Positions 1 to 64,000 of a DNA stretch of 64,000 nucleotides are shown here, piece by piece. The translations under genes were made by a program, and so were the position numbers. Location: the NCBI RefSeq assembly GCF_007860135.1, contig NZ_SJPV01000005.1, forward strand, positions 109,885 through 173,884, given 5' to 3'. Every line of letters starts with the position of its first letter. Within the stretch, counting starts at the first letter, position 1. The notes under the pieces were generated by a model, which did not search any database, was not told the origin of the DNA, and was given only the letters and a program-made list of their open reading frames with translations. This stretch comes from Novipirellula artificiosorum. Lineage in GTDB: Bacteria > Planctomycetota > Planctomycetia > Pirellulales > Pirellulaceae.

Positions 1-1
1 C

Positions 2-135
2 GTTGGCTCGAAGGATCTTCCCCCGAGCGTCCGCGTCAACGTGGTGCTGTGCGAAGAGGTCAATGTACCCGAAGGGGAGGATCCGATTTGCTGGATGCTG
101 GTGACCACCTTACCGATCGATACCGACGAGGACCT
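2..135 (+). pseudogene. IS4-family transposase fragment, cut by window edge
   Basis: The + frame from base 2 reads through a stretch typical of the catalytic-domain end of IS4-type DDE transposases, including EDPICWMLVTTLPIDT, which resembles the family pattern EPIEWLLLTTLPI. The match stops abruptly at about base 133, exactly where a 174-bp intergenic repeat begins, and the frame then continues into unrelated residues. This is therefore a truncated remnant, not a working transposase. Its 5' part is outside the window. Family assignment is by pattern recognition only. Confidence 0.6.
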
Positions 136-306
136 TGTGGATCGGAATGCAACGCTGCCACGACCTGTCCAACGCATGGAACACATTCGGACCAGGAGCC
201 AAAAGAATATCACCGGATTAGGATGTGGGGTACAACGAGCGCTGCGCGGGCAGGGGTGGTTGGATACCTGAACACTGTGTTCGTCACAACTTAAATACCG
301 GACGAC
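133..306. repeat. 174-bp dispersed repeat, copy 1
   Basis: These 174 bases recur at 10377-10550 in the same orientation with four substitutions and no gap. The copy begins where the transposase fragment ends and finishes just before two short GC-rich repeats. Small ORFs inside it are open on both strands but lack credible starts, so it is treated as non-coding. It could be the end of a mobile element or a planctomycete intergenic repeat. Confidence 0.85.
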
Positions 307-689
307 CTCCGCAAGTGGGAGGGGCAGTTTGCCTCTTCACTTGGGAGAGGTCGAGCGCAGCGAGGGAGAGCGGTGGTGTACCTCGCCCTTTGGGAGAGGT
401 CGAGCGCAGCGAGGGAGAGGGTTTCTTGGCTCCCAATTGACTTGCTCCCTACGCCCCCTTTCGAATCGGTGATACTTTCCATCGGTCTCCAAACCCCCAC
501 CGATTCTCTGGGCAAGACAGAATAGAACGGAGAAGAGCCATCCAAGGTGCGGGATCCTCCACCGGCTTTCTTTTTGCCCTGTCATGTATCCTCAGGGACT
601 TCTGACGAAGTCCACGACGCCCCACTCGCAGTTTTCAACTTGACGGTCCATTCGCCCCGGGTGGCGCGAGCGCATCCGCGGTTCGACTG
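307..689. other. Intergenic, short GC-rich direct repeats
   Basis: No gene is supported here. A 29-base unit (GGGAGAGGTCGAGCGCAGCG followed by AGGGAGAG, with one leading T) occurs at 342-370 and again at 391-419. A related form lies at 9712-9741, with a partial inverted form at 9791-9815. The rest, up to the 3' end of the esterase gene at 690, shows nothing recognisable. Confidence 0.6.
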
Positions 690-2222
690 CTACTTGACAA
701 CACCCTGTGTGATGCCTTGCCAATCGTCGGTGCGGAACGGCGTCATCGGTAACCCTTCGACACTTTGCATGTTGCAAACGGGGTTATCGCTCCACGCGTA
801 TCGGACGGCGACGGGGTTCTCGAGCCCTTCGGCGGAGACGCGGACTTGGTTCTTGCCAACGATCTCAGCCTCGGCTTTTACAAATTGCTCGTCTTCCCCT
901 GCAATCGTAAACCCAATCGGTACGTTCACATCAAATGTGTCGAGTCCACCGCCAACGTGGTCGAACCTCAGCACGATGGCGTCGCCGTCCTTTTCCATCG
1001 CTCGGTAACGAGGGCTTTGGTAGACGATGTCATAGCCATAATCTTTGGCCAACGCCCAACGAGCCAATCGTTTCGCGACATCCTGTTTGTTTCGTGGATG
1101 GATGTCGGACGCTTCCCCAAGATTCAAGATCACCGCTTCGCCTGTGTTGGGCAATCGGTCCATGGTCATCGTCTGGGCTTCACGCAACTCGGCCCAATCG
1201 CTATTGCCCGGCGAATCCACCTCGTTTCGATAATCCGCAAGTTGAACCCAGTAAAACGGGAAGTCGCCTTGGCCCCATTCATCGCGCCAGCTTTGGATCA
1301 TCAACGAGAACAAATCGCGGTATTGGTATGCGCGACCCGCATTCGATTCCCCTTGGTACCAAATCGCTCCGCGCATCGTGTAACCGATGGTCGGCTTGAG
1401 CACACCGTTGTAGAGGTTCGCCGGACGATGTTGACCCACCAAAACATTCCGAGGTGCTTGGGGTCGCGAGCCTTTCTTTTCCTTCGTCCACTTGGCAAGT
1501 CTTTCCTGGTAATTCGCCATCGCAGCTTCGTGGTCGTAGGTCTTCGCCGTCTCATCCCATTTGGCTAACAATTCGTCGAACCCGCCCGCATTCTCTAGCA
1601 CATCGCGAGAGACCCAAGCTTCGGCTGCGGATCCTCCCCAGGCGTCGTCGATCAACCCGATCGGAATATCGAGCGTTTGGTGCAATTGGCGACCAAAGAA
1701 ATAGCCAACGGCCGAGAACGACTTGACCGACTCGGAGGTGCACGGCTCCCATTGTCCATCAAAGTCATCCTGAGGCTCTTGCGTGCCGACTTGAGGGACC
1801 GAAATCAGTCGAAGGTTGGGGTAGTTGGCTGCCAAGGATTCGAGGTCAGGATCGTTGGCACGGGAAACGTCGAATCCCATGTTAGATTGTCCCGAGCACA
1901 ACCAGACTTCGCCAACCAAGACATCGCGGAACGTCTTTGAATCGTCGGCGGTGATCGTCAATTCGTGGGGGCCGCCGGCCGGAAGCGGATCAAGCTCAAG
2001 ATCAAAACGACCGGAATCCGTTGCGGTCGTCTCTGCGGTATGCCCCGCAATTTCCGCAGTCACCTTCTGTGCGGGTGTGGTCCAGCCCCAAACATGGATC
2101 GGCTTGTCACGTTGCAGCACCATCGAATCGCCAAAGATTGACGAGGTTCGCAGTTCGGCCGATGCAAAGGATGGCAACGCCAACAGGAGCGGGATCAGGA
2201 GTAGAAGTCGAGTGATCATCAA
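690..2222 (-). CDS. Secreted sialate O-acetylesterase-like (SASA/SGNH) esterase
   Basis: A 510-residue protein with an N-terminal signal peptide (MMITRLLLLIPLLLALPSFA, cleavage near residue 22). It matches the SASA family (sialic-acid-specific 9-O-acetylesterases and related carbohydrate acetylesterases). An N-terminal beta-sandwich region (about 25-100) precedes an SGNH-hydrolase fold. The nucleophile motif WLCSGQSNM places the catalytic serine at about residue 113, and SDIHPRNK supplies the Asp-x-x-His-type pair (His about 375). The likely role is removing O-acetyl groups from polysaccharide side chains in the periplasm or outside. In planctomycetes this family usually serves plant or algal glycan breakdown rather than true sialic acid. 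It is divergent from the WYL regulator at 2507 across 284 bases, so that regulator could control it. The exact substrate cannot be read from sequence. Confidence 0.88.
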   Translation of the reverse strand: MMITRLLLLIPLLLALPSFASAELRTSSIFGDSMVLQRDKPIHVWGWTTPAQKVTAEIAGHTAETTATDSGRFDLELDPLPAGGPHELTITADDSKTFRDVLVGEVWLCSGQSNMGFDVSRANDPDLESLAANYPNLRLISVPQVGTQEPQDDFDGQWEPCTSESVKSFSAVGYFFGRQLHQTLDIPIGLIDDAWGGSAAEAWVSRDVLENAGGFDELLAKWDETAKTYDHEAAMANYQERLAKWTKEKKGSRPQAPRNVLVGQHRPANLYNGVLKPTIGYTMRGAIWYQGESNAGRAYQYRDLFSLMIQSWRDEWGQGDFPFYWVQLADYRNEVDSPGNSDWAELREAQTMTMDRLPNTGEAVILNLGEASDIHPRNKQDVAKRLARWALAKDYGYDIVYQSPRYRAMEKDGDAIVLRFDHVGGGLDTFDVNVPIGFTIAGEDEQFVKAEAEIVGKNQVRVSAEGLENPVAVRYAWSDNPVCNMQSVEGLPMTPFRTDDWQGITQGVVK

Positions 2223-2506
2223 TTTGTCTCTTCGGTAGGAGGAAAGCAGGAGGGAAACAGGTCGGTCGAGCGGCTTTCGTCATACGGTTGCAGGTCCTTG
2301 AGCCAAAACCGCAAGCTTCGAACCGACTACTTTAACCGATTCCACGCCGCAATCGGTGCGTACGGTTCTTTTTTTTGCACGTTCGACGCCTCGTTTCCGT
2401 TGTGGTTTGTCACCAGCATCGGCCTCCCTTCCTCTGCCCTTCCCAGGCTCCCTTATCGCGGCAACAATCCAAGCAGGTTCATTTCCGACACGGATGGGGA
2501 CGCCGA

Positions 2507-3523
2507 ATGGCACGCAACGAGCAACTGATTCGACAGCACAAGATCCTGCAATTGCTGGAATACAATCGGTTCGGCCGCACGATCGATGAGTTGCGGGCCG
2601 AGTTGGTCAACGACCTCGGTTTAACGAGACTTCACGGACGAACGGTACGCCGAGATCTCGAAGCGTTGCAAGCCGCTGGGTTTGCGATCCAGACGGACAA
2701 CGTCGAACGAGGCAAGGTTTACAAGCTGGGTCGCACCAGCAAGGGAGTTCATGAGATTGGCATCTCGGCGACCGAACTGATCTCGTTGTCGATTGGCCGT
2801 GAATTGCTTTACCCGTTGATGGGAACGCAGTATTGGCGCGGGATCGAAACGTTTTGGAATAAGGTCAAGGACGTGATTCCCGATGGCGTCTTTGAGCACT
2901 ACGATCGTTACCGCAAAACACTTTACGTTTTTGGCTCACCGAGCAAATCGTACGAGCACCACGAAGGGATGCTGAAGACGATCAACCGCGCGATTCTCGA
3001 TCACCGTATCTTGGAGATCACGTATGCACCGATTGGTAAGCCCCCATCCACTCGAAGGATCGAACCCTATGGGTTGGCCGTCTATCAAAGCAGCATCTAT
3101 GTCGTCGCAGCTGCTCCTGAGGTCACGGAACCGTCGCAGCGGTTGCGGAATTGGAAACTCGATCGCTTCCGCCACGTCGTCGCGCTCGATGAGTACTTCA
3201 AGCCGGACCCCGAGATCGATCTGTCGGATCGACTCGGCCGGAGCATCGGTATTTTCTCAGGAGAATCGCCAACGCTCGTCAAAATTCGATTGGGGCAGCG
3301 TGCGGCAGCTTGGGTTGGCGAAGACCCTTGGCATCCCGAGCAACAGATTGAAGCCGGGGACGATGGGTATTCCATCCTGACCGTGCCCACATCGCATCCA
3401 CGCGAAGTGTTGCCAAAGGTCCTTTCGCTGGGCACCGAGGCGGAAGTGATCGAGCCCGCCGAGTTCCGCGATGCCGTTGCAGAGGCGGTCCAGCAGATGG
3501 CTGCCAAGTATTTTTCGGCGTAA
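2507..3523 (+). CDS. HTH/WYL-domain transcriptional regulator
   Basis: A 338-residue cytoplasmic DNA-binding regulator. Residues 1-60 form a winged helix of the HTH_11/DeoR-like kind, with RTVRRDLEALQAAGF as the recognition-helix region. The middle holds a WYL-type ligand-binding domain (around IEPYGLAVYQSSIYVVAAAP and WKLDRFRHVVALDEYF). A WCX-like C-terminal extension ends near VAEAVQQMAAKYF. The ATG at 2507 (MARNEQLIRQHK) was chosen over an in-frame upstream ATG at 2375, because the 44 extra residues are low-complexity, basic and unlike the family. WYL regulators sense nucleotides, ssDNA or small ligands. The divergent esterase gene is the obvious candidate target, which is inference. Confidence 0.88.
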   Translation: MARNEQLIRQHKILQLLEYNRFGRTIDELRAELVNDLGLTRLHGRTVRRDLEALQAAGFAIQTDNVERGKVYKLGRTSKGVHEIGISATELISLSIGRELLYPLMGTQYWRGIETFWNKVKDVIPDGVFEHYDRYRKTLYVFGSPSKSYEHHEGMLKTINRAILDHRILEITYAPIGKPPSTRRIEPYGLAVYQSSIYVVAAAPEVTEPSQRLRNWKLDRFRHVVALDEYFKPDPEIDLSDRLGRSIGIFSGESPTLVKIRLGQRAAAWVGEDPWHPEQQIEAGDDGYSILTVPTSHPREVLPKVLSLGTEAEVIEPAEFRDAVAEAVQQMAAKYFSA

Positions 3524-3524
3524 G

Positions 3525-3572
3525 CTCACCGCGGAAGCGGCCAACGAGTTCACCGCGGAAGCGGCCAACGGA
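3525..3572. repeat. 24-bp tandem repeat, two copies
   Basis: Two adjacent 24-base units share the core TCACCGCGGAAGCGGCCAAC (3525-3548 and 3549-3572), with changes only at the unit edges. The array sits between two convergent genes. The second unit supplies the last codons and stop of the cyclotransferase-like gene read on the minus strand. Confidence 0.85.
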
Positions 3573-3990
3573 CAAAGGCGGATGGGGAGTCCGGGACAAT
3601 TGGGGCAAAACCATCCTCCACTGGATCGGTCGCGTAATGATAGGCGAACGCCGTTCCCAGTGATTGATCGGCGTGGCTGAACACCTCGATAAGTACACGG
3701 TGGTACAGATCACCTTCGCACGGCGGGTCGCTGGCAGCTTCGATCTCATCCAGCGCACGTAAGACCGCCTTCATGTCGTCCGCTGCAAAGGTCCAGCACT
3801 CACCGAGCACCCGATCGGGGCCACTCCTCATCGCGGGGTAGTCTTCCCGGTCAAAAAGTGATCCGAACACCCAACCGGCGTCGACCGATGCGGGCACGCG
3901 TGGCCACAGAGATTGGCGACATTGGCCACGCATCAGCGTACCGTAAACAAAGACCGACAACACTCTATCCACCCTCACCCTTTTCGTCAT
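3550..3990 (-). CDS. Gamma-glutamylcyclotransferase-like (GGCT/AIG2) protein
   Basis: A 146-residue protein whose N-terminus VLSVFVYGTLMRGQ is the hallmark of the GGCT-like/AIG2 fold (VYGTLxxG, binding the gamma-glutamyl group). The acidic helix ALDEIEAAS probably supplies the catalytic glutamate. Family members release 5-oxoproline from gamma-glutamyl amines or amino acids in the cytoplasm; the substrate here is unknown. The ATG at 3990 was chosen because the upstream extension to 4083 (MAPRAQYHDAPK...) precedes the fold and lies in the divergent leader of rsmG. The gene is convergent with the WYL gene. Its last codons (FVRWPLPR then stop) fall in a 24-bp tandem duplication, so the C-terminus may have been altered by the repeat. 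Confidence 0.8.
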   Translation of the reverse strand: MTKRVRVDRVLSVFVYGTLMRGQCRQSLWPRVPASVDAGWVFGSLFDREDYPAMRSGPDRVLGECWTFAADDMKAVLRALDEIEAASDPPCEGDLYHRVLIEVFSHADQSLGTAFAYHYATDPVEDGFAPIVPDSPSAFVRWPLPR

Positions 3991-4127
3991 GCGACAAGCC
4001 GATTCAGCGGGATTTCGAGCCAGCGACACATCTGGTTCACAATCCACCTTCGGTGCATCATGATATTGGGCACGGGGCGCCACTTCAATCGACTGGCGAA
4101 CCGACCCAAACCTACAAACGAAACCGG

Positions 4128-4799
4128 ATGGCCATGTCCTTGGATCCTGAATTTGCCGCTGCCCTTGCGAAGCACTCGATGGAGATCGATGAATCGATTG
4201 CCATCCGGTTGCAGCAGTTTGTCCAAGTCATGTGGCGCTGGAACGAACAATTGAACCTAACTCGGCACACGACCTGGGACCTGTTTGTTGGCCGTGACTT
4301 GCGTGATTGCTTGCAACTCGCACCGCTGCTCGAAGCGGGCGAGGAGGTCCTTGATTTGGGGAGTGGAAACGGGATCCCTGGGATTCCGTTATCGATTTTG
4401 CGTGCCGATATTGAGGTTTCCCTCGCCGAATCGGTTGCCAAACGCGCCGGAGCGCTGGGTGAAATCGTTGGCGAATTGGGACTGCCCGTTCCGGTCTACG
4501 GAGCCCGCGGGGAAGATTTGCTCGAGGATTTTCGCTTTTCGACGATTGTCAGCCGAGCGGTCGGCAGCATTTCAAAGTTCTGTCGATGGGTCGAGCCTCA
4601 TTGGAGCAGCGTCGATCGTTTGCTGCTGATTAAGGGGCCAAAATGGGTCGAAGAACGCGCCGAAGCGAGGCATATCGGATCGTTAGCTAACCTGCAACTT
4701 CGTCGAGTCGCTACCTATCCGTTGGGAGATGACGAGTCGAGTGAAGGTGTCATCTTGCAGATCTGGCCGGCTGGACCTCGTGGAGCACGATTCGCCTAG
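4128..4799 (+). CDS. rsmG: 16S rRNA m7G527 methyltransferase RsmG
   Basis: A 223-residue SAM-dependent methyltransferase matching RsmG/GidB, which methylates N7 of G527 in the 530 loop of 16S rRNA. The SAM-binding motif VLDLGSGNGIPGIPLSI lies around residues 78-95. It is preceded by the typical N-terminal helices with NEQLNLTRH (RsmG pattern NLT) and followed by the FSTIVSRAVGS and LLLIKGPKW strands. Start at 4128 (MAMSLDPEF) gives normal family length; the frame is open back to 3858, but those 90 residues are not RsmG-like. ATG 4134 is an alternative. There is no gidA/mnmG neighbour; cysD follows 84 bases later in the same direction. Confidence 0.93.
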   Translation: MAMSLDPEFAAALAKHSMEIDESIAIRLQQFVQVMWRWNEQLNLTRHTTWDLFVGRDLRDCLQLAPLLEAGEEVLDLGSGNGIPGIPLSILRADIEVSLAESVAKRAGALGEIVGELGLPVPVYGARGEDLLEDFRFSTIVSRAVGSISKFCRWVEPHWSSVDRLLLIKGPKWVEERAEARHIGSLANLQLRRVATYPLGDDESSEGVILQIWPAGPRGARFA

Positions 4800-4883
4800 C
4801 CATCGCCCGGACTACGTCTATACTCTTGGTTCTTCGACGAATGGTCGATTTCTTTTCCCTCAACTGCATGATTCATTGCTGCG

Positions 4884-5795
4884 ATGTCGGACTACAACCT
4901 CACCCATCTGAAACAGCTCGAAGCCGAGAGCATCCACATCATTCGTGAAGTGGTCGCGGAATTCGACAAACCGGTCATGCTCTATTCGATCGGTAAAGAC
5001 TCGGCGGTGTTACTGCAATTAGCACTCAAGGCGTTTCATCCCGCCAAAATTCCCTTTCCACTGCTGCATGTCGATACGACGTGGAAGTTTCATGAGATGA
5101 TCGAGTTTCGTGAAAACTACGTCCGCAAGGAGCTGGGGTTGGAACTGTTGGTCCACACCAACGAAGAAGGCTTAAAGCACGACATCAAGCCGTGGGAAGA
5201 TAGTGAACGGCATACCGAATTGATGAAGACCGACGCGCTCAAAGCGGCTCTGGATAAGTACGGTTTCGATGCGGCATTCGGCGGCGCGCGACGTGACGAA
5301 GAAAAGAGTCGGGCGAAAGAACGCGTTTTCAGCTTTCGTGATAAGTCGCATCGCTGGGACCCCAAGAACCAACGTCCTGAGCTGTGGAATTTATACAACG
5401 GCCGTGTCAACAAAGGGGAATCGATCCGCGTGTTCCCAATGAGCAATTGGACCGAATTGGATGTATGGCAATACATTCACTTGGAAAAGATCCCCATCGT
5501 TCCGCTCTATTTGTCGGCGCCCCGCCAGGTCGTCAACCGAGGCGGCATCTGGCTGATGCGGAACGATGACCGGATGCCGCTGCTTCCGGGTGAAAAGGAA
5601 GAGACCAAGATGGTTCGTTTCCGGACCCTCGGTTGCTATCCCTTGTCGGGAGCGGTCGAGAGCGAAGCGACCACGTTGCCAGAAGTGATCCAAGAAATGT
5701 TGTTGGCGACCACCAGCGAACGCCAGGGCCGAATCATCGACCAGGATGAAGGCGGCGCCGGAATGGAAGAAAAGAAACGCCGCGGATACTTTTAG
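4884..5795 (+). CDS. cysD: Sulfate adenylyltransferase subunit 2
   Basis: A 303-residue protein, the normal CysD length. It is the PP-loop ATP sulfurylase subunit that, with the GTPase CysN, makes adenosine 5'-phosphosulfate (APS) from sulfate and ATP. Visible hallmarks are the pyrophosphate-binding loop [14 protein letters not shown] near residue 33, the family block [16 protein letters not shown], and the C-terminal [17 protein letters not shown]. The ATG at 4884 gives [20 protein letters not shown], an expected N-terminus. cysNC begins 101 bases downstream on the same strand, so the pair is probably one transcription unit. The later reductase steps (cysH, cysIJ) are not in the window. Confidence 0.97.
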
Positions 5796-5896
5796 GAAGG
5801 GTGACGTTAGCAGAGCGAAGTAGGAAATGGGATCGTGACTTCGCCCTTTCGCCCTCAGCTTGCATCCTTCACCCTTCACCCATCAACCCTTCTGAT

Positions 5897-7840
5897 ATGT
5901 CTCACAAATCTGAACTCATCGCAACCGATATCGAAGCTTACCTGAAACAGCATGAACACAAGCAATTGCTTCGGTTCATTACCTGTGGCAGCGTCGATGA
6001 TGGCAAAAGCACGCTCATCGGCCGATTGTTGTACGACAGTAAGATGATCTACGAAGATCAATTGTCGCAGCTTGAAGCCGATTCGAAAAAAGTGGGTACC
6101 ACCGGTGGCAACTTCGATCCCGCCTTGTTGACCGATGGGTTGAAGGCCGAACGCGAACAAGGGATCACGATCGACGTCGCGTACCGCTACTTTAGCACCG
6201 CGAAACGCAAATTCATCATTGCCGACACGCCCGGTCACGAACAATACACGCGTAACATGGCGACCGGGGGCAGTACCGCGGACTTGGCGGTGATTCTGAT
6301 CGACGCGCGTCATGGCGTGTTGACTCAGACGCGACGTCATAGTTTTATCGTTTCGCTGCTTGGAATTCGTCATGTTGTCGTCGCCATCAACAAGATGGAC
6401 TTGGCCGATTACAGCGAGGATCGATACAACGAGATTTGTGATGATTACCGGTCTTTCGCGACACGTCTCGACCTGCCGGATTTGCACTTCATCCCCATTA
6501 GCGCATTGAACGGCGATAACTTGGTCGACCGCAGCGAGCAGATGCCTTGGTATAGCGGCAGCACGTTGATGAACTTCCTCGAAACCGTTTACATCGGCAG
6601 CGATCGGAACTTCCAAGACTTCCGCATGCCCGTTCAATTCGTCAATCGCCCGAACCTGAATTTCCGCGGTTTTTGCGGCACCATCGCTTCGGGGATCATT
6701 CGACCCGGCGAAGAAATCATGGTGCTGCCCAGTCGCCAGAAATCCAAGATCAAAGAGATCGTGACTTACGAAGGCAATCTCGATGAAGCGTTCACACCGC
6801 TATCGGTGACCTTGACCTTGGAGGACGAAATCGACGCCAGTCGTGGCGACATGATCGTCAGGCCGGGGAACCTGCCGAAGAGTCGAGATCATATCGATGC
6901 CATGCTGGTTTGGATGGATGGCACGCAAATGGTTCCTGGCAAGACCTATTTGTTCAAACACACCACGCAAACGTTGCCCGGCACGATCGATACTTTGAAA
7001 TATCGTGTGGATGTCAACACGCTTCACCGCGAACCGGCGCCCCAATTGGAATTGAACGAAATTGGACGAGTCAGCATTTCGCTCAGTGCTCCGATGCATT
7101 TCGATGCTTATCGACGCAACCGCAACACCGGAGCGTTCATCGTGATCGACCGAATCACGAATGCAACCGTTGCCGCGGGAATGATTCTGGACAAATCAGG
7201 CGATGAAAATGCGCGATCCGTGTGGGACGATGAGTTGGCAGGAAACGCGGCGGGCGACGACACCGAAGTCTCGGCCGTCACCGCAGAGGAACGCGCTGCT
7301 CGCTTCGGCCAACAACCGACCACCGTTCTGCTGACAGGTTTAACCGGGAGTGGCAAAACGGCGATCGCACACGCCGTCGAGCGAAAACTGTTTGATTCCG
7401 GTCGGGCGGTCGCAATGATCGATGGCGAGGTTGTCCGTCGTGGCTTGAGTCTCGATCTAGGGTTTTCCGTTGCCGACCGAAGTGAGAACTTGCGCCGGAG
7501 TGCCCATTTGGCTCACACGCTAAACCAAGCCGGAATGATTTGCATCGCATCGTTCGTCGCACCATCTGAACAAGTGCGAAACCGAGCGGCGAAACTGATT
7601 GGGGAGCAACACTTCTTGGTCGTCCATGTCGCCACCCCCGTCGACGTTTGCCGGCAACGAGACACGAAGGGCCAATACGCGAAAGCCGATCGGGGTGAAT
7701 TGTTGAATTTCCCGGGCGTGACGGCTGCTTATGAACCGCCCGTGAACCCTGATTTGGTGATCGACTCCGGCTCTCAATCGGTGGATCAGTGTGCCGAAGC
7801 GGTAATGGATTTGTTGAAGTCAAAACAAGTCATCCGCTAG
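5897..7840 (+). CDS. cysNC: Bifunctional sulfate adenylyltransferase subunit 1 / APS kinase
   Basis: A 647-residue fusion. Residues 1 to about 460 are the CysN GTPase, with [19 protein letters not shown] (P-loop), [11 protein letters not shown] (G3) and NKMDLADY (G4), plus EF-Tu-like beta domains. From about residue 474 an APS kinase domain (CysC) follows, with P-loop [15 protein letters not shown]. The CysC substrate motif reads [16 protein letters not shown] rather than the usual DGDNVRHGLNRDLGF, a change that may be lineage-specific. Together with CysD it converts sulfate to APS and then PAPS. The start at 5897 ([16 protein letters not shown]) is preferred over the open frame from 5801, whose leader is not CysN-like. 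Confidence 0.96.
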
Positions 7841-7865
7841 CGGCTTGCGTTACCGCGGCGTTTGC

Positions 7866-9440
7866 TCAGGCGACCCAATCGCGTTTTCGAGTGAAATCGG
7901 GATCGTCCAAAATGCCCGTCAGCAAATTCGCGTTTTCGACCACTTGATAGTCGAACATTCCGACACAAATGAAATCGGCACCGTTTTCAAAGGCGTATCG
8001 GAATCCCTGCTTCGGATGGACGGCCCCTGCGGCCAACGTCTTGAACGCGATCCAAGGTTTGTCCAGCGTTTCCATGTAAGCAATCGTCTGTTCCGGTGTG
8101 CGCTCCCAATAATTATCCACCGAGTAGTTGTCGATAATCATCTTGTCCTTTTCCTGCTCGGGTTTCCACGACCAGTAATCACGACTGTGTAGCGTCTTCA
8201 TGTAAAAGTCAGCGCCGACTTGATGCTGCTCGGCACCTTGAACCGTCGACAACTCATGGCCCGCCAATCCGGCCGGGACCCCTTTGCTCTTGATGTAGTC
8301 AAGCACCTCGCCGATCAACTCGAATTTCCCCGCTCGCGCCCATTCATCTCCCACATTGCCCATGATCATCGCCGCACTGGCACCGTTGTCGATGGCAAAG
8401 TCAATGTTCGTGCGGTAGTCATCTTCCTTTGGATAAGTTGGCGCAACCCACTTCATCTTGCCGCCGCTCTTCCAATACTTGTTCAGCATCGCCACCGGCT
8501 CGGGCCGTGCGCTGACGGCAGTGGCATTGATTCCCGATTGTTCGCACAGCCAAAATGTATCCATCACCTTCGTTTCGGTGAAGTAGTTTTTGAGGAACTG
8601 CGAGATGTAGATCAAATCACGGCTGTGCGCAAAACCGCTAATCAAATTTCCTCCACAAATCATTCGTCCAATTTCAACGTCGCCAAGCTTTCCTGTACCG
8701 AGTCGTCCCATCGGAATGGGTTTGGCAAGCTTTGACAAATCGACTGCATCTTTGACAACGATCGTCGGTGCACTCGTGCCGTCCACAGCACTTGCCAGGT
8801 CAGCCTCTTCGAAACTGCTCCAGCCGTGGCTCTTCGCAACGGCAAAAGCAAATCCGCCAAGGACAGGCAGCGAGACGAGGTTCTTCATCAAGGCGCGCCT
8901 TTGGATCAACGAATCCGCCGGTGTATGGTTCATCTCCGCTGGGACGTCCACTCGCTTGAACCAACTCCATGAGAATGCTGGCAACAGCTTGCCGAGCCCG
9001 TAATAACAGGAGGCCGGAATCGCTGCGATCACACACAAAACCACGATCTCAATCAGATTCTTGTTGACGATCAAATAGTGTCCCTCGCTTGCATATCCGA
9101 CACTGGTTCCCATTAAAGGTGGATTGGCAAGATAGTACAGGCCAATCAACACCGCGCCGGCGATCGCGGCAGCCCGTGTGAAGACCCCGGTCATGATGCA
9201 CAGGCCAATCAGCGTCAATGCCGCAATGTTGAGGTAGTCGGTTACTGTTAAAAGCAGCGGAGACTCGGCAAGACCGTGAAAGACGTTCGCCAGGGGACCT
9301 TGTGCGTTGGCTAGATAGCCCGCGGAGGTCCAATTGGAATCAAGTAGTTTTGCGACTCCTTCGTAGAGCAAGTGCCAGCCAACAAGAAGATTGAGCAGGG
9401 TCAGAAGGGGACGAATTCGGCGGAGCGTAGTAGGGTCCAT
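7866..9440 (-). CDS. DoxX-like membrane domain fused to exported TIM-barrel domain
   Basis: A 524-residue two-part protein. Residues 1 to about 150 have four hydrophobic segments in a DoxX-like pattern (LLVGWHLLYEGVAKLLDSNW, and SVGYASEGHYLIVNKNLIE near the end). Residues about 178-205 carry RRALMKNLVSLPVLGGFAFA, a Tat-like or signal-anchor segment in the middle of the chain. The rest is a TIM-barrel-like domain resembling aldo/keto-reductase-like or isomerase-like proteins (VEIGRMICGGNLISGFAHSR, FWLCEQSGINATAVSARPEP, DFICVGMFDYQVVENANLLT). The barrel is therefore predicted to face the periplasm, attached to a DoxX unit that may move electrons or quinols. Substrate unknown. It is convergent with cysNC, with 25 bases between stops, and its 5' side faces a repeat-rich gap. 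Confidence 0.75.
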   Translation of the reverse strand: MDPTTLRRIRPLLTLLNLLVGWHLLYEGVAKLLDSNWTSAGYLANAQGPLANVFHGLAESPLLLTVTDYLNIAALTLIGLCIMTGVFTRAAAIAGAVLIGLYYLANPPLMGTSVGYASEGHYLIVNKNLIEIVVLCVIAAIPASCYYGLGKLLPAFSWSWFKRVDVPAEMNHTPADSLIQRRALMKNLVSLPVLGGFAFAVAKSHGWSSFEEADLASAVDGTSAPTIVVKDAVDLSKLAKPIPMGRLGTGKLGDVEIGRMICGGNLISGFAHSRDLIYISQFLKNYFTETKVMDTFWLCEQSGINATAVSARPEPVAMLNKYWKSGGKMKWVAPTYPKEDDYRTNIDFAIDNGASAAMIMGNVGDEWARAGKFELIGEVLDYIKSKGVPAGLAGHELSTVQGAEQHQVGADFYMKTLHSRDYWSWKPEQEKDKMIIDNYSVDNYWERTPEQTIAYMETLDKPWIAFKTLAAGAVHPKQGFRYAFENGADFICVGMFDYQVVENANLLTGILDDPDFTRKRDWVA

Positions 9441-10010
9441 CGCTAGGGGCGCTTTCGAGCGTGGAGGGAAACGGTGGGAGGGCTTACGAGTGTGCCCCTT
9501 TCAGCCTCGAGCAACAAGGTTAACAATTGTCGCAGGCACAAATGTACAACCAACCCTGCGACTGCGAGACGCAGTTGGCAAATCCGGTGAAAACCATCTC
9601 GGTTTCCCCGATTTCCCTGAGTACACCCAACAAGCCCCCCTCATTTTTTACGGTCGTGCAGTGTTTAAGTTGTTGACTGAAAAAGACTTACACGATTTAC
9701 CTCTTCCTCGGGCAGAGGTCGAGCCTAAGCGAGGGAGAGGGAAATCGGGCTGCGATTACAGCAGGGAACTCCAGCACTGTTTCTATTCCGGCCCTCCCCC
9801 TCGCTGCGCGGCTCGTTGTATCGCGCATCTCGGGTGGTGTCTAATACATCTGCGGGGTAGGTGACGAGATTTAGCTTTGGACCTTCGACAAACCGCTGCG
9901 AATGATTGTTGCCTTGCGGTTCGCGCTGGTGCTGCGAACATGGGAAAGCCTGTTGCACGGAGGTGCGGTTCATGGGTGCGGTGGCTCTCGGACTCCTCGG
10001 TCAAAAAACC
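9441..10010. other. Intergenic, GC-rich inverted repeats
   Basis: No gene is supported. Bases 9712-9741 carry a variant of the GAGGTCGAGCGCAGCGAGGG repeat seen near 342. An inverted relative at about 9791-9815 could pair with it into an imperfect hairpin. The remainder has only short ORFs without recognisable protein features. The promoter of the DoxX fusion gene presumably lies near 9441-9540. Confidence 0.5.
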
Positions 10011-10308
10011 GGCTCATCCGACCGAAGCGCGCGGAACCCAGACTCAAGGTTTTTTGGAGGTATGGCTCCGGTGTCCAATGATCTCTTAGAAAAGAGTCCC
10101 CGACGGTCGGTCGTCCGCCGGGAACCGGTAGCACCCTTGGCGCACCGTCGACCGGGATATCCCTTGTCAAGTTGCAACTCTGCAGAGCTCGACTCCGTTT
10201 CTACCCGGCAACTGCACGATAACAAGTGAAAATAGCTCCTGCCAGCAATCATGGGACACCGGAGAGATGCCTCGAAAACCTCCTGCGCACGCTTCCGCCG
10301 GATGAGCC
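10011..10308. mobile_element. MITE-like element with 23-bp terminal inverted repeats
   Basis: The left end GGCTCATCCGACCGAAGCGC (10011-10033) has an inverted partner at 10286-10308, with 20 of 23 positions pairing. The left 210 bases recur at 28941-29149 with nine substitutions and one single-base indel. There is no credible coding capacity. The size (298 bp), terminal inverted repeats and a second dispersed copy fit a miniature inverted-repeat transposable element. No clear target-site duplication was found. A degraded IS end or an intergenic repeat of another kind remains possible. Confidence 0.6.
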
Positions 10309-10376
10309 GAAAAACCTATGTGCGCAAGAGCCTCAGCAAGCTTACACCTTCGCAAAAATCGGACAAGCGACGTAGT

Positions 10377-10550
10377 CCTTGTGGATCGGAATGTAACGCT
10401 GCCACGACCTGTCCAACGCATGGAACACATTCGGACCAGGAGCCAAAAGAATATCACCGGATTAGGATGTGGGGTACAACGAACGCTGCGCGGGCAGGGG
10501 TGGTTGGATACCGAAACACTGTGTTCGTCACAACTTAAATACCGGACGAC
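10377..10550. repeat. 174-bp dispersed repeat, copy 2
   Basis: This is the direct partner of bases 133-306, the same length with four substitutions. Here it lies 68 bases beyond the MITE-like element and is not attached to a transposase fragment. The region to 10837 holds no other recognisable feature. Confidence 0.85.
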
Positions 10551-10837
10551 ATCTTTTCGGGGGAGAAGCACTGGGGATGAGGGGGTGCATCGCACCGCAC
10601 CTAAGTGGCTTCGATTCGTTCGATCAACGCTACGGGCTGAGGTGGATGACAACCCCGGTCCTTTGTCGCATGAAGACCCGAATCTGTTTTGAGGTAGGTT
10701 TAACGAACGTACGAGTTACAACGGTTCTGAGTCGCCATGAACAAAACCTGTATCGGTCACGGTGACCGTACCGATGAAACAATCCATGCGGGCGGAGGGT
10801 CTCGCTTGAGTCAATCGAACAGGGACGTCTTGCTTTT

Positions 10838-12634
10838 TTGCTAAGCAGATCCACCGCCGTGCTCGCCCAACGTCTCTATCGAACCCACGTCCTCGTGGTT
10901 GCGTTCGCCGTTTGGGTGTTGAGCAGTTCGGGCTGCTTGATGACTCGAGTCAAATGGATCGAACCCAACGACGATCTTCCGCATCGCTGTCGTTGCGGCA
11001 AACCGAGTGAACAAGTTGCAGCGGCAGAACAAGTTTATGAGATTGCGTCTGAGCAAGAGGAGCAGTGTCTCGACGCCTGTGTCGATTCCTATTTCGAGGT
11101 CGTGCTGTTGACGGCAGACGATGACTCTCAAGCGTGCCAGCAGTGTTGTGTTTCTGCCTTGCACAAGCGTGCACTCCGCAAGCTGGTTATCACGTGCCAA
11201 AAATTTGGCCGATTTGACTCGGGCGAAGGATTCACAATTCATCGGAACGGCCAAACGGAGGTGCTTCCGATTGCTTACCATGGATTCGCATGGCGACCGG
11301 ATGATTTCCATCTGCTGACCCCCGTGGGCGACTATCAAACGAATGCCTTGCAAAATCACTATCGGCGTCCAGGGTTGGGCATCCCGTTGGTGGTTTCACG
11401 CTGCGGTACCGGGCAACGTCCCTTTTTACGAAAACAGTCCACCTTCTCAGCGACCATACGTTTGAAATACGAAGGCCCGCTTGAATGTGATCCAACCGAA
11501 GCCTTTCCCGATGTGCACTTTGAGATGTACGATCCGATGAGAGTCGATACGGTCTGGACGCCGCGGGGTCCCGTGAACATCGCCAGGGATCTTTCTGCGC
11601 CCATTGCTTTCGCGCTCCGAGACGAGAGGAGCACGATTATCGATGACTTCATTGCCCCTGATGATGCCGTGAACGAGGATCAGCTATACATGATCGAACC
11701 CTACCAGCCCGGAAAGGTCCCCGTGGTGCTGGTTCACGGGTTGTTGTCGAATCCGTTCACGTGGGTCGACCTGATCAACGAGCTGATCTCTCAGCCGGGG
11801 TTTATGGATCATTTTCAGCTCTGGCTGTTTGAGTATCCTACCGGTCGGGCCTTCCTAAGAGACGCTGCAAGTCTGCGCCAGCAACTCAGGCTCGCGCAAC
11901 AAACGTTGGATCCCCACCAACAAGATCCGCAGCTGAGGAATATGGTGATGATCGGCCATAGCTTGGGAGGCCTTGTCACGCAGCTTCAAATCACGTCCAG
12001 CGGCGATCAACTCTGGCAATCCGCTGCCAATCGGCCACTCGAGGAACTGTTGCTGTCGGAAGAGGAGCGGCAAAATCTAGCGGAATTGTTCTACTTCGAG
12101 CCGTCATCCTGCGTGTCTCGCGTCGTCTTTATCGGGACGCCCCACCGAGGCGCTGCTGCCGCCAATCGGTGTGTCGGTAGGCTTGCTTCCTCCTTCGTCT
12201 CGGTGTCTCAGCAACGCAAACAGGAATATGAAGCAATGATTCGAAATAACCCTGGAGTGTTTAGCGACGAAATCGAGCGCAGAATCCCAACCAGCATCGA
12301 TCTGCTTGAACCTCGTAGCCCGTTGCTGCAAGCCATTGATGCATTGCCGGTCAACCCGAAGGTCCAGATCCATTCGTTGGTCGGGAACCATTGCCTGACG
12401 TTCAAGTTGGGACGATCGGATGGTGTCGTCCCCGTCGAAAGTGCTCGAGATCCTCGCGCCGTCAGCGAACGGATCGTCAATGCAACGCACTCGAAGCTGA
12501 AAAGCCATCCGGATTCGGTTGAGGAGATCCTAGCCATACTTCAGTTGCATCTCGAATCCTCGAGATGTATGCAAGTTGAACAGGCCATTTTGGAGGTTGC
12601 CGCAAATCCACTCTCACTGTCTACTGCCGAGTGA
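10838..12634 (+). CDS. Alpha/beta-hydrolase (lipase-like), probable lipoprotein
   Basis: A 598-residue protein with an N-terminal hydrophobic segment ending in VLSSSGC, a weak lipobox (Cys about 34). The middle and C-terminal part is an alpha/beta-hydrolase: VPVVLVHGLLSNPFTW (oxyanion region), MIGHSLGGLVTQL (nucleophile elbow, Ser in GHSLGG), FIGTPHRGAAAAN, and a late histidine in VNATHSKLKSHPD. The layout resembles triacylglycerol-lipase or PGAP1-like esterases. A cysteine-rich region (about residues 45-110) follows the signal. The frame has no early ATG; the candidate starts are TTG 10838 and GTG 10859, and the only nearby Met codon lies after the lipobox Cys. It probably acts at a membrane surface on lipid or ester substrates; substrate unknown. 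It is convergent with xseA. Confidence 0.82.
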   Translation: MLSRSTAVLAQRLYRTHVLVVAFAVWVLSSSGCLMTRVKWIEPNDDLPHRCRCGKPSEQVAAAEQVYEIASEQEEQCLDACVDSYFEVVLLTADDDSQACQQCCVSALHKRALRKLVITCQKFGRFDSGEGFTIHRNGQTEVLPIAYHGFAWRPDDFHLLTPVGDYQTNALQNHYRRPGLGIPLVVSRCGTGQRPFLRKQSTFSATIRLKYEGPLECDPTEAFPDVHFEMYDPMRVDTVWTPRGPVNIARDLSAPIAFALRDERSTIIDDFIAPDDAVNEDQLYMIEPYQPGKVPVVLVHGLLSNPFTWVDLINELISQPGFMDHFQLWLFEYPTGRAFLRDAASLRQQLRLAQQTLDPHQQDPQLRNMVMIGHSLGGLVTQLQITSSGDQLWQSAANRPLEELLLSEEERQNLAELFYFEPSSCVSRVVFIGTPHRGAAAANRCVGRLASSFVSVSQQRKQEYEAMIRNNPGVFSDEIERRIPTSIDLLEPRSPLLQAIDALPVNPKVQIHSLVGNHCLTFKLGRSDGVVPVESARDPRAVSERIVNATHSKLKSHPDSVEEILAILQLHLESSRCMQVEQAILEVAANPLSLSTAE

Positions 12635-12653
12635 CCCTGGAAACCCATGCAAC

Positions 12654-13850
12654 CTACAAAACGGTCGAAGTGATCGTGCCCCGGTTCAGTTTGGTCTCGA
12701 TTTGATCTCCGCGGCTTAGCTGTTGGGCGTCGGTCACGGCTTGCCCGTCCGGTCCCAGCGTGACGCTGTAGCCGCGCGCGAGCACGGCCAATGGCGAGAG
12801 AGCTGCTAAGGCGGCCGCCCACTCGGCAACGCCCCCCCGCGCCGTGCTAAGGTTTGCCATCACGGCTCGACGGCTTCGTGCGTCGTACTCGTCCAGCATC
12901 CTCCACCGCATTTGCACGATTTCCATCGGTTTTCTCAGAATCGGCCGTTGACGAAGCGAATCGACCGCGACTTGCCGCCGTGCAATGGATTGACGAGCCG
13001 AGTGGTCGAGTCGCTGTCGCAATCCCTTGATCGCGGAATCGTGCGATCGGCTATCGGGTAACACACGCGTGGCAGCATCCGTGGGCGTCAAGGCTCGCAG
13101 ATCCGCCACGAGGTCACACAAGGTCACGTCAATTTCGTGGCCGACAGCGGAAATAGTCGGAATCGCGGATTCCGCAACTGCGCGCACCACCGGTTCTTCG
13201 TTGAAACACCAGAGATCCTCCAAGCTGCCACCGCCCCGAGAAACGACCAATACATCCAAGGCGGGCATGAGCCGCTGAGCCGCGGCAATGGCCTGGACCA
13301 ACGATCGCGACGCCCCTTCGCCTTGGACCAACGAAGGGATCACAACGATTTCTGCCCCCCGGTACCGGTTGGACGCGGCCTTCAAGAAGTCCCGCACCGC
13401 CGCACCCGACGGACTGGTGACGATGCCAATACGTCGCGGCAGCGTTGGAATCGGCCGCTTGCGATCGGCTGAAAACAAACCCTCAAGCTGTAGTTTGGCT
13501 TGCAACTGCTGAAAGGCCAACTGCAAGGCCCCCACGCCTTGTGGTTCCATCTTGCGGACCACCAATTGATAGGTCCCGCGTGGGCCGTAAACCTCGACGT
13601 CGCCAAAGCACAGCACCGCCTGGCCGTCTTCGATTTCGTGCTTCATTCTCGCTGCGGTGCTTTTCCACATCACTCCGCGAATTTGAGCTCCGTCCCCTTT
13701 TAAGGTGAAGTACAAATGACCGCTACGTGGGCGCACCAAATCCGACAATTCACCCGAGATCCACAAGGATGGAAACGTTTGTTCCACCACCGCCTTGATG
13801 TGTCCGGTTAATTCCGCGACCGAGATGGCTTGGCGAGGATCCTGATTCAT
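12654..13850 (-). CDS. xseA: Exodeoxyribonuclease VII large subunit
   Basis: A 398-residue protein, slightly short but in range for XseA. The N-terminal OB-fold shows SVAELTGHIKAVVEQTFPSL, WISGELSDLVRPRSGHLYF and GVMWKSTAARM. The catalytic region carries GIVTSPSGAAVRDFLKA and VSRGGGSLEDLWCFNEEPVV, all standard XseA blocks. With XseB it degrades single-stranded DNA to oligonucleotides. ATG 13850 overlaps the dapF stop in an ATGA arrangement, which suggests translational coupling; this was chosen over ATG 13859 and over the long non-homologous frame to 14054. xseB is not next to it. Confidence 0.95.
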   Translation of the reverse strand: MNQDPRQAISVAELTGHIKAVVEQTFPSLWISGELSDLVRPRSGHLYFTLKGDGAQIRGVMWKSTAARMKHEIEDGQAVLCFGDVEVYGPRGTYQLVVRKMEPQGVGALQLAFQQLQAKLQLEGLFSADRKRPIPTLPRRIGIVTSPSGAAVRDFLKAASNRYRGAEIVVIPSLVQGEGASRSLVQAIAAAQRLMPALDVLVVSRGGGSLEDLWCFNEEPVVRAVAESAIPTISAVGHEIDVTLCDLVADLRALTPTDAATRVLPDSRSHDSAIKGLRQRLDHSARQSIARRQVAVDSLRQRPILRKPMEIVQMRWRMLDEYDARSRRAVMANLSTARGGVAEWAAALAALSPLAVLARGYSVTLGPDGQAVTDAQQLSRGDQIETKLNRGTITSTVL

Positions 13851-14692
13851 TCGTTCCATTGTCCCGAAAAAACCTCGACAGCTCCGCCGGTCATCCTCAC
13901 ATGACTCGTCGACTCGTCCCACGTCATCGTCAGGTCGCCACCGAGCAAATGATTTAAAATGGTTCGATCGGTTCTTCCCGTCAGCACACCCGCGACACAC
14001 ACGGCTGAGGCTCCGGTGCCACAGGCCCACGTTTCGCCGCTGCCTCGTTCCCAAGTGCGCTGCCGGACTTCACGCCGCGAAAGAACTTGCACGAACTCCA
14101 CGTTCGTTCGATTGGGAAATCGAGGATCGACTTCGACAAGGGGGCCCAGTCCGAGCACCAACTCATCCGTTGCTTCGGGTACGAACAAGACGCAATGAGG
14201 ATTCCCCATCGAGACACAAGACACCCGGTGGTGTTGCCCCGCGAATTCGACTTCATGGTCGACAACCTTTCCGTTGCTAACCAAGCGAGTCGGAATCGAG
14301 GCAGCCTCGAGAATCGGGACACCCATATCGACCGTCACCGACTCCGTTTTTTCATCCGCACCGATGGACAGTGACAAATCCAGAACACCCGCGCCCGTTT
14401 CGATTCGCATTTGTTCTTTGCATGCGATGCGATGGTCATAGACATACTTTGCGACACAGCGGATGCCATTACCGCACATCTCACTCTCGCTGCCATCAGC
14501 ATTGAACATTTGCATCTTCGCATCCGCAACCGCGCTGGGCCGAATCAAAATCAGCCCATCGCCGCCGACACCGTAGTGGCGATGCGAGATGCGTTTCGCC
14601 AATTCAGGCAAATCAAGTTGGTCAACGTTCTCGGCAAAGCAATCAACATAGACATAGTCGTTGCCGGCGCCATGCATCTTTGTGAATCGCAT
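13847..14692 (-). CDS. dapF: Diaminopimelate epimerase
   Basis: A 281-residue enzyme that interconverts LL- and meso-diaminopimelate for lysine and peptidoglycan synthesis. Both catalytic cysteines are present in their family motifs: FNADGSESEMCGNGIRC and GSGETWACGTGASAVC. The N-terminus MRFTKMHGAGNDYVYVD is the canonical DapF start, fixing ATG 14692. It overlaps xseA by 4 nt and starts 10 bases after the symporter gene ends on the same strand, so all may share a transcript. Confidence 0.97.
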   Translation of the reverse strand: MRFTKMHGAGNDYVYVDCFAENVDQLDLPELAKRISHRHYGVGGDGLILIRPSAVADAKMQMFNADGSESEMCGNGIRCVAKYVYDHRIACKEQMRIETGAGVLDLSLSIGADEKTESVTVDMGVPILEAASIPTRLVSNGKVVDHEVEFAGQHHRVSCVSMGNPHCVLFVPEATDELVLGLGPLVEVDPRFPNRTNVEFVQVLSRREVRQRTWERGSGETWACGTGASAVCVAGVLTGRTDRTILNHLLGGDLTMTWDESTSHVRMTGGAVEVFSGQWNE

Positions 14693-14702
14693 GCTTCTCT
14701 TG

Positions 14703-16625
14703 CTAACTCAGGGGTTCAGATCTTCTCGTTACCAACGAAACAGCAATCAGTGTAGCAAATGCCAGCGGAATCGTAATGATCCCTGGCTGGCTGAACGGTA
14801 CGATCGCGTCCGCCCCGTCCCATCCGTATACTTTTTGGTAGGTGTCAGCGGAGAGCAGAATCCACCCCAGCGAACTGACCATCCCGACAATCACGCTAGC
14901 GATGATCCCCTCCTTTGTCGTCTTTTTCCAAAACAACAGCATCACCAGTGCCGGCAAATTGGCACTCGCGGCAACGCTGAAAGCCCAGCCGACCAAGTAG
15001 CTGACGTTCATTTCCTTGAATGCGATTCCCAACACGATCGCAATGACACCGACCGCGACGGCTGCGATCTTGGCGACACGAACCTGCTTGTGTTCGGTCA
15101 ACTCGATGCCCATCACGCCCATGATCAAATCGTGCGCCACAGCGCCGCTGCTGGCCAAAATCAAACCGCTGACGGTCCCCAATACTGTGGTAAACGCAAT
15201 CGCCGAGATGATCGCAAACAACCACGGACTGATGCTACGGGCAAGCAACGGTGCGGCCATGTTCGAATCGGTCAAATCCAACGATCCGCTGGTCATCGCT
15301 CCAAGGCCAAGGTAGAGCGTCAACACATAGAAGAATCCAATACTGGCAATCCCCACGATCGTACTTTTTCGTGCAGCGGATGCATCCTTGACCGTATAGT
15401 AACGAATCAAAATATGGGGCAGCGAGGCGGTCCCACAAAACAGGGCAAGCATCAAAGACAAGAAGTTGATTCGGTCCACGGAACTGCCACTGCGGATTCC
15501 GGCAAATCGCGGGTGCTCTCCTGGACGCAGCACGCGATTGCCCGATGTGGGCTTCTGAAAAAACACTTTGGTCGTCGCACCGTCCGGATGACGCACGACG
15601 GTGCTTCCCCATAAGACAACCTCGCTATCACGGAGCACATTGAAGAACGATATCGGCCCCACCGGATCCGACGGAACATAGTCACTTGGCAGCTTGGTCA
15701 AATGGCCGACGGGCAACAACTGCCGCTGGCCTTCCCCATCTCCAAACGGCAACCCATCCACGAACTTGGCTCCATCCTCCAACGTGGTCACCGACTGAGC
15801 CTGCTGCAGGATCCTTTCGTCAGGATTGCTACTCGAATCTTCGACTTTGAATATTTTGAACCCACCGTCGGGTTCCTCCAAACGAACGAATTCCGGATGA
15901 TCCATCCATCCGTTGGTCGCCAACAATCGTTTTCGGCCCGAGATTTGATTGGCGACGAGCGAACCCTTGTCGATCGGCCCGATCGTCTCGAGCATCCCAT
16001 CACTCGTGCTGAAGCCACGATTCAAGACAATGACGACGAGGATCGCGGAAAAGATGACGAGCAAAGAGCCTTTTAGAAACTGAACCCATGTTGTGGACAC
16101 CATGCCAGCCGAGACGACGATCGTGATGACGACGAAACCGACCAACACGACCCCGACCCAATGTGGAAATCCCAGCAGCGGCTGAATCAATGCACCCGCG
16201 CCGACCATCTGCGGGATCAAATAGAAAACACTCACCGCCAAGGTGCTGATGCCTGCAGCCAACTTGATGCCCCGCGAGTTGAACTGGACGTCCAATGCAT
16301 CGGCGAAGGTGAATCGCCCGAGTCGCTTCATCGGCTCGGCAATCACGAACAACGCGACAATCCAACCCGCAAGGTAGCCGATCGAATACAGAAAACCGTC
16401 GTACCCGTAGGCGGCGATCATTCCGCAAATCCCAAGAAAGGATGCGGCCGACAAATAGTCACCGGCGAACGCAAGTCCGTTGACGGCCCAGGGGATTTGC
16501 CCATGAGCAGCGAAATAGCCCTGCGACGTCGTCGCCTTTCGACCAAGGAAAAAGCTGAGCCCAACGGTTAAAAAGACAAAGCCGAGAAAGACGATCACGG
16601 CAATCCATGAGGGTTCGTAAATCAT
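14703..16625 (-). CDS. Sodium:solute symporter, ActP-like, with extramembrane insertion
   Basis: A 640-residue SSS-family transporter with about 13 hydrophobic segments. FFLGRKATTSQGYFAAHGQIPWAVNG and GDYLSAASFLGICGMIA are typical of the acetate/short-chain-carboxylate permease (ActP) branch. Between about residues 200 and 370 an unusual hydrophilic insertion (containing ISGRKRLLATNGWMDHPEF and VFFQKPTSGNRVLRPGEHP) separates two groups of helices. ActP proteins are usually about 550 residues, so the insertion accounts for the extra length. The start overlaps the upstream DUF485-like gene by 4 nt (ATGA), as in yjcH-actP pairs. Substrate is probably a monocarboxylate, which is inference from pairing and motifs. 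Confidence 0.88.
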   Translation of the reverse strand: MIYEPSWIAVIVFLGFVFLTVGLSFFLGRKATTSQGYFAAHGQIPWAVNGLAFAGDYLSAASFLGICGMIAAYGYDGFLYSIGYLAGWIVALFVIAEPMKRLGRFTFADALDVQFNSRGIKLAAGISTLAVSVFYLIPQMVGAGALIQPLLGFPHWVGVVLVGFVVITIVVSAGMVSTTWVQFLKGSLLVIFSAILVVIVLNRGFSTSDGMLETIGPIDKGSLVANQISGRKRLLATNGWMDHPEFVRLEEPDGGFKIFKVEDSSSNPDERILQQAQSVTTLEDGAKFVDGLPFGDGEGQRQLLPVGHLTKLPSDYVPSDPVGPISFFNVLRDSEVVLWGSTVVRHPDGATTKVFFQKPTSGNRVLRPGEHPRFAGIRSGSSVDRINFLSLMLALFCGTASLPHILIRYYTVKDASAARKSTIVGIASIGFFYVLTLYLGLGAMTSGSLDLTDSNMAAPLLARSISPWLFAIISAIAFTTVLGTVSGLILASSGAVAHDLIMGVMGIELTEHKQVRVAKIAAVAVGVIAIVLGIAFKEMNVSYLVGWAFSVAASANLPALVMLLFWKKTTKEGIIASVIVGMVSSLGWILLSADTYQKVYGWDGADAIVPFSQPGIITIPLAFATLIAVSLVTRRSEPLS

Positions 16626-16906
16626 TCGTCAGACACCTCCGATTGCGAGGCGGATACGGAGGATTCCGTTCGACAGAGGAAGCCGTAGAGTAGCGCCATG
16701 ACAATCGCGGCAAGGATCAAGCCGAAACCGTAAACAATCGCAAGATTCAATCCCGCCAGCACAATCGTTTCCATGATCGACGGCTTGATTGCATTGAGCA
16801 GCACAAATCCGACGTACAGCAAAGAGTAGACGAAAAAGAGTATTAACCCGACTCGCAGATTGTAGGCCTGCACCTCGGGATCACGGGGTGGAGAAGGATT
16901 CGTCAT
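16622..16906 (-). CDS. DUF485-like small membrane subunit
   Basis: A 94-residue protein with two hydrophobic segments (VGLILFFVYSLLYVGFVLLN and the LAIVYGFGLILAAIVMALLY region) and a hydrophilic tail. Its position, size and 4-nt overlap with the symporter match the DUF485/YjcH subunits that precede ActP-type carriers. The sequence match is moderate rather than strong. A 33-codon ORF with a strong ribosome-binding site lies 78 bases upstream and may belong to the same operon. Confidence 0.75.
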   Translation of the reverse strand: MTNPSPPRDPEVQAYNLRVGLILFFVYSLLYVGFVLLNAIKPSIMETIVLAGLNLAIVYGFGLILAAIVMALLYGFLCRTESSVSASQSEVSDE

Positions 16907-16984
16907 GATTCAAGGTGGGCCGGTGATTGGGTTTTGTGAGACGGTGCCAAGCGAGACCGCCAGGTAGCAACGGATTGACGCTCG

Positions 16985-17086
16985 TTAAACGACAAGTGAA
17001 GGGTTTGCGTCTTGCGCAACGACCAAGCCCATCGCCACCAACAACCAAGCCACACGGCGATAATCCGCGGAATTGTGAACGAGCAT
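16985..17086 (-). CDS. Short ORF: 33-residue hydrophobic peptide before symporter operon
   Basis: ATG 17086 to TAA 16985 encodes 33 residues with a single hydrophobic stretch, RRVAWLLVAMGLVVAQDANP, similar to a signal or single-pass membrane peptide. A strong AAGGAG sequence (17094-17099 on the complement) sits seven bases before the ATG, and few genes in this window have so good a site. It lies in the spacer before the DUF485-like and symporter genes, in the same direction. It could be a small membrane subunit or a leader peptide. No homologue was recognised. Confidence 0.42.
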   Translation of the reverse strand: MLVHNSADYRRVAWLLVAMGLVVAQDANPSLVV

Positions 17087-17093
17087 CTTGATG

Positions 17094-17099
17094 CTCCTT
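17094..17099 (-). promoter_or_regulatory. Strong ribosome-binding site for the 33-codon ORF
   Basis: The complement reads AAGGAG seven bases upstream of ATG 17086. Its quality and spacing are the main reason for calling the short ORF. The rest of the 370-base gap (16907-17276) shows no other supported feature. Confidence 0.5.
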
Positions 17100-17276
17100 T
17101 TGAAGGAAATGGCACCATGCGTTCGCGACACATGCTGCGTTGTTTTGCGGAGGAGAAGGACAAGAGGCAGACAAGAATACAGCGGGGCGGCACTCCGCCC
17201 AGGGACCATTCACGTTATCAGGTTAGGGATTGTGGATGGAGCGAACAAGTATCCCAAGACTTGGATTTGGCGCAGT

Positions 17277-18464
17277 TCACGGCAATCGCGTCACTTTCCC
17301 CACGATCTGATCCGCTGAAATCGCTCCAAATTGACGGCTGTCGATGGAAACGGGCACGTTGTCGCCGACCACGAAGTACTGATTCGCTCCCAAACGCATT
17401 GGATAGGGGATCCGGTCATCTCGCCGATTGAGCCGATATTCGACAAACCGCATGACCGACAAATCGGAGAACGTGGCGGTCGAATTGCTCGTCGAAATCC
17501 CAATCGGTGTCTCGGGTGTAAGAACCAGTTGACTGGGTTCGGTGGCGTCATAGCAACGAATCGTCGTAGAACGGTTTCGTGGCACCGCGACCGATACCTC
17601 TTGCGTGCCCCTAGGAGTCCAGAACGCAACGCGGACCGATACCGTGTTTTCACCCGCTGTGTCCTCCGTTTCCGGGAAGCAGAGTCTTAGGGCCAATCGA
17701 TCAATCGGGGCCATTTGGCGAGTCACATGAAGGTTGATTGGATAGTCGTCGAACACCGCGGACGATTGCGATTGGTCGTAAACGGCGCGGTGATGATAGA
17801 CCAGCCAGGAATCATCGTTGGCTGAATCGGTGTGCCAATTTTGACTGCGCCGTATCCATGAGGTCGTGTCGTGATGCGGTTTCCATCGTGATTCGGTACG
17901 CAGCGGATCGTGATCCACAGGAATCATCGTCTGGGTTTCGGTTCCCAAGTCAGCCATGACGTCCTCCAACCGTCGGCCATTCACCCTCAATCTCAGGCGG
18001 TCAACCGTGACGGTGTCGTCCGGCGTTGCTAGAATCCGCTTCACGCGAAGTCGCCCATCGATCAGAAGGGCAACCAAGTCCCCGACGGTGACCCCATCCG
18101 TCGCCGGCCGCGTCCATCCCACGGGCTCAACATGGACCAAATTGGCAGGGACGAGGATCGCACGGGGCTGAGCCGAACCCGCAAGCAACTGGGCCACGTC
18201 AAGTGCGTCGCCGCAGTGCCAGCAGGCAGAGCTTGTAGTTGGCAATGAGACGGGGACCGGTGCGACAGCACCACAATGCGGACAGGGGATTCGTCGATGG
18301 CTGCACACCAAAGCGGGGTACATCGACACTCCCGTGATTTGGTAAACCGAATCCGGTGCCGATTTGGAACAGGGAGACGACATCAAAGGCCAGAGTCCCG
18401 CGACCATCGCGGCTGCCACTGCGGAGGCTAATATCGCTGCGGTGGTACGTTGTTTCATTGGCAT
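17277..18464 (-). CDS. Signal peptidase I-like (S26) protein with zinc-ribbon insertion
   Basis: A 395-residue protein with an N-terminal membrane anchor (AILASAVAAAMVAGLWPLM). It has the S26 motifs in order: GVSMYPAL (catalytic Ser about residue 47), VGDLVALLIDGRLRVKRILA with the catalytic-Lys position in VKRILATPDD, and YFVVGDNVPVSIDSRQFG (box E). Directly after the Ser motif lies a treble of cysteine pairs, CPHCGAV and SACWHCGD, a zinc-ribbon-like insert. A further roughly 190-residue insert, much of it beta-rich, separates boxes D and E. It would cleave exported precursors or act as a specialised peptidase; the ribbon implies a partner- or metal-binding role not seen in ordinary LepB. It is divergent from fabH. 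Confidence 0.8.
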   Translation of the reverse strand: MPMKQRTTAAILASAVAAAMVAGLWPLMSSPCSKSAPDSVYQITGVSMYPALVCSHRRIPCPHCGAVAPVPVSLPTTSSACWHCGDALDVAQLLAGSAQPRAILVPANLVHVEPVGWTRPATDGVTVGDLVALLIDGRLRVKRILATPDDTVTVDRLRLRVNGRRLEDVMADLGTETQTMIPVDHDPLRTESRWKPHHDTTSWIRRSQNWHTDSANDDSWLVYHHRAVYDQSQSSAVFDDYPINLHVTRQMAPIDRLALRLCFPETEDTAGENTVSVRVAFWTPRGTQEVSVAVPRNRSTTIRCYDATEPSQLVLTPETPIGISTSNSTATFSDLSVMRFVEYRLNRRDDRIPYPMRLGANQYFVVGDNVPVSIDSRQFGAISADQIVGKVTRLP

Positions 18465-18586
18465 GTTTGGAAAACGGACCGCGAGTCAACCGTCAATCCA
18501 AGCTCGCGATTGCCGATTTGGGACGTCTAACGCAAATGGGGGTCAGCGGCTATAATCACACCGCATTGGGTGAAACGCTATCGCGA

Positions 18587-18603
18587 CAAAATCGCGGATT
18601 TTG
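18587..18603. promoter_or_regulatory. Perfect palindrome between divergent genes, possible operator
   Basis: CAAAATCGCGGATTTTG is a perfect 7-bp inverted repeat around GCG. It lies between the divergent peptidase-like gene (start 18464) and fabH (start 18711 or 18801). A TATAAT hexamer occurs at 18551-18556, but without a matching -35 at standard spacing. An operator role is a guess; chance and RNA hairpin formation are alternatives. Confidence 0.3.
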
Positions 18604-18800
18604 TATTTTATTGGACGGAGCGAACCGCTCCTGTTCGATCCACCCCTTTGTTTCACAACGAATCTAACGAAACGCCCGCCGCTGCGGGAGTCTTTCCTAG
18701 TTGAAATTGAATGCCTGACTCGAATCCGCTGCAAAGCCAATCGCCTCTTGTCACCTCGCCGGCCCCCCGGAAAAAGGCTGAACTCGCCACCCGTGGGCGA

Positions 18801-19790
18801 ATGGGAAGCATCTCAGGGGTCCAAGTCACCGGCATCGGGACCTATGTTCCTGAGAATATTGTCACCAACGAGGATTTGGCGGCGTTGGGTTGCGACAGTG
18901 AGTGGATCGTTCGCCGTACGGGAATCCGCGAGCGACGGCATGCCGCCAAAGATCAAGTCACCAGTGACATGTGCTATTTCGCTGCAAAACGTTGCCTCGA
19001 ATCTGCGGGGCGTTCGGCCGCGGATGTCGACCTCGTCATTGTTGCCACGATGACGCCCGACTATCCCTCGCCCTCAACCGCGTGTTACTTACAAAATCGA
19101 CTTGGCGCAATCGCGCCGGCCATGGACATTAGTGCCGCATGTGCTGGGTTCATGTATGGCATGTTGACCGCGGGTCAATTCGTATCGTCGGGGAACAGCC
19201 AATGTGCGTTGGTCGTCGGCGCCGACTTGATGAGCCGCTCGGTTGACCCGACCGACGTCAAAACCTTCCCGCTTTTTGGTGACGGTGCTGGCGCGGTGAT
19301 CCTGTCACCCACGCCACAGGGCGAATCTTCCGAAGTGATTTCGTATCAGCTGTGCAGCGAAGGTTCGGGGGCCGACATGCTGCGGATCGCCGCAGGCGGG
19401 ACACGACGACCGCTGACGCCCGAAGCCTATCTGGCCGGTGAGCAGTATATGTCGATGGACGGTCGCGGCGTTTTCAAGTGGGCGGTGCGAGTGATCGACG
19501 AGAGTATCGAACAAGTGCTGGCTGATGCGGGGGTTGCGGCGGAAGAGATCAAGTTGGTGGTCATGCACCAAGCGAACGAACGGATCATCGATTCGGCGGT
19601 TGCCGGATTGAAGCTGCCGTCGGAAAAGGTGTTGATGAATTTGGATCGTTACGGCAACACTTCGGCGGCAAGCATCCCCTTGGTGCTCGACGAAGCGATG
19701 CAGGCCGGCCGGATCGAACGCGGCGACCTGGTGCTGCTATGTGGTTTTGGCGCCGGATTGTCGTGGGGGACCGCGCTGGTGCGCTGGTAG
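18801..19790 (+). CDS. fabH: Beta-ketoacyl-ACP synthase III
   Basis: A 329-residue condensing enzyme that starts fatty-acid synthesis by joining acetyl-CoA to malonyl-ACP. The Cys-His-Asn triad is visible: MDISAACAGFMYG, VVMHQANERIIDS and LDRYGNTSAASIPL. From ATG 18801 these are Cys114, His256 and Asn286, close to the known E. coli positions (112, 244, 274). That favours this start over the in-frame ATG 18711, which adds 30 low-complexity residues. The C-terminal GFGAGLSWGTALVRW is typical. It stands alone: plsX, fabD and acpP are not adjacent, and nadA converges 31 bases downstream. Confidence 0.95.
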   Translation: MGSISGVQVTGIGTYVPENIVTNEDLAALGCDSEWIVRRTGIRERRHAAKDQVTSDMCYFAAKRCLESAGRSAADVDLVIVATMTPDYPSPSTACYLQNRLGAIAPAMDISAACAGFMYGMLTAGQFVSSGNSQCALVVGADLMSRSVDPTDVKTFPLFGDGAGAVILSPTPQGESSEVISYQLCSEGSGADMLRIAAGGTRRPLTPEAYLAGEQYMSMDGRGVFKWAVRVIDESIEQVLADAGVAAEEIKLVVMHQANERIIDSAVAGLKLPSEKVLMNLDRYGNTSAASIPLVLDEAMQAGRIERGDLVLLCGFGAGLSWGTALVRW

Positions 19791-19821
19791 GACTCAGCTG
19801 ACAAGGCAATCGAGGGACTGC

Positions 19822-20982
19822 TTATTTCACCGCCAACATGCGTTCGAGTGCCACCAGGCTCCACTTCGCGGTTTCTTCTTCCACCCGAATTTCATTCACC
19901 ACCGCTCCATCGCGGAGATTTTCCAACGTCCAGCAAAGATGGGGCAAATCGATCCGGTACATCGTGGCACACATGCACACGACCGGACTTAAAAAGTGGA
20001 TCGCTTGCTCGGGAAACTCGGCCTTCAATCGGTTGACCAAATGCAGTTCGGTTCCAATCGCCCACTGGGTTCCGGCTGGGCTCTGCTTCACGGTCTCGAT
20101 GATCTTCGCTGTACTGCCGGACACGTCCGCCAGATCGTTCACTTCCCGTGGACATTCCGGGTGAACGAGAATCTTGATCCCAGGATATTTGTTGCGGAAT
20201 CCTTCGACATGCTCAGGTCGAAACATCTGATGCACACTGCAGTGACCTTTCCACAAGATCACTCGGCTCTTTTCGAGCGCGGCTTCGGTGTTGCCGCCAA
20301 GTTCCAATGCGTAGGGATCCCAAACTGGCATCTGTGACTCGTCGACACCCATCGCGAGGGCGGTATTGCGACCGAGATGCTGATCGGGGAAGAAGAAGAC
20401 GCGGTCACCTCGCTCGAACGCCCACTCCAACACCGCCCTGGCATTGCTGCTGGTGCAGACGATTCCGCCGTGTCGGCCACAAAAAGCCTTCAAGCTGGCG
20501 GCACTGTTGATATAGGTTACAGGGATGATTCGCTCGGTATCGATCACTTCCGACATGTCGTCCCAAGCCGCTTCGACCTGCTTGATGGCAGCCATGTCAG
20601 CCATCGAGCAACCGGCAGCCATGTCGGGCAGCGTTACCGTGACACGGCGACCCGCCCGCTGAGCCAACTTCTCAGCTCGGTTGGCTAAAATGTCCGCGGT
20701 TTCCGCCATAAAATGAACGCCGCAAAAAACGATCGTCTCACACGCTTGGCTCGCCGCCGCCATCTCACTCAACTTGTAGCTATCACCACGCAGGTCGGTG
20801 TGCTCGATCACTTCGTCTTGTTGATAATGGTGACCAAGGATCAACAGGGAATCACCAAAGGAGGACCGCACCGCTTCGATTCGGGACTGCAATGCTTCAG
20901 CCTCGAGCGTTTTGTAAGGCGCAAGCGGATGGACCGCTTTCGAGTCAAGTTGTTTCTCAGTGACGTTAGAAGAGACGTTCAA
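19822..20982 (-). CDS. nadA: Quinolinate synthase A
   Basis: A 386-residue [4Fe-4S] enzyme that condenses iminoaspartate with dihydroxyacetone phosphate to quinolinate in NAD synthesis. Diagnostic parts are ILGHHYQQDEVIEHTDLRGD, FCGVHFMAETADILA, PDMAAGCSMADMA (first cluster Cys), VHPECPREV, and SPVVCMCATMYRIDL with the late cysteines. Length and start (MNVSSNVTEKQLDSK) fit the longer NadA subtype. nadB and nadC are not in the window. The 230-base gap upstream to the GH42-like gene (same strand) holds nothing recognised. Confidence 0.96.
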   Translation of the reverse strand: MNVSSNVTEKQLDSKAVHPLAPYKTLEAEALQSRIEAVRSSFGDSLLILGHHYQQDEVIEHTDLRGDSYKLSEMAAASQACETIVFCGVHFMAETADILANRAEKLAQRAGRRVTVTLPDMAAGCSMADMAAIKQVEAAWDDMSEVIDTERIIPVTYINSAASLKAFCGRHGGIVCTSSNARAVLEWAFERGDRVFFFPDQHLGRNTALAMGVDESQMPVWDPYALELGGNTEAALEKSRVILWKGHCSVHQMFRPEHVEGFRNKYPGIKILVHPECPREVNDLADVSGSTAKIIETVKQSPAGTQWAIGTELHLVNRLKAEFPEQAIHFLSPVVCMCATMYRIDLPHLCWTLENLRDGAVVNEIRVEEETAKWSLVALERMLAVK

Positions 20983-21212
20983 CGGATAGATTCCAGGAGT
21001 GGCTACGAACGGGTTTTGGGGGTCCGAATATCACGTAAAGCATGAAAGCTTCAAGGAACGCTGTGCCGCTCGTTTGCAAATCGTCGCAAGTAGATCGAGA
21101 ATCGGCAGCAACGGAATTGCCGCAACGGAATTCACCGCACAGCGTCAATGGCCATTATAGCTGTCACCGGCCGGATTGATAAGGATCCGTTGTCCGTCTT
21201 CGGTTGAACGTC

Positions 21213-23558
21213 TTACGGCGTCGAGGGTTGAGAAGGGAAAGGGGTCAACTCAACAAACAGCACCTCGTAGGGACGGAGTGTTGGATTGCTCGAGACGCTC
21301 TTCCCGGTTAACAGGTCCTGACAACGAGTTCCCGCATTGCCGTTGCGCAGCGTCAATGTCAGTGTTGCCCGATGCTTGCCAACGTTAACGATCGACAGCA
21401 CCGGATTGCCAGCGCGGTTTTCCACGCACTTCCAAGTGCAGCCCTTTCTTTCTCCATCGCTCTGTTCCTTCACGATTACTGCCGGTGCATGTCCTTTTAG
21501 TTTCAGAAAACGCAAGGCTGCGGTCTTCATTTCGTCGAGTGATTTCACTCGACGAATGTTTGGCAAATCCGCCAATTTTGGCAAATCACGACCGTACTCG
21601 TCCTTGCTCAGACTCACGTCGTCGAGGATCACGTGGCCGCCGCCGGCAACATAGTCTTGAATCGACGCAAAATCCTGGCGTGTCACGAAAGGCGTTTGAT
21701 GAACCAGTAGCGTATCCCAATCCTCATGACTCTGGCGAGTGAGAATGTCTTGGGTGACAAATCCCAAGGGCACGCCTTCGAAGAACAAGGATTCATATAA
21801 CTCGAAGACGTCGTCCATGTGCTTCGCTTTATTGGTCGCAGATGCCTCACTGTAAAAGATGCGGATCGGCCTTGCTTGCCGTTGCATCGCCATGATTTCC
21901 TCGGCGTGAGCGTTGAGGTCCATGAGGGTCGAGTGGACTTCGTTGACGACACGCGGTTGCTGATTGTTCGATCCGGCGTATCCCTTCACAAGCCCTTTTC
22001 GAATCGAACCGTCTTCTCTTCTGGCCCAGAACCAGTTCTGGCTAACCGTCAGCCCTTGGGTATGCGCCAACCAAAAGGTCGCACGCGCGTAAGCCGGATC
22101 CATGTGCAGATCGCGAGAGCGAACGGTGGAAAGAAAATGAGATTCGGTGTTGTACATGATTTTCCTGGGACTGACCGATTTTTGGAAATCGTGCCCCATC
22201 GACATCTCACGCCACTCAAACGCATAGTGATCTTGCCAATCCGCCTCTCCCCACATCGGACTGTAGGACGCACCCGCGTCGTTGCCGATGATTTCACTCA
22301 TCCGTGTGAGCGATTCAAAATCGATACCGTGGTTCCTTGCATTGTCCGTCCAAAGGTTAGGAATGATCTTTAAGTGGACCTTCGCCGCCGGGTCGTGCTT
22401 ACGGATTTCTCCCTTCAAAAAGGCATACCAATCTGTAACGCGATCGCGATTAAAGGAAACCCAGTCATACCACGGTGGGGTTCCCTGACGCTGTGCTGCA
22501 ATCGGCATGGCGAGGGTGACCTCGGCAAAGTTTGCAAAGTGAGTCTCCCAAAGTCCATTCAGACGCTCGATGGTACGATGTTTCTCTTCGAGCCAACGTC
22601 GAAATTTATCCATCGTGTAATTGGAAACAGGCCCCGTGGCCCAGACACCTTCGGTGGTAAAGAAATGGGGTTCATTGCAAAGCATGTATCCCAGTTCGGT
22701 GTACTTTTTTCCCGCCATCTTGGGAATGGTCCCCGACAACAACAGACGATTCATTTCTCGAGCACCTGGGTGATCAATGTCATAGGCGGTGTAAGTGTCC
22801 TGACGCATCACAAACCCACTGCCATAGTCGCGGGCTGCCCATTGCGGAGCGTTCTTGTGGTTCAAGAAGATGAATCCGAGTCGTCCGCTCGGTTTTGTAT
22901 CCAGTTCACGGGCAATCCTCGGTAGAATTTCTCCGCTTCGGTTGATGACGTAGGGATGCATCAAAAAGAACCCGTCTTGGGCACCATGGTACTCGTTCAA
23001 TTCGTCCATCTCAGGCTTCCAAGTCCAGTCGGTTAGGAACACCGGACGGCCTTGAAACGTTAATTGATCACCATCATGAGAGACGTTCGCCCAATCCACA
23101 TCCGGCGTAGGCCTGCGGACGACGTTGCCGGCAATCAGATCGTCGAGGAAGGTTGTCGCTTCCTCCAACATCGTGATAATGTCTCGACGTTCAAAGTCCG
23201 GCAAGGATTCCGCCATTTCCGCAGCGTTTTGCTTGTATCTTGCCGCTCTTTCAAAATGCTGGGAGTTGATCTCTTTGTTCGCTTCATCCCAATCCGCATA
23301 GCTGAGAAAGACCTCAGCCGTTCGCACGGTCATCTTCTCCTTTAACGTATCAAGACCGGCATGGTCTGCACGATGGATCAATGCCGAGAGGCTTTCAAGT
23401 TTCTTTCGAGCCGTCTGGGTCCGTGTTGCCTGCTCTCGGCTTCCGTCGACGTGAGGGGGCGTCAACGGAGCGCCCTCGGCAAGGAGCCAGCAGCAACAAA
23501 ACGCAAACAAAGCGACGGCGCGACAGCCTAGGCGCCAGGCATCCGAAGGAAAGCACAT
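21213..23558 (-). CDS. Secreted GH42-like (clan GH-A) glycoside hydrolase
   Basis: A 781-residue protein with a cysteine-rich hydrophobic signal (RAVALFAFCCCWLLAEG). An N-terminal helical region (about 40-150) precedes a TIM barrel of clan GH-A style. LGYMLCNEPHFFTTEG supplies a probable acid/base Glu (about 296) and KIMYNTESHFLSTV a probable nucleophile (about 472). A flavodoxin-like trimerisation-type region follows (IRIFYSEASATNKAKHMDD, TLLVHQTPFVTRQDFASIQ) and a beta C-terminus, the A-B-C order of GH42 beta-galactosidases. ATG 23558 was chosen; a TTG 15 bases earlier is possible. Beta-galactoside cleavage is likely, perhaps from agar- or porphyran-type chains given the GH117 neighbour, but GH42-like agarase-type specificity cannot be excluded. 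Confidence 0.72.
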   Translation of the reverse strand: MCFPSDAWRLGCRAVALFAFCCCWLLAEGAPLTPPHVDGSREQATRTQTARKKLESLSALIHRADHAGLDTLKEKMTVRTAEVFLSYADWDEANKEINSQHFERAARYKQNAAEMAESLPDFERRDIITMLEEATTFLDDLIAGNVVRRPTPDVDWANVSHDGDQLTFQGRPVFLTDWTWKPEMDELNEYHGAQDGFFLMHPYVINRSGEILPRIARELDTKPSGRLGFIFLNHKNAPQWAARDYGSGFVMRQDTYTAYDIDHPGAREMNRLLLSGTIPKMAGKKYTELGYMLCNEPHFFTTEGVWATGPVSNYTMDKFRRWLEEKHRTIERLNGLWETHFANFAEVTLAMPIAAQRQGTPPWYDWVSFNRDRVTDWYAFLKGEIRKHDPAAKVHLKIIPNLWTDNARNHGIDFESLTRMSEIIGNDAGASYSPMWGEADWQDHYAFEWREMSMGHDFQKSVSPRKIMYNTESHFLSTVRSRDLHMDPAYARATFWLAHTQGLTVSQNWFWARREDGSIRKGLVKGYAGSNNQQPRVVNEVHSTLMDLNAHAEEIMAMQRQARPIRIFYSEASATNKAKHMDDVFELYESLFFEGVPLGFVTQDILTRQSHEDWDTLLVHQTPFVTRQDFASIQDYVAGGGHVILDDVSLSKDEYGRDLPKLADLPNIRRVKSLDEMKTAALRFLKLKGHAPAVIVKEQSDGERKGCTWKCVENRAGNPVLSIVNVGKHRATLTLTLRNGNAGTRCQDLLTGKSVSSNPTLRPYEVLFVELTPFPSQPSTP

Positions 23559-24019
23559 CACGAAGGGGCCCAAGAAGCAGGGTCGGTGGCGTCAACGAGG
23601 CGTTCCGATTCCACCCTACATTGAGTTCGATGAACACCCGACAAGTAAAACACTTGGACAATGATTAGACATCACAGATCACGGGCGTTCAAGCATTCGT
23701 GAACAAGCTGCCTATACATCGCCCTATCAAGTGTCGAGCGAATGGACGTCGACACTTCCACCCATCCAATCTGGGGATTCATAGGGGGGGGTGGTAGTCT
23801 GCTAATGCAAACACCCTGTACAATCACGACACGGACACTTCGGTGCTGTGGAGGATCTCTTTGTCATCCAGCATCCGCCCGGGGTTCCAGAGCTTACTGC
23901 TCCCCACCACCAGATCCGCGCAACCCGCCTAAGAATCAACAAGCTGTAACGGTACCGAGCGGTAGCGCGCAGAGACACTCTTTCAAGAAGCTACACCCGA
24001 ACAACCAGAGGAAAAAACA
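23559..24019. other. Divergent intergenic region
   Basis: This gap separates the divergent GH42-like and DUF5060 genes and should contain both promoters. An eight-G run occurs at 23784-23791. I found no convincing -35/-10 pair, operator palindrome or short coding ORF. A good ribosome-binding sequence (AGAGGA, 24007-24012) lies seven bases before the GTG start at 24020. Confidence 0.5.
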
Positions 24020-27000
24020 GTGACACGCATGATCGGATTGGGAATCTGTTTCGTTGGAGTTATGTTGCTTGTCGCGAACCCAGCGGAAGTAACCGGTGCG
24101 AACCCGGAGAATCAAGCAGGGGTCACCCTTTCAGGTGAACTTCAGCAGTGGCATAAGGTGACGCTCACGATCGACGGGCCTGAAGCGTCCGAAGGCGGGA
24201 CTCCGAATCCGTTTCTCGACTATCGAATGCAGGTCACGTTCCATCACTCTGCGACCGGATTGACGTACAACGTACCCGGCTACTTTGCAGCGGACGGTGA
24301 CGCGGCGAATACTTCGGCCACCGCGGGGAACAAGTGGCGAGTCCACCTTGCCCCCGATCATGCGGGCGAGTGGACCTACGACGTTTCCTTCCGACAAGGA
24401 CCGAGTGTTGCGATTTCGGATGCCCCCGATGCGGGAACGCCCGTCGATTCCGTTGATGGCTTGAAGGGTACCTTTTCCATAGCAGCGTCAGACAAGACTG
24501 GACGGGACTTCCGAGCCAAGGGCCGGCTGAATTATGTTGGCAAACATCACCTGCAATTTGCGGGGACCGGCGAGTTCTTTCTCAAGGCCGGCGCGGACGC
24601 GCCCGAGAATTTCCTCGCTTACGTCGACTTTGATGGCGACTTTAAGACCGATGGCCAAAAGGACAACCTCATCAAGGATTGGGGACCCCACGTCCAAGAT
24701 TGGAAACCCGGCGATCCGACGTGGCAGACGACGCGAGGAAAGGGCATGATCGGGGCAATCAACTATCTTGCATCGCAAGGGCTGAACTCCTTTTCTTTTC
24801 TGACGCTTAACATCATTGGTGATGATCGCAACGTCTTTCCTTACACCACTTATGACGAGCGTGAACGAATCGATTGTTCCCGCATGGATCAATGGGAAAC
24901 GGTCTTTGCCCACGGAACCAACCTTGGCATGTACCTGCATTTCAAAACGCAGGAGGCTGAAAACGTGAACCTGCTCGACGATGGCCAGATGGGCCCACAG
25001 CGAAAACTCTATTATCGCGAATTGATTGCACGCTTCGCTCACCACCTGGCGCTCAACTGGAACCTCGGCGAAGAGGTTGGCTTGGGGCACGAGGTTAGCA
25101 CGAAAAAGAAGAAGGACTGGGCCAAGTACCTCTGGACGCACGATCCGTATCAACATCACATCGTGATCCACAACGGAAACAACCACTTCGACCTGCTCGG
25201 TGTTGAATCCGAACTGACGGGATTCTCGTTGCAGACGAACAGGCCCGACTTTTCTAACGTGCATGGCAGCACCCTCAATTACCTCCGACGCTCCGTCGAA
25301 GCGGGCAAGCCTTGGGTCGTAGCATGCGATGAGCCCGGCGATGCCCAACATTCATTGATCACCGACGCCGAAGACCCGACGCATGACAATGCACGCAAAA
25401 ATGCCCTGTGGGGAAATCTTATGGCTGGCGGTGCAGGTGTTGAGTGGTACTTCGGATACAAACACCCGCATAGTGACCTGACCTGCCAAGACTATCGTGT
25501 GCGAGAAAAGATGTGGGAGCAATGCCGTATTGCCCTTGCATTCTTTGCAAATCAAAAGATCCCGTTCTGGAACATGACGAACGCAGACAACTTACTCGGC
25601 AGCAAGAATGCCTACTGTCTATGCGATCCTGGGAAGTTGTATCTGGTCTATCGAAAACAGGCCGAACAAACAACGCTTGATCTTTCCGCTGCAACCGGAT
25701 TGTTCGAAGTCCTGTGGTTCAACCCGCGCACAGGGGGGGCTCTCCAACAAGGCTCAACGCAGGTGGTCAGCGCTGGCGGGAAGGCCATGATCGGCGATCC
25801 ACCAAACGACTCGGATCAAGACTGGTTGGCCGTTGTGCGGCCTGGCGATCCCAAACGAGACTATCCACCCGGCGTCAGTGCGGGTCCGGACGTGACGATC
25901 ATGCTGCCTCGGTCTGGCAACACGGTAACCGTGGCACTTGCCGGAAAGGTGAGCGATGATGGAAAACCCGGCAGCGCGCTGACCTCGAAGTGGACCAAGA
26001 GCCGTGGTCCCGGCAACGCCGACTTTGAGGACGCAACGTCTCAAAACACGAAGGTCACGTTAAGCGGTGCCGGCGAGTATCGATTGACGCTGACGGCAAG
26101 TGATGGCAAGCAAAACGCTGAATCCTCGCTGAACGTGATCGTCGAGCCCTTCGAGGCCAAAGTGACGCGGACCTTGTATGCGATGGACGACGCATTTCTG
26201 GAAGGCACCAGTGCCTTTAGCAATCAATACCTCAAAGTCGAAGGCAAGCGGCGGACCACGCTGATCAAGTTCGACGTTCAAGGTCTTCCGCCAAACATTT
26301 TGGACGCTCGTCTGCGGTTGACAGGAAGCAGCGATGGGGGAGGCGGAACGCTTCGGGTCTTTCGTGGATCTCATTCTGACTGGACTGGATCGGCGCTTAC
26401 CAAAGCGTCGGCCCCGACTGCGAGTGAGCTTATCGCGAAGCAGTCCGTGAACGTGGGGCCTGGTGATGTGATTTCGATTCCCGTCTTGCCGATGATCAAC
26501 GGGGATGGCACGTATACGTTCGTCGTGACGCTCGATGAAGGAGGCGATGACATCTGGTTTGTCGCGACCGGAAGCGGAGCCGGCCCCGAGCTTCAGATCA
26601 CTTTTGAAGATGCCGATGGACGCTATGATGCGTTCGGCCAGCCTGCGGAGGAAGACGCCTCGGTGCTGTCGGCCGTGACCGATTTCGAGTACACCTACGA
26701 CCAGGCTCAAGCAAAGAAAGTGCACAAACAGAATGGTGGCATTGTCGTCGTCGAAGCAGAAGCTTTTGATGCGGCGGATCACAACGATCATCGTAAATGG
26801 TACCTGACAACAGCCGATGAAACGCCGAACATCAAGCCGGATCCCGATCCGAATCATGCCGAGACTGCCAGCGGCGGTGCCTATCTCGAAATCTTGCCCG
26901 ATACTCGAGTCACACACGGCGACCCGTTAGTCAACGGTGTAAGCTTCTCCAATGTACCTGGCCAATGCAGCGTGCTTTACTATCCCGTCATCATCGACAC

Positions 27001-27355
27001 CCCGGGCCGCTACTATGTTTGGGTGCGGATGTGTTGCACCGGATCCGAAGACAACGGATTACACGTCGGCATCGACGGCGTTTGGCCCGAGTCCGGTGCC
27101 CGGTTGCAGTTCACTGGCCAGCACGGCCAGTGGCAGTGGGACTCGCGGCAACGAACGGAAAGTGCTCATAGTGGCGTTTTGGGACAAATCTGGCTCGACA
27201 TTGACGAGCCCGGTCTGCACACGATCATGTTTTCAATGCGTGAAGATGGTTTCGAATTTGACAAGTTCATGCTCACACAAGAGCAAAAGCCGATGGAGAG
27301 CAAATCGCTCGATAGCGGACCGCAAGCTAGCCCAACGCGTTCGTTGGAGCGTTAG
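24020..27355 (+). CDS. Secreted DUF5060 multidomain glycan-active protein
   Basis: An 1111-residue secreted protein. A signal peptide (IGLGICFVGVMLLVANPAEV) is followed by a DUF5060 beta-sandwich (about 37-135; HLAPDHAGEWTYDVSF). Next is a TIM-barrel-like catalytic domain (about 165-560), where LALNWNLGEEVGLGHEVS and KPWVVACDEPGDAQHS give candidate acidic residues. Then come a collagen-binding-like beta region, a PKD-like domain (about 620-715; SDDGKPGSALTSKWTKSRGP), a DNRLRE-like sandwich (about 720-860; VEGKRRTTLIKFDVQGLPP), and a C-terminal carbohydrate-binding-like domain (about 905-1090; RYYVWVRMCCTGSEDNG). GTG 24020 is chosen because AGAGGA lies seven bases upstream; ATG 24029 is too far from it. 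The barrel suggests hydrolysis of a polysaccharide. Substrate unknown. Confidence 0.75.
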   Translation: MTRMIGLGICFVGVMLLVANPAEVTGANPENQAGVTLSGELQQWHKVTLTIDGPEASEGGTPNPFLDYRMQVTFHHSATGLTYNVPGYFAADGDAANTSATAGNKWRVHLAPDHAGEWTYDVSFRQGPSVAISDAPDAGTPVDSVDGLKGTFSIAASDKTGRDFRAKGRLNYVGKHHLQFAGTGEFFLKAGADAPENFLAYVDFDGDFKTDGQKDNLIKDWGPHVQDWKPGDPTWQTTRGKGMIGAINYLASQGLNSFSFLTLNIIGDDRNVFPYTTYDERERIDCSRMDQWETVFAHGTNLGMYLHFKTQEAENVNLLDDGQMGPQRKLYYRELIARFAHHLALNWNLGEEVGLGHEVSTKKKKDWAKYLWTHDPYQHHIVIHNGNNHFDLLGVESELTGFSLQTNRPDFSNVHGSTLNYLRRSVEAGKPWVVACDEPGDAQHSLITDAEDPTHDNARKNALWGNLMAGGAGVEWYFGYKHPHSDLTCQDYRVREKMWEQCRIALAFFANQKIPFWNMTNADNLLGSKNAYCLCDPGKLYLVYRKQAEQTTLDLSAATGLFEVLWFNPRTGGALQQGSTQVVSAGGKAMIGDPPNDSDQDWLAVVRPGDPKRDYPPGVSAGPDVTIMLPRSGNTVTVALAGKVSDDGKPGSALTSKWTKSRGPGNADFEDATSQNTKVTLSGAGEYRLTLTASDGKQNAESSLNVIVEPFEAKVTRTLYAMDDAFLEGTSAFSNQYLKVEGKRRTTLIKFDVQGLPPNILDARLRLTGSSDGGGGTLRVFRGSHSDWTGSALTKASAPTASELIAKQSVNVGPGDVISIPVLPMINGDGTYTFVVTLDEGGDDIWFVATGSGAGPELQITFEDADGRYDAFGQPAEEDASVLSAVTDFEYTYDQAQAKKVHKQNGGIVVVEAEAFDAADHNDHRKWYLTTADETPNIKPDPDPNHAETASGGAYLEILPDTRVTHGDPLVNGVSFSNVPGQCSVLYYPVIIDTPGRYYVWVRMCCTGSEDNGLHVGIDGVWPESGARLQFTGQHGQWQWDSRQRTESAHSGVLGQIWLDIDEPGLHTIMFSMREDGFEFDKFMLTQEQKPMESKSLDSGPQASPTRSLER

Positions 27356-27408
27356 TTGTCGAGCAAAAGACCCGCCTCGGTAGGGCCAGTCATTTATGAC
27401 CGCTCGAA

Positions 27409-28677
27409 CTAGTCAAGCTTGTTGGCGGCTGCTTCGATCCTGCTTCGCTGCTGTTCGCTCAGGCCAAATTTGAAGTTGATTTCCGGGTCATTGAAAATAT
27501 CGCTTTCCTTCATCTCGATGTCATGAACATCGAGGCTGAGGTCACAATCGAATCGTGCCAACATGCTGTGGCTCTTGCCTTCGTCTCGCTTGAGGTTACG
27601 AAAGTGACAGAGTCCCCATGTGATACCGCGTCCGTCCTTGGTTCCTGTAAAAGCATCCGGGACATGCGCGCCCGGCGCAATTGGCATCAGCCCCGTGATG
27701 GCCGCGATCTCGAAGTTCACACCATCGGGTGAATACTGAATCGTGTTGTGCTCCAACCCATGTCGACTCACGAGTGCTGCTAAACCGGTTTTGAACGGAA
27801 ACAGGCAAGTTTCGTGGCCGGAATTGATGACTGGATTCAGCGGGTGTTTCTTGAAGGGGCCCAACGGGTGCTCGGCGATCGCCAAACCTTGCGCCCGAAC
27901 AGCAGGGCTGCCTCCCATTTCACCTTTGTAGTAGAGATAGATTTTGCCGTTGAAGACCAGCGGGTAGGGATCATGAATGACGTACTGATCCCACGATCCG
28001 GGCGGTCCATTTTCGACCACGATCTTATTGGATGGAGTCCAGGGGCCATCCGGTGTGTCTGCGACCGAGACCGAGACCGGACAATCGTCACCGTTGGTTG
28101 CACTCGAGGTTCGGCTGCCGGGCATGTCCAGGTAGGCTTGATAGTAGAGGTAGTACTTGCCTTTCCAGACCAAAATGTCGGGCGTGGAAACCGATCGCCA
28201 ACCGGCATGCGGTTTTTCCATTCGCTCGACGGCGACACCTTGTTCCTGCCACACAAACCCGTCTTCACTCGTCGCATACCAAATCTCGGCCAAGTCCCAG
28301 TCGCGTGATGGGATCGTTTCGTTCGCTCCTCCGTCGTAGTTGGGCGGCGTCGGCGTTTCGCGATGCGTGTACCAAACGTAGTACTTTCCGCCTGCCCGAA
28401 TGACCTTCGTTGAATCACGACGTGAAACCGTGCCGTCGTGGCCGTGATAATCAAAACCCTCCAGTGGCGTGTATTTGAAGTTCGTGAACAACTCGTTGCG
28501 GGCACAGTCTCGTCCTGCATAAGTTCCCTCATAGACTCGATTCATTGCCTGACTCAGCGGCATGTCGGGTTTCGTTTCCGGAACCATCCCATACGGAAAC
28601 ACCCGGAGCTGCTGTGAGCTCCCTAGCGATGTCCAAGCGAGCATTGCAACAGCAACGAAAATTAAACGAGAATTCAT
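27409..28677 (-). CDS. GH117-type glycoside hydrolase
   Basis: A 422-residue secreted five-bladed beta-propeller enzyme (signal MNSRLIFVAVAMLAWTSLGS). The blocks YHGHDGTVSRRDSTKVIRAG, GKYYVWYTHRETPTPPNYDG and STPDILVWKGKYYLYYQAY resemble GH117, whose members release 3,6-anhydro-L-galactose (or galactose) from the non-reducing end of neoagaro-oligosaccharides in the periplasm. Conserved acidic residues in SRRDS, STPDI and the later HDPYPLVFNG are likely catalytic or metal-linked. ATG 28677 places the signal peptide at the N-terminus; 28701 is an alternative. It is convergent with the DUF5060 gene, with 53 bases between stops. A repeated element lies 14 bases upstream of the start. Confidence 0.82.
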   Translation of the reverse strand: MNSRLIFVAVAMLAWTSLGSSQQLRVFPYGMVPETKPDMPLSQAMNRVYEGTYAGRDCARNELFTNFKYTPLEGFDYHGHDGTVSRRDSTKVIRAGGKYYVWYTHRETPTPPNYDGGANETIPSRDWDLAEIWYATSEDGFVWQEQGVAVERMEKPHAGWRSVSTPDILVWKGKYYLYYQAYLDMPGSRTSSATNGDDCPVSVSVADTPDGPWTPSNKIVVENGPPGSWDQYVIHDPYPLVFNGKIYLYYKGEMGGSPAVRAQGLAIAEHPLGPFKKHPLNPVINSGHETCLFPFKTGLAALVSRHGLEHNTIQYSPDGVNFEIAAITGLMPIAPGAHVPDAFTGTKDGRGITWGLCHFRNLKRDEGKSHSMLARFDCDLSLDVHDIEMKESDIFNDPEINFKFGLSEQQRSRIEAAANKLD

Positions 28678-28689
28678 AGAGGAGCACCT

Positions 28690-28752
28690 TCTTGGCAGCA
28701 TCGGAGAAAGAAGTCAGCAGCATGGCGTTCGCCACCGCTGACACGAGGAACC
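28690..28752 (-). repeat. Upstream repeated element, copy before GH117 gene
   Basis: This segment aligns with 33642-33703 and, in part, 59801-59843. The shared reading is CTTGGCA...GTGAGCGGAATGSCGCT...GCCACCG.TGA..CGAG.AACCA. In all three places it lies 14-45 bases upstream of a minus-strand start codon. It may be a dispersed palindromic repeat or a shared regulatory element. Confidence 0.55.
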
Positions 28753-29309
28753 AATTATCCTACACGAAAGCAGGATTGGCTTGGATTCCGACGGGACGAT
28801 TGAAGAGGCCGCATCGTTAGAAGTCGAACAAAATCCGAACCGAGTTACCCAGAATGAACCACTCGATCGATTTGCTTTTTAAATCGCTCTCGCTTTCTAC
28901 GCGATCAAATGGCAGTAGCTTTAGGAACCCAAAAAAGCATGGCTCATCCGACGGAAGCGTGCGGAACCCAGACTCGAGGTTTTTTGGAGGTATGGCTCCG
29001 GTGTCCAATGATCTCTTAGAAAAGAGTGCCCGTCGGACGGTCGTCCGCCGGGAACCGGTAGCACCCTTGGCGCACCGTCGACCGGGATGTCCCTTGTCAA
29101 GTTGCACCTCTGCAGAGCTCCACTCCGTTTCTCCCGGCAACTGCACGATCCATGACATCGGCGGTGTCGGGAGCGGCATCATGCAGTTACGCCACCGAAG
29201 CAATACCCATGAACGACGCGACGAATCACTTCTCCGTGCTTCTTGAAGAGAGGCCTTGACCTTCGGTTCGTACCTCGCGAAGTCAAAGCCTTCTTGATTG
29301 TCCGAAGCT
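28753..29309. other. Repeat-containing intergenic region
   Basis: No gene is supported in this stretch. Bases 28941-29149 are the second copy of the MITE-like sequence described at 10011. The ORF across it (28817-29203, complement) mirrors the repeat and has no other support. The sides of the repeat show nothing recognised. Confidence 0.55.
28941..29149. repeat. Truncated copy of the MITE-like element
   Basis: The 209 bases match 10011-10220 in the same orientation, with nine substitutions and one deletion. It keeps the left terminal sequence GGCTCATCCGACGGAAGCGT but not the right inverted terminus, so it appears truncated at about base 149 of this line of sequence. Confidence 0.8.
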
Positions 29310-29858
29310 TTAGTCCATAGGAGATGGGTATCTGTGGTTTACCCAAATTCTTTTCGATTCGGCATGCACATACAAGGTTACCCTATGCGAGTTGACGAGG
29401 CTTGGCGCTTCGTACCTCTTGGCCGATGGAGGAACGTTTCGATTCGCTTCCGTTAGCCCTGGAAACATTATTGTTTCACCTTTGGCTAGCGACGACTCGA
29501 CGAAACGACTGGGTAAAAAGCTAGGCAATTCGGAGTCAAATTGAAGTTGGAAGCAGCATGAAACTTGCTCCCATGAATCATCGTATTGATCAGCCACAGT
29601 CCCATCAGGAAATGAAATCCCGGTTCCGCCCGTAACGAAATTGTAATGCGACTGAGCGTCCGAGTCGGTGAACTCTCCAATAGTTTCTACGGAACGGTGC
29701 TCGAGGTCAAACAATGGCCCCTCGTCTGCCAACTCGCTGAAAGAAAGGAGTACCACGTACGCAGTGAGCGTCCGAAAGGCATGCCAAGCCGCGAAAGTCA
29801 GCGCCGCCATACTCGCTACAGCGATTACAGCTTTTGTCGAGCGTTTCGCTTTTGGCAT
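29310..29858 (-). CDS. Hypothetical membrane-anchored protein
   Basis: A 182-residue protein not recognised as any family. It has a basic start (MPKAKRSTK), one hydrophobic segment (AVIAVASMAALTFAAWHAF, then TAYVVLLSF), and a hydrophilic domain of mixed composition likely outside the membrane (SHYNFVTGGTGISFPDGTVA, VSCCFQLQFDSELPSF). ATG 29858 is chosen so that the basic-hydrophobic order forms a signal anchor; the frame is open to 29906. It sits alone between the repeat region and the toxin-antitoxin pair. The codon pattern looks less biased than its neighbours, which may mean recent arrival. Confidence 0.55.
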   Translation of the reverse strand: MPKAKRSTKAVIAVASMAALTFAAWHAFRTLTAYVVLLSFSELADEGPLFDLEHRSVETIGEFTDSDAQSHYNFVTGGTGISFPDGTVADQYDDSWEQVSCCFQLQFDSELPSFLPSRFVESSLAKGETIMFPGLTEANRNVPPSAKRYEAPSLVNSHRVTLYVHAESKRIWVNHRYPSPMD

Positions 29859-30063
29859 GAGAACTTCGGTAATGAATTGCGATCTATGGAGGCACGGGAC
29901 GTGCATGCATCGATCGTGCGTTCTTCTTGATTGAAGTTGAGTCGATGGTCGTTGAGATTACGGACTTCCGAATTCTTCAGTCGGCGAACGTTAGAAATCA
30001 TGCGGGACGGGCGAACGACTTGCAAGCAGACAAATGAACGTGACTCCCGTTCTCGCGTGCATT

Positions 30064-30369
30064 TCATTGTTCTGCCTCTCCAACCATCCCGGGAACCAAT
30101 TTTCGGCTGCCATGGATTACAGTAAGAACACGAATCTCGTCTTCCGCGATTCGATAAATCAATCGAAACGAATGGACGAAAAGCTCACGAATATCGTCAC
30201 GTCCCAGTTCGGGCACGACGGATCCTGACATGGGATGCACGGTGAGTTGCTCAGGGCGTTCAAGAATGCGTTCGTAAACTGACTCCGCATAGGCGGGAGA
30301 CTGATCCGCAATGTAATCGAAGATACCAATTGCATCCGCAGAAGCCTTTTCAGTCCATCGAATGTCCAT
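30064..30369 (-). CDS. ParE/RelE-type toxin
   Basis: A 101-residue protein of the ParE/RelE toxin fold. MDIRWTEKASADAIGIFDYI is the usual N-terminal strand and helix; SPAYAESVYERILERPEQL and GRDDIRELFVHSFRLIYRI followed by IRVLTVIHGSRKL are the core blocks. ParE toxins poison gyrase and RelE toxins cut mRNA at the ribosome. The RELFVHSFRLIYRI pattern is closer to ParE. Its ATG shares one base with the stop of the upstream antitoxin gene (TGATG), so translation is coupled. Confidence 0.88.
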   Translation of the reverse strand: MDIRWTEKASADAIGIFDYIADQSPAYAESVYERILERPEQLTVHPMSGSVVPELGRDDIRELFVHSFRLIYRIAEDEIRVLTVIHGSRKLVPGMVGEAEQ

Positions 30370-30584
30370 CAGCCACGGTTTTCTCTTGCACTCTTGTGTG
30401 TGGCAAGACGTTTCCGCATTTCGTGCGTACTGATGAGTCGCCCCGCTTCCTCATCAGCTAGTCCAGCCTCGACTTGCTGTCGTACATACAGGTGATATTG
30501 GACGTCTTCCAAGGATGCGTCGGTTGGGAGCAATCGAGCAATCTCGGTCAATGTGTCGCGTACAGGCAATGGTGAATCGGCCAC
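30369..30584 (-). CDS. Antitoxin of the ParE-like toxin
   Basis: A 71-residue acidic protein typical of small antitoxins paired with ParE/RelE toxins. SLEDVQYHLYVRQQVEAGLA and EEAGRLISTHEMRKRLATHK fit the addiction-module helical pattern in which the C-terminal part wraps the toxin. GTG 30584 is chosen because a perfect AAGGAG lies six bases upstream (complement of 30591-30596). The antitoxin-first order and 1-nt overlap are standard. The pair probably autoregulates its promoter in 30585-30700. The DNA-binding type is not clear from the sequence. Confidence 0.8.
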   Translation of the reverse strand: MADSPLPVRDTLTEIARLLPTDASLEDVQYHLYVRQQVEAGLADEEAGRLISTHEMRKRLATHKSARENRG

Positions 30585-30590
30585 GTCAGT

Positions 30591-30596
30591 CTCCTT
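30591..30596 (-). promoter_or_regulatory. Ribosome-binding site deciding the antitoxin GTG start
   Basis: AAGGAG on the complement lies six bases before GTG 30584. This supports the non-ATG start and gives the antitoxin stronger initiation than the coupled toxin. Confidence 0.7.
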
Positions 30597-31139
30597 GTTG
30601 GTGCATCCATTCTAGCCTAACGCAACAATGCCAACAAACGCGACAAGTTTGATGGCAGAACGAAGTAATTATCCCCAGTTGGGGCAGAGGTAAGCCCATC
30701 ACGGGGGCGTTATCGCCGGTTGGACCTTCGGTCCCTTCGGTGACCCGCGAACCCTCGCCCGATTGCTTCTTTACGATCCACTGAGCAACGTCAAACAAAC
30801 GAGGGAACCGCTTCGGCCAGCAGGGGAGACGGGGCGATTCCGTGCAAATAATTGAGTCCGACTCTAACCCGAGTGCAAGACGTGGCAGGTCAGTGCGCAC
30901 CGACCCTGCGACAGAACCGAGCCCAATCGTCCAACGCGATCTCATGGCCCTACCTCTATCTTCTCGAGTAGGTTCTCAAGCAATTATCTGAAGTCTTTCT
31001 ACCAACATCGAAGGCCTTTGGTCATGGTTCCGGGAACGAATCGCCGGCCTCTGCCCGACATCCGCAATTGCGCGCATTCTTGTTATTGCGTGGCGATTCT
31101 GTCTGCGAGCGAAAGCTTCGCAATTGCTGCCACGCCGCG
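30597..31139. other. Intergenic region upstream of TA pair
   Basis: No gene is supported. The 119-codon ORF on the complement (30586-30945) has no protein-like features. Bases 31088-31094 (GCGTGGC) can pair with 31129-31135 (GCCACGC) just past the end of the GH2 gene, a weak terminator-like hairpin with a long loop. Confidence 0.4.
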
Positions 31140-33599
31140 TTACGGACGCTTGACGTCCAGCGAAGCGCTATCGCTGCGCAACCCCTCGGATTCTGCTCTG
31201 ATCGTAATCCCGCCGGTCTGCTTTCCCGCTTTGACAATCAGCATGCACAGACCGTTGAAAGCTTCTCGCTCGTCGGCGATGAAGGGTGCGGTCGTCGCGG
31301 CATTTCCATTTCCCACCGCTGCAATCGTTCCTGCGCCGTCAACCGAGAACCGAACTAAGTTAGAAGCCAGCGGACAAAGGTTGCCCTCGCGATCTTCGAT
31401 ACGGACGGTGACATAAGACAAATCGCTTTGATCGGCAATCAGCTCTCTCCTATCCGCGACCAACTTCACTTGTGCCGGCTCGCCAGCGGTCCGAATCTCC
31501 TTCTCCGCGACCGGCTTGCCATTACGGTAGCCCACAACGCGAAGCGAGCCGGGTGAATAGGGCACCTCCCACGACAAACGGTATTTCGACATGAAATGAT
31601 CCTTGTCGTAACGGTTGAACTTGACAGGGATCTTCGTCAAATCTTTACCTTTGACCTTGCGGCCCATCGACTTTCCGTTCACCAGCAGTTCGACTTCCTC
31701 GCAATTGGTGTAAGCGACAATGGGGATTGTTTTGTGGGAACTGTTCTGCCAATTCCAATGAGGCAAGACATGGACCATGGGCTCCTGAGTCCATTGGCTC
31801 TGGTACAGGTAGAAACGATCTTTGGGGAAGCCACACAAGTCGACGGCACCAAAGTACGAACTGCGCGATGGCCAATCCGCATTCCAATAACCGTTCGTGC
31901 TGTTGTCCTTGCCTCCGTAGGGAGTCGGCTCACCCAGGTAATCAAACCCAGTCCAGACATATTCGCCAAGAATCTCTGGGTGCGTTTCCAACGCATCAAA
32001 TTCAACATCGGGCGGATAGGCCCAAGGCGGACCGATCAGATCGTAGCTGGTGACCTGTTTCGATGGGTGAGTTTGATATTTTTCAATCGGCAGATGATAG
32101 ACGCCACGGCTGCTCGTACAGGAAGAAGTCTCCGAAGCGACAACGGGGTTGTTCGGAAGAAACTCGTCAACAGGATCGCCATAGGCGAGCGGCTTGTAAT
32201 TCATGCCGGCAATATCAATTTGCCCGGCCATCCCGCTTTGATACGGTCCAGGGAAGTAATTGAAACCACAGGTTGTCGGTCGCGTGGTGTCAAGCGACTT
32301 CACATAACCATTCAACTGTTTGGCAATCCGATTTCCATCCTCCTTATTTCCTTGCTCAAGAATCTCGTTTCCAATGCTCCACATGAAGACGGAGGGGTGG
32401 TTGCGATCGCGTCGAACCATATCCTTGATGTCGCGCTCGCCCCACTCCTCAAAAAACTTGTTGTAGCCATTCGGCACCTTGGCTTTTAACCAGACATCAA
32501 AGGCTTCCACCTGTACCAGGATGCCCAACTCGTCACATAGGTCAAGCAGTTCATTCGATGGTGGGTTATGGCTGGTGCGCACCGAGTTGACGCCCATCTG
32601 TTTCATGATTTGTAGTTTGCGTTCGATGGCGCGGCGATGGATCGCGGCCCCGAGCGGCCCGTTGTCGTGGTGCAAACACACGCCTTGAATGCGAGTAGGA
32701 TTGCCGTTCAAGGAGAAACCTTCGGTTTTTGAGAACTCCAGTGTCCGAATGCCGAACCGAGTTTGAACGACATCCAGCGTTCTGCCTGCACCCAACACCG
32801 TAGTCTTCAAAACATAGAGCTGAGGTGATTCGAGAGTCCAAAGCAGCGGATTCGAAACACTCAACTTCGTCGCCGTCTTGATCTGGCCAGGAATCGTCGA
32901 CGAGCTCACCGACTTTCCCATCGGGTCAAAAACCTCATACTTCAACTGAATGCTCTTCTCCGTGAGATCCCCCTCAAGCGTTGTCTCAATCGATACCGTC
33001 GCCGTACGATCCTTGACCTTTGGCGTGGTGACGAAGGTCCCCCACTGCGCGACGTGGACGGGGTCACGGATATCGAGCCAGACATTTCGGTAGATCCCGG
33101 CACCGGGATACCAACGCGTCGAAAGGTCCTCTGGGGCGAGCTTGACCGCAATCGCGTTGGAGCCGTTATAGTTCAGCAAGTTGCTGATATCGTATTGAAA
33201 CTCGATGTAACCATAAGGACGATGACCCACAAAGTGTCCGTTGACCCAGACGTGCGCATCGTACATCGCGCCGTCAAAGGTCACCGAAATCGCCTTGCCC
33301 GACGCTTCGGCGGGAACTTCGAACGATTTTCGATACCAGCCGGTTCCATGAAAGGGCAGCCCGCCGCAACGCGCATTGTACTTCACATCAAAGGGACCTT
33401 CGATGGCCCAATCGTGCGGTAAATCCAGGGAACGCCATTGCGAGTCGTCAAACTCAGGCGTCTCGGCTCCAGCAACATCGCCCTTATGAAACTTCCAACC
33501 GTCGTTGAAGGACGTTCGGAAAGTCTGCCGTGAATCGGCCGCCGTCGCGTGAACGGCAACCGCCAGCACCAGGAAAAGCACCGTCGTGATGCGCTTCAT
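31140..33599 (-). CDS. Secreted GH2 beta-galactosidase-like enzyme
   Basis: An 819-residue secreted glycoside hydrolase family 2 protein (signal MKRITTVLFLVLAVAVHATA). The domain order is a jelly-roll sugar-binding domain (about 25-190; LPHDWAIEGPF, GTGWYRKSF, WVNGHFVGHRPYGYIEFQYD), an Ig-like domain, a TIM barrel (about 300-600; GVCLHHDNGPLGAAIHRRAI, SVRTSHNPPSNELLDLCDEL) and C-terminal Ig-like domains (DUF4982-like; AYTNCEEVELLVNGKSMG). Catalytic Glu candidates are Glu412 in MWSIGNEILEQ and Glu490 in VVASETSS. It probably trims beta-galactosides, with beta-glucuronidase or mannosidase as lesser alternatives. ATG 33599 is chosen; the longer frame to 33686 runs through a dispersed repeat. Confidence 0.9.
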   Translation of the reverse strand: MKRITTVLFLVLAVAVHATAADSRQTFRTSFNDGWKFHKGDVAGAETPEFDDSQWRSLDLPHDWAIEGPFDVKYNARCGGLPFHGTGWYRKSFEVPAEASGKAISVTFDGAMYDAHVWVNGHFVGHRPYGYIEFQYDISNLLNYNGSNAIAVKLAPEDLSTRWYPGAGIYRNVWLDIRDPVHVAQWGTFVTTPKVKDRTATVSIETTLEGDLTEKSIQLKYEVFDPMGKSVSSSTIPGQIKTATKLSVSNPLLWTLESPQLYVLKTTVLGAGRTLDVVQTRFGIRTLEFSKTEGFSLNGNPTRIQGVCLHHDNGPLGAAIHRRAIERKLQIMKQMGVNSVRTSHNPPSNELLDLCDELGILVQVEAFDVWLKAKVPNGYNKFFEEWGERDIKDMVRRDRNHPSVFMWSIGNEILEQGNKEDGNRIAKQLNGYVKSLDTTRPTTCGFNYFPGPYQSGMAGQIDIAGMNYKPLAYGDPVDEFLPNNPVVASETSSCTSSRGVYHLPIEKYQTHPSKQVTSYDLIGPPWAYPPDVEFDALETHPEILGEYVWTGFDYLGEPTPYGGKDNSTNGYWNADWPSRSSYFGAVDLCGFPKDRFYLYQSQWTQEPMVHVLPHWNWQNSSHKTIPIVAYTNCEEVELLVNGKSMGRKVKGKDLTKIPVKFNRYDKDHFMSKYRLSWEVPYSPGSLRVVGYRNGKPVAEKEIRTAGEPAQVKLVADRRELIADQSDLSYVTVRIEDREGNLCPLASNLVRFSVDGAGTIAAVGNGNAATTAPFIADEREAFNGLCMLIVKAGKQTGGITIRAESEGLRSDSASLDVKRP

Positions 33600-34133
33600 C
33601 AATATCGTCCCCTTCATTCTCGGATCCCTTGCATCTGTGTTCTTGGCAACGTACGGGAGATCGGTGAGCGGAATGCCGCTGGCCACCGGTGAACGAGAAC
33701 CAGTTTTTCTGGCACAAAACCGGCGGCTTGCACCTTACCGCTCCTAATGAGGGATCCGACCCCTCTTTCTCGCACAATGCTTACTCGAAACGTCCTCAAT
33801 ATCATACCAACAAGGCGCTCATCGCGGCGACGGGGACGCATCGACAACCATCCCCGCGATTGCGAAACAGCCTTCGCATCTCGGAAGATCGCTCCCCATC
33901 CTGCCAAACAAAACAAGTTGACGCCGCTCCGGACCTGAATGAGGGAAAGCAAATCTTCTTGCGAGTCCAGGCATTTCCGCCGCGACTTGGCACGAGGTTT
34001 GTTCGTAGGTTGGCATCAAGAAGTGCAGGAGCATTTGCCTTAACAGGAGTACAGACTACGCGGCTGTGTGTGCGAAAAACTGCCATGGGTGCGCGATTCC
34101 GCACACCAGTGAACCATCGCTGGGGATTGTGCC
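33600..34133. other. Divergent intergenic region with repeated element
   Basis: This gap holds the promoters of the GH2 and giant-protein genes. Bases 33642-33703 are the second copy of the upstream repeated element seen before the GH117 gene. Beyond it I found no coding ORF or clear promoter motif. Confidence 0.5.
33642..33703 (-). repeat. Upstream repeated element, copy before GH2 gene
   Basis: This is the best-formed copy: GTGAGCGGAATGCCGCTGGC followed by CACCGGTGAACGAGAACCAG. It ends 43 bases before the GH2 start on the complement. Its core matches 59821-59843 and its flanks match 28690-28752. Confidence 0.6.
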
Positions 34134-37100
34134 ATGAGATTTCGCAGGCTACTGAAAAGCAGAAGAAGTGCCAACAAGGCCAGACGCGCTCAGTCACGCC
34201 AGCTTCGGCGGACCCCTTTTCGCCGGATGCTGCAAGAACACCTCGAAGAACGCGCACTGCTTGCAAGTTGGTCGGGAACACTGACCTCAGACACCACGTG
34301 GACCAATGGCGAGGTTCATCAAATTACCGACGACCTCCAAGTGGCAGCAGACGTAACGCTGACCATCGCGCCCGGCGCCATCGTCAAGTTCCGGCATGCC
34401 AACGTCGAGCTGTTTGTTGACGGAACGCTTCATGCCGAGGGGACGCCAACCGCACCAATTGTCTTCACATCAATCCATGACGATGTCGGCGAAGATACGA
34501 ACGCCAATGGAAATGAGACGGCGCCTGCGGCAGGCAATTGGGCAAGAATTGTCGTCAACGGGTCTGCAGTCATCTCAAATACCGACGTTCGATACGGTGG
34601 ATATTACTATGGTGCGATGGTGCTTGGCAAGAATGGTGATTTGACCTTATCCAGCAGCTCGCTCAGCCACAGTGCCTTCGATGCACTACGTTTGGAAGGC
34701 ACCGACGCGACGTTAGTCAACAATTCCTTTACGGCCAATGCCGATGCTGCGATAAGTATGGACTTGAATTCAAATCCGACCATGAACGGCGTTGCACTGA
34801 CCGCGAACGGCATCAATGGATTGCAAGTCGATGCGGGGGTATTGAAAAGAAGCTTGGCGTGGGACGATCCGGACATCGTCTATTGGCTCGATGATGACAT
34901 CTCCGTCCCCGTCGGCATGTCGTTAGAGATCGGCGCAGGGCAAATTGTCAAACCGTCCAACGCCAATGCCGAATTGCATGTCAATGGACGATTGGCGATC
35001 AACGGAACCGAGGCGGCACCGGTCGTCTTCACCTCGTTTGCCGATGACTCTCGCGGCGGCGATACCAATGGTGACGGCGACACCTCGGTGCCGGCGCCTG
35101 GCAACTGGGCTCGGATTCAAGTGCTTGATGAAAGTGCCGGCAACACCGTCAACTACTTCGAGGCTCACTATGGTGGCTACTATTACGGGCATGCTTTGCG
35201 AGCGGTCCAAACCGGGCTCATGATCTCCAACAGCACCTTTACCCGTTCGCAACACGATGCAGTACGACTAGAAGGCACCGACGCAACGTTGACCAACAAT
35301 GCCTTCACGACGAATGCCGATGCCGCGATGAGTATGGACTTGAATTCAAATCCGACCATCAACGGCGTTGCACTGACCGTAAACGGCATCAATGGATTGC
35401 AAGTCGATGCGGGGGTATTGAAAAGAAGCTTGGCGTGGGACGATCCGGACATCGTCTATTGGCTCGATGATGACATCTCCGTTCCCGTCGGCATGTCGCT
35501 AGAGATCGGCGCGGGACAGATCGTCAAGCCGTCCAATGCCAATGCCGAATTGCATGTCAATGGAAGTTTGGCGATCAACGGAACCGAGGCGGCACCGGTC
35601 GTCTTCACCTCGTTTGCCGATGACACTCGTGGCGGCGATACCAACGGAGACGGCGACACGTCGGCACCGGCGCCCGGCAACTGGGCTCGGATTCAAATGC
35701 TTGATGAAAGTGCCGGCAACACCCTCAACTACTTCGAGGCTCACTATGGTGGCTACTATTACGGGCATACGCTGCGAGCGGCAGCAACCGATCTGGCGAT
35801 CTCCAACAGCACCTTTACCACTTCACAATCTGGTGCGGTGCGACTGGAAGCGACCGACGCGATTCTGAACAGCAATGCCTTTCTCGATAATGGCGACGCT
35901 GCGGTCAGCATGGATCTCAGTTCAAACCCCGATATTGACGGGGTGACGCTTTCGGGAAATCGGATCAACGGGCTGCAGGTGAACGGCGGATCGCTGACGA
36001 AGGATCTCGTTTGGGACGATCCGGACATCGTCTATTGGCTCGATAATGATATCTTCGTCCCGGTTGGCATGTCGCTAGAGATCGGCGCGGGCCAAATCGT
36101 CAAACCGTCCAATGCCAATGTCGAACTGCATGTCAATGGAAGCTTGGCGATCAACGGAACCGAGGCGGCACCGGTCGTCTTCACCTCGTTTGCCGATGAC
36201 TCTCGCGGCGGCGATACCAATGGAGACGGCGACGCGTCGGCACCGGCGCCCGGCAACTGGGCTCGGATCGATATTCGCTCGGGGAGCGGCGACCATGTGA
36301 TTGATAATGCGGTGTTCGAATATGGAGGCTACTATTACGGCGGGATGTTGACCATCGACAACGCATCCGTTGAGGTGAGTCGGTCGTGGTTGAGCCATTC
36401 TGCATCCGATGCCGTTCGCTCGAGTGGCGGAGCGAGTGCCGAACTGACCAACAATGTCCTGGTCAACAACACGAACCGAGGGATCCTCGCTACCTCTCAG
36501 TCTCATATCAAAGCGATCAACAACACCCTTGACGGCAATTCTTATGGAGCGGTTTCAAGTGAAACGGGCAGCAGTATCGAACTCTTCAATAATGTGATCA
36601 CTTACCATCGCGTTTGCGGGGTTGCGGTTGATTCAGGTGCTGGTGTGGTGATGGCGTACAACAACATTTACAATCCTGCCTCAACCAACGTGATTGGCGC
36701 CGAGGATCCGATCGACGTGAACGGCAATCTCTCACGCGACCCACTCTTTTTTAGCCGCGGTCGCACGGGGGACTATCGGCCATTTGCGGGATCCCCCCTG
36801 ATCGATGCTGGTCTCAGCACTGGAAATGCCTTTGGGGTCACTCCACCGGCAACCGACCATTCTGGCAATCCACGTTACGATGATCCTGGAATCGAGCCGA
36901 ATGTTGGTGAAGGGCTCGTAAAGTACTATGACATTGGCGCGTTCGAGCGACAGATGGTCTCTGACCCAGAGGCTGATTTACAGATCCAGCTGATGGCAGC
37001 ACCCTCTAACGTTATGTCCGGTGAAGAAGTTACGTTGACGTGGAAGGTATCCAATCTTGGCCCCAATACGGTCACGCATTCTTGGATCGATTCGATCGAC

Positions 37101-40100
37101 TTGATCGGTACCCCAACCGGTCAACCGGCCCGCCGGGTGCTGGAAGTTGTGCACGCCGATGGGCTTGGCGTTGGCCAGAGCTATACGAAACAGGCCACCA
37201 TCATGGTGCCGGGCTTCTGGTCGGGTGACTACATTTGGAGAGTATCCACCGACGCGAGGTATCAGGTATTTGAGGCGCAACAAGAACAGAACAATGTTGT
37301 GGAATCATCGATCGTCGCACTCGACGTTCCCGAGTTGCTCGTAGGGCAAACGATATCCTCAGCCTTCACGACGGAAGGGAATCAACAGTGGTTCCGCATT
37401 CCCGTGACCGCCGGCCAGAACCTACGTGTGACGCTCGATCGAGAGGGAGCCTTGGGGAGGACGGAACTGTTCGTTGGGCATGAATATGCGCCGAATCGTG
37501 ACAGTTTCGATATCGCTAGCAATCGCTTTGGAGGGCCGGATGCAAATCTTGATATTGGAAACGCAGCTGCTGGCAATTATTACGTTTTAGCACAAGAGAC
37601 ATCGTTTACCGAGGGTCCCATTGCGTTTGAACTCTCGGCGGAATTACTCGACTTTGCCGTGGATCATGTGAACCCCACCCGCGGTGGCAATACGGGAAAC
37701 GTTACCGTCAAAATCGCGGGGAACGCAATCCCGAGTGATACGACGGCGCAATTGATCGATGCCCGCGGTCACGTCATCGATTCGGTCGCCACTCATTGGA
37801 TCGACTCCTCTCAGATCATGGCGACCTTTGATCTCAGTGCCGCGATGTCCGGTCCTGCCGAATTGAAGTTGATCAGCGGCGGCATTGAAAAAGAGTTGGC
37901 AGACGCGTTCACGGTACAAGATGGAGGCGACGCTGGCTATTTCTCGCGAATCACCGGCCCCAGCTTCATGCGAGTCGACCGCCAGAATGAATTCACTGTG
38001 ACATGGGGCAATCGTGGAACCGTTGACGCCCCTGTCCATTTGGCGTACTTCGAGACGACAGGCGTCTCCAGCCTAAGCCTGACTCCGGGCGGCCCGCAAA
38101 TTGACGGCGGCCACATGTTTTTGGCGATGTCGCCAGATTCCTTAGCCTCAGTGATCCCACCAGGAAACGAACAGTCATTCAAAGTCTATGCCTCAACCAG
38201 TGAGCCAGGTGATTTTAGTCTTCGACTTCGAACGATCCCCATCACCGCGACGGAGCTTCTCGCAGTGCAAATCGATTGGGATCGTATTTCCTCAGTTGCA
38301 AAACCACCTTCATTGACGGAGCTGCATTGGAGCCAATTATTTGAACAATTGCGTGCTCAACTCGGAGCAACTTGGGCATCAATGCTTCAGATCGTTGCAG
38401 ACAACTCCTTGCAGATACTACAGCAACCGGCCGGAACGGTCGCGACTCTGAAGCCGGGGATCGACCTTCGCCCCGGGTTACTTGTGGAGATTGGCAAGGC
38501 GTACGAGGCACTCGGTTGGACGCCGACCGATACCGCTCTTGGACAACTTGCGGACCGAGTTGCTGGCGAGGCAGCCTCACGACCGGGCCAAGTACGTGGG
38601 CTTGTGGTAACGCTGCAGGATTACAAGGGAAAAGAGCCGAACTTGCTGAGCACAAAGAAGGACATGTCCAACATCCGTAGCTTCTTTCGGTCCACACCGG
38701 AAATCTCGGAAAGCAACTTCCAGTTCTATTCGGATGCCTTATCGGCTCCACCACCACGCGAGACGACCATCACAGCTCAACAGTTGGAGGCAGCCGTCAA
38801 GTCGCTTGCCGACAGCAGCCAAACCGACGATCAACTGCTTCTGTTCTTCAGCATGCACGGCGTGGACCAAGCCGACCCCAACAACCGCAGCAGCGGTCTG
38901 GTGACGAATAGCGGAACCTTCTTTTATGAAGACCTGCTAAAAAGCCTGGCTGGGGCCAAGGCAAAGAACATTGTCATCGTCGTGGACGCATGCTACGCAC
39001 ACGCGCTGATTCGTCGCTTGGAGTATTACACGGACGTGCCCGAAGACGTCGAGAAGCGAATCACAATTGTCACCGCGAGTGACCAGGGACAGATGTCACA
39101 ATCGCGTACGGGAACCGGTGGATTCTTCACCAGTAAGTTCTTAGAGGAGCTTCTGGATCTTGAAAATGATCGGGCCAGCCGCGGAGGAAATTCAGATGGC
39201 AGGGTCTCCGTGAAAGAAGCGTTGAAAGGCGTTGGCAAGAACGTCGGAGGCTGGTTTGCCCCGTATCAGAACCCCAAAATAAACGCGGACGCGCCAGATG
39301 TCGTCCTATACGATCCCGCCGGAGAGTCCAAGGACGAAATCGAGGATGAACTCGAAGACGATGCCCCGACATTGTTTGAGCGAATCACCGGAGGAAACAT
39401 CGAATTTCGCGGACAATCCGGGCGACCACGCGACCCGAATGATAAGGCATCTTCCACGATCAATGATGAAACGATGGGCTGGATCTCATCGAACCAACCG
39501 ATCACGTACACCATTCACTTTGAGAACCTTCCTGACCCCAACCTGCCGCCTGAATTGACCCTGCCTGCGCAGGAAGTCGTGGTCACGGATCACTTGTCAA
39601 CAAACTTGGATTGGTCCAGTTTGGAACTCGGCTCCATCGGATTTGGCGACACGGTGGTCCCTCTCGAAGCGGGGCAATCAAGCTACCAGGGCAATACGTC
39701 TGTTTCCGCGGATCCCTACCCCGTACACATCAATGTAGACTTTGATACCGAAACGGGGCTCTTGACTTGGCGGATGCAATCATTTGATGAGCAGACGCAA
39801 CTCTATCCGGCAGACCCATTTGCCGGTTTTCTTCCGGTCAATGACGCATCACGTCAAGGTGAGGGTTTTGTTACATTTACCATTCGGCCAAAACAAACCC
39901 TTGTCGATCGAGATCAAATTCAGAATACAGCAGCCATTGTTTTCGACACCAACGACCCGATCATCACGAACACGGTGACGAATACAGTCGATGATGTCGG
40001 GCCGGAGAGTTCTGTTTCGGTGTTGCCCGAGGCATTTGGAACGGCAAGCTTCACCGTACAATGGGGCGGAAGTGACGTCGGAGACGGTTCAGGGATAGCA

Positions 40101-40847
40101 ACGTATGACATCTATGTTTCTCAAAACGATGGACCCTTTGAGCCGCTTTGGATGAGTTCCACCGAGACAAGTCGCACGTTCACCGGCGAGTCGGGTAACA
40201 CCTATGGTTTTGCAAGTGTTGCCCAAGACCGTGTCGGAAATGTCGAGGTGGCGCCAACGAATGCGGATGCAAGAACGCTCGTGATGATTGGTGCATGGAG
40301 AAACCCGACCAATCCCTTCGATGTTGACAACAGCGGTGATGTGACTGCCTATGACGCACTCCTCGTCATTAACGAGTTGTCGGACAGTCTCGTTCACGAC
40401 CGTGAAACGGAACTTCTCATACCGCTTCGTCCCGAAGGCTATCACGATCGTTACTACGACGTGGAACCCGATGGAAAGTTGACGGCGCTGGATGCACTTC
40501 GTGTAATCAACGAGCTTTCCATTCCACTCGTCGATCCGTCCCAAGTCTCAGCAGAATCGGTCGCTCTTGCCACAGTTGCGGGAATCCTGACACCTACGGT
40601 TGATCGCCGGATCGACGTCAAGAGGTCAGAGTCGTCTATCGCGGAAATCCCTCGTGTCGCGAGCTGGCAACTTTCTAGCGAATGGCAACGTTACACGAAG
40701 ACTACGCGGGATCGATTGTTCGAACGGGCCCCACTAATGGAAAGCAAGAGCGAGAGCGAGACGGAACAGCCCGTCTTCGACGAAATGCTCTCGACTTTGG
40801 CAAAGGACGTCTCCCAACACTGGTTTTCTGAACTCTCTACAACTTAG
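34134..40847 (+). CDS. Giant LEPR-XLL protein: beta-helix, CARDB, caspase-like, dockerin
   Basis: A 2237-residue exported protein. The basic start ends in LEERALLAS, a planctomycete LEPR-XLL-like export element. Residues about 50-900 form right-handed beta-helix repeats, including near-identical 192-residue units. A CARDB domain (about 945-1055; ADLQIQLMAAPSNVMSGEEV) and a PPC-like domain (about 1070-1170) follow. Residues about 1485-1720 have a caspase/metacaspase-like fold: RGLVVTLQDYKGKEPNL, His1575 in LFFSMHGVDQ and Cys1620 in IVIVVDACYAHAL, the expected His-Cys dyad. Afterwards come a conserved adhesion-type domain (about 1780-1950), an Fn3-like domain, and a dockerin-like pair (about 2063-2130; FDVDNSGDVTAYDALLVINE and KLTALDALRVINELS). 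It is likely displayed at the cell surface. Whether the peptidase is active, and on what, is unknown. Confidence 0.85.
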   Translation: MRFRRLLKSRRSANKARRAQSRQLRRTPFRRMLQEHLEERALLASWSGTLTSDTTWTNGEVHQITDDLQVAADVTLTIAPGAIVKFRHANVELFVDGTLHAEGTPTAPIVFTSIHDDVGEDTNANGNETAPAAGNWARIVVNGSAVISNTDVRYGGYYYGAMVLGKNGDLTLSSSSLSHSAFDALRLEGTDATLVNNSFTANADAAISMDLNSNPTMNGVALTANGINGLQVDAGVLKRSLAWDDPDIVYWLDDDISVPVGMSLEIGAGQIVKPSNANAELHVNGRLAINGTEAAPVVFTSFADDSRGGDTNGDGDTSVPAPGNWARIQVLDESAGNTVNYFEAHYGGYYYGHALRAVQTGLMISNSTFTRSQHDAVRLEGTDATLTNNAFTTNADAAMSMDLNSNPTINGVALTVNGINGLQVDAGVLKRSLAWDDPDIVYWLDDDISVPVGMSLEIGAGQIVKPSNANAELHVNGSLAINGTEAAPVVFTSFADDTRGGDTNGDGDTSAPAPGNWARIQMLDESAGNTLNYFEAHYGGYYYGHTLRAAATDLAISNSTFTTSQSGAVRLEATDAILNSNAFLDNGDAAVSMDLSSNPDIDGVTLSGNRINGLQVNGGSLTKDLVWDDPDIVYWLDNDIFVPVGMSLEIGAGQIVKPSNANVELHVNGSLAINGTEAAPVVFTSFADDSRGGDTNGDGDASAPAPGNWARIDIRSGSGDHVIDNAVFEYGGYYYGGMLTIDNASVEVSRSWLSHSASDAVRSSGGASAELTNNVLVNNTNRGILATSQSHIKAINNTLDGNSYGAVSSETGSSIELFNNVITYHRVCGVAVDSGAGVVMAYNNIYNPASTNVIGAEDPIDVNGNLSRDPLFFSRGRTGDYRPFAGSPLIDAGLSTGNAFGVTPPATDHSGNPRYDDPGIEPNVGEGLVKYYDIGAFERQMVSDPEADLQIQLMAAPSNVMSGEEVTLTWKVSNLGPNTVTHSWIDSIDLIGTPTGQPARRVLEVVHADGLGVGQSYTKQATIMVPGFWSGDYIWRVSTDARYQVFEAQQEQNNVVESSIVALDVPELLVGQTISSAFTTEGNQQWFRIPVTAGQNLRVTLDREGALGRTELFVGHEYAPNRDSFDIASNRFGGPDANLDIGNAAAGNYYVLAQETSFTEGPIAFELSAELLDFAVDHVNPTRGGNTGNVTVKIAGNAIPSDTTAQLIDARGHVIDSVATHWIDSSQIMATFDLSAAMSGPAELKLISGGIEKELADAFTVQDGGDAGYFSRITGPSFMRVDRQNEFTVTWGNRGTVDAPVHLAYFETTGVSSLSLTPGGPQIDGGHMFLAMSPDSLASVIPPGNEQSFKVYASTSEPGDFSLRLRTIPITATELLAVQIDWDRISSVAKPPSLTELHWSQLFEQLRAQLGATWASMLQIVADNSLQILQQPAGTVATLKPGIDLRPGLLVEIGKAYEALGWTPTDTALGQLADRVAGEAASRPGQVRGLVVTLQDYKGKEPNLLSTKKDMSNIRSFFRSTPEISESNFQFYSDALSAPPPRETTITAQQLEAAVKSLADSSQTDDQLLLFFSMHGVDQADPNNRSSGLVTNSGTFFYEDLLKSLAGAKAKNIVIVVDACYAHALIRRLEYYTDVPEDVEKRITIVTASDQGQMSQSRTGTGGFFTSKFLEELLDLENDRASRGGNSDGRVSVKEALKGVGKNVGGWFAPYQNPKINADAPDVVLYDPAGESKDEIEDELEDDAPTLFERITGGNIEFRGQSGRPRDPNDKASSTINDETMGWISSNQPITYTIHFENLPDPNLPPELTLPAQEVVVTDHLSTNLDWSSLELGSIGFGDTVVPLEAGQSSYQGNTSVSADPYPVHINVDFDTETGLLTWRMQSFDEQTQLYPADPFAGFLPVNDASRQGEGFVTFTIRPKQTLVDRDQIQNTAAIVFDTNDPIITNTVTNTVDDVGPESSVSVLPEAFGTASFTVQWGGSDVGDGSGIATYDIYVSQNDGPFEPLWMSSTETSRTFTGESGNTYGFASVAQDRVGNVEVAPTNADARTLVMIGAWRNPTNPFDVDNSGDVTAYDALLVINELSDSLVHDRETELLIPLRPEGYHDRYYDVEPDGKLTALDALRVINELSIPLVDPSQVSAESVALATVAGILTPTVDRRIDVKRSESSIAEIPRVASWQLSSEWQRYTKTTRDRLFERAPLMESKSESETEQPVFDEMLSTLAKDVSQHWFSELSTT
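34857..36290 (+). repeat. 576-bp tandem coding repeats in giant gene
   Basis: Three units start at 34857, 35433 and 36009, exactly 576 bases (192 codons) apart. The first two are nearly identical in DNA; the third is shorter before it diverges. A fourth, weaker relative precedes them (from about 34280). Such close DNA identity suggests recent duplication or gene conversion and allows unit loss or gain. Confidence 0.9.
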
Positions 40848-41011
40848 CAGCGGACCATCCACCAAGGGCGTCATGCATCTCACCCAAGATCCTTCAACCC
40901 CGTAAGTCTGGCGACATCCCGTGCCGTGTGCGATACTGATTGTTTCGTCGTTGCATCGAGGGCATGCGATTGACGCCGGTCCTATAACCGTGCAAACAGG
41001 AATTGGAGACG

Positions 41012-41914
41012 ATGCTTAACAAGTATTTCAACTGCTTCTTTGCCGGGGTGGCGTTCTTTTCGGTTCCGTCGTTTGTGGGGGCGGGTGAACGTGTGCCGGC
41101 CGGTAGGGCGTTTGAAATCCCAGAAGGGCCCGAGGTTTTGGTAGACGATTGGCATGGTTATCGACGTCACTCGTTTGTGGTTGACGGATGTCCGGCATTT
41201 GTTGTTGAGCCAAAGGAACCAATGCTGGGCAATCCGTGGATCTGGTCGATGATGTTTCCAGATAGTTTTTACAGACGGGTACCGGCACATGCGTTGTTGG
41301 GCAAAGGGTTCTATTACGCATACATCGACACCCAAAACCGTTTCGGGTGTCCCGATGCCCTTGAACATTGCGATGCCTTCTATGCTTTCTTGACCGACCG
41401 TGGTCTCTCAAAACGTGTCACGCTCAGCGCCCTCAGCCGAGGTGGACTCTATGCTTATGGCTGGGCGAGACAAAACGCGGAGAAGACCCTTTGCATCTAT
41501 GCCGACGCTGCGGTGTGCGATTTCAAAAGCTGGCCTGGCGGCAAAATGGGCAAAGGCATGGGCAACAAGCAGAACTGGGAGGAGCTAAAGAAGTGCTATC
41601 GTTTCCCGGGCGATGCCGAAGCACTGGCCTGGCCACATAACCCCGTCGACAGCCTGCAACCACTGGCCGATGCGAAGATTCCGCTGATTCATGTGACTGG
41701 CGATTCCGACCGGACGGTTCCGATGGAAGAAAACACCGAGATCGTCCAGCGGCGGTATGAAGCTCTCGGCGGTGATATCACCGTGTTTCGAAAACCGGGT
41801 GGCGATCATCACCCGCATGGACTCGATGACCCTGCGCCGGTCATCGAATTGATTTTGCACCACTACGAGCACGAACGCAAGAATGCGACGCCGAGAAGCT
41901 CTTCCAAAGAGTGA
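41012..41914 (+). CDS. Secreted alpha/beta-hydrolase
   Basis: A 300-residue protein with a signal-like start (YFNCFFAGVAFFSVPSFVGAG). It has an alpha/beta-hydrolase fold with nucleophile elbow LSALSRGGLYAYGW, an acid in HVTGDSDRTVPMEEN, and a histidine in KPGGDHHPHGLDDPAP. The N-terminal part resembles planctomycete prolyl-oligopeptidase-like or esterase hydrolases (DDWHGYRRHSFVVDG). ATG 41012 follows GGAG three bases upstream; a TTG nine bases earlier is possible. Its place between the giant surface protein and the cytochrome, within a carbohydrate island, suggests an ester-cleaving accessory enzyme. Substrate unknown. Confidence 0.8.
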   Translation: MLNKYFNCFFAGVAFFSVPSFVGAGERVPAGRAFEIPEGPEVLVDDWHGYRRHSFVVDGCPAFVVEPKEPMLGNPWIWSMMFPDSFYRRVPAHALLGKGFYYAYIDTQNRFGCPDALEHCDAFYAFLTDRGLSKRVTLSALSRGGLYAYGWARQNAEKTLCIYADAAVCDFKSWPGGKMGKGMGNKQNWEELKKCYRFPGDAEALAWPHNPVDSLQPLADAKIPLIHVTGDSDRTVPMEENTEIVQRRYEALGGDITVFRKPGGDHHPHGLDDPAPVIELILHHYEHERKNATPRSSSKE

Positions 41915-42090
41915 ACCGAGAAAGGAAGGTCGGCCTTGCAATGAGGAAGCGATTGCAGTCAGCAGTGCGACTTTTTGCCACGCTCCCTTGATCGATTGCG
42001 AATTGGAACGCGATAGTCGATACTGCCACTATCGAAATGACTCCTTCTCCTGCCGACTCTATTGAATGAGTCTTCGTCGGAATCTGATCT

Positions 42091-43548
42091 GTGAACATCA
42101 AATGGGTTGCGCTCGGCGCATTGGCTTTAGCTGTATTGGGGTGGTGCGTCCTGTCATCAAGACAGGATACACACAGCGACGAGATCGCGAGTCAGCTTGC
42201 GAAACGAGAAGCGGCAACGGTGGCCGCAAATCCGGGGAAAGAGCTGGACGCACTGACCGAGCGCGGCGTTGGCATGCCGTTACCGGACGATTTGGTCGCG
42301 GGTTGGGTCGCGTCCCACAAGTATTGGTTTGTCGGTAAGGATGAAGACGGCGGAGGTGTTGAAATACCGTTTGCTCCGGGTCAGTTCCCAAAGCCTGCAC
42401 CTGATCTCGAACCCGTTAACGCCAATCCCGGTTTTGTCGGCCCACAGGCGTGTCAAAAATGCCATCCTGAGCATCACAACACGGCCCTTTTGACGATGCA
42501 CTACAACACGTCGCGAGGAATCACAACCGACACAGTCCTCAAGGGACGGTTTGAGCCAGGCAAGAATGTGTTTAAGACGAAACATGATGGCGTCTCGTTC
42601 GAAATGATTAAGAGAGGAGACCGCTATTATCAGCGCACGCACTTCTATGACTGGCATTTTGATGTGCCAATGGACATTTCAGTTGGGGCATCCATTATCG
42701 GCCAATCCTACTTGTATTGGCACGGAGACCAGCTCTACCAGGCGAACATGACTCACGTCGATGAAGGCAACGTATGGGTCAACAGCCCAGGGTACACCGA
42801 TGGCGACGCATCCTTTGCTCGTCCCATTGGACCACACTGCCTGAGTTGCCATGGCAGCTATCACGATTACCGGGAATTCCCCAACCATTTCACTCCCGAC
42901 CAATTTATCTTTGGCGTGACTTGCGAGCGTTGTCACGGTCCTGGGGCAGAGCACATCGAGTATCACGAGAAACACCCTGACGAAAAGACCCCCTATGCGA
43001 TCGTCAAGATCGCTGATCTTCCGCGCGACAAACAGGTTGAAGTCTGTGGTCAGTGCCATCTTGGACGGTACATTCCGAGTGGACGAGCGTTTCGCTTTCG
43101 ACCTGGCGACGAGTTCTTTGACTATTACGAAAACGGTGACATAAATACCGACGGTGCCGGCGCGGTCCACGGCGCCAACCAACTCGCACGATTGCGGCAA
43201 AGCGAGTGCTTTGTCCAATCGGAGATGAGTTGTGTGGATTGCCATAATCCGCACTGCAACGAACACGGAAACACCGCACTCTATTCCGAACGATGCATCA
43301 AGTGCCACGAGCCTCAGGCATGCGGGATGTACGAGCAGGTTGACTTCGATCTTGCCAAAAACTGTATCGACTGCCACATGACGTATCGACCGTCGTCGGG
43401 GTTCGTGATGCAATCGGTCGCGGGAGATGTTTCCCCGCCACTACGTGATCATTTGATCCAAATCGATCAACAGGCAACCGACGAATTTCTGGAAAAGCAA
43501 AACCGCAGCGTCCAAGACAAGGAGGACGCTGCGGTACACGGGCCATGA
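42091..43548 (+). CDS. Seven-heme cytochrome c family protein
   Basis: A 485-residue exported protein with an N-terminal membrane segment (VALGALALAVLGWCVLSS) and seven CXXCH heme-binding sites: CQKCH, CLSCH, CERCH, CGQCH, CVDCH, CIKCH and CIDCH. The layout (FVGPQACQKCHPEHH, ITCERCHGPGAEHIEYHEKH-like block, SCVDCHNPH) resembles planctomycete multiheme cytochromes related to cytochrome c554 or tetraheme reductase components. It probably transfers electrons in the periplasm; partner and substrate unknown. The start is GTG 42091 (MNIKWVALG). The last codons and stop lie inside a 15-bp tandem repeat. Confidence 0.88.
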   Translation: MNIKWVALGALALAVLGWCVLSSRQDTHSDEIASQLAKREAATVAANPGKELDALTERGVGMPLPDDLVAGWVASHKYWFVGKDEDGGGVEIPFAPGQFPKPAPDLEPVNANPGFVGPQACQKCHPEHHNTALLTMHYNTSRGITTDTVLKGRFEPGKNVFKTKHDGVSFEMIKRGDRYYQRTHFYDWHFDVPMDISVGASIIGQSYLYWHGDQLYQANMTHVDEGNVWVNSPGYTDGDASFARPIGPHCLSCHGSYHDYREFPNHFTPDQFIFGVTCERCHGPGAEHIEYHEKHPDEKTPYAIVKIADLPRDKQVEVCGQCHLGRYIPSGRAFRFRPGDEFFDYYENGDINTDGAGAVHGANQLARLRQSECFVQSEMSCVDCHNPHCNEHGNTALYSERCIKCHEPQACGMYEQVDFDLAKNCIDCHMTYRPSSGFVMQSVAGDVSPPLRDHLIQIDQQATDEFLEKQNRSVQDKEDAAVHGP

Positions 43549-43600
43549 ACCAAAGGGCCATGAACCAAAGGGCCATGAACCAAAGGGCCATGAACCAAAG
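43541..43600. repeat. 15-bp tandem repeat, four copies, spanning a stop codon
   Basis: Four perfect head-to-tail copies of GGCCATGAACCAAAG. The TGA stop of the cytochrome gene lies in the first copy. Each copy contains an ATG-A overlap in the same phase. Because 15 is divisible by three, copy-number changes would not alter the reading frame upstream. Confidence 0.95.
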
Positions 43601-43674
43601 GGAGAGCGAGCTTTGTTGCCCCAGTCGGCCACGGTCACCACGGTGCCGACACGAAGCACGTCGCGGTTGCCGCG

Positions 43675-43701
43675 TGCGCAAAACTGATTTTGTTTTGCGC
43701 A
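43675..43701. terminator. Perfect hairpin, possible terminator
   Basis: TGCGCAAAAC (43675-43684) pairs perfectly with GTTTTGCGCA (43692-43701), with a seven-base loop. It lies between the cytochrome gene and the GH127-like gene. No long T run follows, so factor-independent termination is only possible. Confidence 0.45.
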
Positions 43702-43787
43702 GTTGTTGAGTTTCCGTTTAGGCCAGACCGAGGTAAGCTGATCGAGTGTCGGTTCCCACCTCCCTCCCTCCGTCAGCAACCTTTTCG

Positions 43788-46463
43788 ATGACCAACCTCT
43801 TCCACTGGGCCGTTCTGCTTACGACCGGTCTGATTTGTTCGATCGCAACGGCCGAGGACGTCAATTTGGCGTTGGTTGGCAAAGCGACCACGTCTCATGT
43901 GTCCGGTGACACCTCCCTTACCGCACTGAATGATGCTTCGGTCCCCGAAACGTCTCACCAACGTGGACGAGGCTCCTACGGCAATTGGCCCACGCACGGC
44001 ACACAGTGGGTCCAGTACCAATGGAGCCAACCGATCAGCACCAAGAAAGTGAGGGTTTTCTGGTGGGACGATCACCGCGGTGTTCGCTTGCCTGCCGCAT
44101 GCCGAGTGAAGTATTGGGACGGCGACAAGTTCGTCCCGGTCTCGAACCCCGAGGGTCTCGGCGTCAAGGCGAGTGAGTACAACACGACGACCTTCGATGA
44201 AGTGCAAACCGATCAATTGCGATTGGAAATGGATGGCGAAGATGATTTTTCAACCGGGATCCTTGAATGGCAAGTACTCGACTCGGGCAAATCGCCTGAT
44301 TTCCCGCCGACCGTTTCGGCTGGTATCGACCGCGTCGTGGTGCTCGGCGGCAAGACCTATCTTCGCGGCCAGGCTAAAGCTTTGAACGGTTCGAAACCCC
44401 TGGTCACCATGAAATGGAGTAAGGCATCGGGACAGGGGGACGTGACGTTCGCCGATCCGACTGCGAGCCGAACGACCGCCACCTTCTCGGAAACGGGCCG
44501 CTATGTTTTGAAACTAACGGGTTCGAAGGGCAATTTGAGTGACTCATCGTTGGTAACGGTACAAGTGATCGAACCGCCCCCCGCCAAGCATCTCGACTTG
44601 GTCGACACTCGCAGCTACACCCTCAACAGCCCGCTGTGGAACGATCGTGCCAAGGCATTGATCGTCAATTGGATTCCGCACTGTATCGAGAGGATCTCCG
44701 ACCCGGATTTGAAAGAGGGCGGCATCAATAACCTGGTTGACGCGGCGAATAAGTTGGCTGGCAAGCCACATGGCAAACATCGCGGCTATGTCTTCTCCAA
44801 CGCCTGGATCTACAATACGATCGAGTCGATTTGTGTTGCTGTAATGATCGATCCACAAGGGGATACCGAGATCATCGCAGCACAAAACGCGATGCGTCAG
44901 ACGCTTGAGGATTGGATTCCCAAAGTGCTGGCGGCTCAAGAAGCCGATGGTTACCTTCAAACCTATTTCACGCTCAACGACCTGCCCCACTGGTCGCCTC
45001 GGCATCGTGATGCTCACGAAGGCTACGTCGCCGGCTATTTGCTTGAAGCCGGCATCGCCCACTATTTGATGACCGAAAAGAACGATTCGCGGCTCTACGA
45101 TGCTGCCAAGCGATTAGCGGATTGTTGGTGCAACCAGATTGGACCGGCACCCAAACAAGAATGGTTTGACGGGCACCAGGCCATGGAGATCGCACTCGTT
45201 CGCTTTGGACGATTCGTCAATCATGTCGAAGGAAACGGACGCGGCAGCAAATACATCGATTTGGCAAAATTCTTGCTTGACGGTCGCGACGACGGCAGTG
45301 AATACGACCAGAGTCACGTGCCGGTGACTGAACAGTACGCCGCTGTCGGCCATGCCGTGCGGGCATCGTATTCCTATGCCGGCATGGCGGATGTAGCGAT
45401 GGAAACTCATGATACCGATTACCAATCTGCGGTGATGTCGCTGTGGGACAATGTGGTCAATCGCAAGTACTACCTGACCGGCGGGATCGGCAGTGGTGAA
45501 ACGTCCGAAGGGTTCGGGCCCGATTACTCGTTGCCACACAATGCCTATTGTGAATCGTGTTCGAGCTGCGGCGAGATCTTCATGCAGCACAAACTGCACC
45601 TGGCACATCACGATGCAAAGTATGCCGATTTGTACGAGCAAACACTGTACAACGCGCTGCTAGGCAGTTTGGATATCGCCGGCAAGCATTTCTATTATCC
45701 GAATCCCCTGGTCAGCCATACCAATCGGACGCCGTGGCACGTCTGTCCATGCTGTGTGGGCAACATTCCACGAACGTTGTTGATGCTGCCGACGTGGATG
45801 TACAGTAAGAGCGAATCCAACTTGTATGTGAATCTGTTTGTCGGTAGCACCATCACCGTCAAGGATGTCGACGGAATCGATGTCCAGTTGGTTCAAACGA
45901 CCGACTATCCGTTCCGCGGGGATGTGGTGATTGAAGTCAATCCTTCGGCCGCCAAAGCAATGCGTCTTCACATCCGCATGCCCCGACGTGACATCAGTAC
46001 GTTGTACACGGCGACCCCCGAGGCAGATGGTGCAACATCGATTCACTTGAACGGACAAGCGATCACACCATCAATCGAAAAGGGATACGCGGTGATCGAT
46101 CGAGTTTGGAAGCCGGGCGATCAGGTCGAACTGGAGCTTCCAATGCCGGTTCAGCGGATCAAGGCCGATGAAAAGATTGCGGCGACTCGAGGTCAAGTCG
46201 CGCTGCGACGCGGCCCGTTGGTGTATTGTGCCGAAGATGTCGATCAAGAAATGGGTAAAGCGATCTCAGCCAAATCCCCGTTGGAGGCGATTTCCAGCGC
46301 TGAACCGTTTGGTGAATCGGTTGGGAACTTACCCATCATTCACGGTACCTGGTCAGACGGCAGCGAGCTGACTGCGATTCCCTACTACCTGCGTAACAAT
46401 CGGACCAGCAAAGATGCGTCGCGACCGGCGCGTTCTACCGTTTGGTTGAAAGAAGAACCGTAG
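43788..46463 (+). CDS. GH127/GH146-type beta-L-arabinofuranosidase with accessory domains
   Basis: An 891-residue secreted protein. After a signal (FHWAVLLTTGLICSIATAED) come an F5/8 or CBM-like sandwich (about 25-165; QWVQYQWSQPISTKKVRVFW), a PKD-like domain (about 180-275) and a GH127/GH146-like (alpha/alpha)6 catalytic domain (about 285-880). The zinc and catalytic cysteine arrangement is visible: YCESCSSCG (Glu589, Cys591) and CPCCVGNIPR (Cys653, Cys655, Cys656), matching the Glu plus three-Cys site of HypBA1, whose nucleophile is a cysteine. ATG 43788 is preferred over an open frame from 43746. It probably releases L-arabinofuranose from arabinan, pectin or glycoprotein chains; the GH43 neighbour supports arabinan. 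The PKD-plus-CBM front is less common. Confidence 0.85.
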   Translation: MTNLFHWAVLLTTGLICSIATAEDVNLALVGKATTSHVSGDTSLTALNDASVPETSHQRGRGSYGNWPTHGTQWVQYQWSQPISTKKVRVFWWDDHRGVRLPAACRVKYWDGDKFVPVSNPEGLGVKASEYNTTTFDEVQTDQLRLEMDGEDDFSTGILEWQVLDSGKSPDFPPTVSAGIDRVVVLGGKTYLRGQAKALNGSKPLVTMKWSKASGQGDVTFADPTASRTTATFSETGRYVLKLTGSKGNLSDSSLVTVQVIEPPPAKHLDLVDTRSYTLNSPLWNDRAKALIVNWIPHCIERISDPDLKEGGINNLVDAANKLAGKPHGKHRGYVFSNAWIYNTIESICVAVMIDPQGDTEIIAAQNAMRQTLEDWIPKVLAAQEADGYLQTYFTLNDLPHWSPRHRDAHEGYVAGYLLEAGIAHYLMTEKNDSRLYDAAKRLADCWCNQIGPAPKQEWFDGHQAMEIALVRFGRFVNHVEGNGRGSKYIDLAKFLLDGRDDGSEYDQSHVPVTEQYAAVGHAVRASYSYAGMADVAMETHDTDYQSAVMSLWDNVVNRKYYLTGGIGSGETSEGFGPDYSLPHNAYCESCSSCGEIFMQHKLHLAHHDAKYADLYEQTLYNALLGSLDIAGKHFYYPNPLVSHTNRTPWHVCPCCVGNIPRTLLMLPTWMYSKSESNLYVNLFVGSTITVKDVDGIDVQLVQTTDYPFRGDVVIEVNPSAAKAMRLHIRMPRRDISTLYTATPEADGATSIHLNGQAITPSIEKGYAVIDRVWKPGDQVELELPMPVQRIKADEKIAATRGQVALRRGPLVYCAEDVDQEMGKAISAKSPLEAISSAEPFGESVGNLPIIHGTWSDGSELTAIPYYLRNNRTSKDASRPARSTVWLKEEP

Positions 46464-46501
46464 GCGTTGTTTCTTCGTTGAACCGAGGGCCCATTTGACC
46501 G

Positions 46502-46681
46502 CTAGCCCGGATGATTCGTTGGAGTGGTAGGCTTTAGCCGATTGCGTGCTGGATCCTTGTTGAATCGGCTAAAGCCTACGACTCCAACGTGCGCAGTCTG
46601 TTATTTACTCAATCGGTGTAAGCTGATTACATACAAAGGGTTACGGGGAATAGGTTTGGTCGGATGAATGATCCGGGCTAG
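46502..46681. mobile_element. Inverted-repeat element with internal 27-bp hairpin
   Basis: CTAGCCCGGAT (46502-46512) and ATCCGGGCTAG (46671-46681) are perfect inverted ends of a 180-base element between two convergent genes. Inside, 46517-46543 pairs with 46563-46589 (26 of 27 positions) to form a long hairpin around TAGGCTTTAGCCGATT. A shorter copy at 59877-59950 lacks the internal 91 bases. A non-autonomous mobile or REP-like element fits. It could also terminate both flanking genes. Confidence 0.65.
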
Positions 46682-46728
46682 TGTGGCGTCGCGGAAAACT
46701 TTTTTGCGTTTTGCTCGCAGCAATTGAA

Positions 46729-48600
46729 CTATTCCCTATCCAGCGGTTCGCCAACAACAGGCCATCCCTCCTCGTTCCACGACAATGGCCGCAACTGCAG
46801 AATACGTTGTGCCCGCAAGTTCTGCATATCGTACGTGTGATGTGCAATCCACTGGCCGGCATCGGTCGTCAGGACGCTGTTGTGACCTGGGCCGCGGTAA
46901 CGGTCGTCACCTTGCAAGACAATCGTCCCACCACCGTCAAGCATCGGCTTGCCATCCGCGTCGACGTAGGGTCCCGTCACCATTTGTGACCTCCCCACTG
47001 CGACCTTGTAATCACTGTCTGCTCCGTCACAACAACGGTCCCAGGAAACGAACAAGTAATAGTAGTCGTCGTGGTGAATCACATAAGCACCTTCGATGGC
47101 GTGGGTCGGATGGTTCGGACGCGATGCGATCGATAAAATCTCCGCATCCTCGACCGGCTTACCCGTGGTCGGATCGATGCGGATCGCTTTAATCCCCCCC
47201 CAAAAGGAACCGAACAGGAGATACCATTGGCCCTCGGCATCGACCACCAACGCGGGATCGATCGCGTTGAAGTCACCCTTGCCTGGCCAGGATTCGATCA
47301 CTTTTCCACGGTCTATCCAGTTGTAATCCGGATGATCGATGTCCAGTGATTTATTGACTGCCAAACCGATCACCGAGCGTTGACTTCCGAAACTGGAAAC
47401 CGAGTAATAGAGATGGTAAAGCCCCTGATGAAAACTCAGGTCGGGTGCCCAAAGACCATTCGACTTTGGCACCTCCTGTTTGGCCCATGCCGGAACGCTC
47501 ACCTCAAACACGCGACCGACTCGCTTCCACTTTTTCAGGTCAGGTGAGTACGACAGCGAGATACCTCGTCCGGTCGCCGCGACCATGTAGCCCTGCTTCG
47601 ATTCATGGGGCTGTAACTCCACAATCGCAGGGTCGGCTCCGCCCGCCAAAATGCCGTCGTCTGAGTTCGCTGTCGGAACGATCTCGAGCAGGGGCTTCGC
47701 GATCTCTTCCGTCACCGCGAATGCCGTCCCATGCCGCATTCGAGCGGGAAACTCCATTGGCTTCTCCACCATTCCCCAAGTCTCAAAATCGGTAGTTTGC
47801 ATTGCGTTGTAGCGTTTGCGAGTGTATTCATCGAACCAAACCAACCATTGGTCCTTCACTTTCAAGACCGAGGGACCTTCGACCCACTCGGGCGAAAACG
47901 GTTCGGCCAGGACCTGGTAGGGGCCTTCGGCTTGGTCCGCTGATGCGACGAACAAGTTCTTCGTCGGCTCAGGAAATCGAGTTTCATCCTTGCTGACAAG
48001 CAGATAGCGATCACCGTCTTTGACCAAGAACGAATCGATCACCGCAAATCCGGGATTAAAGAACAAACGCGTTTCCGAATAGGTCAGGAAATCTTTCGTG
48101 GTGACATAGTAGATACGGTGATTCAGTTCGTTTTCACAGGAGCCAGCGGTTTCGGGAAATTCTCCCTCAATCGTGGAAGCCCAAAGGATCAAGTATTGTT
48201 GTTTGGCATCATCATAAAAGATCTCCGGTGCCCAGCAATTGCGGCATTTTGGCTCGTGGTCCATGACACCAATCCGTTCCTGTTCGGACCAAACGACCAG
48301 GTCCTTCGAATGGGCGACGCCGATGCCTTGATCCTGCCATCCCGAAGTCCAGACCATGTGGAATGTTCCCTCGGGCCCTTGTGTGATCGAGGGGTCGCGC
48401 ATCAAGCGATCCTCGCCGACCGTCGGGGTCAAAAACGAATGATCTTGCTTTAAGGCGGTCCATCTCAGCCCGTCGGTTGAATGGGCGAGATGCAAACCGT
48501 CTTCTCCGTTGCCCTTGAAATAACTAAACAGATAGTGTTGTTCCGCAGACACGGATTGGACGGAGAGGACCAGTAGCAAGAACAAGTAGGCGGAGCGCAT
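46729..48600 (-). CDS. Tandem GH43-like double beta-propeller glycosidase
   Basis: A 623-residue secreted protein (signal MRSAYLFLLLVLSVQSVSA) made of two five-bladed propellers. The first (about 22-300) has MRDPSITQGPEGTFHMVWTS, CWAPEIFYDDAKQQYLILWA and FLVKDGDRYLLVSK. The second (about 310-620) resembles GH43 arabinan-active enzymes: GLWAPDLSFHQGLYHLYYSV, NAIDPALVVDAEGQWYLLFG and IEGAYVIHHDDYYYLFVSWD. Acidic residues in DPS, APE, DPA and EGAY motifs fit catalytic roles. The second domain is the better arabinanase candidate. ATG 48600 starts at the signal peptide; the frame is open to 48840. It converges on the GH127-like gene across an inverted-repeat element, and the two enzymes could act together on arabinan. 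Confidence 0.82.
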   Translation of the reverse strand: MRSAYLFLLLVLSVQSVSAEQHYLFSYFKGNGEDGLHLAHSTDGLRWTALKQDHSFLTPTVGEDRLMRDPSITQGPEGTFHMVWTSGWQDQGIGVAHSKDLVVWSEQERIGVMDHEPKCRNCWAPEIFYDDAKQQYLILWASTIEGEFPETAGSCENELNHRIYYVTTKDFLTYSETRLFFNPGFAVIDSFLVKDGDRYLLVSKDETRFPEPTKNLFVASADQAEGPYQVLAEPFSPEWVEGPSVLKVKDQWLVWFDEYTRKRYNAMQTTDFETWGMVEKPMEFPARMRHGTAFAVTEEIAKPLLEIVPTANSDDGILAGGADPAIVELQPHESKQGYMVAATGRGISLSYSPDLKKWKRVGRVFEVSVPAWAKQEVPKSNGLWAPDLSFHQGLYHLYYSVSSFGSQRSVIGLAVNKSLDIDHPDYNWIDRGKVIESWPGKGDFNAIDPALVVDAEGQWYLLFGSFWGGIKAIRIDPTTGKPVEDAEILSIASRPNHPTHAIEGAYVIHHDDYYYLFVSWDRCCDGADSDYKVAVGRSQMVTGPYVDADGKPMLDGGGTIVLQGDDRYRGPGHNSVLTTDAGQWIAHHTYDMQNLRAQRILQLRPLSWNEEGWPVVGEPLDRE

Positions 48601-48890
48601 GAGGATTTCACAAAACAAAGGCGAGGAAACGGACCTGATACAAAGAGAGGAAAGGCTACAAAGGCGTGAGAGATCGTGTGAGTTCGCGGATACTATCTTA
48701 ACATCGCTTTGCCGAATTGGGGATCTCGCAGGCAAGGTCGAGTGACAAATGCAAGGAAGAGGAAGTATGATGGAGCGTGTAACCATCCGCCGCAGGCCTC
48801 CGTACGCAGATCGCGATCCTTGATGGTAGACCATCCGCACGATCCGCCCCGATCGAGCACCCTTCCCACCCTACAACCCTACTCAATCCG

Positions 48891-50183
48891 ATGCTTCGAA
48901 ATACTCCTCGTGAGCAGCGTATGACTCAGAAGACGCTCGTAACGATTCTGTCGATCTCCCTGACCACCTTTCTGCTCGGTGGCGTCGTCAGCTATTGGGC
49001 CCTTCGTCAGATTGGACCCGGCGCCGGAGAGCCTACCGCAGCGGGGAAAAGTGACCCCGCTGCTAAGGGAACAGACCTGCAGCCACAGTTGGTTCGCGTC
49101 TCAACGATCCAAAAAAAGTCGATCCTTCCCGTGCGAACGCTTGTTGGTGACATGATCGCGGTCCGCAAGGCGACGATCGCGACCGAAGTGGCTGGCAAGG
49201 TCATCGAATTGCCGGTTGATGAAGGCACCCAGGTCGTCGGCGGAAAAACGCTACTGGCTCGTATCGATGACACCTGGACGAGCCTTGAAGTCGACAAGAT
49301 CGTGACCCAGATCGCTGAGAAGAAAGCGACGTTGGCGTTCGAGAATGTCGACCTCGAGCGATACGAAGACATGTTGCGTCAGAAGGCGGTGTCAGTAAGT
49401 GAGGCGGAACAGAAACGATCGCTGATCGAGGAGTTGGAAGCGTCGCTGTCGCAGTTGGACGTCCTGCTTCGAGAAGCCAAAGAACGCATGGCACGGCTTG
49501 AGATTTTTGCACCGTTTGATGGCAGCGTCGTGGCAAAGCTTGCCGAGGTCGGTGAGTATGTATCGATTGGTAGCCAAATCGTCGAAATCGTTTCGAATGG
49601 ACGTATTGATGCGCAAATCATGGTTCCGGAAGAATCACTGCCATTGCTGGAAGTGGGGAGCCAACTCGACTTGATGGTCGACAGCCTTGGGCTGGAACTT
49701 CAGGGAACAGTCTTCTCGATCAACGCTCAGGGATCGATCGGAAGCCGTACGTTTCCAGTTCGCGTGGAGTTAGACGATCAAAACGGAAAACTGTTGCCGG
49801 GAATGGGGGTTAGCGTGTTCGTGCCAATGATGCGAGAGTCGACCGAATTGTTAGTGCCTCGTGATGCCGTCTTGACGAAACCTGACGAATCGATGATTTG
49901 GATCCTGCAACCGCTGCAAAGTGGCGGACCCGAGCAAGACCCACAAACGAAGTTCGAGGCGCAGCCCGTCCCGGTCCGTGTGTTATCCCATACACGCGAT
50001 GCTTACGCGATTGCTTGCCTGCGAGACAGTGACATCGAGCGTGTGGCTGCAGGTGTGCAGGTCGTCACCGAGGGGTTAGAACGTTTGGTTCCCGGTGCAA
50101 TCGTCCGCGTCGACGAGGATCGTTCGCCCTTAGCTCCGGTTCCCGGGACTTATCGAACAGGGCAACAAAAGGTCGAGCGATAA
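48891..50183 (+). CDS. RND efflux periplasmic adaptor subunit
   Basis: A 430-residue HlyD/MFP-type adaptor. A membrane anchor (LVTILSISLTTFLLGGVVSYW) is followed by a lipoyl/barrel-sandwich half (GEMIAVRKA-like VRKATIATEVAGKVIELPVD, IDDTWTSLEVDK), a coiled-coil hairpin (LEVDKIVTQIAEKKATLAFE to EQKRSLIEELEASLSQLDVL), and the second lipoyl half (IFAPFDGSVVAKLAEVGEYV). It links the inner-membrane RND pump encoded downstream to an outer-membrane channel not found in the window. ATG 48891 is used; ATG 48921 is an alternative. The pump gene starts 117 bases downstream. Confidence 0.9.
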   Translation: MLRNTPREQRMTQKTLVTILSISLTTFLLGGVVSYWALRQIGPGAGEPTAAGKSDPAAKGTDLQPQLVRVSTIQKKSILPVRTLVGDMIAVRKATIATEVAGKVIELPVDEGTQVVGGKTLLARIDDTWTSLEVDKIVTQIAEKKATLAFENVDLERYEDMLRQKAVSVSEAEQKRSLIEELEASLSQLDVLLREAKERMARLEIFAPFDGSVVAKLAEVGEYVSIGSQIVEIVSNGRIDAQIMVPEESLPLLEVGSQLDLMVDSLGLELQGTVFSINAQGSIGSRTFPVRVELDDQNGKLLPGMGVSVFVPMMRESTELLVPRDAVLTKPDESMIWILQPLQSGGPEQDPQTKFEAQPVPVRVLSHTRDAYAIACLRDSDIERVAAGVQVVTEGLERLVPGAIVRVDEDRSPLAPVPGTYRTGQQKVER

Positions 50184-50270
50184 ACTGCCCTCATCGAATC
50201 GTTAGCCGAAGGGGACGATCCTCCCCGAACTCACCCCAAAGGGTACGGCTTCAGCCGAGGCAAAAAACGT

Positions 50271-50282
50271 CCCCCCCCCCCC
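50271..50282. repeat. Poly-C tract, 12 bases, before RND pump start
   Basis: Twelve consecutive C bases lie 17 bases upstream of ATG 50300, in the ribosome-binding region of the pump gene. Runs of this length slip during replication, so length changes could alter translation or transcription of the pump. Confidence 0.85.
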
Positions 50283-50299
50283 TTTCAAACCCAACCACC

Positions 50300-53200
50300 A
50301 TGGACCCCATCAAATTCGCTATCGAGAATCCGGTCAAAACCTCCGTCGGGGTGATCCTCGTGCTGTTGTTTGGCGTGATTGCACTGGCGCGCATTCCCGT
50401 ACAACTCACACCCGATGTGGATCGTCCGGTCATCACCATTCGTACGAATTGGGACGGTCGAAGTCCCGAAGAGATTGAAAAGTCGATCATTCTCGAACAG
50501 GAGGAAAAGCTCAAATCGGTTCAAGGATTGTGGAAAATGACCTCACTGGCTCGTCTAGGCAGTGCCAGTATCACGCTGGAATTCAACGTCGGCGCATCAC
50601 CCGATCGAATTTTGCAGGAAGTATCCAATAAGATCGACGAAGTGCCCGAATATCCTGAGGATGTGGATCGCCCCATCATCGACTTGGCCGACACCGCCGG
50701 TGACAATGCGATCGCCTATCTTTTATTGCAAGCGGAGGACCCGGATTTTGAAGTGGCGACCTTCTTCGACTATGCCGACCGGTTTTTAAAGCCAAGCTTG
50801 GAACGCATCGAAGGCGTCGCGGAGATCGACATCAAAGGCGGTCGCCAACACCAAGTCCAAGTGCGTTTCGATCCCAAGGCATTGGCCCGGCGAAGCATCA
50901 CGATCTCCGAACTGAATTCGGCTCTTCGGCTTGACAATGTCAACGCTTCGGCTGGCGATTTGGCAAACGATCGGCAAGACGTTCGCTTTCGCGTACTCGG
51001 TCAGTATGATTCACTCGACCCACTCCGTGACACGATCATCAAGTACGACGAGTTGGGTAGCCCTGTTCGCGTTTCCGACGTCGCGCATGTGGAGCTTGCG
51101 CTCGAGAAAACGGTCCACTTTGACCAGTGTAAAGGTCGCACCTCAATGACGATCTTTGTCAAACGCAAAACGGGAAGTAACGTGCTTGACATCATCGAGC
51201 AGGTTCATCGAGTGGTGGACGAAATGAACGGCAAAGGAGGTGTGCTGCGATCCTTCAAGAATGATCGTTTTGGCCTTCGTTTGCGGATGGCGTTCGACGA
51301 CTCCCATTACATCTACAGTGCGATTGGCCTGGTTCGAAAAAACTTGTGGATCGGCGGCGGCTTGGCCGTTTTGGTGCTCTTGTTGTTTTTGCGCAGTGTA
51401 CGCTCAACGCTCATCATCGCCGTTTCGATTCCGATTTCGGTGATTGGTACGTTTGTGGTGATGTGGTTTGCCGATCGAAACTTGAACGTGATCTCGCTTG
51501 CGGGGCTGAGTTTCGCAGTAGGCATGGTGGTCGACAACGCCATTGTAGTGCTAGAGAACATCGATCGTCATTTGAAACTCGGTGCGGGACCCCGCGCAGC
51601 CGCCTACGATGGAACTCGCGAAGTATGGGGTGCCATTCTTGCGTCAACGTTGACGACACTCGCCGTTTTCGCACCGGTGCTGACCGTTCAAGATGAAGCA
51701 GGCCAATTGTTCTATGATCTTGTTCTGGCCATCTGTGCCGCCGTCGCCTTATCCTTCGTTGTTTCGATTACGGTGATTCCAACCGCTGCCTCTCTGTTTC
51801 TTCGCGGCTCGGCCAAGGCGTCGCGTCGCTTGGCTTCGCAACGCGCGGACAACGTTTCCGAACTCACGGTGGACGTGGGTCGCGACGATGGGATGGTCGC
51901 CGGGCTGTTTGGGCTAACCCGTCTGTTCGCGTGGCTCAGCGACCGCTGGACCGCAGTGATTCACCTGCTGACGTTTCGTAGTTTCTCCAGTGCTTGGCTG
52001 CGGATTATGATCATTGGCATCACGATGGCTGCATCGGTCGGGCTGAGCGCCATGCTGATGCCCCCGGCCAGTTACCTTCCCAACGGCAACAAGAACTTCA
52101 CGTTTTGTCGCATGTCGACGCCGGCCGGTTATTCGGTGATGGAAAACTTTTTCGTTGGCCAACGGATCGAAAAGGAACTCAAACCGTTTTGGAATGCTAA
52201 GAATGCCGCAGAGGCATCGCAACATGGGCCCGTGATCGATGTTCGTACCGGCGAAGCGTTTCATAACATTCCGGCGCTGAAGGAATTCTTCTTCGTGGTC
52301 GCTCGCGGCAGTGTGTTCATGATCGGCATCAGTGACGATCCGGCGAATGTCGAGCCCGTTGCTGCGATTTTCAACAAGGCGTTCAGCGTGATTCCGGCGA
52401 GCAAGGGAGTGACGTCGCAGGCTTCCATTTTTGGACGTGGCGCCGGCAGTTCGAATGCGGTCGATATTGAAGTCAGCAGCAATGATCTGGTCCGACTCAA
52501 ATCGGCTTGCTCCTTCCTTGAAGAACGCTTGCAAGAAGAGTTTTCCAAATTCTCGGTGCGGACATCACCCGACAACTTCAACGAAGCAGGTCCGGAACGA
52601 CAACTGCAGATCAAACAGGAGGTCGCCAAGCGGCTGAAGATCAATGTGAATGATCTGGCCATTTCAGCACGATCGATGATTGACGGTTCGTTTGTCGGTG
52701 ACTTTGACTTTGAAGGCGACAATATCGATTTGCTGTTGATCCGTGATCCCGCGTCTGAAATTTCGCCCGAGGAGATTGCGGAACTTCCGATCGCGGTTCG
52801 CGAATCGAACGGATCGGTTGTGATGGTGCCGCTTGGCCAGATCGCGAATTTTGTACCCGCCGAAGCTTCGCAAGAGATTCGTCGTGTTGAACAGCAGCGA
52901 GCCATCGCGTTGACGGTGACGCCGCCCAAACATGTTGCGTTGGAGCAAGCCCAGGCGACGATCCTCGATGTGGTTGCACAGGCTCGCGCCGAGGGAAAAA
53001 TGGGCAACGACATCTTTGTCTCTCTGTCCGGTAACGCGGACCGGTTATCGGAAGTGCGCACTTCGTTGATGGGTCATTGGAGCGGTTGGAACCGTGACTC
53101 GTTGGGCAGCGTTGCGCTCAGTCGTTTTTTCCTAGCCCTGGTCATTACCTACCTCCTAATGGCCGCGCTGTTCGAGAACTTCCTGTACCCGCTGGTGATT

Positions 53201-53674
53201 ATGTTCACGGTTCCGCTTGCCACGGTTGGCGGATTTATCGGTTTGTGGCTCGTGCATCGGGAAGATCCCACTCAGCAGCTCGATGTGTTGACCATGCTTG
53301 GCTTCGTGATTTTGGTCGGCGTGGTTGTCAACAACGCTATCCTGATTGTGCATCAAGCTCTTAACTTCATGAGAGGCCACCACAGCGAAGCGGAAGGTGA
53401 CGTCGCGCCGATGAATCCGCGCCAGGCAATCTGCGAATCCGTACGCACCCGGATCCGACCGATCTTCATGACGACCTGCACGAGTGTGTTTGGGATGCTT
53501 CCGCTTGTGATCGCCCCAGGTTCGGGAAGCGAGCTCTATCGCGGCCTCGGATCGGTCGTTGTTGGCGGGTTGGCGTTTGCAACCGTCTTCACGCTGCTCG
53601 TGATTCCGCTGCTGTTTAGCCTCGCACTGGACGTGGTGGCGTGGTGGAGCAATAAGCCTGTGGCAGAGCCTTGA
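50300..53674 (+). CDS. RND efflux transporter permease (HAE1-like)
   Basis: An 1124-residue proton-driven inner-membrane pump of the AcrB/HAE1 type. The N-terminus MDPIKFAIENPVKTSVGVIL, periplasmic porter repeats, SFAVGMVVDNAIVVLENIDR (TM4 acidic region), and the second half (LGFVILVGVVVNNAILIVHQ, RIRPIFMTTCTSVFGMLPL) are all typical. Hydrophobic segments occur around 10-30, 340-540 and 900-1110. It probably expels lipophilic compounds, with the adjacent adaptor. Substrates cannot be read from the sequence. Length is at the high end because of a hydrophilic loop with RLASQRADNVSELTVDVG. The gene is preceded by a poly-C run. Confidence 0.93.
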   Translation: MDPIKFAIENPVKTSVGVILVLLFGVIALARIPVQLTPDVDRPVITIRTNWDGRSPEEIEKSIILEQEEKLKSVQGLWKMTSLARLGSASITLEFNVGASPDRILQEVSNKIDEVPEYPEDVDRPIIDLADTAGDNAIAYLLLQAEDPDFEVATFFDYADRFLKPSLERIEGVAEIDIKGGRQHQVQVRFDPKALARRSITISELNSALRLDNVNASAGDLANDRQDVRFRVLGQYDSLDPLRDTIIKYDELGSPVRVSDVAHVELALEKTVHFDQCKGRTSMTIFVKRKTGSNVLDIIEQVHRVVDEMNGKGGVLRSFKNDRFGLRLRMAFDDSHYIYSAIGLVRKNLWIGGGLAVLVLLLFLRSVRSTLIIAVSIPISVIGTFVVMWFADRNLNVISLAGLSFAVGMVVDNAIVVLENIDRHLKLGAGPRAAAYDGTREVWGAILASTLTTLAVFAPVLTVQDEAGQLFYDLVLAICAAVALSFVVSITVIPTAASLFLRGSAKASRRLASQRADNVSELTVDVGRDDGMVAGLFGLTRLFAWLSDRWTAVIHLLTFRSFSSAWLRIMIIGITMAASVGLSAMLMPPASYLPNGNKNFTFCRMSTPAGYSVMENFFVGQRIEKELKPFWNAKNAAEASQHGPVIDVRTGEAFHNIPALKEFFFVVARGSVFMIGISDDPANVEPVAAIFNKAFSVIPASKGVTSQASIFGRGAGSSNAVDIEVSSNDLVRLKSACSFLEERLQEEFSKFSVRTSPDNFNEAGPERQLQIKQEVAKRLKINVNDLAISARSMIDGSFVGDFDFEGDNIDLLLIRDPASEISPEEIAELPIAVRESNGSVVMVPLGQIANFVPAEASQEIRRVEQQRAIALTVTPPKHVALEQAQATILDVVAQARAEGKMGNDIFVSLSGNADRLSEVRTSLMGHWSGWNRDSLGSVALSRFFLALVITYLLMAALFENFLYPLVIMFTVPLATVGGFIGLWLVHREDPTQQLDVLTMLGFVILVGVVVNNAILIVHQALNFMRGHHSEAEGDVAPMNPRQAICESVRTRIRPIFMTTCTSVFGMLPLVIAPGSGSELYRGLGSVVVGGLAFATVFTLLVIPLLFSLALDVVAWWSNKPVAEP

Positions 53675-53737
53675 CCCGCTCCGCTTCGGCAAACAAACGT
53701 ATTTTTTACCCTTTACAACCCAAGTGAGAATGAGAAC

Positions 53738-54028
53738 GTGGCAAACTTAACAATCGTCGCTAACATCAAGGCCAAAGCCGACAAAATGGAACTCGTCAAG
53801 GCAGAGCTTCTCAAGCTGATCGACGTGACGCGTGCGGAAGAGGGATGCGTGCAATATGACTTGCATCAGGACCATGAAAACCCAGCTCACTTTATGTTTT
53901 TCGAGAACTGGGAAACTCGTGATCTGTGGCAAGCACACATGGGTGGGCAGCCTTTGAAGGACTACTTGGCTGCAACCGATGGCGCGGTCGAGGAATTCAC
54001 GGTCAATGAAATGACGAAAATCGGGTAG
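53738..54028 (+). CDS. Antibiotic-biosynthesis/quinol monooxygenase-like (ABM) protein
   Basis: A 96-residue ferredoxin-like protein of the ABM family (YgiN type). Characteristic parts are TIVANIKAKADKMELVKAEL, TRAEEGCVQYDLHQDHENPA and FMFFENWETRDLWQAHMGGQ. Members oxidise quinols or polyketides without cofactor, or detoxify small molecules. The GTG start at 53738 gives the canonical N-terminus VANLTIVANIK. It follows the RND pump by 63 bases and may share its transcript, suggesting a role in handling toxic or redox-active compounds; this is inference. Confidence 0.88.
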   Translation: MANLTIVANIKAKADKMELVKAELLKLIDVTRAEEGCVQYDLHQDHENPAHFMFFENWETRDLWQAHMGGQPLKDYLAATDGAVEEFTVNEMTKIG

Positions 54029-54058
54029 CTCCAAATCGGAAAAGGACCGTGGCCGCGA

Positions 54059-54847
54059 CTACCAGATTGGCCAAACGCGCCGATCGCTGTGAACCAGCCG
54101 TGGGGCCGCGACTTGGTACAGATCGGTTAAGAGATCGGCAGTCAGTAAGTCAGACGTCTTGCCTGCGGCAACAACGCGACCATCGGCCATTGCCAAAGTG
54201 TTGGCGAACGACGGCATGATTTCCTCGACGTGGTGCGTGACGAGCACCAAACTAATGTCGTCCGATTGCTGAGCAAGCTGTTCAAGGGTGGCAAGCAGCT
54301 TTTCCCGAGCGCCGGGGTCGAGTCCGCTACACGGTTCGTCGAGAAAGATTACCAAGGGTTTGGCCATCCGAGCCCGAGCAATGAGCACCTTTTGCTTTTC
54401 GCCCTGTGAGAGCGTAGCGAAGGCCTGCGTTGCCAGGCCATCGGCATCCAAGGCGGCGAGCTGGCCGTGGGCTTCATCGATCAGGTGGGGCTGCAGTTCG
54501 TCACGCAGCAATCTCCGCCGCAGCCCGATCTGCGCGAAACGACCGCTCAAGACCGTGTCGAGCGCAGGCTCATCACGAGGTATTCTAGCCTGCATATCGA
54601 GCGTGACCCAACCGATGCTCTTCCGCAACTCACTCAAATCGACGAACGGGCATCCCAAGCGTGTGACCTCACCGCCAGCATTGGACCAGAGGTACCCACA
54701 CGCGATTCGCAGCAGCGTGGTCTTGCCCGCACCGTTCGCTCCAAGGATCGCCCAGTGCTGTCCCGCACGCACCTGCCAACTCACCCGGTCCAAAATGAAC
54801 CGCTCTCCAACACGGTAGCTAACTTCTGAGAGTTCTAGGATCGACAT
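54059..54847 (-). CDS. ABC transporter ATP-binding protein
   Basis: A 262-residue cytoplasmic ATPase. It has Walker A ILGANGAGKTTLLRIA, signature LSQGEKQKVLIARA (LSQGE replaces the usual LSGGQ), Walker B PLVIFLDEPCSGLD and the switch histidine in LVLVTHHVEEI. ATG 54847 (MSILELSEVSYRVGERF) is chosen; the longer frame to 54940 is not family-like. No permease or binding protein lies beside it. The sequence pattern is nearest to ModF/YlmA-like stand-alone ATPases, so its partner and substrate are unknown. It is convergent with the ABM gene, with 30 bases between stops. Confidence 0.88.
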   Translation of the reverse strand: MSILELSEVSYRVGERFILDRVSWQVRAGQHWAILGANGAGKTTLLRIACGYLWSNAGGEVTRLGCPFVDLSELRKSIGWVTLDMQARIPRDEPALDTVLSGRFAQIGLRRRLLRDELQPHLIDEAHGQLAALDADGLATQAFATLSQGEKQKVLIARARMAKPLVIFLDEPCSGLDPGAREKLLATLEQLAQQSDDISLVLVTHHVEEIMPSFANTLAMADGRVVAAGKTSDLLTADLLTDLYQVAAPRLVHSDRRVWPIW

Positions 54848-55312
54848 CAGGGGGTTCCGGTAGAACATAATTCTTTGCCTCTCCCACGGAATTGGTGGGT
54901 AGCGGTTTGCCATCTTCATGCTGATTCCCGGTTTTATCAAGGCATTTCAGGGCAGAAAGAGCATGAGGAACGCTATTCGATCCGGAGGTCCAAACAGAAA
55001 CCCCGGAAAAACATGTTCCTCGGACGAATTAGTGGGTGAAAACCACCGAGAATTTGGCACTCGGGATCGGTGATTTGGAGTGCCTTTGCAGATGCTCAAA
55101 CACTCGCTCGGGGCTCCGCAGAATGGGGCCGCCCCTACCGTCTCGCCGTCGCTTCGACCCATTGCTTCGACCCATTGCAGGGTGCGGGCCGAAGCGACGG
55201 CGAGGCGGAAGGGGCTCAATCGAACCATTTTTCAAGAAAGGAAATGCATCAGGCTGGCAAAGTGATTATTGGTATGGGTGACTAAACCTTCCAGTAACCA
55301 AGTGCCAACTCG
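54848..55312. other. Intergenic region with long imperfect palindrome
   Basis: No gene is supported. The dominant feature is the inverted repeat at 55131-55215. The rest has only short unsupported ORFs. The promoter of the ABC ATPase gene should lie near 54848-54950. Confidence 0.5.
55131..55215. repeat. Imperfect palindrome with 30-bp arms
   Basis: The left arm (55131-55160, starting GCCCCTACCGTCTCGCCGTC) pairs with the right arm (55186-55215) at 27 of 30 positions. The 25-base loop includes the second copy of a 13-bp direct repeat (GCTTCGACCCATT). It lies close to an ISL3-type transposase remnant and may be a repeat element or a remnant of an IS end. Confidence 0.75.
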
Positions 55313-55797
55313 ATGCAACTAAAGACTATCTTCAATCGCGTAACGAACGACAAGCCTTTTGTCGTCGATCATGTTCAATTCGCTGAAAATGATTCGACTC
55401 TGAGCATTGAATTGACGATGCGTCGAGTGAACTGTGCAACCTGTAATGCGAAGGTGATTGCCAAGAAGGTGCCTCACGCGATTCATATCCTGGACCGTTT
55501 TCACATCATGCATCGGCAGGTAAGTTTCTTGTTGCTTGGTGTACTCGCGCGATGAGAAGCAAAATCGATCCGATGAAGGAATTTGCTAAGACGCTCCGCA
55601 AGAAACGCGAATTGCTGCTGAACTGGTCTCGAGCCGGAGGGACGTTGTTATCCGCCGTTGTAGAAGGTTTTAACAACAAGCTAAAACGGATTACCAGAAA
55701 ATCCAACGGTTTTCGCACCCCAGAAGCTTACGAAACATCGCTCTATCACAACCTTGGCGCGCTGCCCGAGCCAAAATTCACCCACAGATTCTTCTAA
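55313..55797 (+). pseudogene. ISL3-family transposase with large internal deletions
   Basis: Three short blocks of an ISL3-type transposase survive in order: the N-terminus MQLKTIFNRVTNDKPFVVDH with a zinc-finger start RRVNCATCNAKV, the catalytic-region block HAIHILDRFHIMHRQ, and the C-terminal block NWSRAGGTLLSAVVEGFNNK with SNGFRTPEAYETSLYHNLG and LPEPKFTHRFF. The parts between are missing, and the frame breaks near 55550. A full ISL3 transposase is about 400 residues, so most is deleted. It is a dead remnant. Confidence 0.8.
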
Positions 55798-55925
55798 GCA
55801 AGCTCATTTTGTTGTTCACCCGCGCCGCGAAGTTGTCGGCGTTTCTGCCTTTCCGCATCGCGTTTGGCCCGCTCACGTTTCTTTTCCGCTTTGCGAACCT
55901 TCTTGTCACTCGGGACGAAAAGCAT
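55794..55925 (-). CDS. Short basic ORF coupled to Gfo/Idh gene
   Basis: ATG 55925 to TAG 55794 encodes 43 residues: MLFVPSDKKVRKAEKKRERA, then a highly charged Lys/Arg/Glu helix-like stretch (KRDAERQKRRQLRGAGEQQN). The start lies three bases after the stop of the Gfo/Idh oxidoreductase gene on the same strand (TAG, then CCG, then ATG), so translation could be coupled. The 3' end overlaps the stop of the transposase remnant on the other strand. The strong charge pattern suggests a real nucleic-acid- or coiled-coil-type peptide. No family recognised. Confidence 0.5.
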   Translation of the reverse strand: MLFVPSDKKVRKAEKKRERAKRDAERQKRRQLRGAGEQQNELA

Positions 55926-55928
55926 CGG

Positions 55929-57254
55929 CTAGACCGAGGGCAATCGGTAAGGATCGCGATAAGCCTTGCTCAGCAGCGCGTTGGCTTCGTCGCAGTCCTT
56001 GAAGCGTTCGGTGGCTGGATCGAGATCAAGACGACCTTCGGTGCGAAAGGCGATTTCGGCAAGATGCACGAGAGCACAGGATCGATGGGCCACTTCGGGA
56101 CGTGCCTTGGTATGGAGGTCACGGGTGCGAACCGCATTCAAGAATTCGGCCATATGTTCCGCGTACCCTCGTTCCGAGCGGACATCGCCCTCCGTTGGCC
56201 CTGGTTCTGATTTGGGACCGAGGAAAACTCGGAACGCACCTCGCCGCGAAAAGATCATGTAGCCTTCGGTGCCGTAGAAAATGTTGCCGTTGTCGAATCC
56301 GTGAATGCCATAGGACGTAAACGGGTAGTTTTCGTAGATGAGCAACCGCCCATCTGCGAACTGCCAACTGACATTCATGTTGTCCGGGTATTCGCTGGCG
56401 TGACCATGCAGCATCATCCGGCTACCACGAGCCGTGATTTGGGTCGGTGCGGAATCAACGCCAAGACCCCAGCATGCCATGTCAATGTCGTGAATGCCAT
56501 CGTCGCCAATTTCTCCATTGGCATAGTCGCGAAACATCCGCCAGGTTCCATGGAAACGGTGTTGGTTAAACGGGCGTTTGGGCGCTGGCCCAAGCCAACG
56601 GTCATAGTTGACTTGCTCGGGTGCTGCGGAGTCGGCGACTGGCTTGACCGTGTTTCGCATCTCTGCGGTCCAAGCTTTGGCAATCTTGATCTCACCGATC
56701 ACGCCGTCGGCGAGCAGCTTGCCAGCGCGATCCGTGACAGGGCTATTTCGCATTTGGCTGCCCTGTTGCACCACACGCTGATACTTCTTTGCAGCACGAA
56801 TGATCGCATGTCCTTCGTCGTAAACGTGCGAGATTGGCTTTTCCAGATAAACATCTTTGCCAGCGGCCATGGCTGCAATCGCGATCGGCGCATGCCAATG
56901 ATGGGGTGTTGCGACCACAACCGCGTCGACGTCGGGATCGGTCAAAACGTCTTCGAATTCAGCAGTCCGCTTTGCTTCCTTGGGCTGAAACCCAGCCATG
57001 TTTTTCGCGGTACGATCAACCTGAGCTGAGTCGACATCACACAGCCACGAAATGGATACGGCTTCTTTGCGGCTGACCAATCCTTTCAGGTGGTGATTCA
57101 TGATGCTGCCGCAGCCAATCAAGCCAAGGTTGACGGTTTCTGGCTTTGACGTTTCTGCGGCAAACACTCCTGGCATTGCCTGAGCCGCAGCAAGAACGGC
57201 TGCTGTTTGTGTACCAGCTTGCAGAATGTGGCGTCGGGTAACATTCGTCGTCAT
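55929..57254 (-). CDS. Tat-exported Gfo/Idh/MocA oxidoreductase
   Basis: A 441-residue NAD(P)-dependent oxidoreductase. The Tat-like signal contains TRRHILQAGTQTAAVLAAAQ. The Rossmann fold shows VNLGLIGCGSIMNHHLKGLV, and the conserved EKP motif is in VYLEKPISHVYDEGHA. WLGPAPKRPFNQHRFHGTWR and HDIDMACWGL are typical of the planctomycete secreted branch. Exported members may act on sugars in the periplasm with tightly bound cofactor; some relatives are GH109-type glycosidases. A short basic ORF follows its stop codon by three bases. Confidence 0.88.
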   Translation of the reverse strand: MTTNVTRRHILQAGTQTAAVLAAAQAMPGVFAAETSKPETVNLGLIGCGSIMNHHLKGLVSRKEAVSISWLCDVDSAQVDRTAKNMAGFQPKEAKRTAEFEDVLTDPDVDAVVVATPHHWHAPIAIAAMAAGKDVYLEKPISHVYDEGHAIIRAAKKYQRVVQQGSQMRNSPVTDRAGKLLADGVIGEIKIAKAWTAEMRNTVKPVADSAAPEQVNYDRWLGPAPKRPFNQHRFHGTWRMFRDYANGEIGDDGIHDIDMACWGLGVDSAPTQITARGSRMMLHGHASEYPDNMNVSWQFADGRLLIYENYPFTSYGIHGFDNGNIFYGTEGYMIFSRRGAFRVFLGPKSEPGPTEGDVRSERGYAEHMAEFLNAVRTRDLHTKARPEVAHRSCALVHLAEIAFRTEGRLDLDPATERFKDCDEANALLSKAYRDPYRLPSV

Positions 57255-57336
57255 TCGAGAACTCGGGGGTAAAGGAGGTGCAACAAGCGGGTGGATGTCA
57301 AATCACGCAAAACCTTAACGCAACCGGCGAGAAGGA

Positions 57337-58650
57337 CTATTGGCTCAAACAATACAACGATGTCCGCCCTCGTACAAAAATGGTTCCGTCGGAAACCGCT
57401 GGCGAAGCAAGGGTTCGGTCCTGCAATTGGTTTTCCGACAACCGACGAAAATCCTTTGACGCAGACACGACGGTCGCCAATCCATCCATGTTGAAAAAGT
57501 AAACCTTTCCGTCGGCGGCGAGTAGCGAAGCTCGGTACTCGCCTGCAAGTCGTTCTTTCCAATGTTCTTGACCGGTGTGGAGGTCGAGGCAGCGAGCGAT
57601 CCCATTGTTTGAAATGAAGAAGACGAAATCCTCCCAAACCACTGGCGACGGACTGTCGGATGTGCCTTGGTCAAACGACCAGACGATGTCCTTTCGGCTC
57701 AAGTCACCGTCGCCGCTTGGCCGGATGGCCAACATCGCTTGCCGCATGCCCTGGGTGGCGATGATCAATTGGTCGGCTACGATCGGGTTGGGAATCACGC
57801 GGTTCCCATCTAGGTCGGACAAACGCCAAAGCTGCTTGCCGGTTGCCGGGTCGTAGGCATCGAGCATCTGACCGCCCATCACAATCAACTCCGTTCGTTC
57901 GCCGGCGTGGCGCAGTAGAGGCGTTGTGTATCCATCACCGTGTTCGCCTCTGGCAGAGGTCATCCGCATCGTCTTCCATTTTTGTTTGCCCGTGCGTTTG
58001 TCGTGAGCGACAACGTAGCTGGGGGAAACGTCGCCTGGCAGATCGGAACAAGAGTCTTGCATGCAGACCGAAATCACCAGGTCACCATGTAGAACGGGAC
58101 TATTTGCGTGTCCCCACCAAATCGTGTAGTCCCCGTGGTCCTGTTGCAGGTTTCGTTTCCAAAGCAGATTCCCTTGGAAGTCGTAGGCGGCCAAATCACC
58201 GTTGCCAAAATGGGCGATCACGAGTTCACCGTCGGTCGTCGGTGAAGGGCTGGCCATATTGTGAGAGTCATGGAATTGTTGATGTCTGCGCATCTCAGGC
58301 ACTTTCTTGAGGACCTTCACACGAAGCGCTGTCGCGGTGCCGACTTGGCGCGTCCATTCAACTTCCCCCGTCTTCTTGTTGATCTTCAAGAGAACCAGCG
58401 ACTCTTCGTCGACGCAACTGGTCACGAAAACGGCATCTCCCCAGATCGCTGGTGTGCTGTCTCCCCAACCCGGCAGGGGGCACTTCCACTGGACGCCACT
58501 TTCTTCATCCCATTCGGTCGGCACTTCCGTTTCTTCGATCACACCGTCACCCGTTGGCCCCCGCCATTGAGGCCAATTGTCGGCCTGGCTTGAGTTCACG
58601 ACGACGAAAAAGCAAAGCAGGGGAAGAGTGCTGATGAGGAATCGTTGCAT
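57337..58650 (-). CDS. Secreted PQQ-like beta-propeller protein
   Basis: A 437-residue secreted propeller with signal MQRFLISTLPLLCFFVVVNS and the planctomycete hallmark NWPQWRGPTGDGV. Repeated Trp-containing blades of the PQQ_2 type are visible (INKKTGEVEWTRQ, DPATGKQLWRLSD, DLHTGQEHWKERL). It lacks obvious quinoprotein active-site residues, so it is more likely a binding or scaffold protein (BamB-like fold) than a dehydrogenase. The ATG at 58650 starts at the signal; the frame is open to 58713. It lies between Gfo/Idh genes, all on the minus strand, which suggests a cluster. Confidence 0.85.
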   Translation of the reverse strand: MQRFLISTLPLLCFFVVVNSSQADNWPQWRGPTGDGVIEETEVPTEWDEESGVQWKCPLPGWGDSTPAIWGDAVFVTSCVDEESLVLLKINKKTGEVEWTRQVGTATALRVKVLKKVPEMRRHQQFHDSHNMASPSPTTDGELVIAHFGNGDLAAYDFQGNLLWKRNLQQDHGDYTIWWGHANSPVLHGDLVISVCMQDSCSDLPGDVSPSYVVAHDKRTGKQKWKTMRMTSARGEHGDGYTTPLLRHAGERTELIVMGGQMLDAYDPATGKQLWRLSDLDGNRVIPNPIVADQLIIATQGMRQAMLAIRPSGDGDLSRKDIVWSFDQGTSDSPSPVVWEDFVFFISNNGIARCLDLHTGQEHWKERLAGEYRASLLAADGKVYFFNMDGLATVVSASKDFRRLSENQLQDRTLASPAVSDGTIFVRGRTSLYCLSQ

Positions 58651-58742
58651 CGACAGTTTGTCCTTAGGATGGAAGAAAACGAGATCGTCACCAGTCGTCT
58701 CGGGTGGGGCCATTCAGCAAAAACAATGCTTCGTAGCGGAGA

Positions 58743-59768
58743 TCAAAGTCCTCGAACGGGCATCCCCAGATCGGCGGAACGGTAGGCCGCCTCTTGCACT
58801 GCTAGCGTCTTCAAGTATTCCGGCCCGTCCGTCTCGAACGGCGTCTTGTTTTTCAAAGCATCGATAAAGTGCACAAAGGTGTTGTAGACGCAATCGCCGG
58901 CAAAGTTGATGTGCTGGTGATGATACTCGTGGTCTTGCTCACCCTGACCGAGTCGTTGAACCGTGATCCGACCGTCGAGATACAGACGGATCGAGCCTTC
59001 GTCGCCTTCGACCAGGAACTCGCCGAACGTGTACCTGGGGTCCGGGTCGTTGCACTCGTTGTATCGGTTCGCATCCCAAAGGCCGACCGCTCCCGACTCG
59101 AATTCAAAAAGCAAGAGACCCGCGTCTTCGCCCTGAATGACTGGGTTCAGTTGACGTAGGACCGAATAGACGCCCGAGATTTCGCCCGCCAGATAGCGGT
59201 AGGTGTCGATGAAGTGCACGCCGTTTTCGAACACCAACAAACGGGGCATCGTGCGGAAAAACGGTTGTCGTGGAATGTACGCGTCTTCTCCCCATCCGTC
59301 ACCCATGCGTGACCGGAACGTCAAGGAATGCAGCTTACCGATTGCGCCTTGCTGCAACAGTTTCTTGATCTCACGATGCCACGGCTGGAAGCGAAAGTTC
59401 TCGTGAACCATGAACGGTACCTGATGTTTCTGTGCCGTTTCCACGATCTCTTTCGCCTCGTCGAAGGTCGGCGCGAGCGCTTTCTGGCAGAGGATTGGGA
59501 TGCCTCGCTCGGCGGCGACCTTGACGTAGGGCAGATGCGTTTCGGGAGGTGTGATGATGTCGACGAAATCGGGTTTCAAACGATCAATCATCTGTTCGAG
59601 ATTGTCGCCGCATTCCTGGATTCCGAACTCTTTGGCAAACGCCTCGGCTTTCGAGACGGTTCGGTTGCAGATCCCAACGATCTCGACATCCTCGATCCGG
59701 TTCCAAGCCTCATAGTGGAAGCGACTGAAGTACCCGGTGCCAATACAGATTGCTCTCAATTTTGTCAT
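58743..59768 (-). CDS. Cytoplasmic Gfo/Idh/MocA oxidoreductase with altered EKP motif
   Basis: A 341-residue oxidoreductase without a signal peptide. The Rossmann start LRAICIGTGYFSRFHYEAW is clear. The position of the conserved EKP motif reads CQKALAPTFDEA: the lysine is kept, but Glu and Pro are replaced by Gln and Ala. MVHENFRFQPWHREIKKLL follows, as in the family. It probably acts on a sugar or inositol derivative with NAD(P); substrate unknown. The upstream repeated element lies about 40 bases before its start. Confidence 0.87.
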   Translation of the reverse strand: MTKLRAICIGTGYFSRFHYEAWNRIEDVEIVGICNRTVSKAEAFAKEFGIQECGDNLEQMIDRLKPDFVDIITPPETHLPYVKVAAERGIPILCQKALAPTFDEAKEIVETAQKHQVPFMVHENFRFQPWHREIKKLLQQGAIGKLHSLTFRSRMGDGWGEDAYIPRQPFFRTMPRLLVFENGVHFIDTYRYLAGEISGVYSVLRQLNPVIQGEDAGLLLFEFESGAVGLWDANRYNECNDPDPRYTFGEFLVEGDEGSIRLYLDGRITVQRLGQGEQDHEYHHQHINFAGDCVYNTFVHFIDALKNKTPFETDGPEYLKTLAVQEAAYRSADLGMPVRGL

Positions 59769-59800
59769 TGCTTCGAAGCTCTTGTGTTGTTCAATCTTTA

Positions 59801-59843
59801 TCGCTGAGCAACGTGCGGGAAATAGGTGAGCGGAATGGCGCTA
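59801..59843 (-). repeat. Upstream repeated element, copy before Gfo/Idh gene
   Basis: The core CAACGTGCGGGAAATAGGTG followed by AGCGGAATGGCGCTAGC matches 33648-33682. It ends 33 bases before the ATG at 59768 on the complement. The outer part seen at the other two sites is not kept here. Confidence 0.5.
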
Positions 59844-59876
59844 GCGGATTGTGAATTTTATTTCGTGGCGGCTCTG

Positions 59877-59950
59877 GCCCGGATGATTCGTTGGAGTGGT
59901 AGGCTGATTGCATACAGAGGGTTATGGGGAATAGGTTTGGACGGATGAAT
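59877..59950. repeat. Short copy of the inverted-repeat element
   Basis: These 74 bases join the left 29 (GCCCGGATGATTCGTTGGAG...) and right 45 bases (GATTGCATACAGAGGGTTAT...) of the 46502-46681 element, leaving out the internal 91 bases. The junction falls at an AGGCT/AAGCT short repeat, as expected for deletion by slippage or for insertion of the hairpin in the other copy. Confidence 0.75.
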
Positions 59951-59975
59951 AAAACCTTGGAAACAATCACAACGT

Positions 59976-60000
59976 CGGGGCTTCGCGATGGGAAGCCCCG
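59976..60000 (-). terminator. Hairpin past the end of the third Gfo/Idh gene
   Basis: CGGGGCTTC (59976-59984) pairs perfectly with GAAGCCCCG (59992-60000) around a seven-base loop, 23 bases beyond the minus-strand stop at 60024. There is no T run, so it is a likely but unproven terminator. Confidence 0.5.
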
Positions 60001-60023
60001 ATGATGCCCAGAAGGGGCCAAAA

Positions 60024-61334
60024 CTAGACTGGATCGACCTTCCAACCTTGGCGAAATTGGGGAACCAAATACTGCTCGACTCGGTCGTTGCCGCTCGCCT
60101 CGAACGCGTTCGCATTCCAGTCAAATCCACCACCGGAACGATACGCTGCATTGGCCAGGATCACCGATTCAGCTAATGGTCCTGAATAGTCGACAAAGTC
60201 GCAGGTCGAACGCGGTCCGCCCTTACACGCGTCGATCCACTCTTTATAGAAGCCTGGTGACTTGGCGATGGTCTGTGCGGGTGCTTCCGGTTTGCTGCCG
60301 TCATCAAGTTTCGCTTTGTAGCCATCGAACCCAGCCGCAATCGTTCCCTTCTCTCCGATGAAAAGTGTGTTTCCAAAGGACGTTGTGTTGTGTTTCTTGA
60401 ACACGTCCGCCATCGACCCATGCCACCAGTGAAGCGAAAGTGCACGATGACCTTTTTCGGCGGGAAAGTCTAGGCGAGTTTTCATCGACTTGGGAGTTCG
60501 TTGCGGATCAATTTCTTTCGCGCTGGGAATGACGTCCAAATCAACACGGTTTGGATACTTCAATTGCAGTGCCCAAAACGGGATGTCGAGAATGTGGCAG
60601 CCCCAGTTGCCTGTTTCGCCAGTCCCGTAATCCCACCAAAAACGCCAGTTGTAAGGACAGTAATCTGGCGAGTAGGGACGCTCTTTGACGGGGCCCTGCC
60701 AGAGGTCCCAATTGAGATGGCTGGGGACCGGGGGAAACTCCGTCGGCATATCCGGCATGCCACGCGACCCGCCAATTGCACAATAGACTTCCTTGATCTC
60801 ACCAATCATCCCCGAACGTACCGCTTCGACGGTTCGGGCCATCCCCGCATTGGCGTGCCGTTGGTTTCCAAGCTGCGTGGCGATATCCATTTTCTTGGCC
60901 AATTTGGTCAGCTCGCGAATTTCCCAGGCGGAATGGGCGAGCGGCTTCTCGCAATAGACATGCTTGCCCATCAGCATCGCCTGGCGGGCTGGATGAAAAT
61001 GGGCGTGATCGGGAGTGCTGATGACGACGGCATCGATTTGCTTGTCGAGCTTGTCCAGCATGATGCGGAAATCTTGGAACTTTCTCGCCGCGTTGAACTG
61101 CTGAAAACCCTCTCCGGCCTTCTTCTCATCGACATCGCACATCGCAACAATGTTTTCGCCCGAGACACCTTTTACGTTTGCAGCTCCCCGACCCCCGACA
61201 CCAATGCAGGCGACATTGAGTTTTTCATTTGGCGATGCTGCTCGCACCGTCGGGGTGCTGCCGAGCCAATAGCCACCAGCGATCGCTGCTGTGGTGTTGA
61301 GGAAACTTCGTCGTGAGTGGTTTGAAGAAGACAT
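60024..61334 (-). CDS. Tat-exported Gfo/Idh/MocA oxidoreductase
   Basis: A 436-residue secreted oxidoreductase. The signal holds a classic twin-arginine motif, SRRSFLNTTAAIAGGYWLGS. The nucleotide fold begins NVACIGVGGRGAANVKGVSG, and the conserved motif is YCEKPLAHSAWEIREL. C-terminal blocks include RPYSPDYCPYNWRFWWDYGT and GCHILDIPFWAL, typical of the large planctomycete group of secreted Gfo/Idh proteins. The cofactor would be loaded before export, as in GFOR-type enzymes. Substrate unknown. It is separated from katG by a 453-base gap. Confidence 0.9.
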   Translation of the reverse strand: MSSSNHSRRSFLNTTAAIAGGYWLGSTPTVRAASPNEKLNVACIGVGGRGAANVKGVSGENIVAMCDVDEKKAGEGFQQFNAARKFQDFRIMLDKLDKQIDAVVISTPDHAHFHPARQAMLMGKHVYCEKPLAHSAWEIRELTKLAKKMDIATQLGNQRHANAGMARTVEAVRSGMIGEIKEVYCAIGGSRGMPDMPTEFPPVPSHLNWDLWQGPVKERPYSPDYCPYNWRFWWDYGTGETGNWGCHILDIPFWALQLKYPNRVDLDVIPSAKEIDPQRTPKSMKTRLDFPAEKGHRALSLHWWHGSMADVFKKHNTTSFGNTLFIGEKGTIAAGFDGYKAKLDDGSKPEAPAQTIAKSPGFYKEWIDACKGGPRSTCDFVDYSGPLAESVILANAAYRSGGGFDWNANAFEASGNDRVEQYLVPQFRQGWKVDPV

Positions 61335-61787
61335 GGAAGGGGCTCATCGTGTGGAGGGATAAATCAGGGCAAGGCAGTTTTCGATGCTGGGTCGAACGCG
61401 TCGTGTCGCTCACAGCCCAAGATCAAATAACGAATTACCGCGGGGGAGAAAAAACGCCGGCTGTCTCTCAAAGGGCCATGGGTTTGCGTCCAATCATACC
61501 CGAATGCCATTCGTCAGGCTGTTGGCCACAACATTTTAGAGTTTTCTGTCCGAGTTCTCCATACCATCGGCAAAATGCGAGTCGATCAATCTGGATTTTG
61601 CCTGAGAACCATCCGGCAAGGTCGTCGGCATCCCCCCAGGAAAACCTCGCCCTGACCGAAATCAAAGCAGCGGAGGATCATCGCAGGCGGAAATGGAACA
61701 CGTTTGAGTTGATTTGCGTTCAACACCTTGTTCCATTCCCCACTGCGAATTCACTCCGCTCAATCCTTCAATTCGATCCCTTTATCG
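61335..61787. other. Intergenic region between katG and Gfo/Idh genes
   Basis: No gene is confidently supported. A 65-codon ORF on the complement (61468-61665, with LAGWFSGKIQIDRLAFCRWY) has some protein-like character but no recognised match and no clear ribosome-binding site; it might be a gene remnant. The Gfo/Idh promoter should lie near 61335-61430. Confidence 0.4.

Positions 61788-64000
<2,213 letters not shown>

Follow-up and report, generated by a model that had tools for sequence, protein, structure and literature searches.

What does a caspase-like domain do inside a giant, apparently adhesive protein of a planctomycete? The question is raised by a 64,000-nt stretch of Novipirellula artificiosorum DNA (hereafter the window; contig NZ_SJPV01000005.1, positions 109,885 to 173,884), in which the initial annotation placed a metacaspase-type pair, His1575 and Cys1620, within a large adhesin-like protein. 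The positions, the intact dyad and the named flanking domains were all borne out by Pfam and by alignment (Table 1). The Pfam scan gave Beta_helix in four stretches (E 1.3e-24), CARDB (E 3.1e-7), Peptidase_C14 at residues 1490-1677 (PF00656; E 2.2e-12, with 47.6 bits against a curated cut-off of 21.4), DUF7619 in two stretches (E 5.5e-21) and Dockerin_1 (E 2.7e-9); a weak PPC match at residues 1085-1152 (E 0.014) fell under the cut-off. The NCBIfam model caspase_w_EACC1 (NF047832) scored 31.7 bits, under its curated cut-off of 140. Since the frame stays open upstream to 34113 (2244 codons), the exact start codon is not fixed. The domain is the single C14 match of its own genome, and 75 of 149 genomes of the same family hold at least one such match.

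Table 1. Features of the gene and its product. Positions are those of the window.
Feature	Residues	Position	Strand	Basis or remark
Whole gene	2237 aa	34134..40847	+	open frame
N-terminal motif EHLEERALLA, behind Arg/Lys-rich leader	35-44	34236..34265	+	possible export signal
Beta-helix region, internal repeats	46-855	34269..36698	+	Pfam
CARDB domain	947-1056	36972..37301	+	Pfam
Conserved N scaffold; cargo slot starts at its end	1150-1439	37581..38450	+	comparison of relatives
Cargo: metacaspase-like Peptidase_C14 domain	1488-1715	38595..39278	+	Pfam, model, structure match
His of the catalytic dyad	1575	38856..38858	+	alignment
Asp-Ala-Cys: dyad Cys and Asp at Cys-2	1618-1620	38985..38993	+	alignment
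Junction motif FRGQSGRPR, candidate self-cleavage site	1758-1766	39405..39431	+	junction comparison
Conserved C scaffold, begins DPNDK, contains DUF7619	1767-2078	39432..40367	+	Pfam, profile
Dockerin type I domain	2062-2128	40317..40517	+	Pfam

Catalytic residues and fold of the caspase domain

His1575 sits in the sequence FFSMHG and Cys1620, one of only two cysteines in the protein, in VVDACYA. Caspases occupying the same place in related proteins (slot caspases, described below) were aligned with other planctomycete caspase domains, 40 domains in all, and His and Cys are retained in 7 of 7 and 33 of 33, respectively; loss of both residues in homologues, raised at the outset as the objection to a peptidase, is not seen in any of the seven slot caspases. 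Because 30 of the 33 comparison caspases came from the best Pfam scorers among the family genomes (the other three from a single-query search), this conservation is biased upward. The Asp at Cys-2 is likewise retained in all 33 and in six of the seven slot caspases, with Gly in its place in the protein of genome G128. When six slot caspases were aligned, the other five being 14-36% identical to the window domain, five columns were invariant; that His and Cys are two of these five among such diverged sequences points to selection for catalysis.

Asp1618, by its position two residues before the cysteine, is the counterpart of Asp211 of TbMCA2, whose catalytic Cys we take to be residue 213. According to the available text of PMC4357240, metacaspases strictly prefer Arg or Lys, and the S1 pocket proposed for TbMCA2 includes Asp211 together with Asp95 of the first helix. 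Asp1510 of the window protein is located in the first core helix of the model described below. The Asp at Cys-2 is a predicted acidic S1 residue, as in the metacaspases that cleave after Arg or Lys, often in a calcium-dependent manner.

AlphaFold2, run on the domain alone with an alignment of only three rows, gave a weak model (mean pLDDT 47.6, pTM 0.51). With this model Foldseek returned caspases, MALT1, legumain and metacaspase at probability 1.00. The top VIA-align match was Arabidopsis metacaspase-4 (Z 16.1; 207 residues aligned, rmsd 3.3, with the model at pLDDT 47.6), and legumains, GPI transamidase and fungal metacaspases followed at Z about 14. The order of strands and helices in the model is that of caspases, with His ending strand 127-135 and Cys directly after strand 172-177, as in clan CD. 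As regards strand placement and fold, the structural check proposed with the initial annotation came out in its favour: the dyad residues are predicted to stand at the ends of the β3 and β4 core strands of a fold that matches metacaspases. Compared with PDB sequences, the window caspase had no convincing relative, one chain being matched at E 0.88.

A domain at planctomycete locus L163 (7128-7859) also lies before a C scaffold and has a caspase-like strand order, apparently without His and Cys. Its HMM matches are at E 0.011 and 0.075, its model has a pLDDT of 43.3, and the metacaspase Yca1 comes first among its structural matches at Z 7.8, tied with unrelated folds.

The domain could also be a binding or structural module that has lost its peptidase function, or nearly so. 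In the available part of a published survey, the dyad is kept in only 64% of planctomycete metacaspases (PMC3501461), and the possible slot homologue at L163, known from weak matches and a low-scoring model, seemingly lacks both residues. These points are countered by the invariance of His and Cys in six highly diverged slot caspases, and we regard a non-peptidase role as very improbable.

A conserved slot with alternative cargo

Residues 1151-2085 were compared with 241 genomes of the family and matched in 65. Among the matches listed only that in G136 spans the caspase (42% identity over query residues 3-933 of 935); the others cover one part only, N or C, or both parts with different content between. 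The domain order sought in other planctomycetes was found, with a close caspase, in G136 (the same protein as locus L154), and it is rare in the sets searched: one match across the caspase listed for 241 family genomes and, in the best 80 loci of the named collection, L154. The variable content lies between an N scaffold that ends near residue 1440 and a C scaffold that begins with DPNDK at 1767. Twenty stretches with 21 scaffold proteins were taken first and then 60 more, and each part was given a profile, of 327 positions for N and 319 for C. The N segment adjoining the slot is found again irrespective of cargo, as is the DPN[DE] with which the C part opens; the exception is L087, which is without the last ~100 positions of the N part.

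Of the first 21 slots, all but those of L083 and L085 were scanned with Pfam (19 slots), which identified Peptidase_C14 in L066, L070 and L072, Peptidase_C13 in L069, RHS repeats in seven, and CarboxypepD_reg over the cut-off in four and below it in L076. No Pfam family was recognised in the slots of L068, L071 and L084. Of these, the L071 slot reads and aligns as a caspase; those of L068 (6515-7885), from the window's genus, and L084 (6969-8195) hold ~300-360 residues without a Pfam match. The cargo of L087 (6164-7000) was considered as NlpC/P60-type on by-eye likeness and rejected, as Pfam gives no match (best E 0.15).

A census of family and named loci comprised 127 rows whose C match starts by profile position 14, most giant proteins falling outside it. 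Five second gene copies were removed beforehand and a check found no other identical ones; in six further pairs, C-scaffold identity is 95-97%. A full slot was present in 72 rows, the other 55 being 36 without a full N scaffold and 19 with the N scaffold beyond the sequence covered. The 72 slots hold 33 RHS/YD shells and 19 sets of carboxypeptidase-regulatory-like repeats (both classes assigned by pattern expressions), 8 caspase-like domains, 7 propeller-like domains (assigned by eye), 3 short inserts and 2 of no class. In one of the eight caspase cases, L086, the frame lacks an N scaffold. The slot is conserved, and the caspase is one among several alternative modules that occur in it.

A scan of named genomes gave 149 scaffold relatives, the best 80 of which were used; these 80 come from Planctomycetota, Verrucomicrobia, Cyanobacteria, Bacteroidetes, Chloroflexi, Armatimonadetes, proteobacterial groups and others. 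Among the slots covered in the best 80 of 149, caspase cargo was seen in L154 (Planctomycetales HKST-UBA26) and L210. The latter, from a Burkholderiales MAG, carries in the same slot a caspase-like domain with an intact dyad (8361-9437; C14 E 1.1e-5).

Several further observations concern the scaffold family. The window's own genome has two adjacent scaffold paralogues at L067 (G000:C3:489000-508900), each of which (3215 and 2748 aa as open frames) holds cargo of the carboxypeptidase-regulatory-like class. Giant proteins with frames of up to 13,995 aa, for example at G000:C25:30385-31185 and G000:C19:40060-40860, contain only the first half of the N part, followed by a gap of ~270-390 aa and the C scaffold; six such gaps that were examined held no known cargo. 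The scaffold genes L090, L098, L086 and L137 seem to be interrupted by a stop or frameshift, which lies between the two scaffolds, ahead of the C scaffold or inside it. The RHS cargos of L074, L077, L079 and others show, by eye, a variable stretch of ~100 or more residues between the RHS core and the C scaffold, in the place where polymorphic toxins would carry the toxin.

Exchange of cargo and phylogeny

Replacement of cargo is apparent between G128 and G148, two species of one genus. Their proteins are 63.5% identical over ~1,660 residues up to residue 2623/1966 and, beyond the cargo, 73.8% identical over 420 residues from 3001/2215; the cargos themselves are unlike, with a clan CD peptidase in one and a domain without family in the other. 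The window protein and that of G087, from the same genus, show identities of 52-61% in residues 101-700 and 58-61% in 1901-2100, whereas in 1201-1600 identity is near the alignment background (20-24%). With G136, from another genus, identity is 35-59% from residue 835 to 2034, caspase included. Treating window/G087 and G128/G148 as orthologous pairs was rejected, since synteny of the scaffold genes shows no conserved neighbourhood: apart from the scaffold gene, a single distant ORF match links the G087 locus to the window, and the loci of G128, G148 and G043 have few shared neighbours, of generic families by eye.

The architecture is rare in the sets searched, as would be expected of a chance match or of a misassembly that fused unrelated genes. 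This explanation is opposed by the C14 E-value, by the same order in G136/L154, by the fact that the scaffold genes of G128 (contig about 7.0 Mb) and G148 (about 6.5 Mb) each lie on one contig, and by a G+C content of 0.535 in the caspase part against 0.547 for the gene; we give an artefact a negligible probability.

In a quick tree of 119 C scaffolds, the cargo labels require 25 changes (minimum 3, shuffled mean 53.3), and the caspase label requires four, three of them forced by well-supported branches. The seven slot domains lie on one side of a weakly supported branch (45/12) of the 40-domain caspase tree, and none of 500 shuffles was equally clustered; L035, a non-slot caspase in a putative lipoprotein, is close to the slot group. 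The caspase and scaffold trees disagree in detail. L069 and L210 join the L070 group in the caspase tree (95/84), apart from the window and L066; the N-scaffold tree, built without L069 and L210, unites the window, L066, L070, L071 and L072 (83/94), and the C-scaffold tree places G128 and the Burkholderiales case L210 on other branches. The highest identity of the window caspase within the comparison set is 33%, to another slot caspase.

C scaffold, dockerin and probable export

The available text of an isopeptide-bond survey gives DUF7619 as Lys, Asp, Asn (PMC12617251). By motif and alignment this triad is complete in the window protein (K1771, D1819, N1931), where the bond is predicted. Of 119 scaffolds, 40 have the Lys of DPNDK, which comes with both Asp and Asn in 36; the remaining four are the L070 group, with Glu and Gly instead. 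Asp and Asn are both present in only 2 of the 79 scaffolds without Lys. The full triad is missing in 83 of the 119.

Thirty-four further dockerin matches were found in the window's own genome, and a search of the same genome for cohesin (PF00963) gave no matches at E 0.001, a threshold that might pass over a diverged cohesin. N termini were compared among 15 proteins with an upstream stop or, for the window, a set start. L078, 16 bases from a contig end, was left out, and the 14 N termini, that of the window included, have an Arg/Lys-rich leader followed by an LExRxLLA-like motif, which we take to be a feature of planctomycete secreted proteins. Judged by these sequence features, the protein is probably exported and displayed on the surface.

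The junction motif and a proposed self-cleavage

The 16 residues before DPN were scored for the motif [FVIL][RH]G[EQ]xGR[SP]x. Four of 132 rows without a DPN-type start were dropped, leaving 128, and L154, a copy of L066 with the motif present, was left out of the count. Of 8 caspase proteins, 6 carry the motif; none of the other 119 junctions does, a number that includes four second gene copies and one junction (L171) aligned at the wrong place. Two of the six bearers, L070 and L086, are near-copies with C scaffolds 96.8% identical. The caspase proteins without it are that of G128, in which Cys-2 is Gly, and L210, in which the Asp is kept. Arg1764 is the only basic residue conserved in all six motif bearers and is followed by Pro in the window. 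Proline after Arg often hinders cleavage. FRGQSGRPR is a candidate cleavage site.

The C-scaffold data do not reject a single clade for the six bearers (p-AU 0.396), and the N-scaffold tree unites the five bearers included in it (83/94), so common descent can explain the motif, and the motif-bearing planctomycete versions may be one old lineage. The caspase tree points elsewhere, as it places the L070 group with L069 and L210, neither of which has the motif (95/84). We considered whether the motif proves a joint move of caspase and junction as one cassette, and rejected this, as the scaffold trees allow common descent.

The scaffolds, the slot, the variety of cargo, the dyad and the fold are seen in the sequences and the model. 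Building on these, we tentatively favour, at a little under an even chance, a display protein whose present cargo is a self-cleaving metacaspase of the Arg/Lys type. The conserved N scaffold, here preceded by the beta-helix and CARDB, together with the C scaffold (DPNDK, DUF7619) and the dockerin behind it, would form the display protein, and the slot between the scaffolds would accept alternative modules, the present one being a metacaspase-like cysteine peptidase. This peptidase would be active and cut after Arg or Lys, and its first substrate would be its own chain at FRGQSGRPR, directly before the C scaffold. The cut would detach the N part and the peptidase from the stalk and dockerin, or would remove the stalk and so activate the peptidase. 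In several type II metacaspases a conserved basic residue is critical for activation, according to the available part of PMC4357240. We think it rather unlikely that the scheme extends in full to a plug-in display protein of many phyla, with two fixed scaffold halves and one exchangeable cargo, be it a YD shell, transthyretin-like repeats, a propeller, a metacaspase or another module, in which the metacaspase would cut at the Arg motif before an isopeptide-locked stalk and release the enzyme with its adhesive arm.

Genomic neighbourhood and possible other substrates

The gene lies in a polysaccharide-degradation region (24020-50180 of the window) that contains DUF5060/CBM96, two GH43, GH2 and GH127 genes and then an HlyD-like gene. 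The upstream GH2 gene is in the opposite orientation to the caspase gene. The next gene downstream (41003-41914) has no Pfam match at 1e-5 and by eye resembles a secreted alpha/beta hydrolase. The neighbouring genes give no hint of a partner protein, and among nine neighbours scanned with Pfam no immunity gene was recognised.

Such surroundings (GH2, two GH43, GH127, CBM96) fit an extracellular degradative role, and the slot caspase might be a surface peptidase for other extracellular proteins, whether partner, matrix or food, with the junction motif a mere linker. The intact dyad and Asp at Cys-2 agree with this, and secreted clan CD peptidases that act on other proteins, clostripain and gingipain, are described in the available text of PMC3482391. 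An operon link is lacking, however: the upstream GH2 gene is opposed and the G087 locus shares a single distant ORF match with the window. A peptidase for other proteins also leaves an Arg motif restricted to caspase proteins unexplained. We consider this role rather unlikely.

The slot might instead serve to swap effectors or toxins, in the manner of polymorphic toxins, and the caspase would harm competitor cells. The frequency of RHS shells in the census and the swap seen between G128 and G148 would suit such a function, and polymorphic toxins are reported to include caspase-like domains in two roles, releasing peptidase and toxin (PMC3482391, available text). However, the cargo is internal, with a conserved scaffold after it, and not C-terminal; the nine neighbours include no recognised candidate immunity gene; and the 19 slots with stalk-like repeats do not hold enzymes. 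An effector role is accordingly judged improbable. Nothing found in the analysis points to prey or kin recognition, which the initial annotation also suggested.

Relation to known systems

The window domain shares with metacaspases and bacterial orthocaspases (MEROPS C14B; PF00656) the fold, the His/Cys dyad and two Asp residues, one at Cys-2 and the other, Asp1510, in the model's first core helix; it differs in lying inside a large adhesin-like scaffold and in being far diverged from the comparison set. With polymorphic toxins, as described in the available part of Zhang et al. 2012 (PMC3482391), the scaffold protein shares modules exchanged on a conserved part, caspase-like and RHS modules among them, and a suggested autoproteolysis; here, unlike there, the variable module stands between two scaffolds, a dockerin lies near the end and no immunity gene was recognised. 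DUF7619/DUF11-type isopeptide domains, as far as covered by the available text of PMC12617251, correspond to the DUF7619 with its Lys-Asp-Asn triad in the C scaffold, the difference being that DUF7619 is here the fixed C-terminal holder beside exchangeable cargo. Dockerin type I is shared with cellulosome-type proteins, for which a cohesin partner was not found in the window's own genome. Gingipains and clostripain resemble the proposed protein in the idea of an extracellular clan CD peptidase; gingipains form family C25, another clan CD family than C14, and clostripain belongs to family C11.

The initial annotation called a surface-displayed caspase unusual. This has to be divided: caspase-like domains in secreted and large surface proteins are known, as autoprocessing domains and toxins of polymorphic systems (PMC3482391) and as extracellular metacaspases noted in 2012 (PMC3501461), both according to the available text; an identical arrangement around a close caspase is rare in the sets searched, with G136 its one instance among the matches listed from 241 family genomes. 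No prior description of a two-sided slot was found in the literature searched, from which subscription papers were mostly absent. What appears to be new, from sequence comparison, is a common display scaffold whose alternative cargos include a metacaspase, together with a candidate site of self-cleavage. If the favoured self-cleaving display protein is correct, a bacterial metacaspase moves from the usual frame of cell death to that of a displayed, swappable module, and a testable cleavage site is defined. The slot would also offer a natural series in which the holder stays the same and the cargo is an enzyme, an RHS shell or a set of stalk repeats, making the functions of holder and cargo separable.

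Distribution of the caspase domain

As a single query, the window caspase matched 4 of 392 genomes of the phylum, one of them its own, and a search of viral contigs gave none. An alignment of six slot caspases as query matched 96 of the 392. The only strong profile matches were the window (E 9.9e-80) and G128 (E 8.7e-71), both part of the alignment, and the next was at E 1.5e-18. The C scaffold was found in none of the seven genomes with the next-best profile matches, which indicates another architecture there. G255, a distant planctomycete and one of these seven genomes, encodes six or more caspase domains; the frames that hold five of them measure 1,831-2,854 aa.
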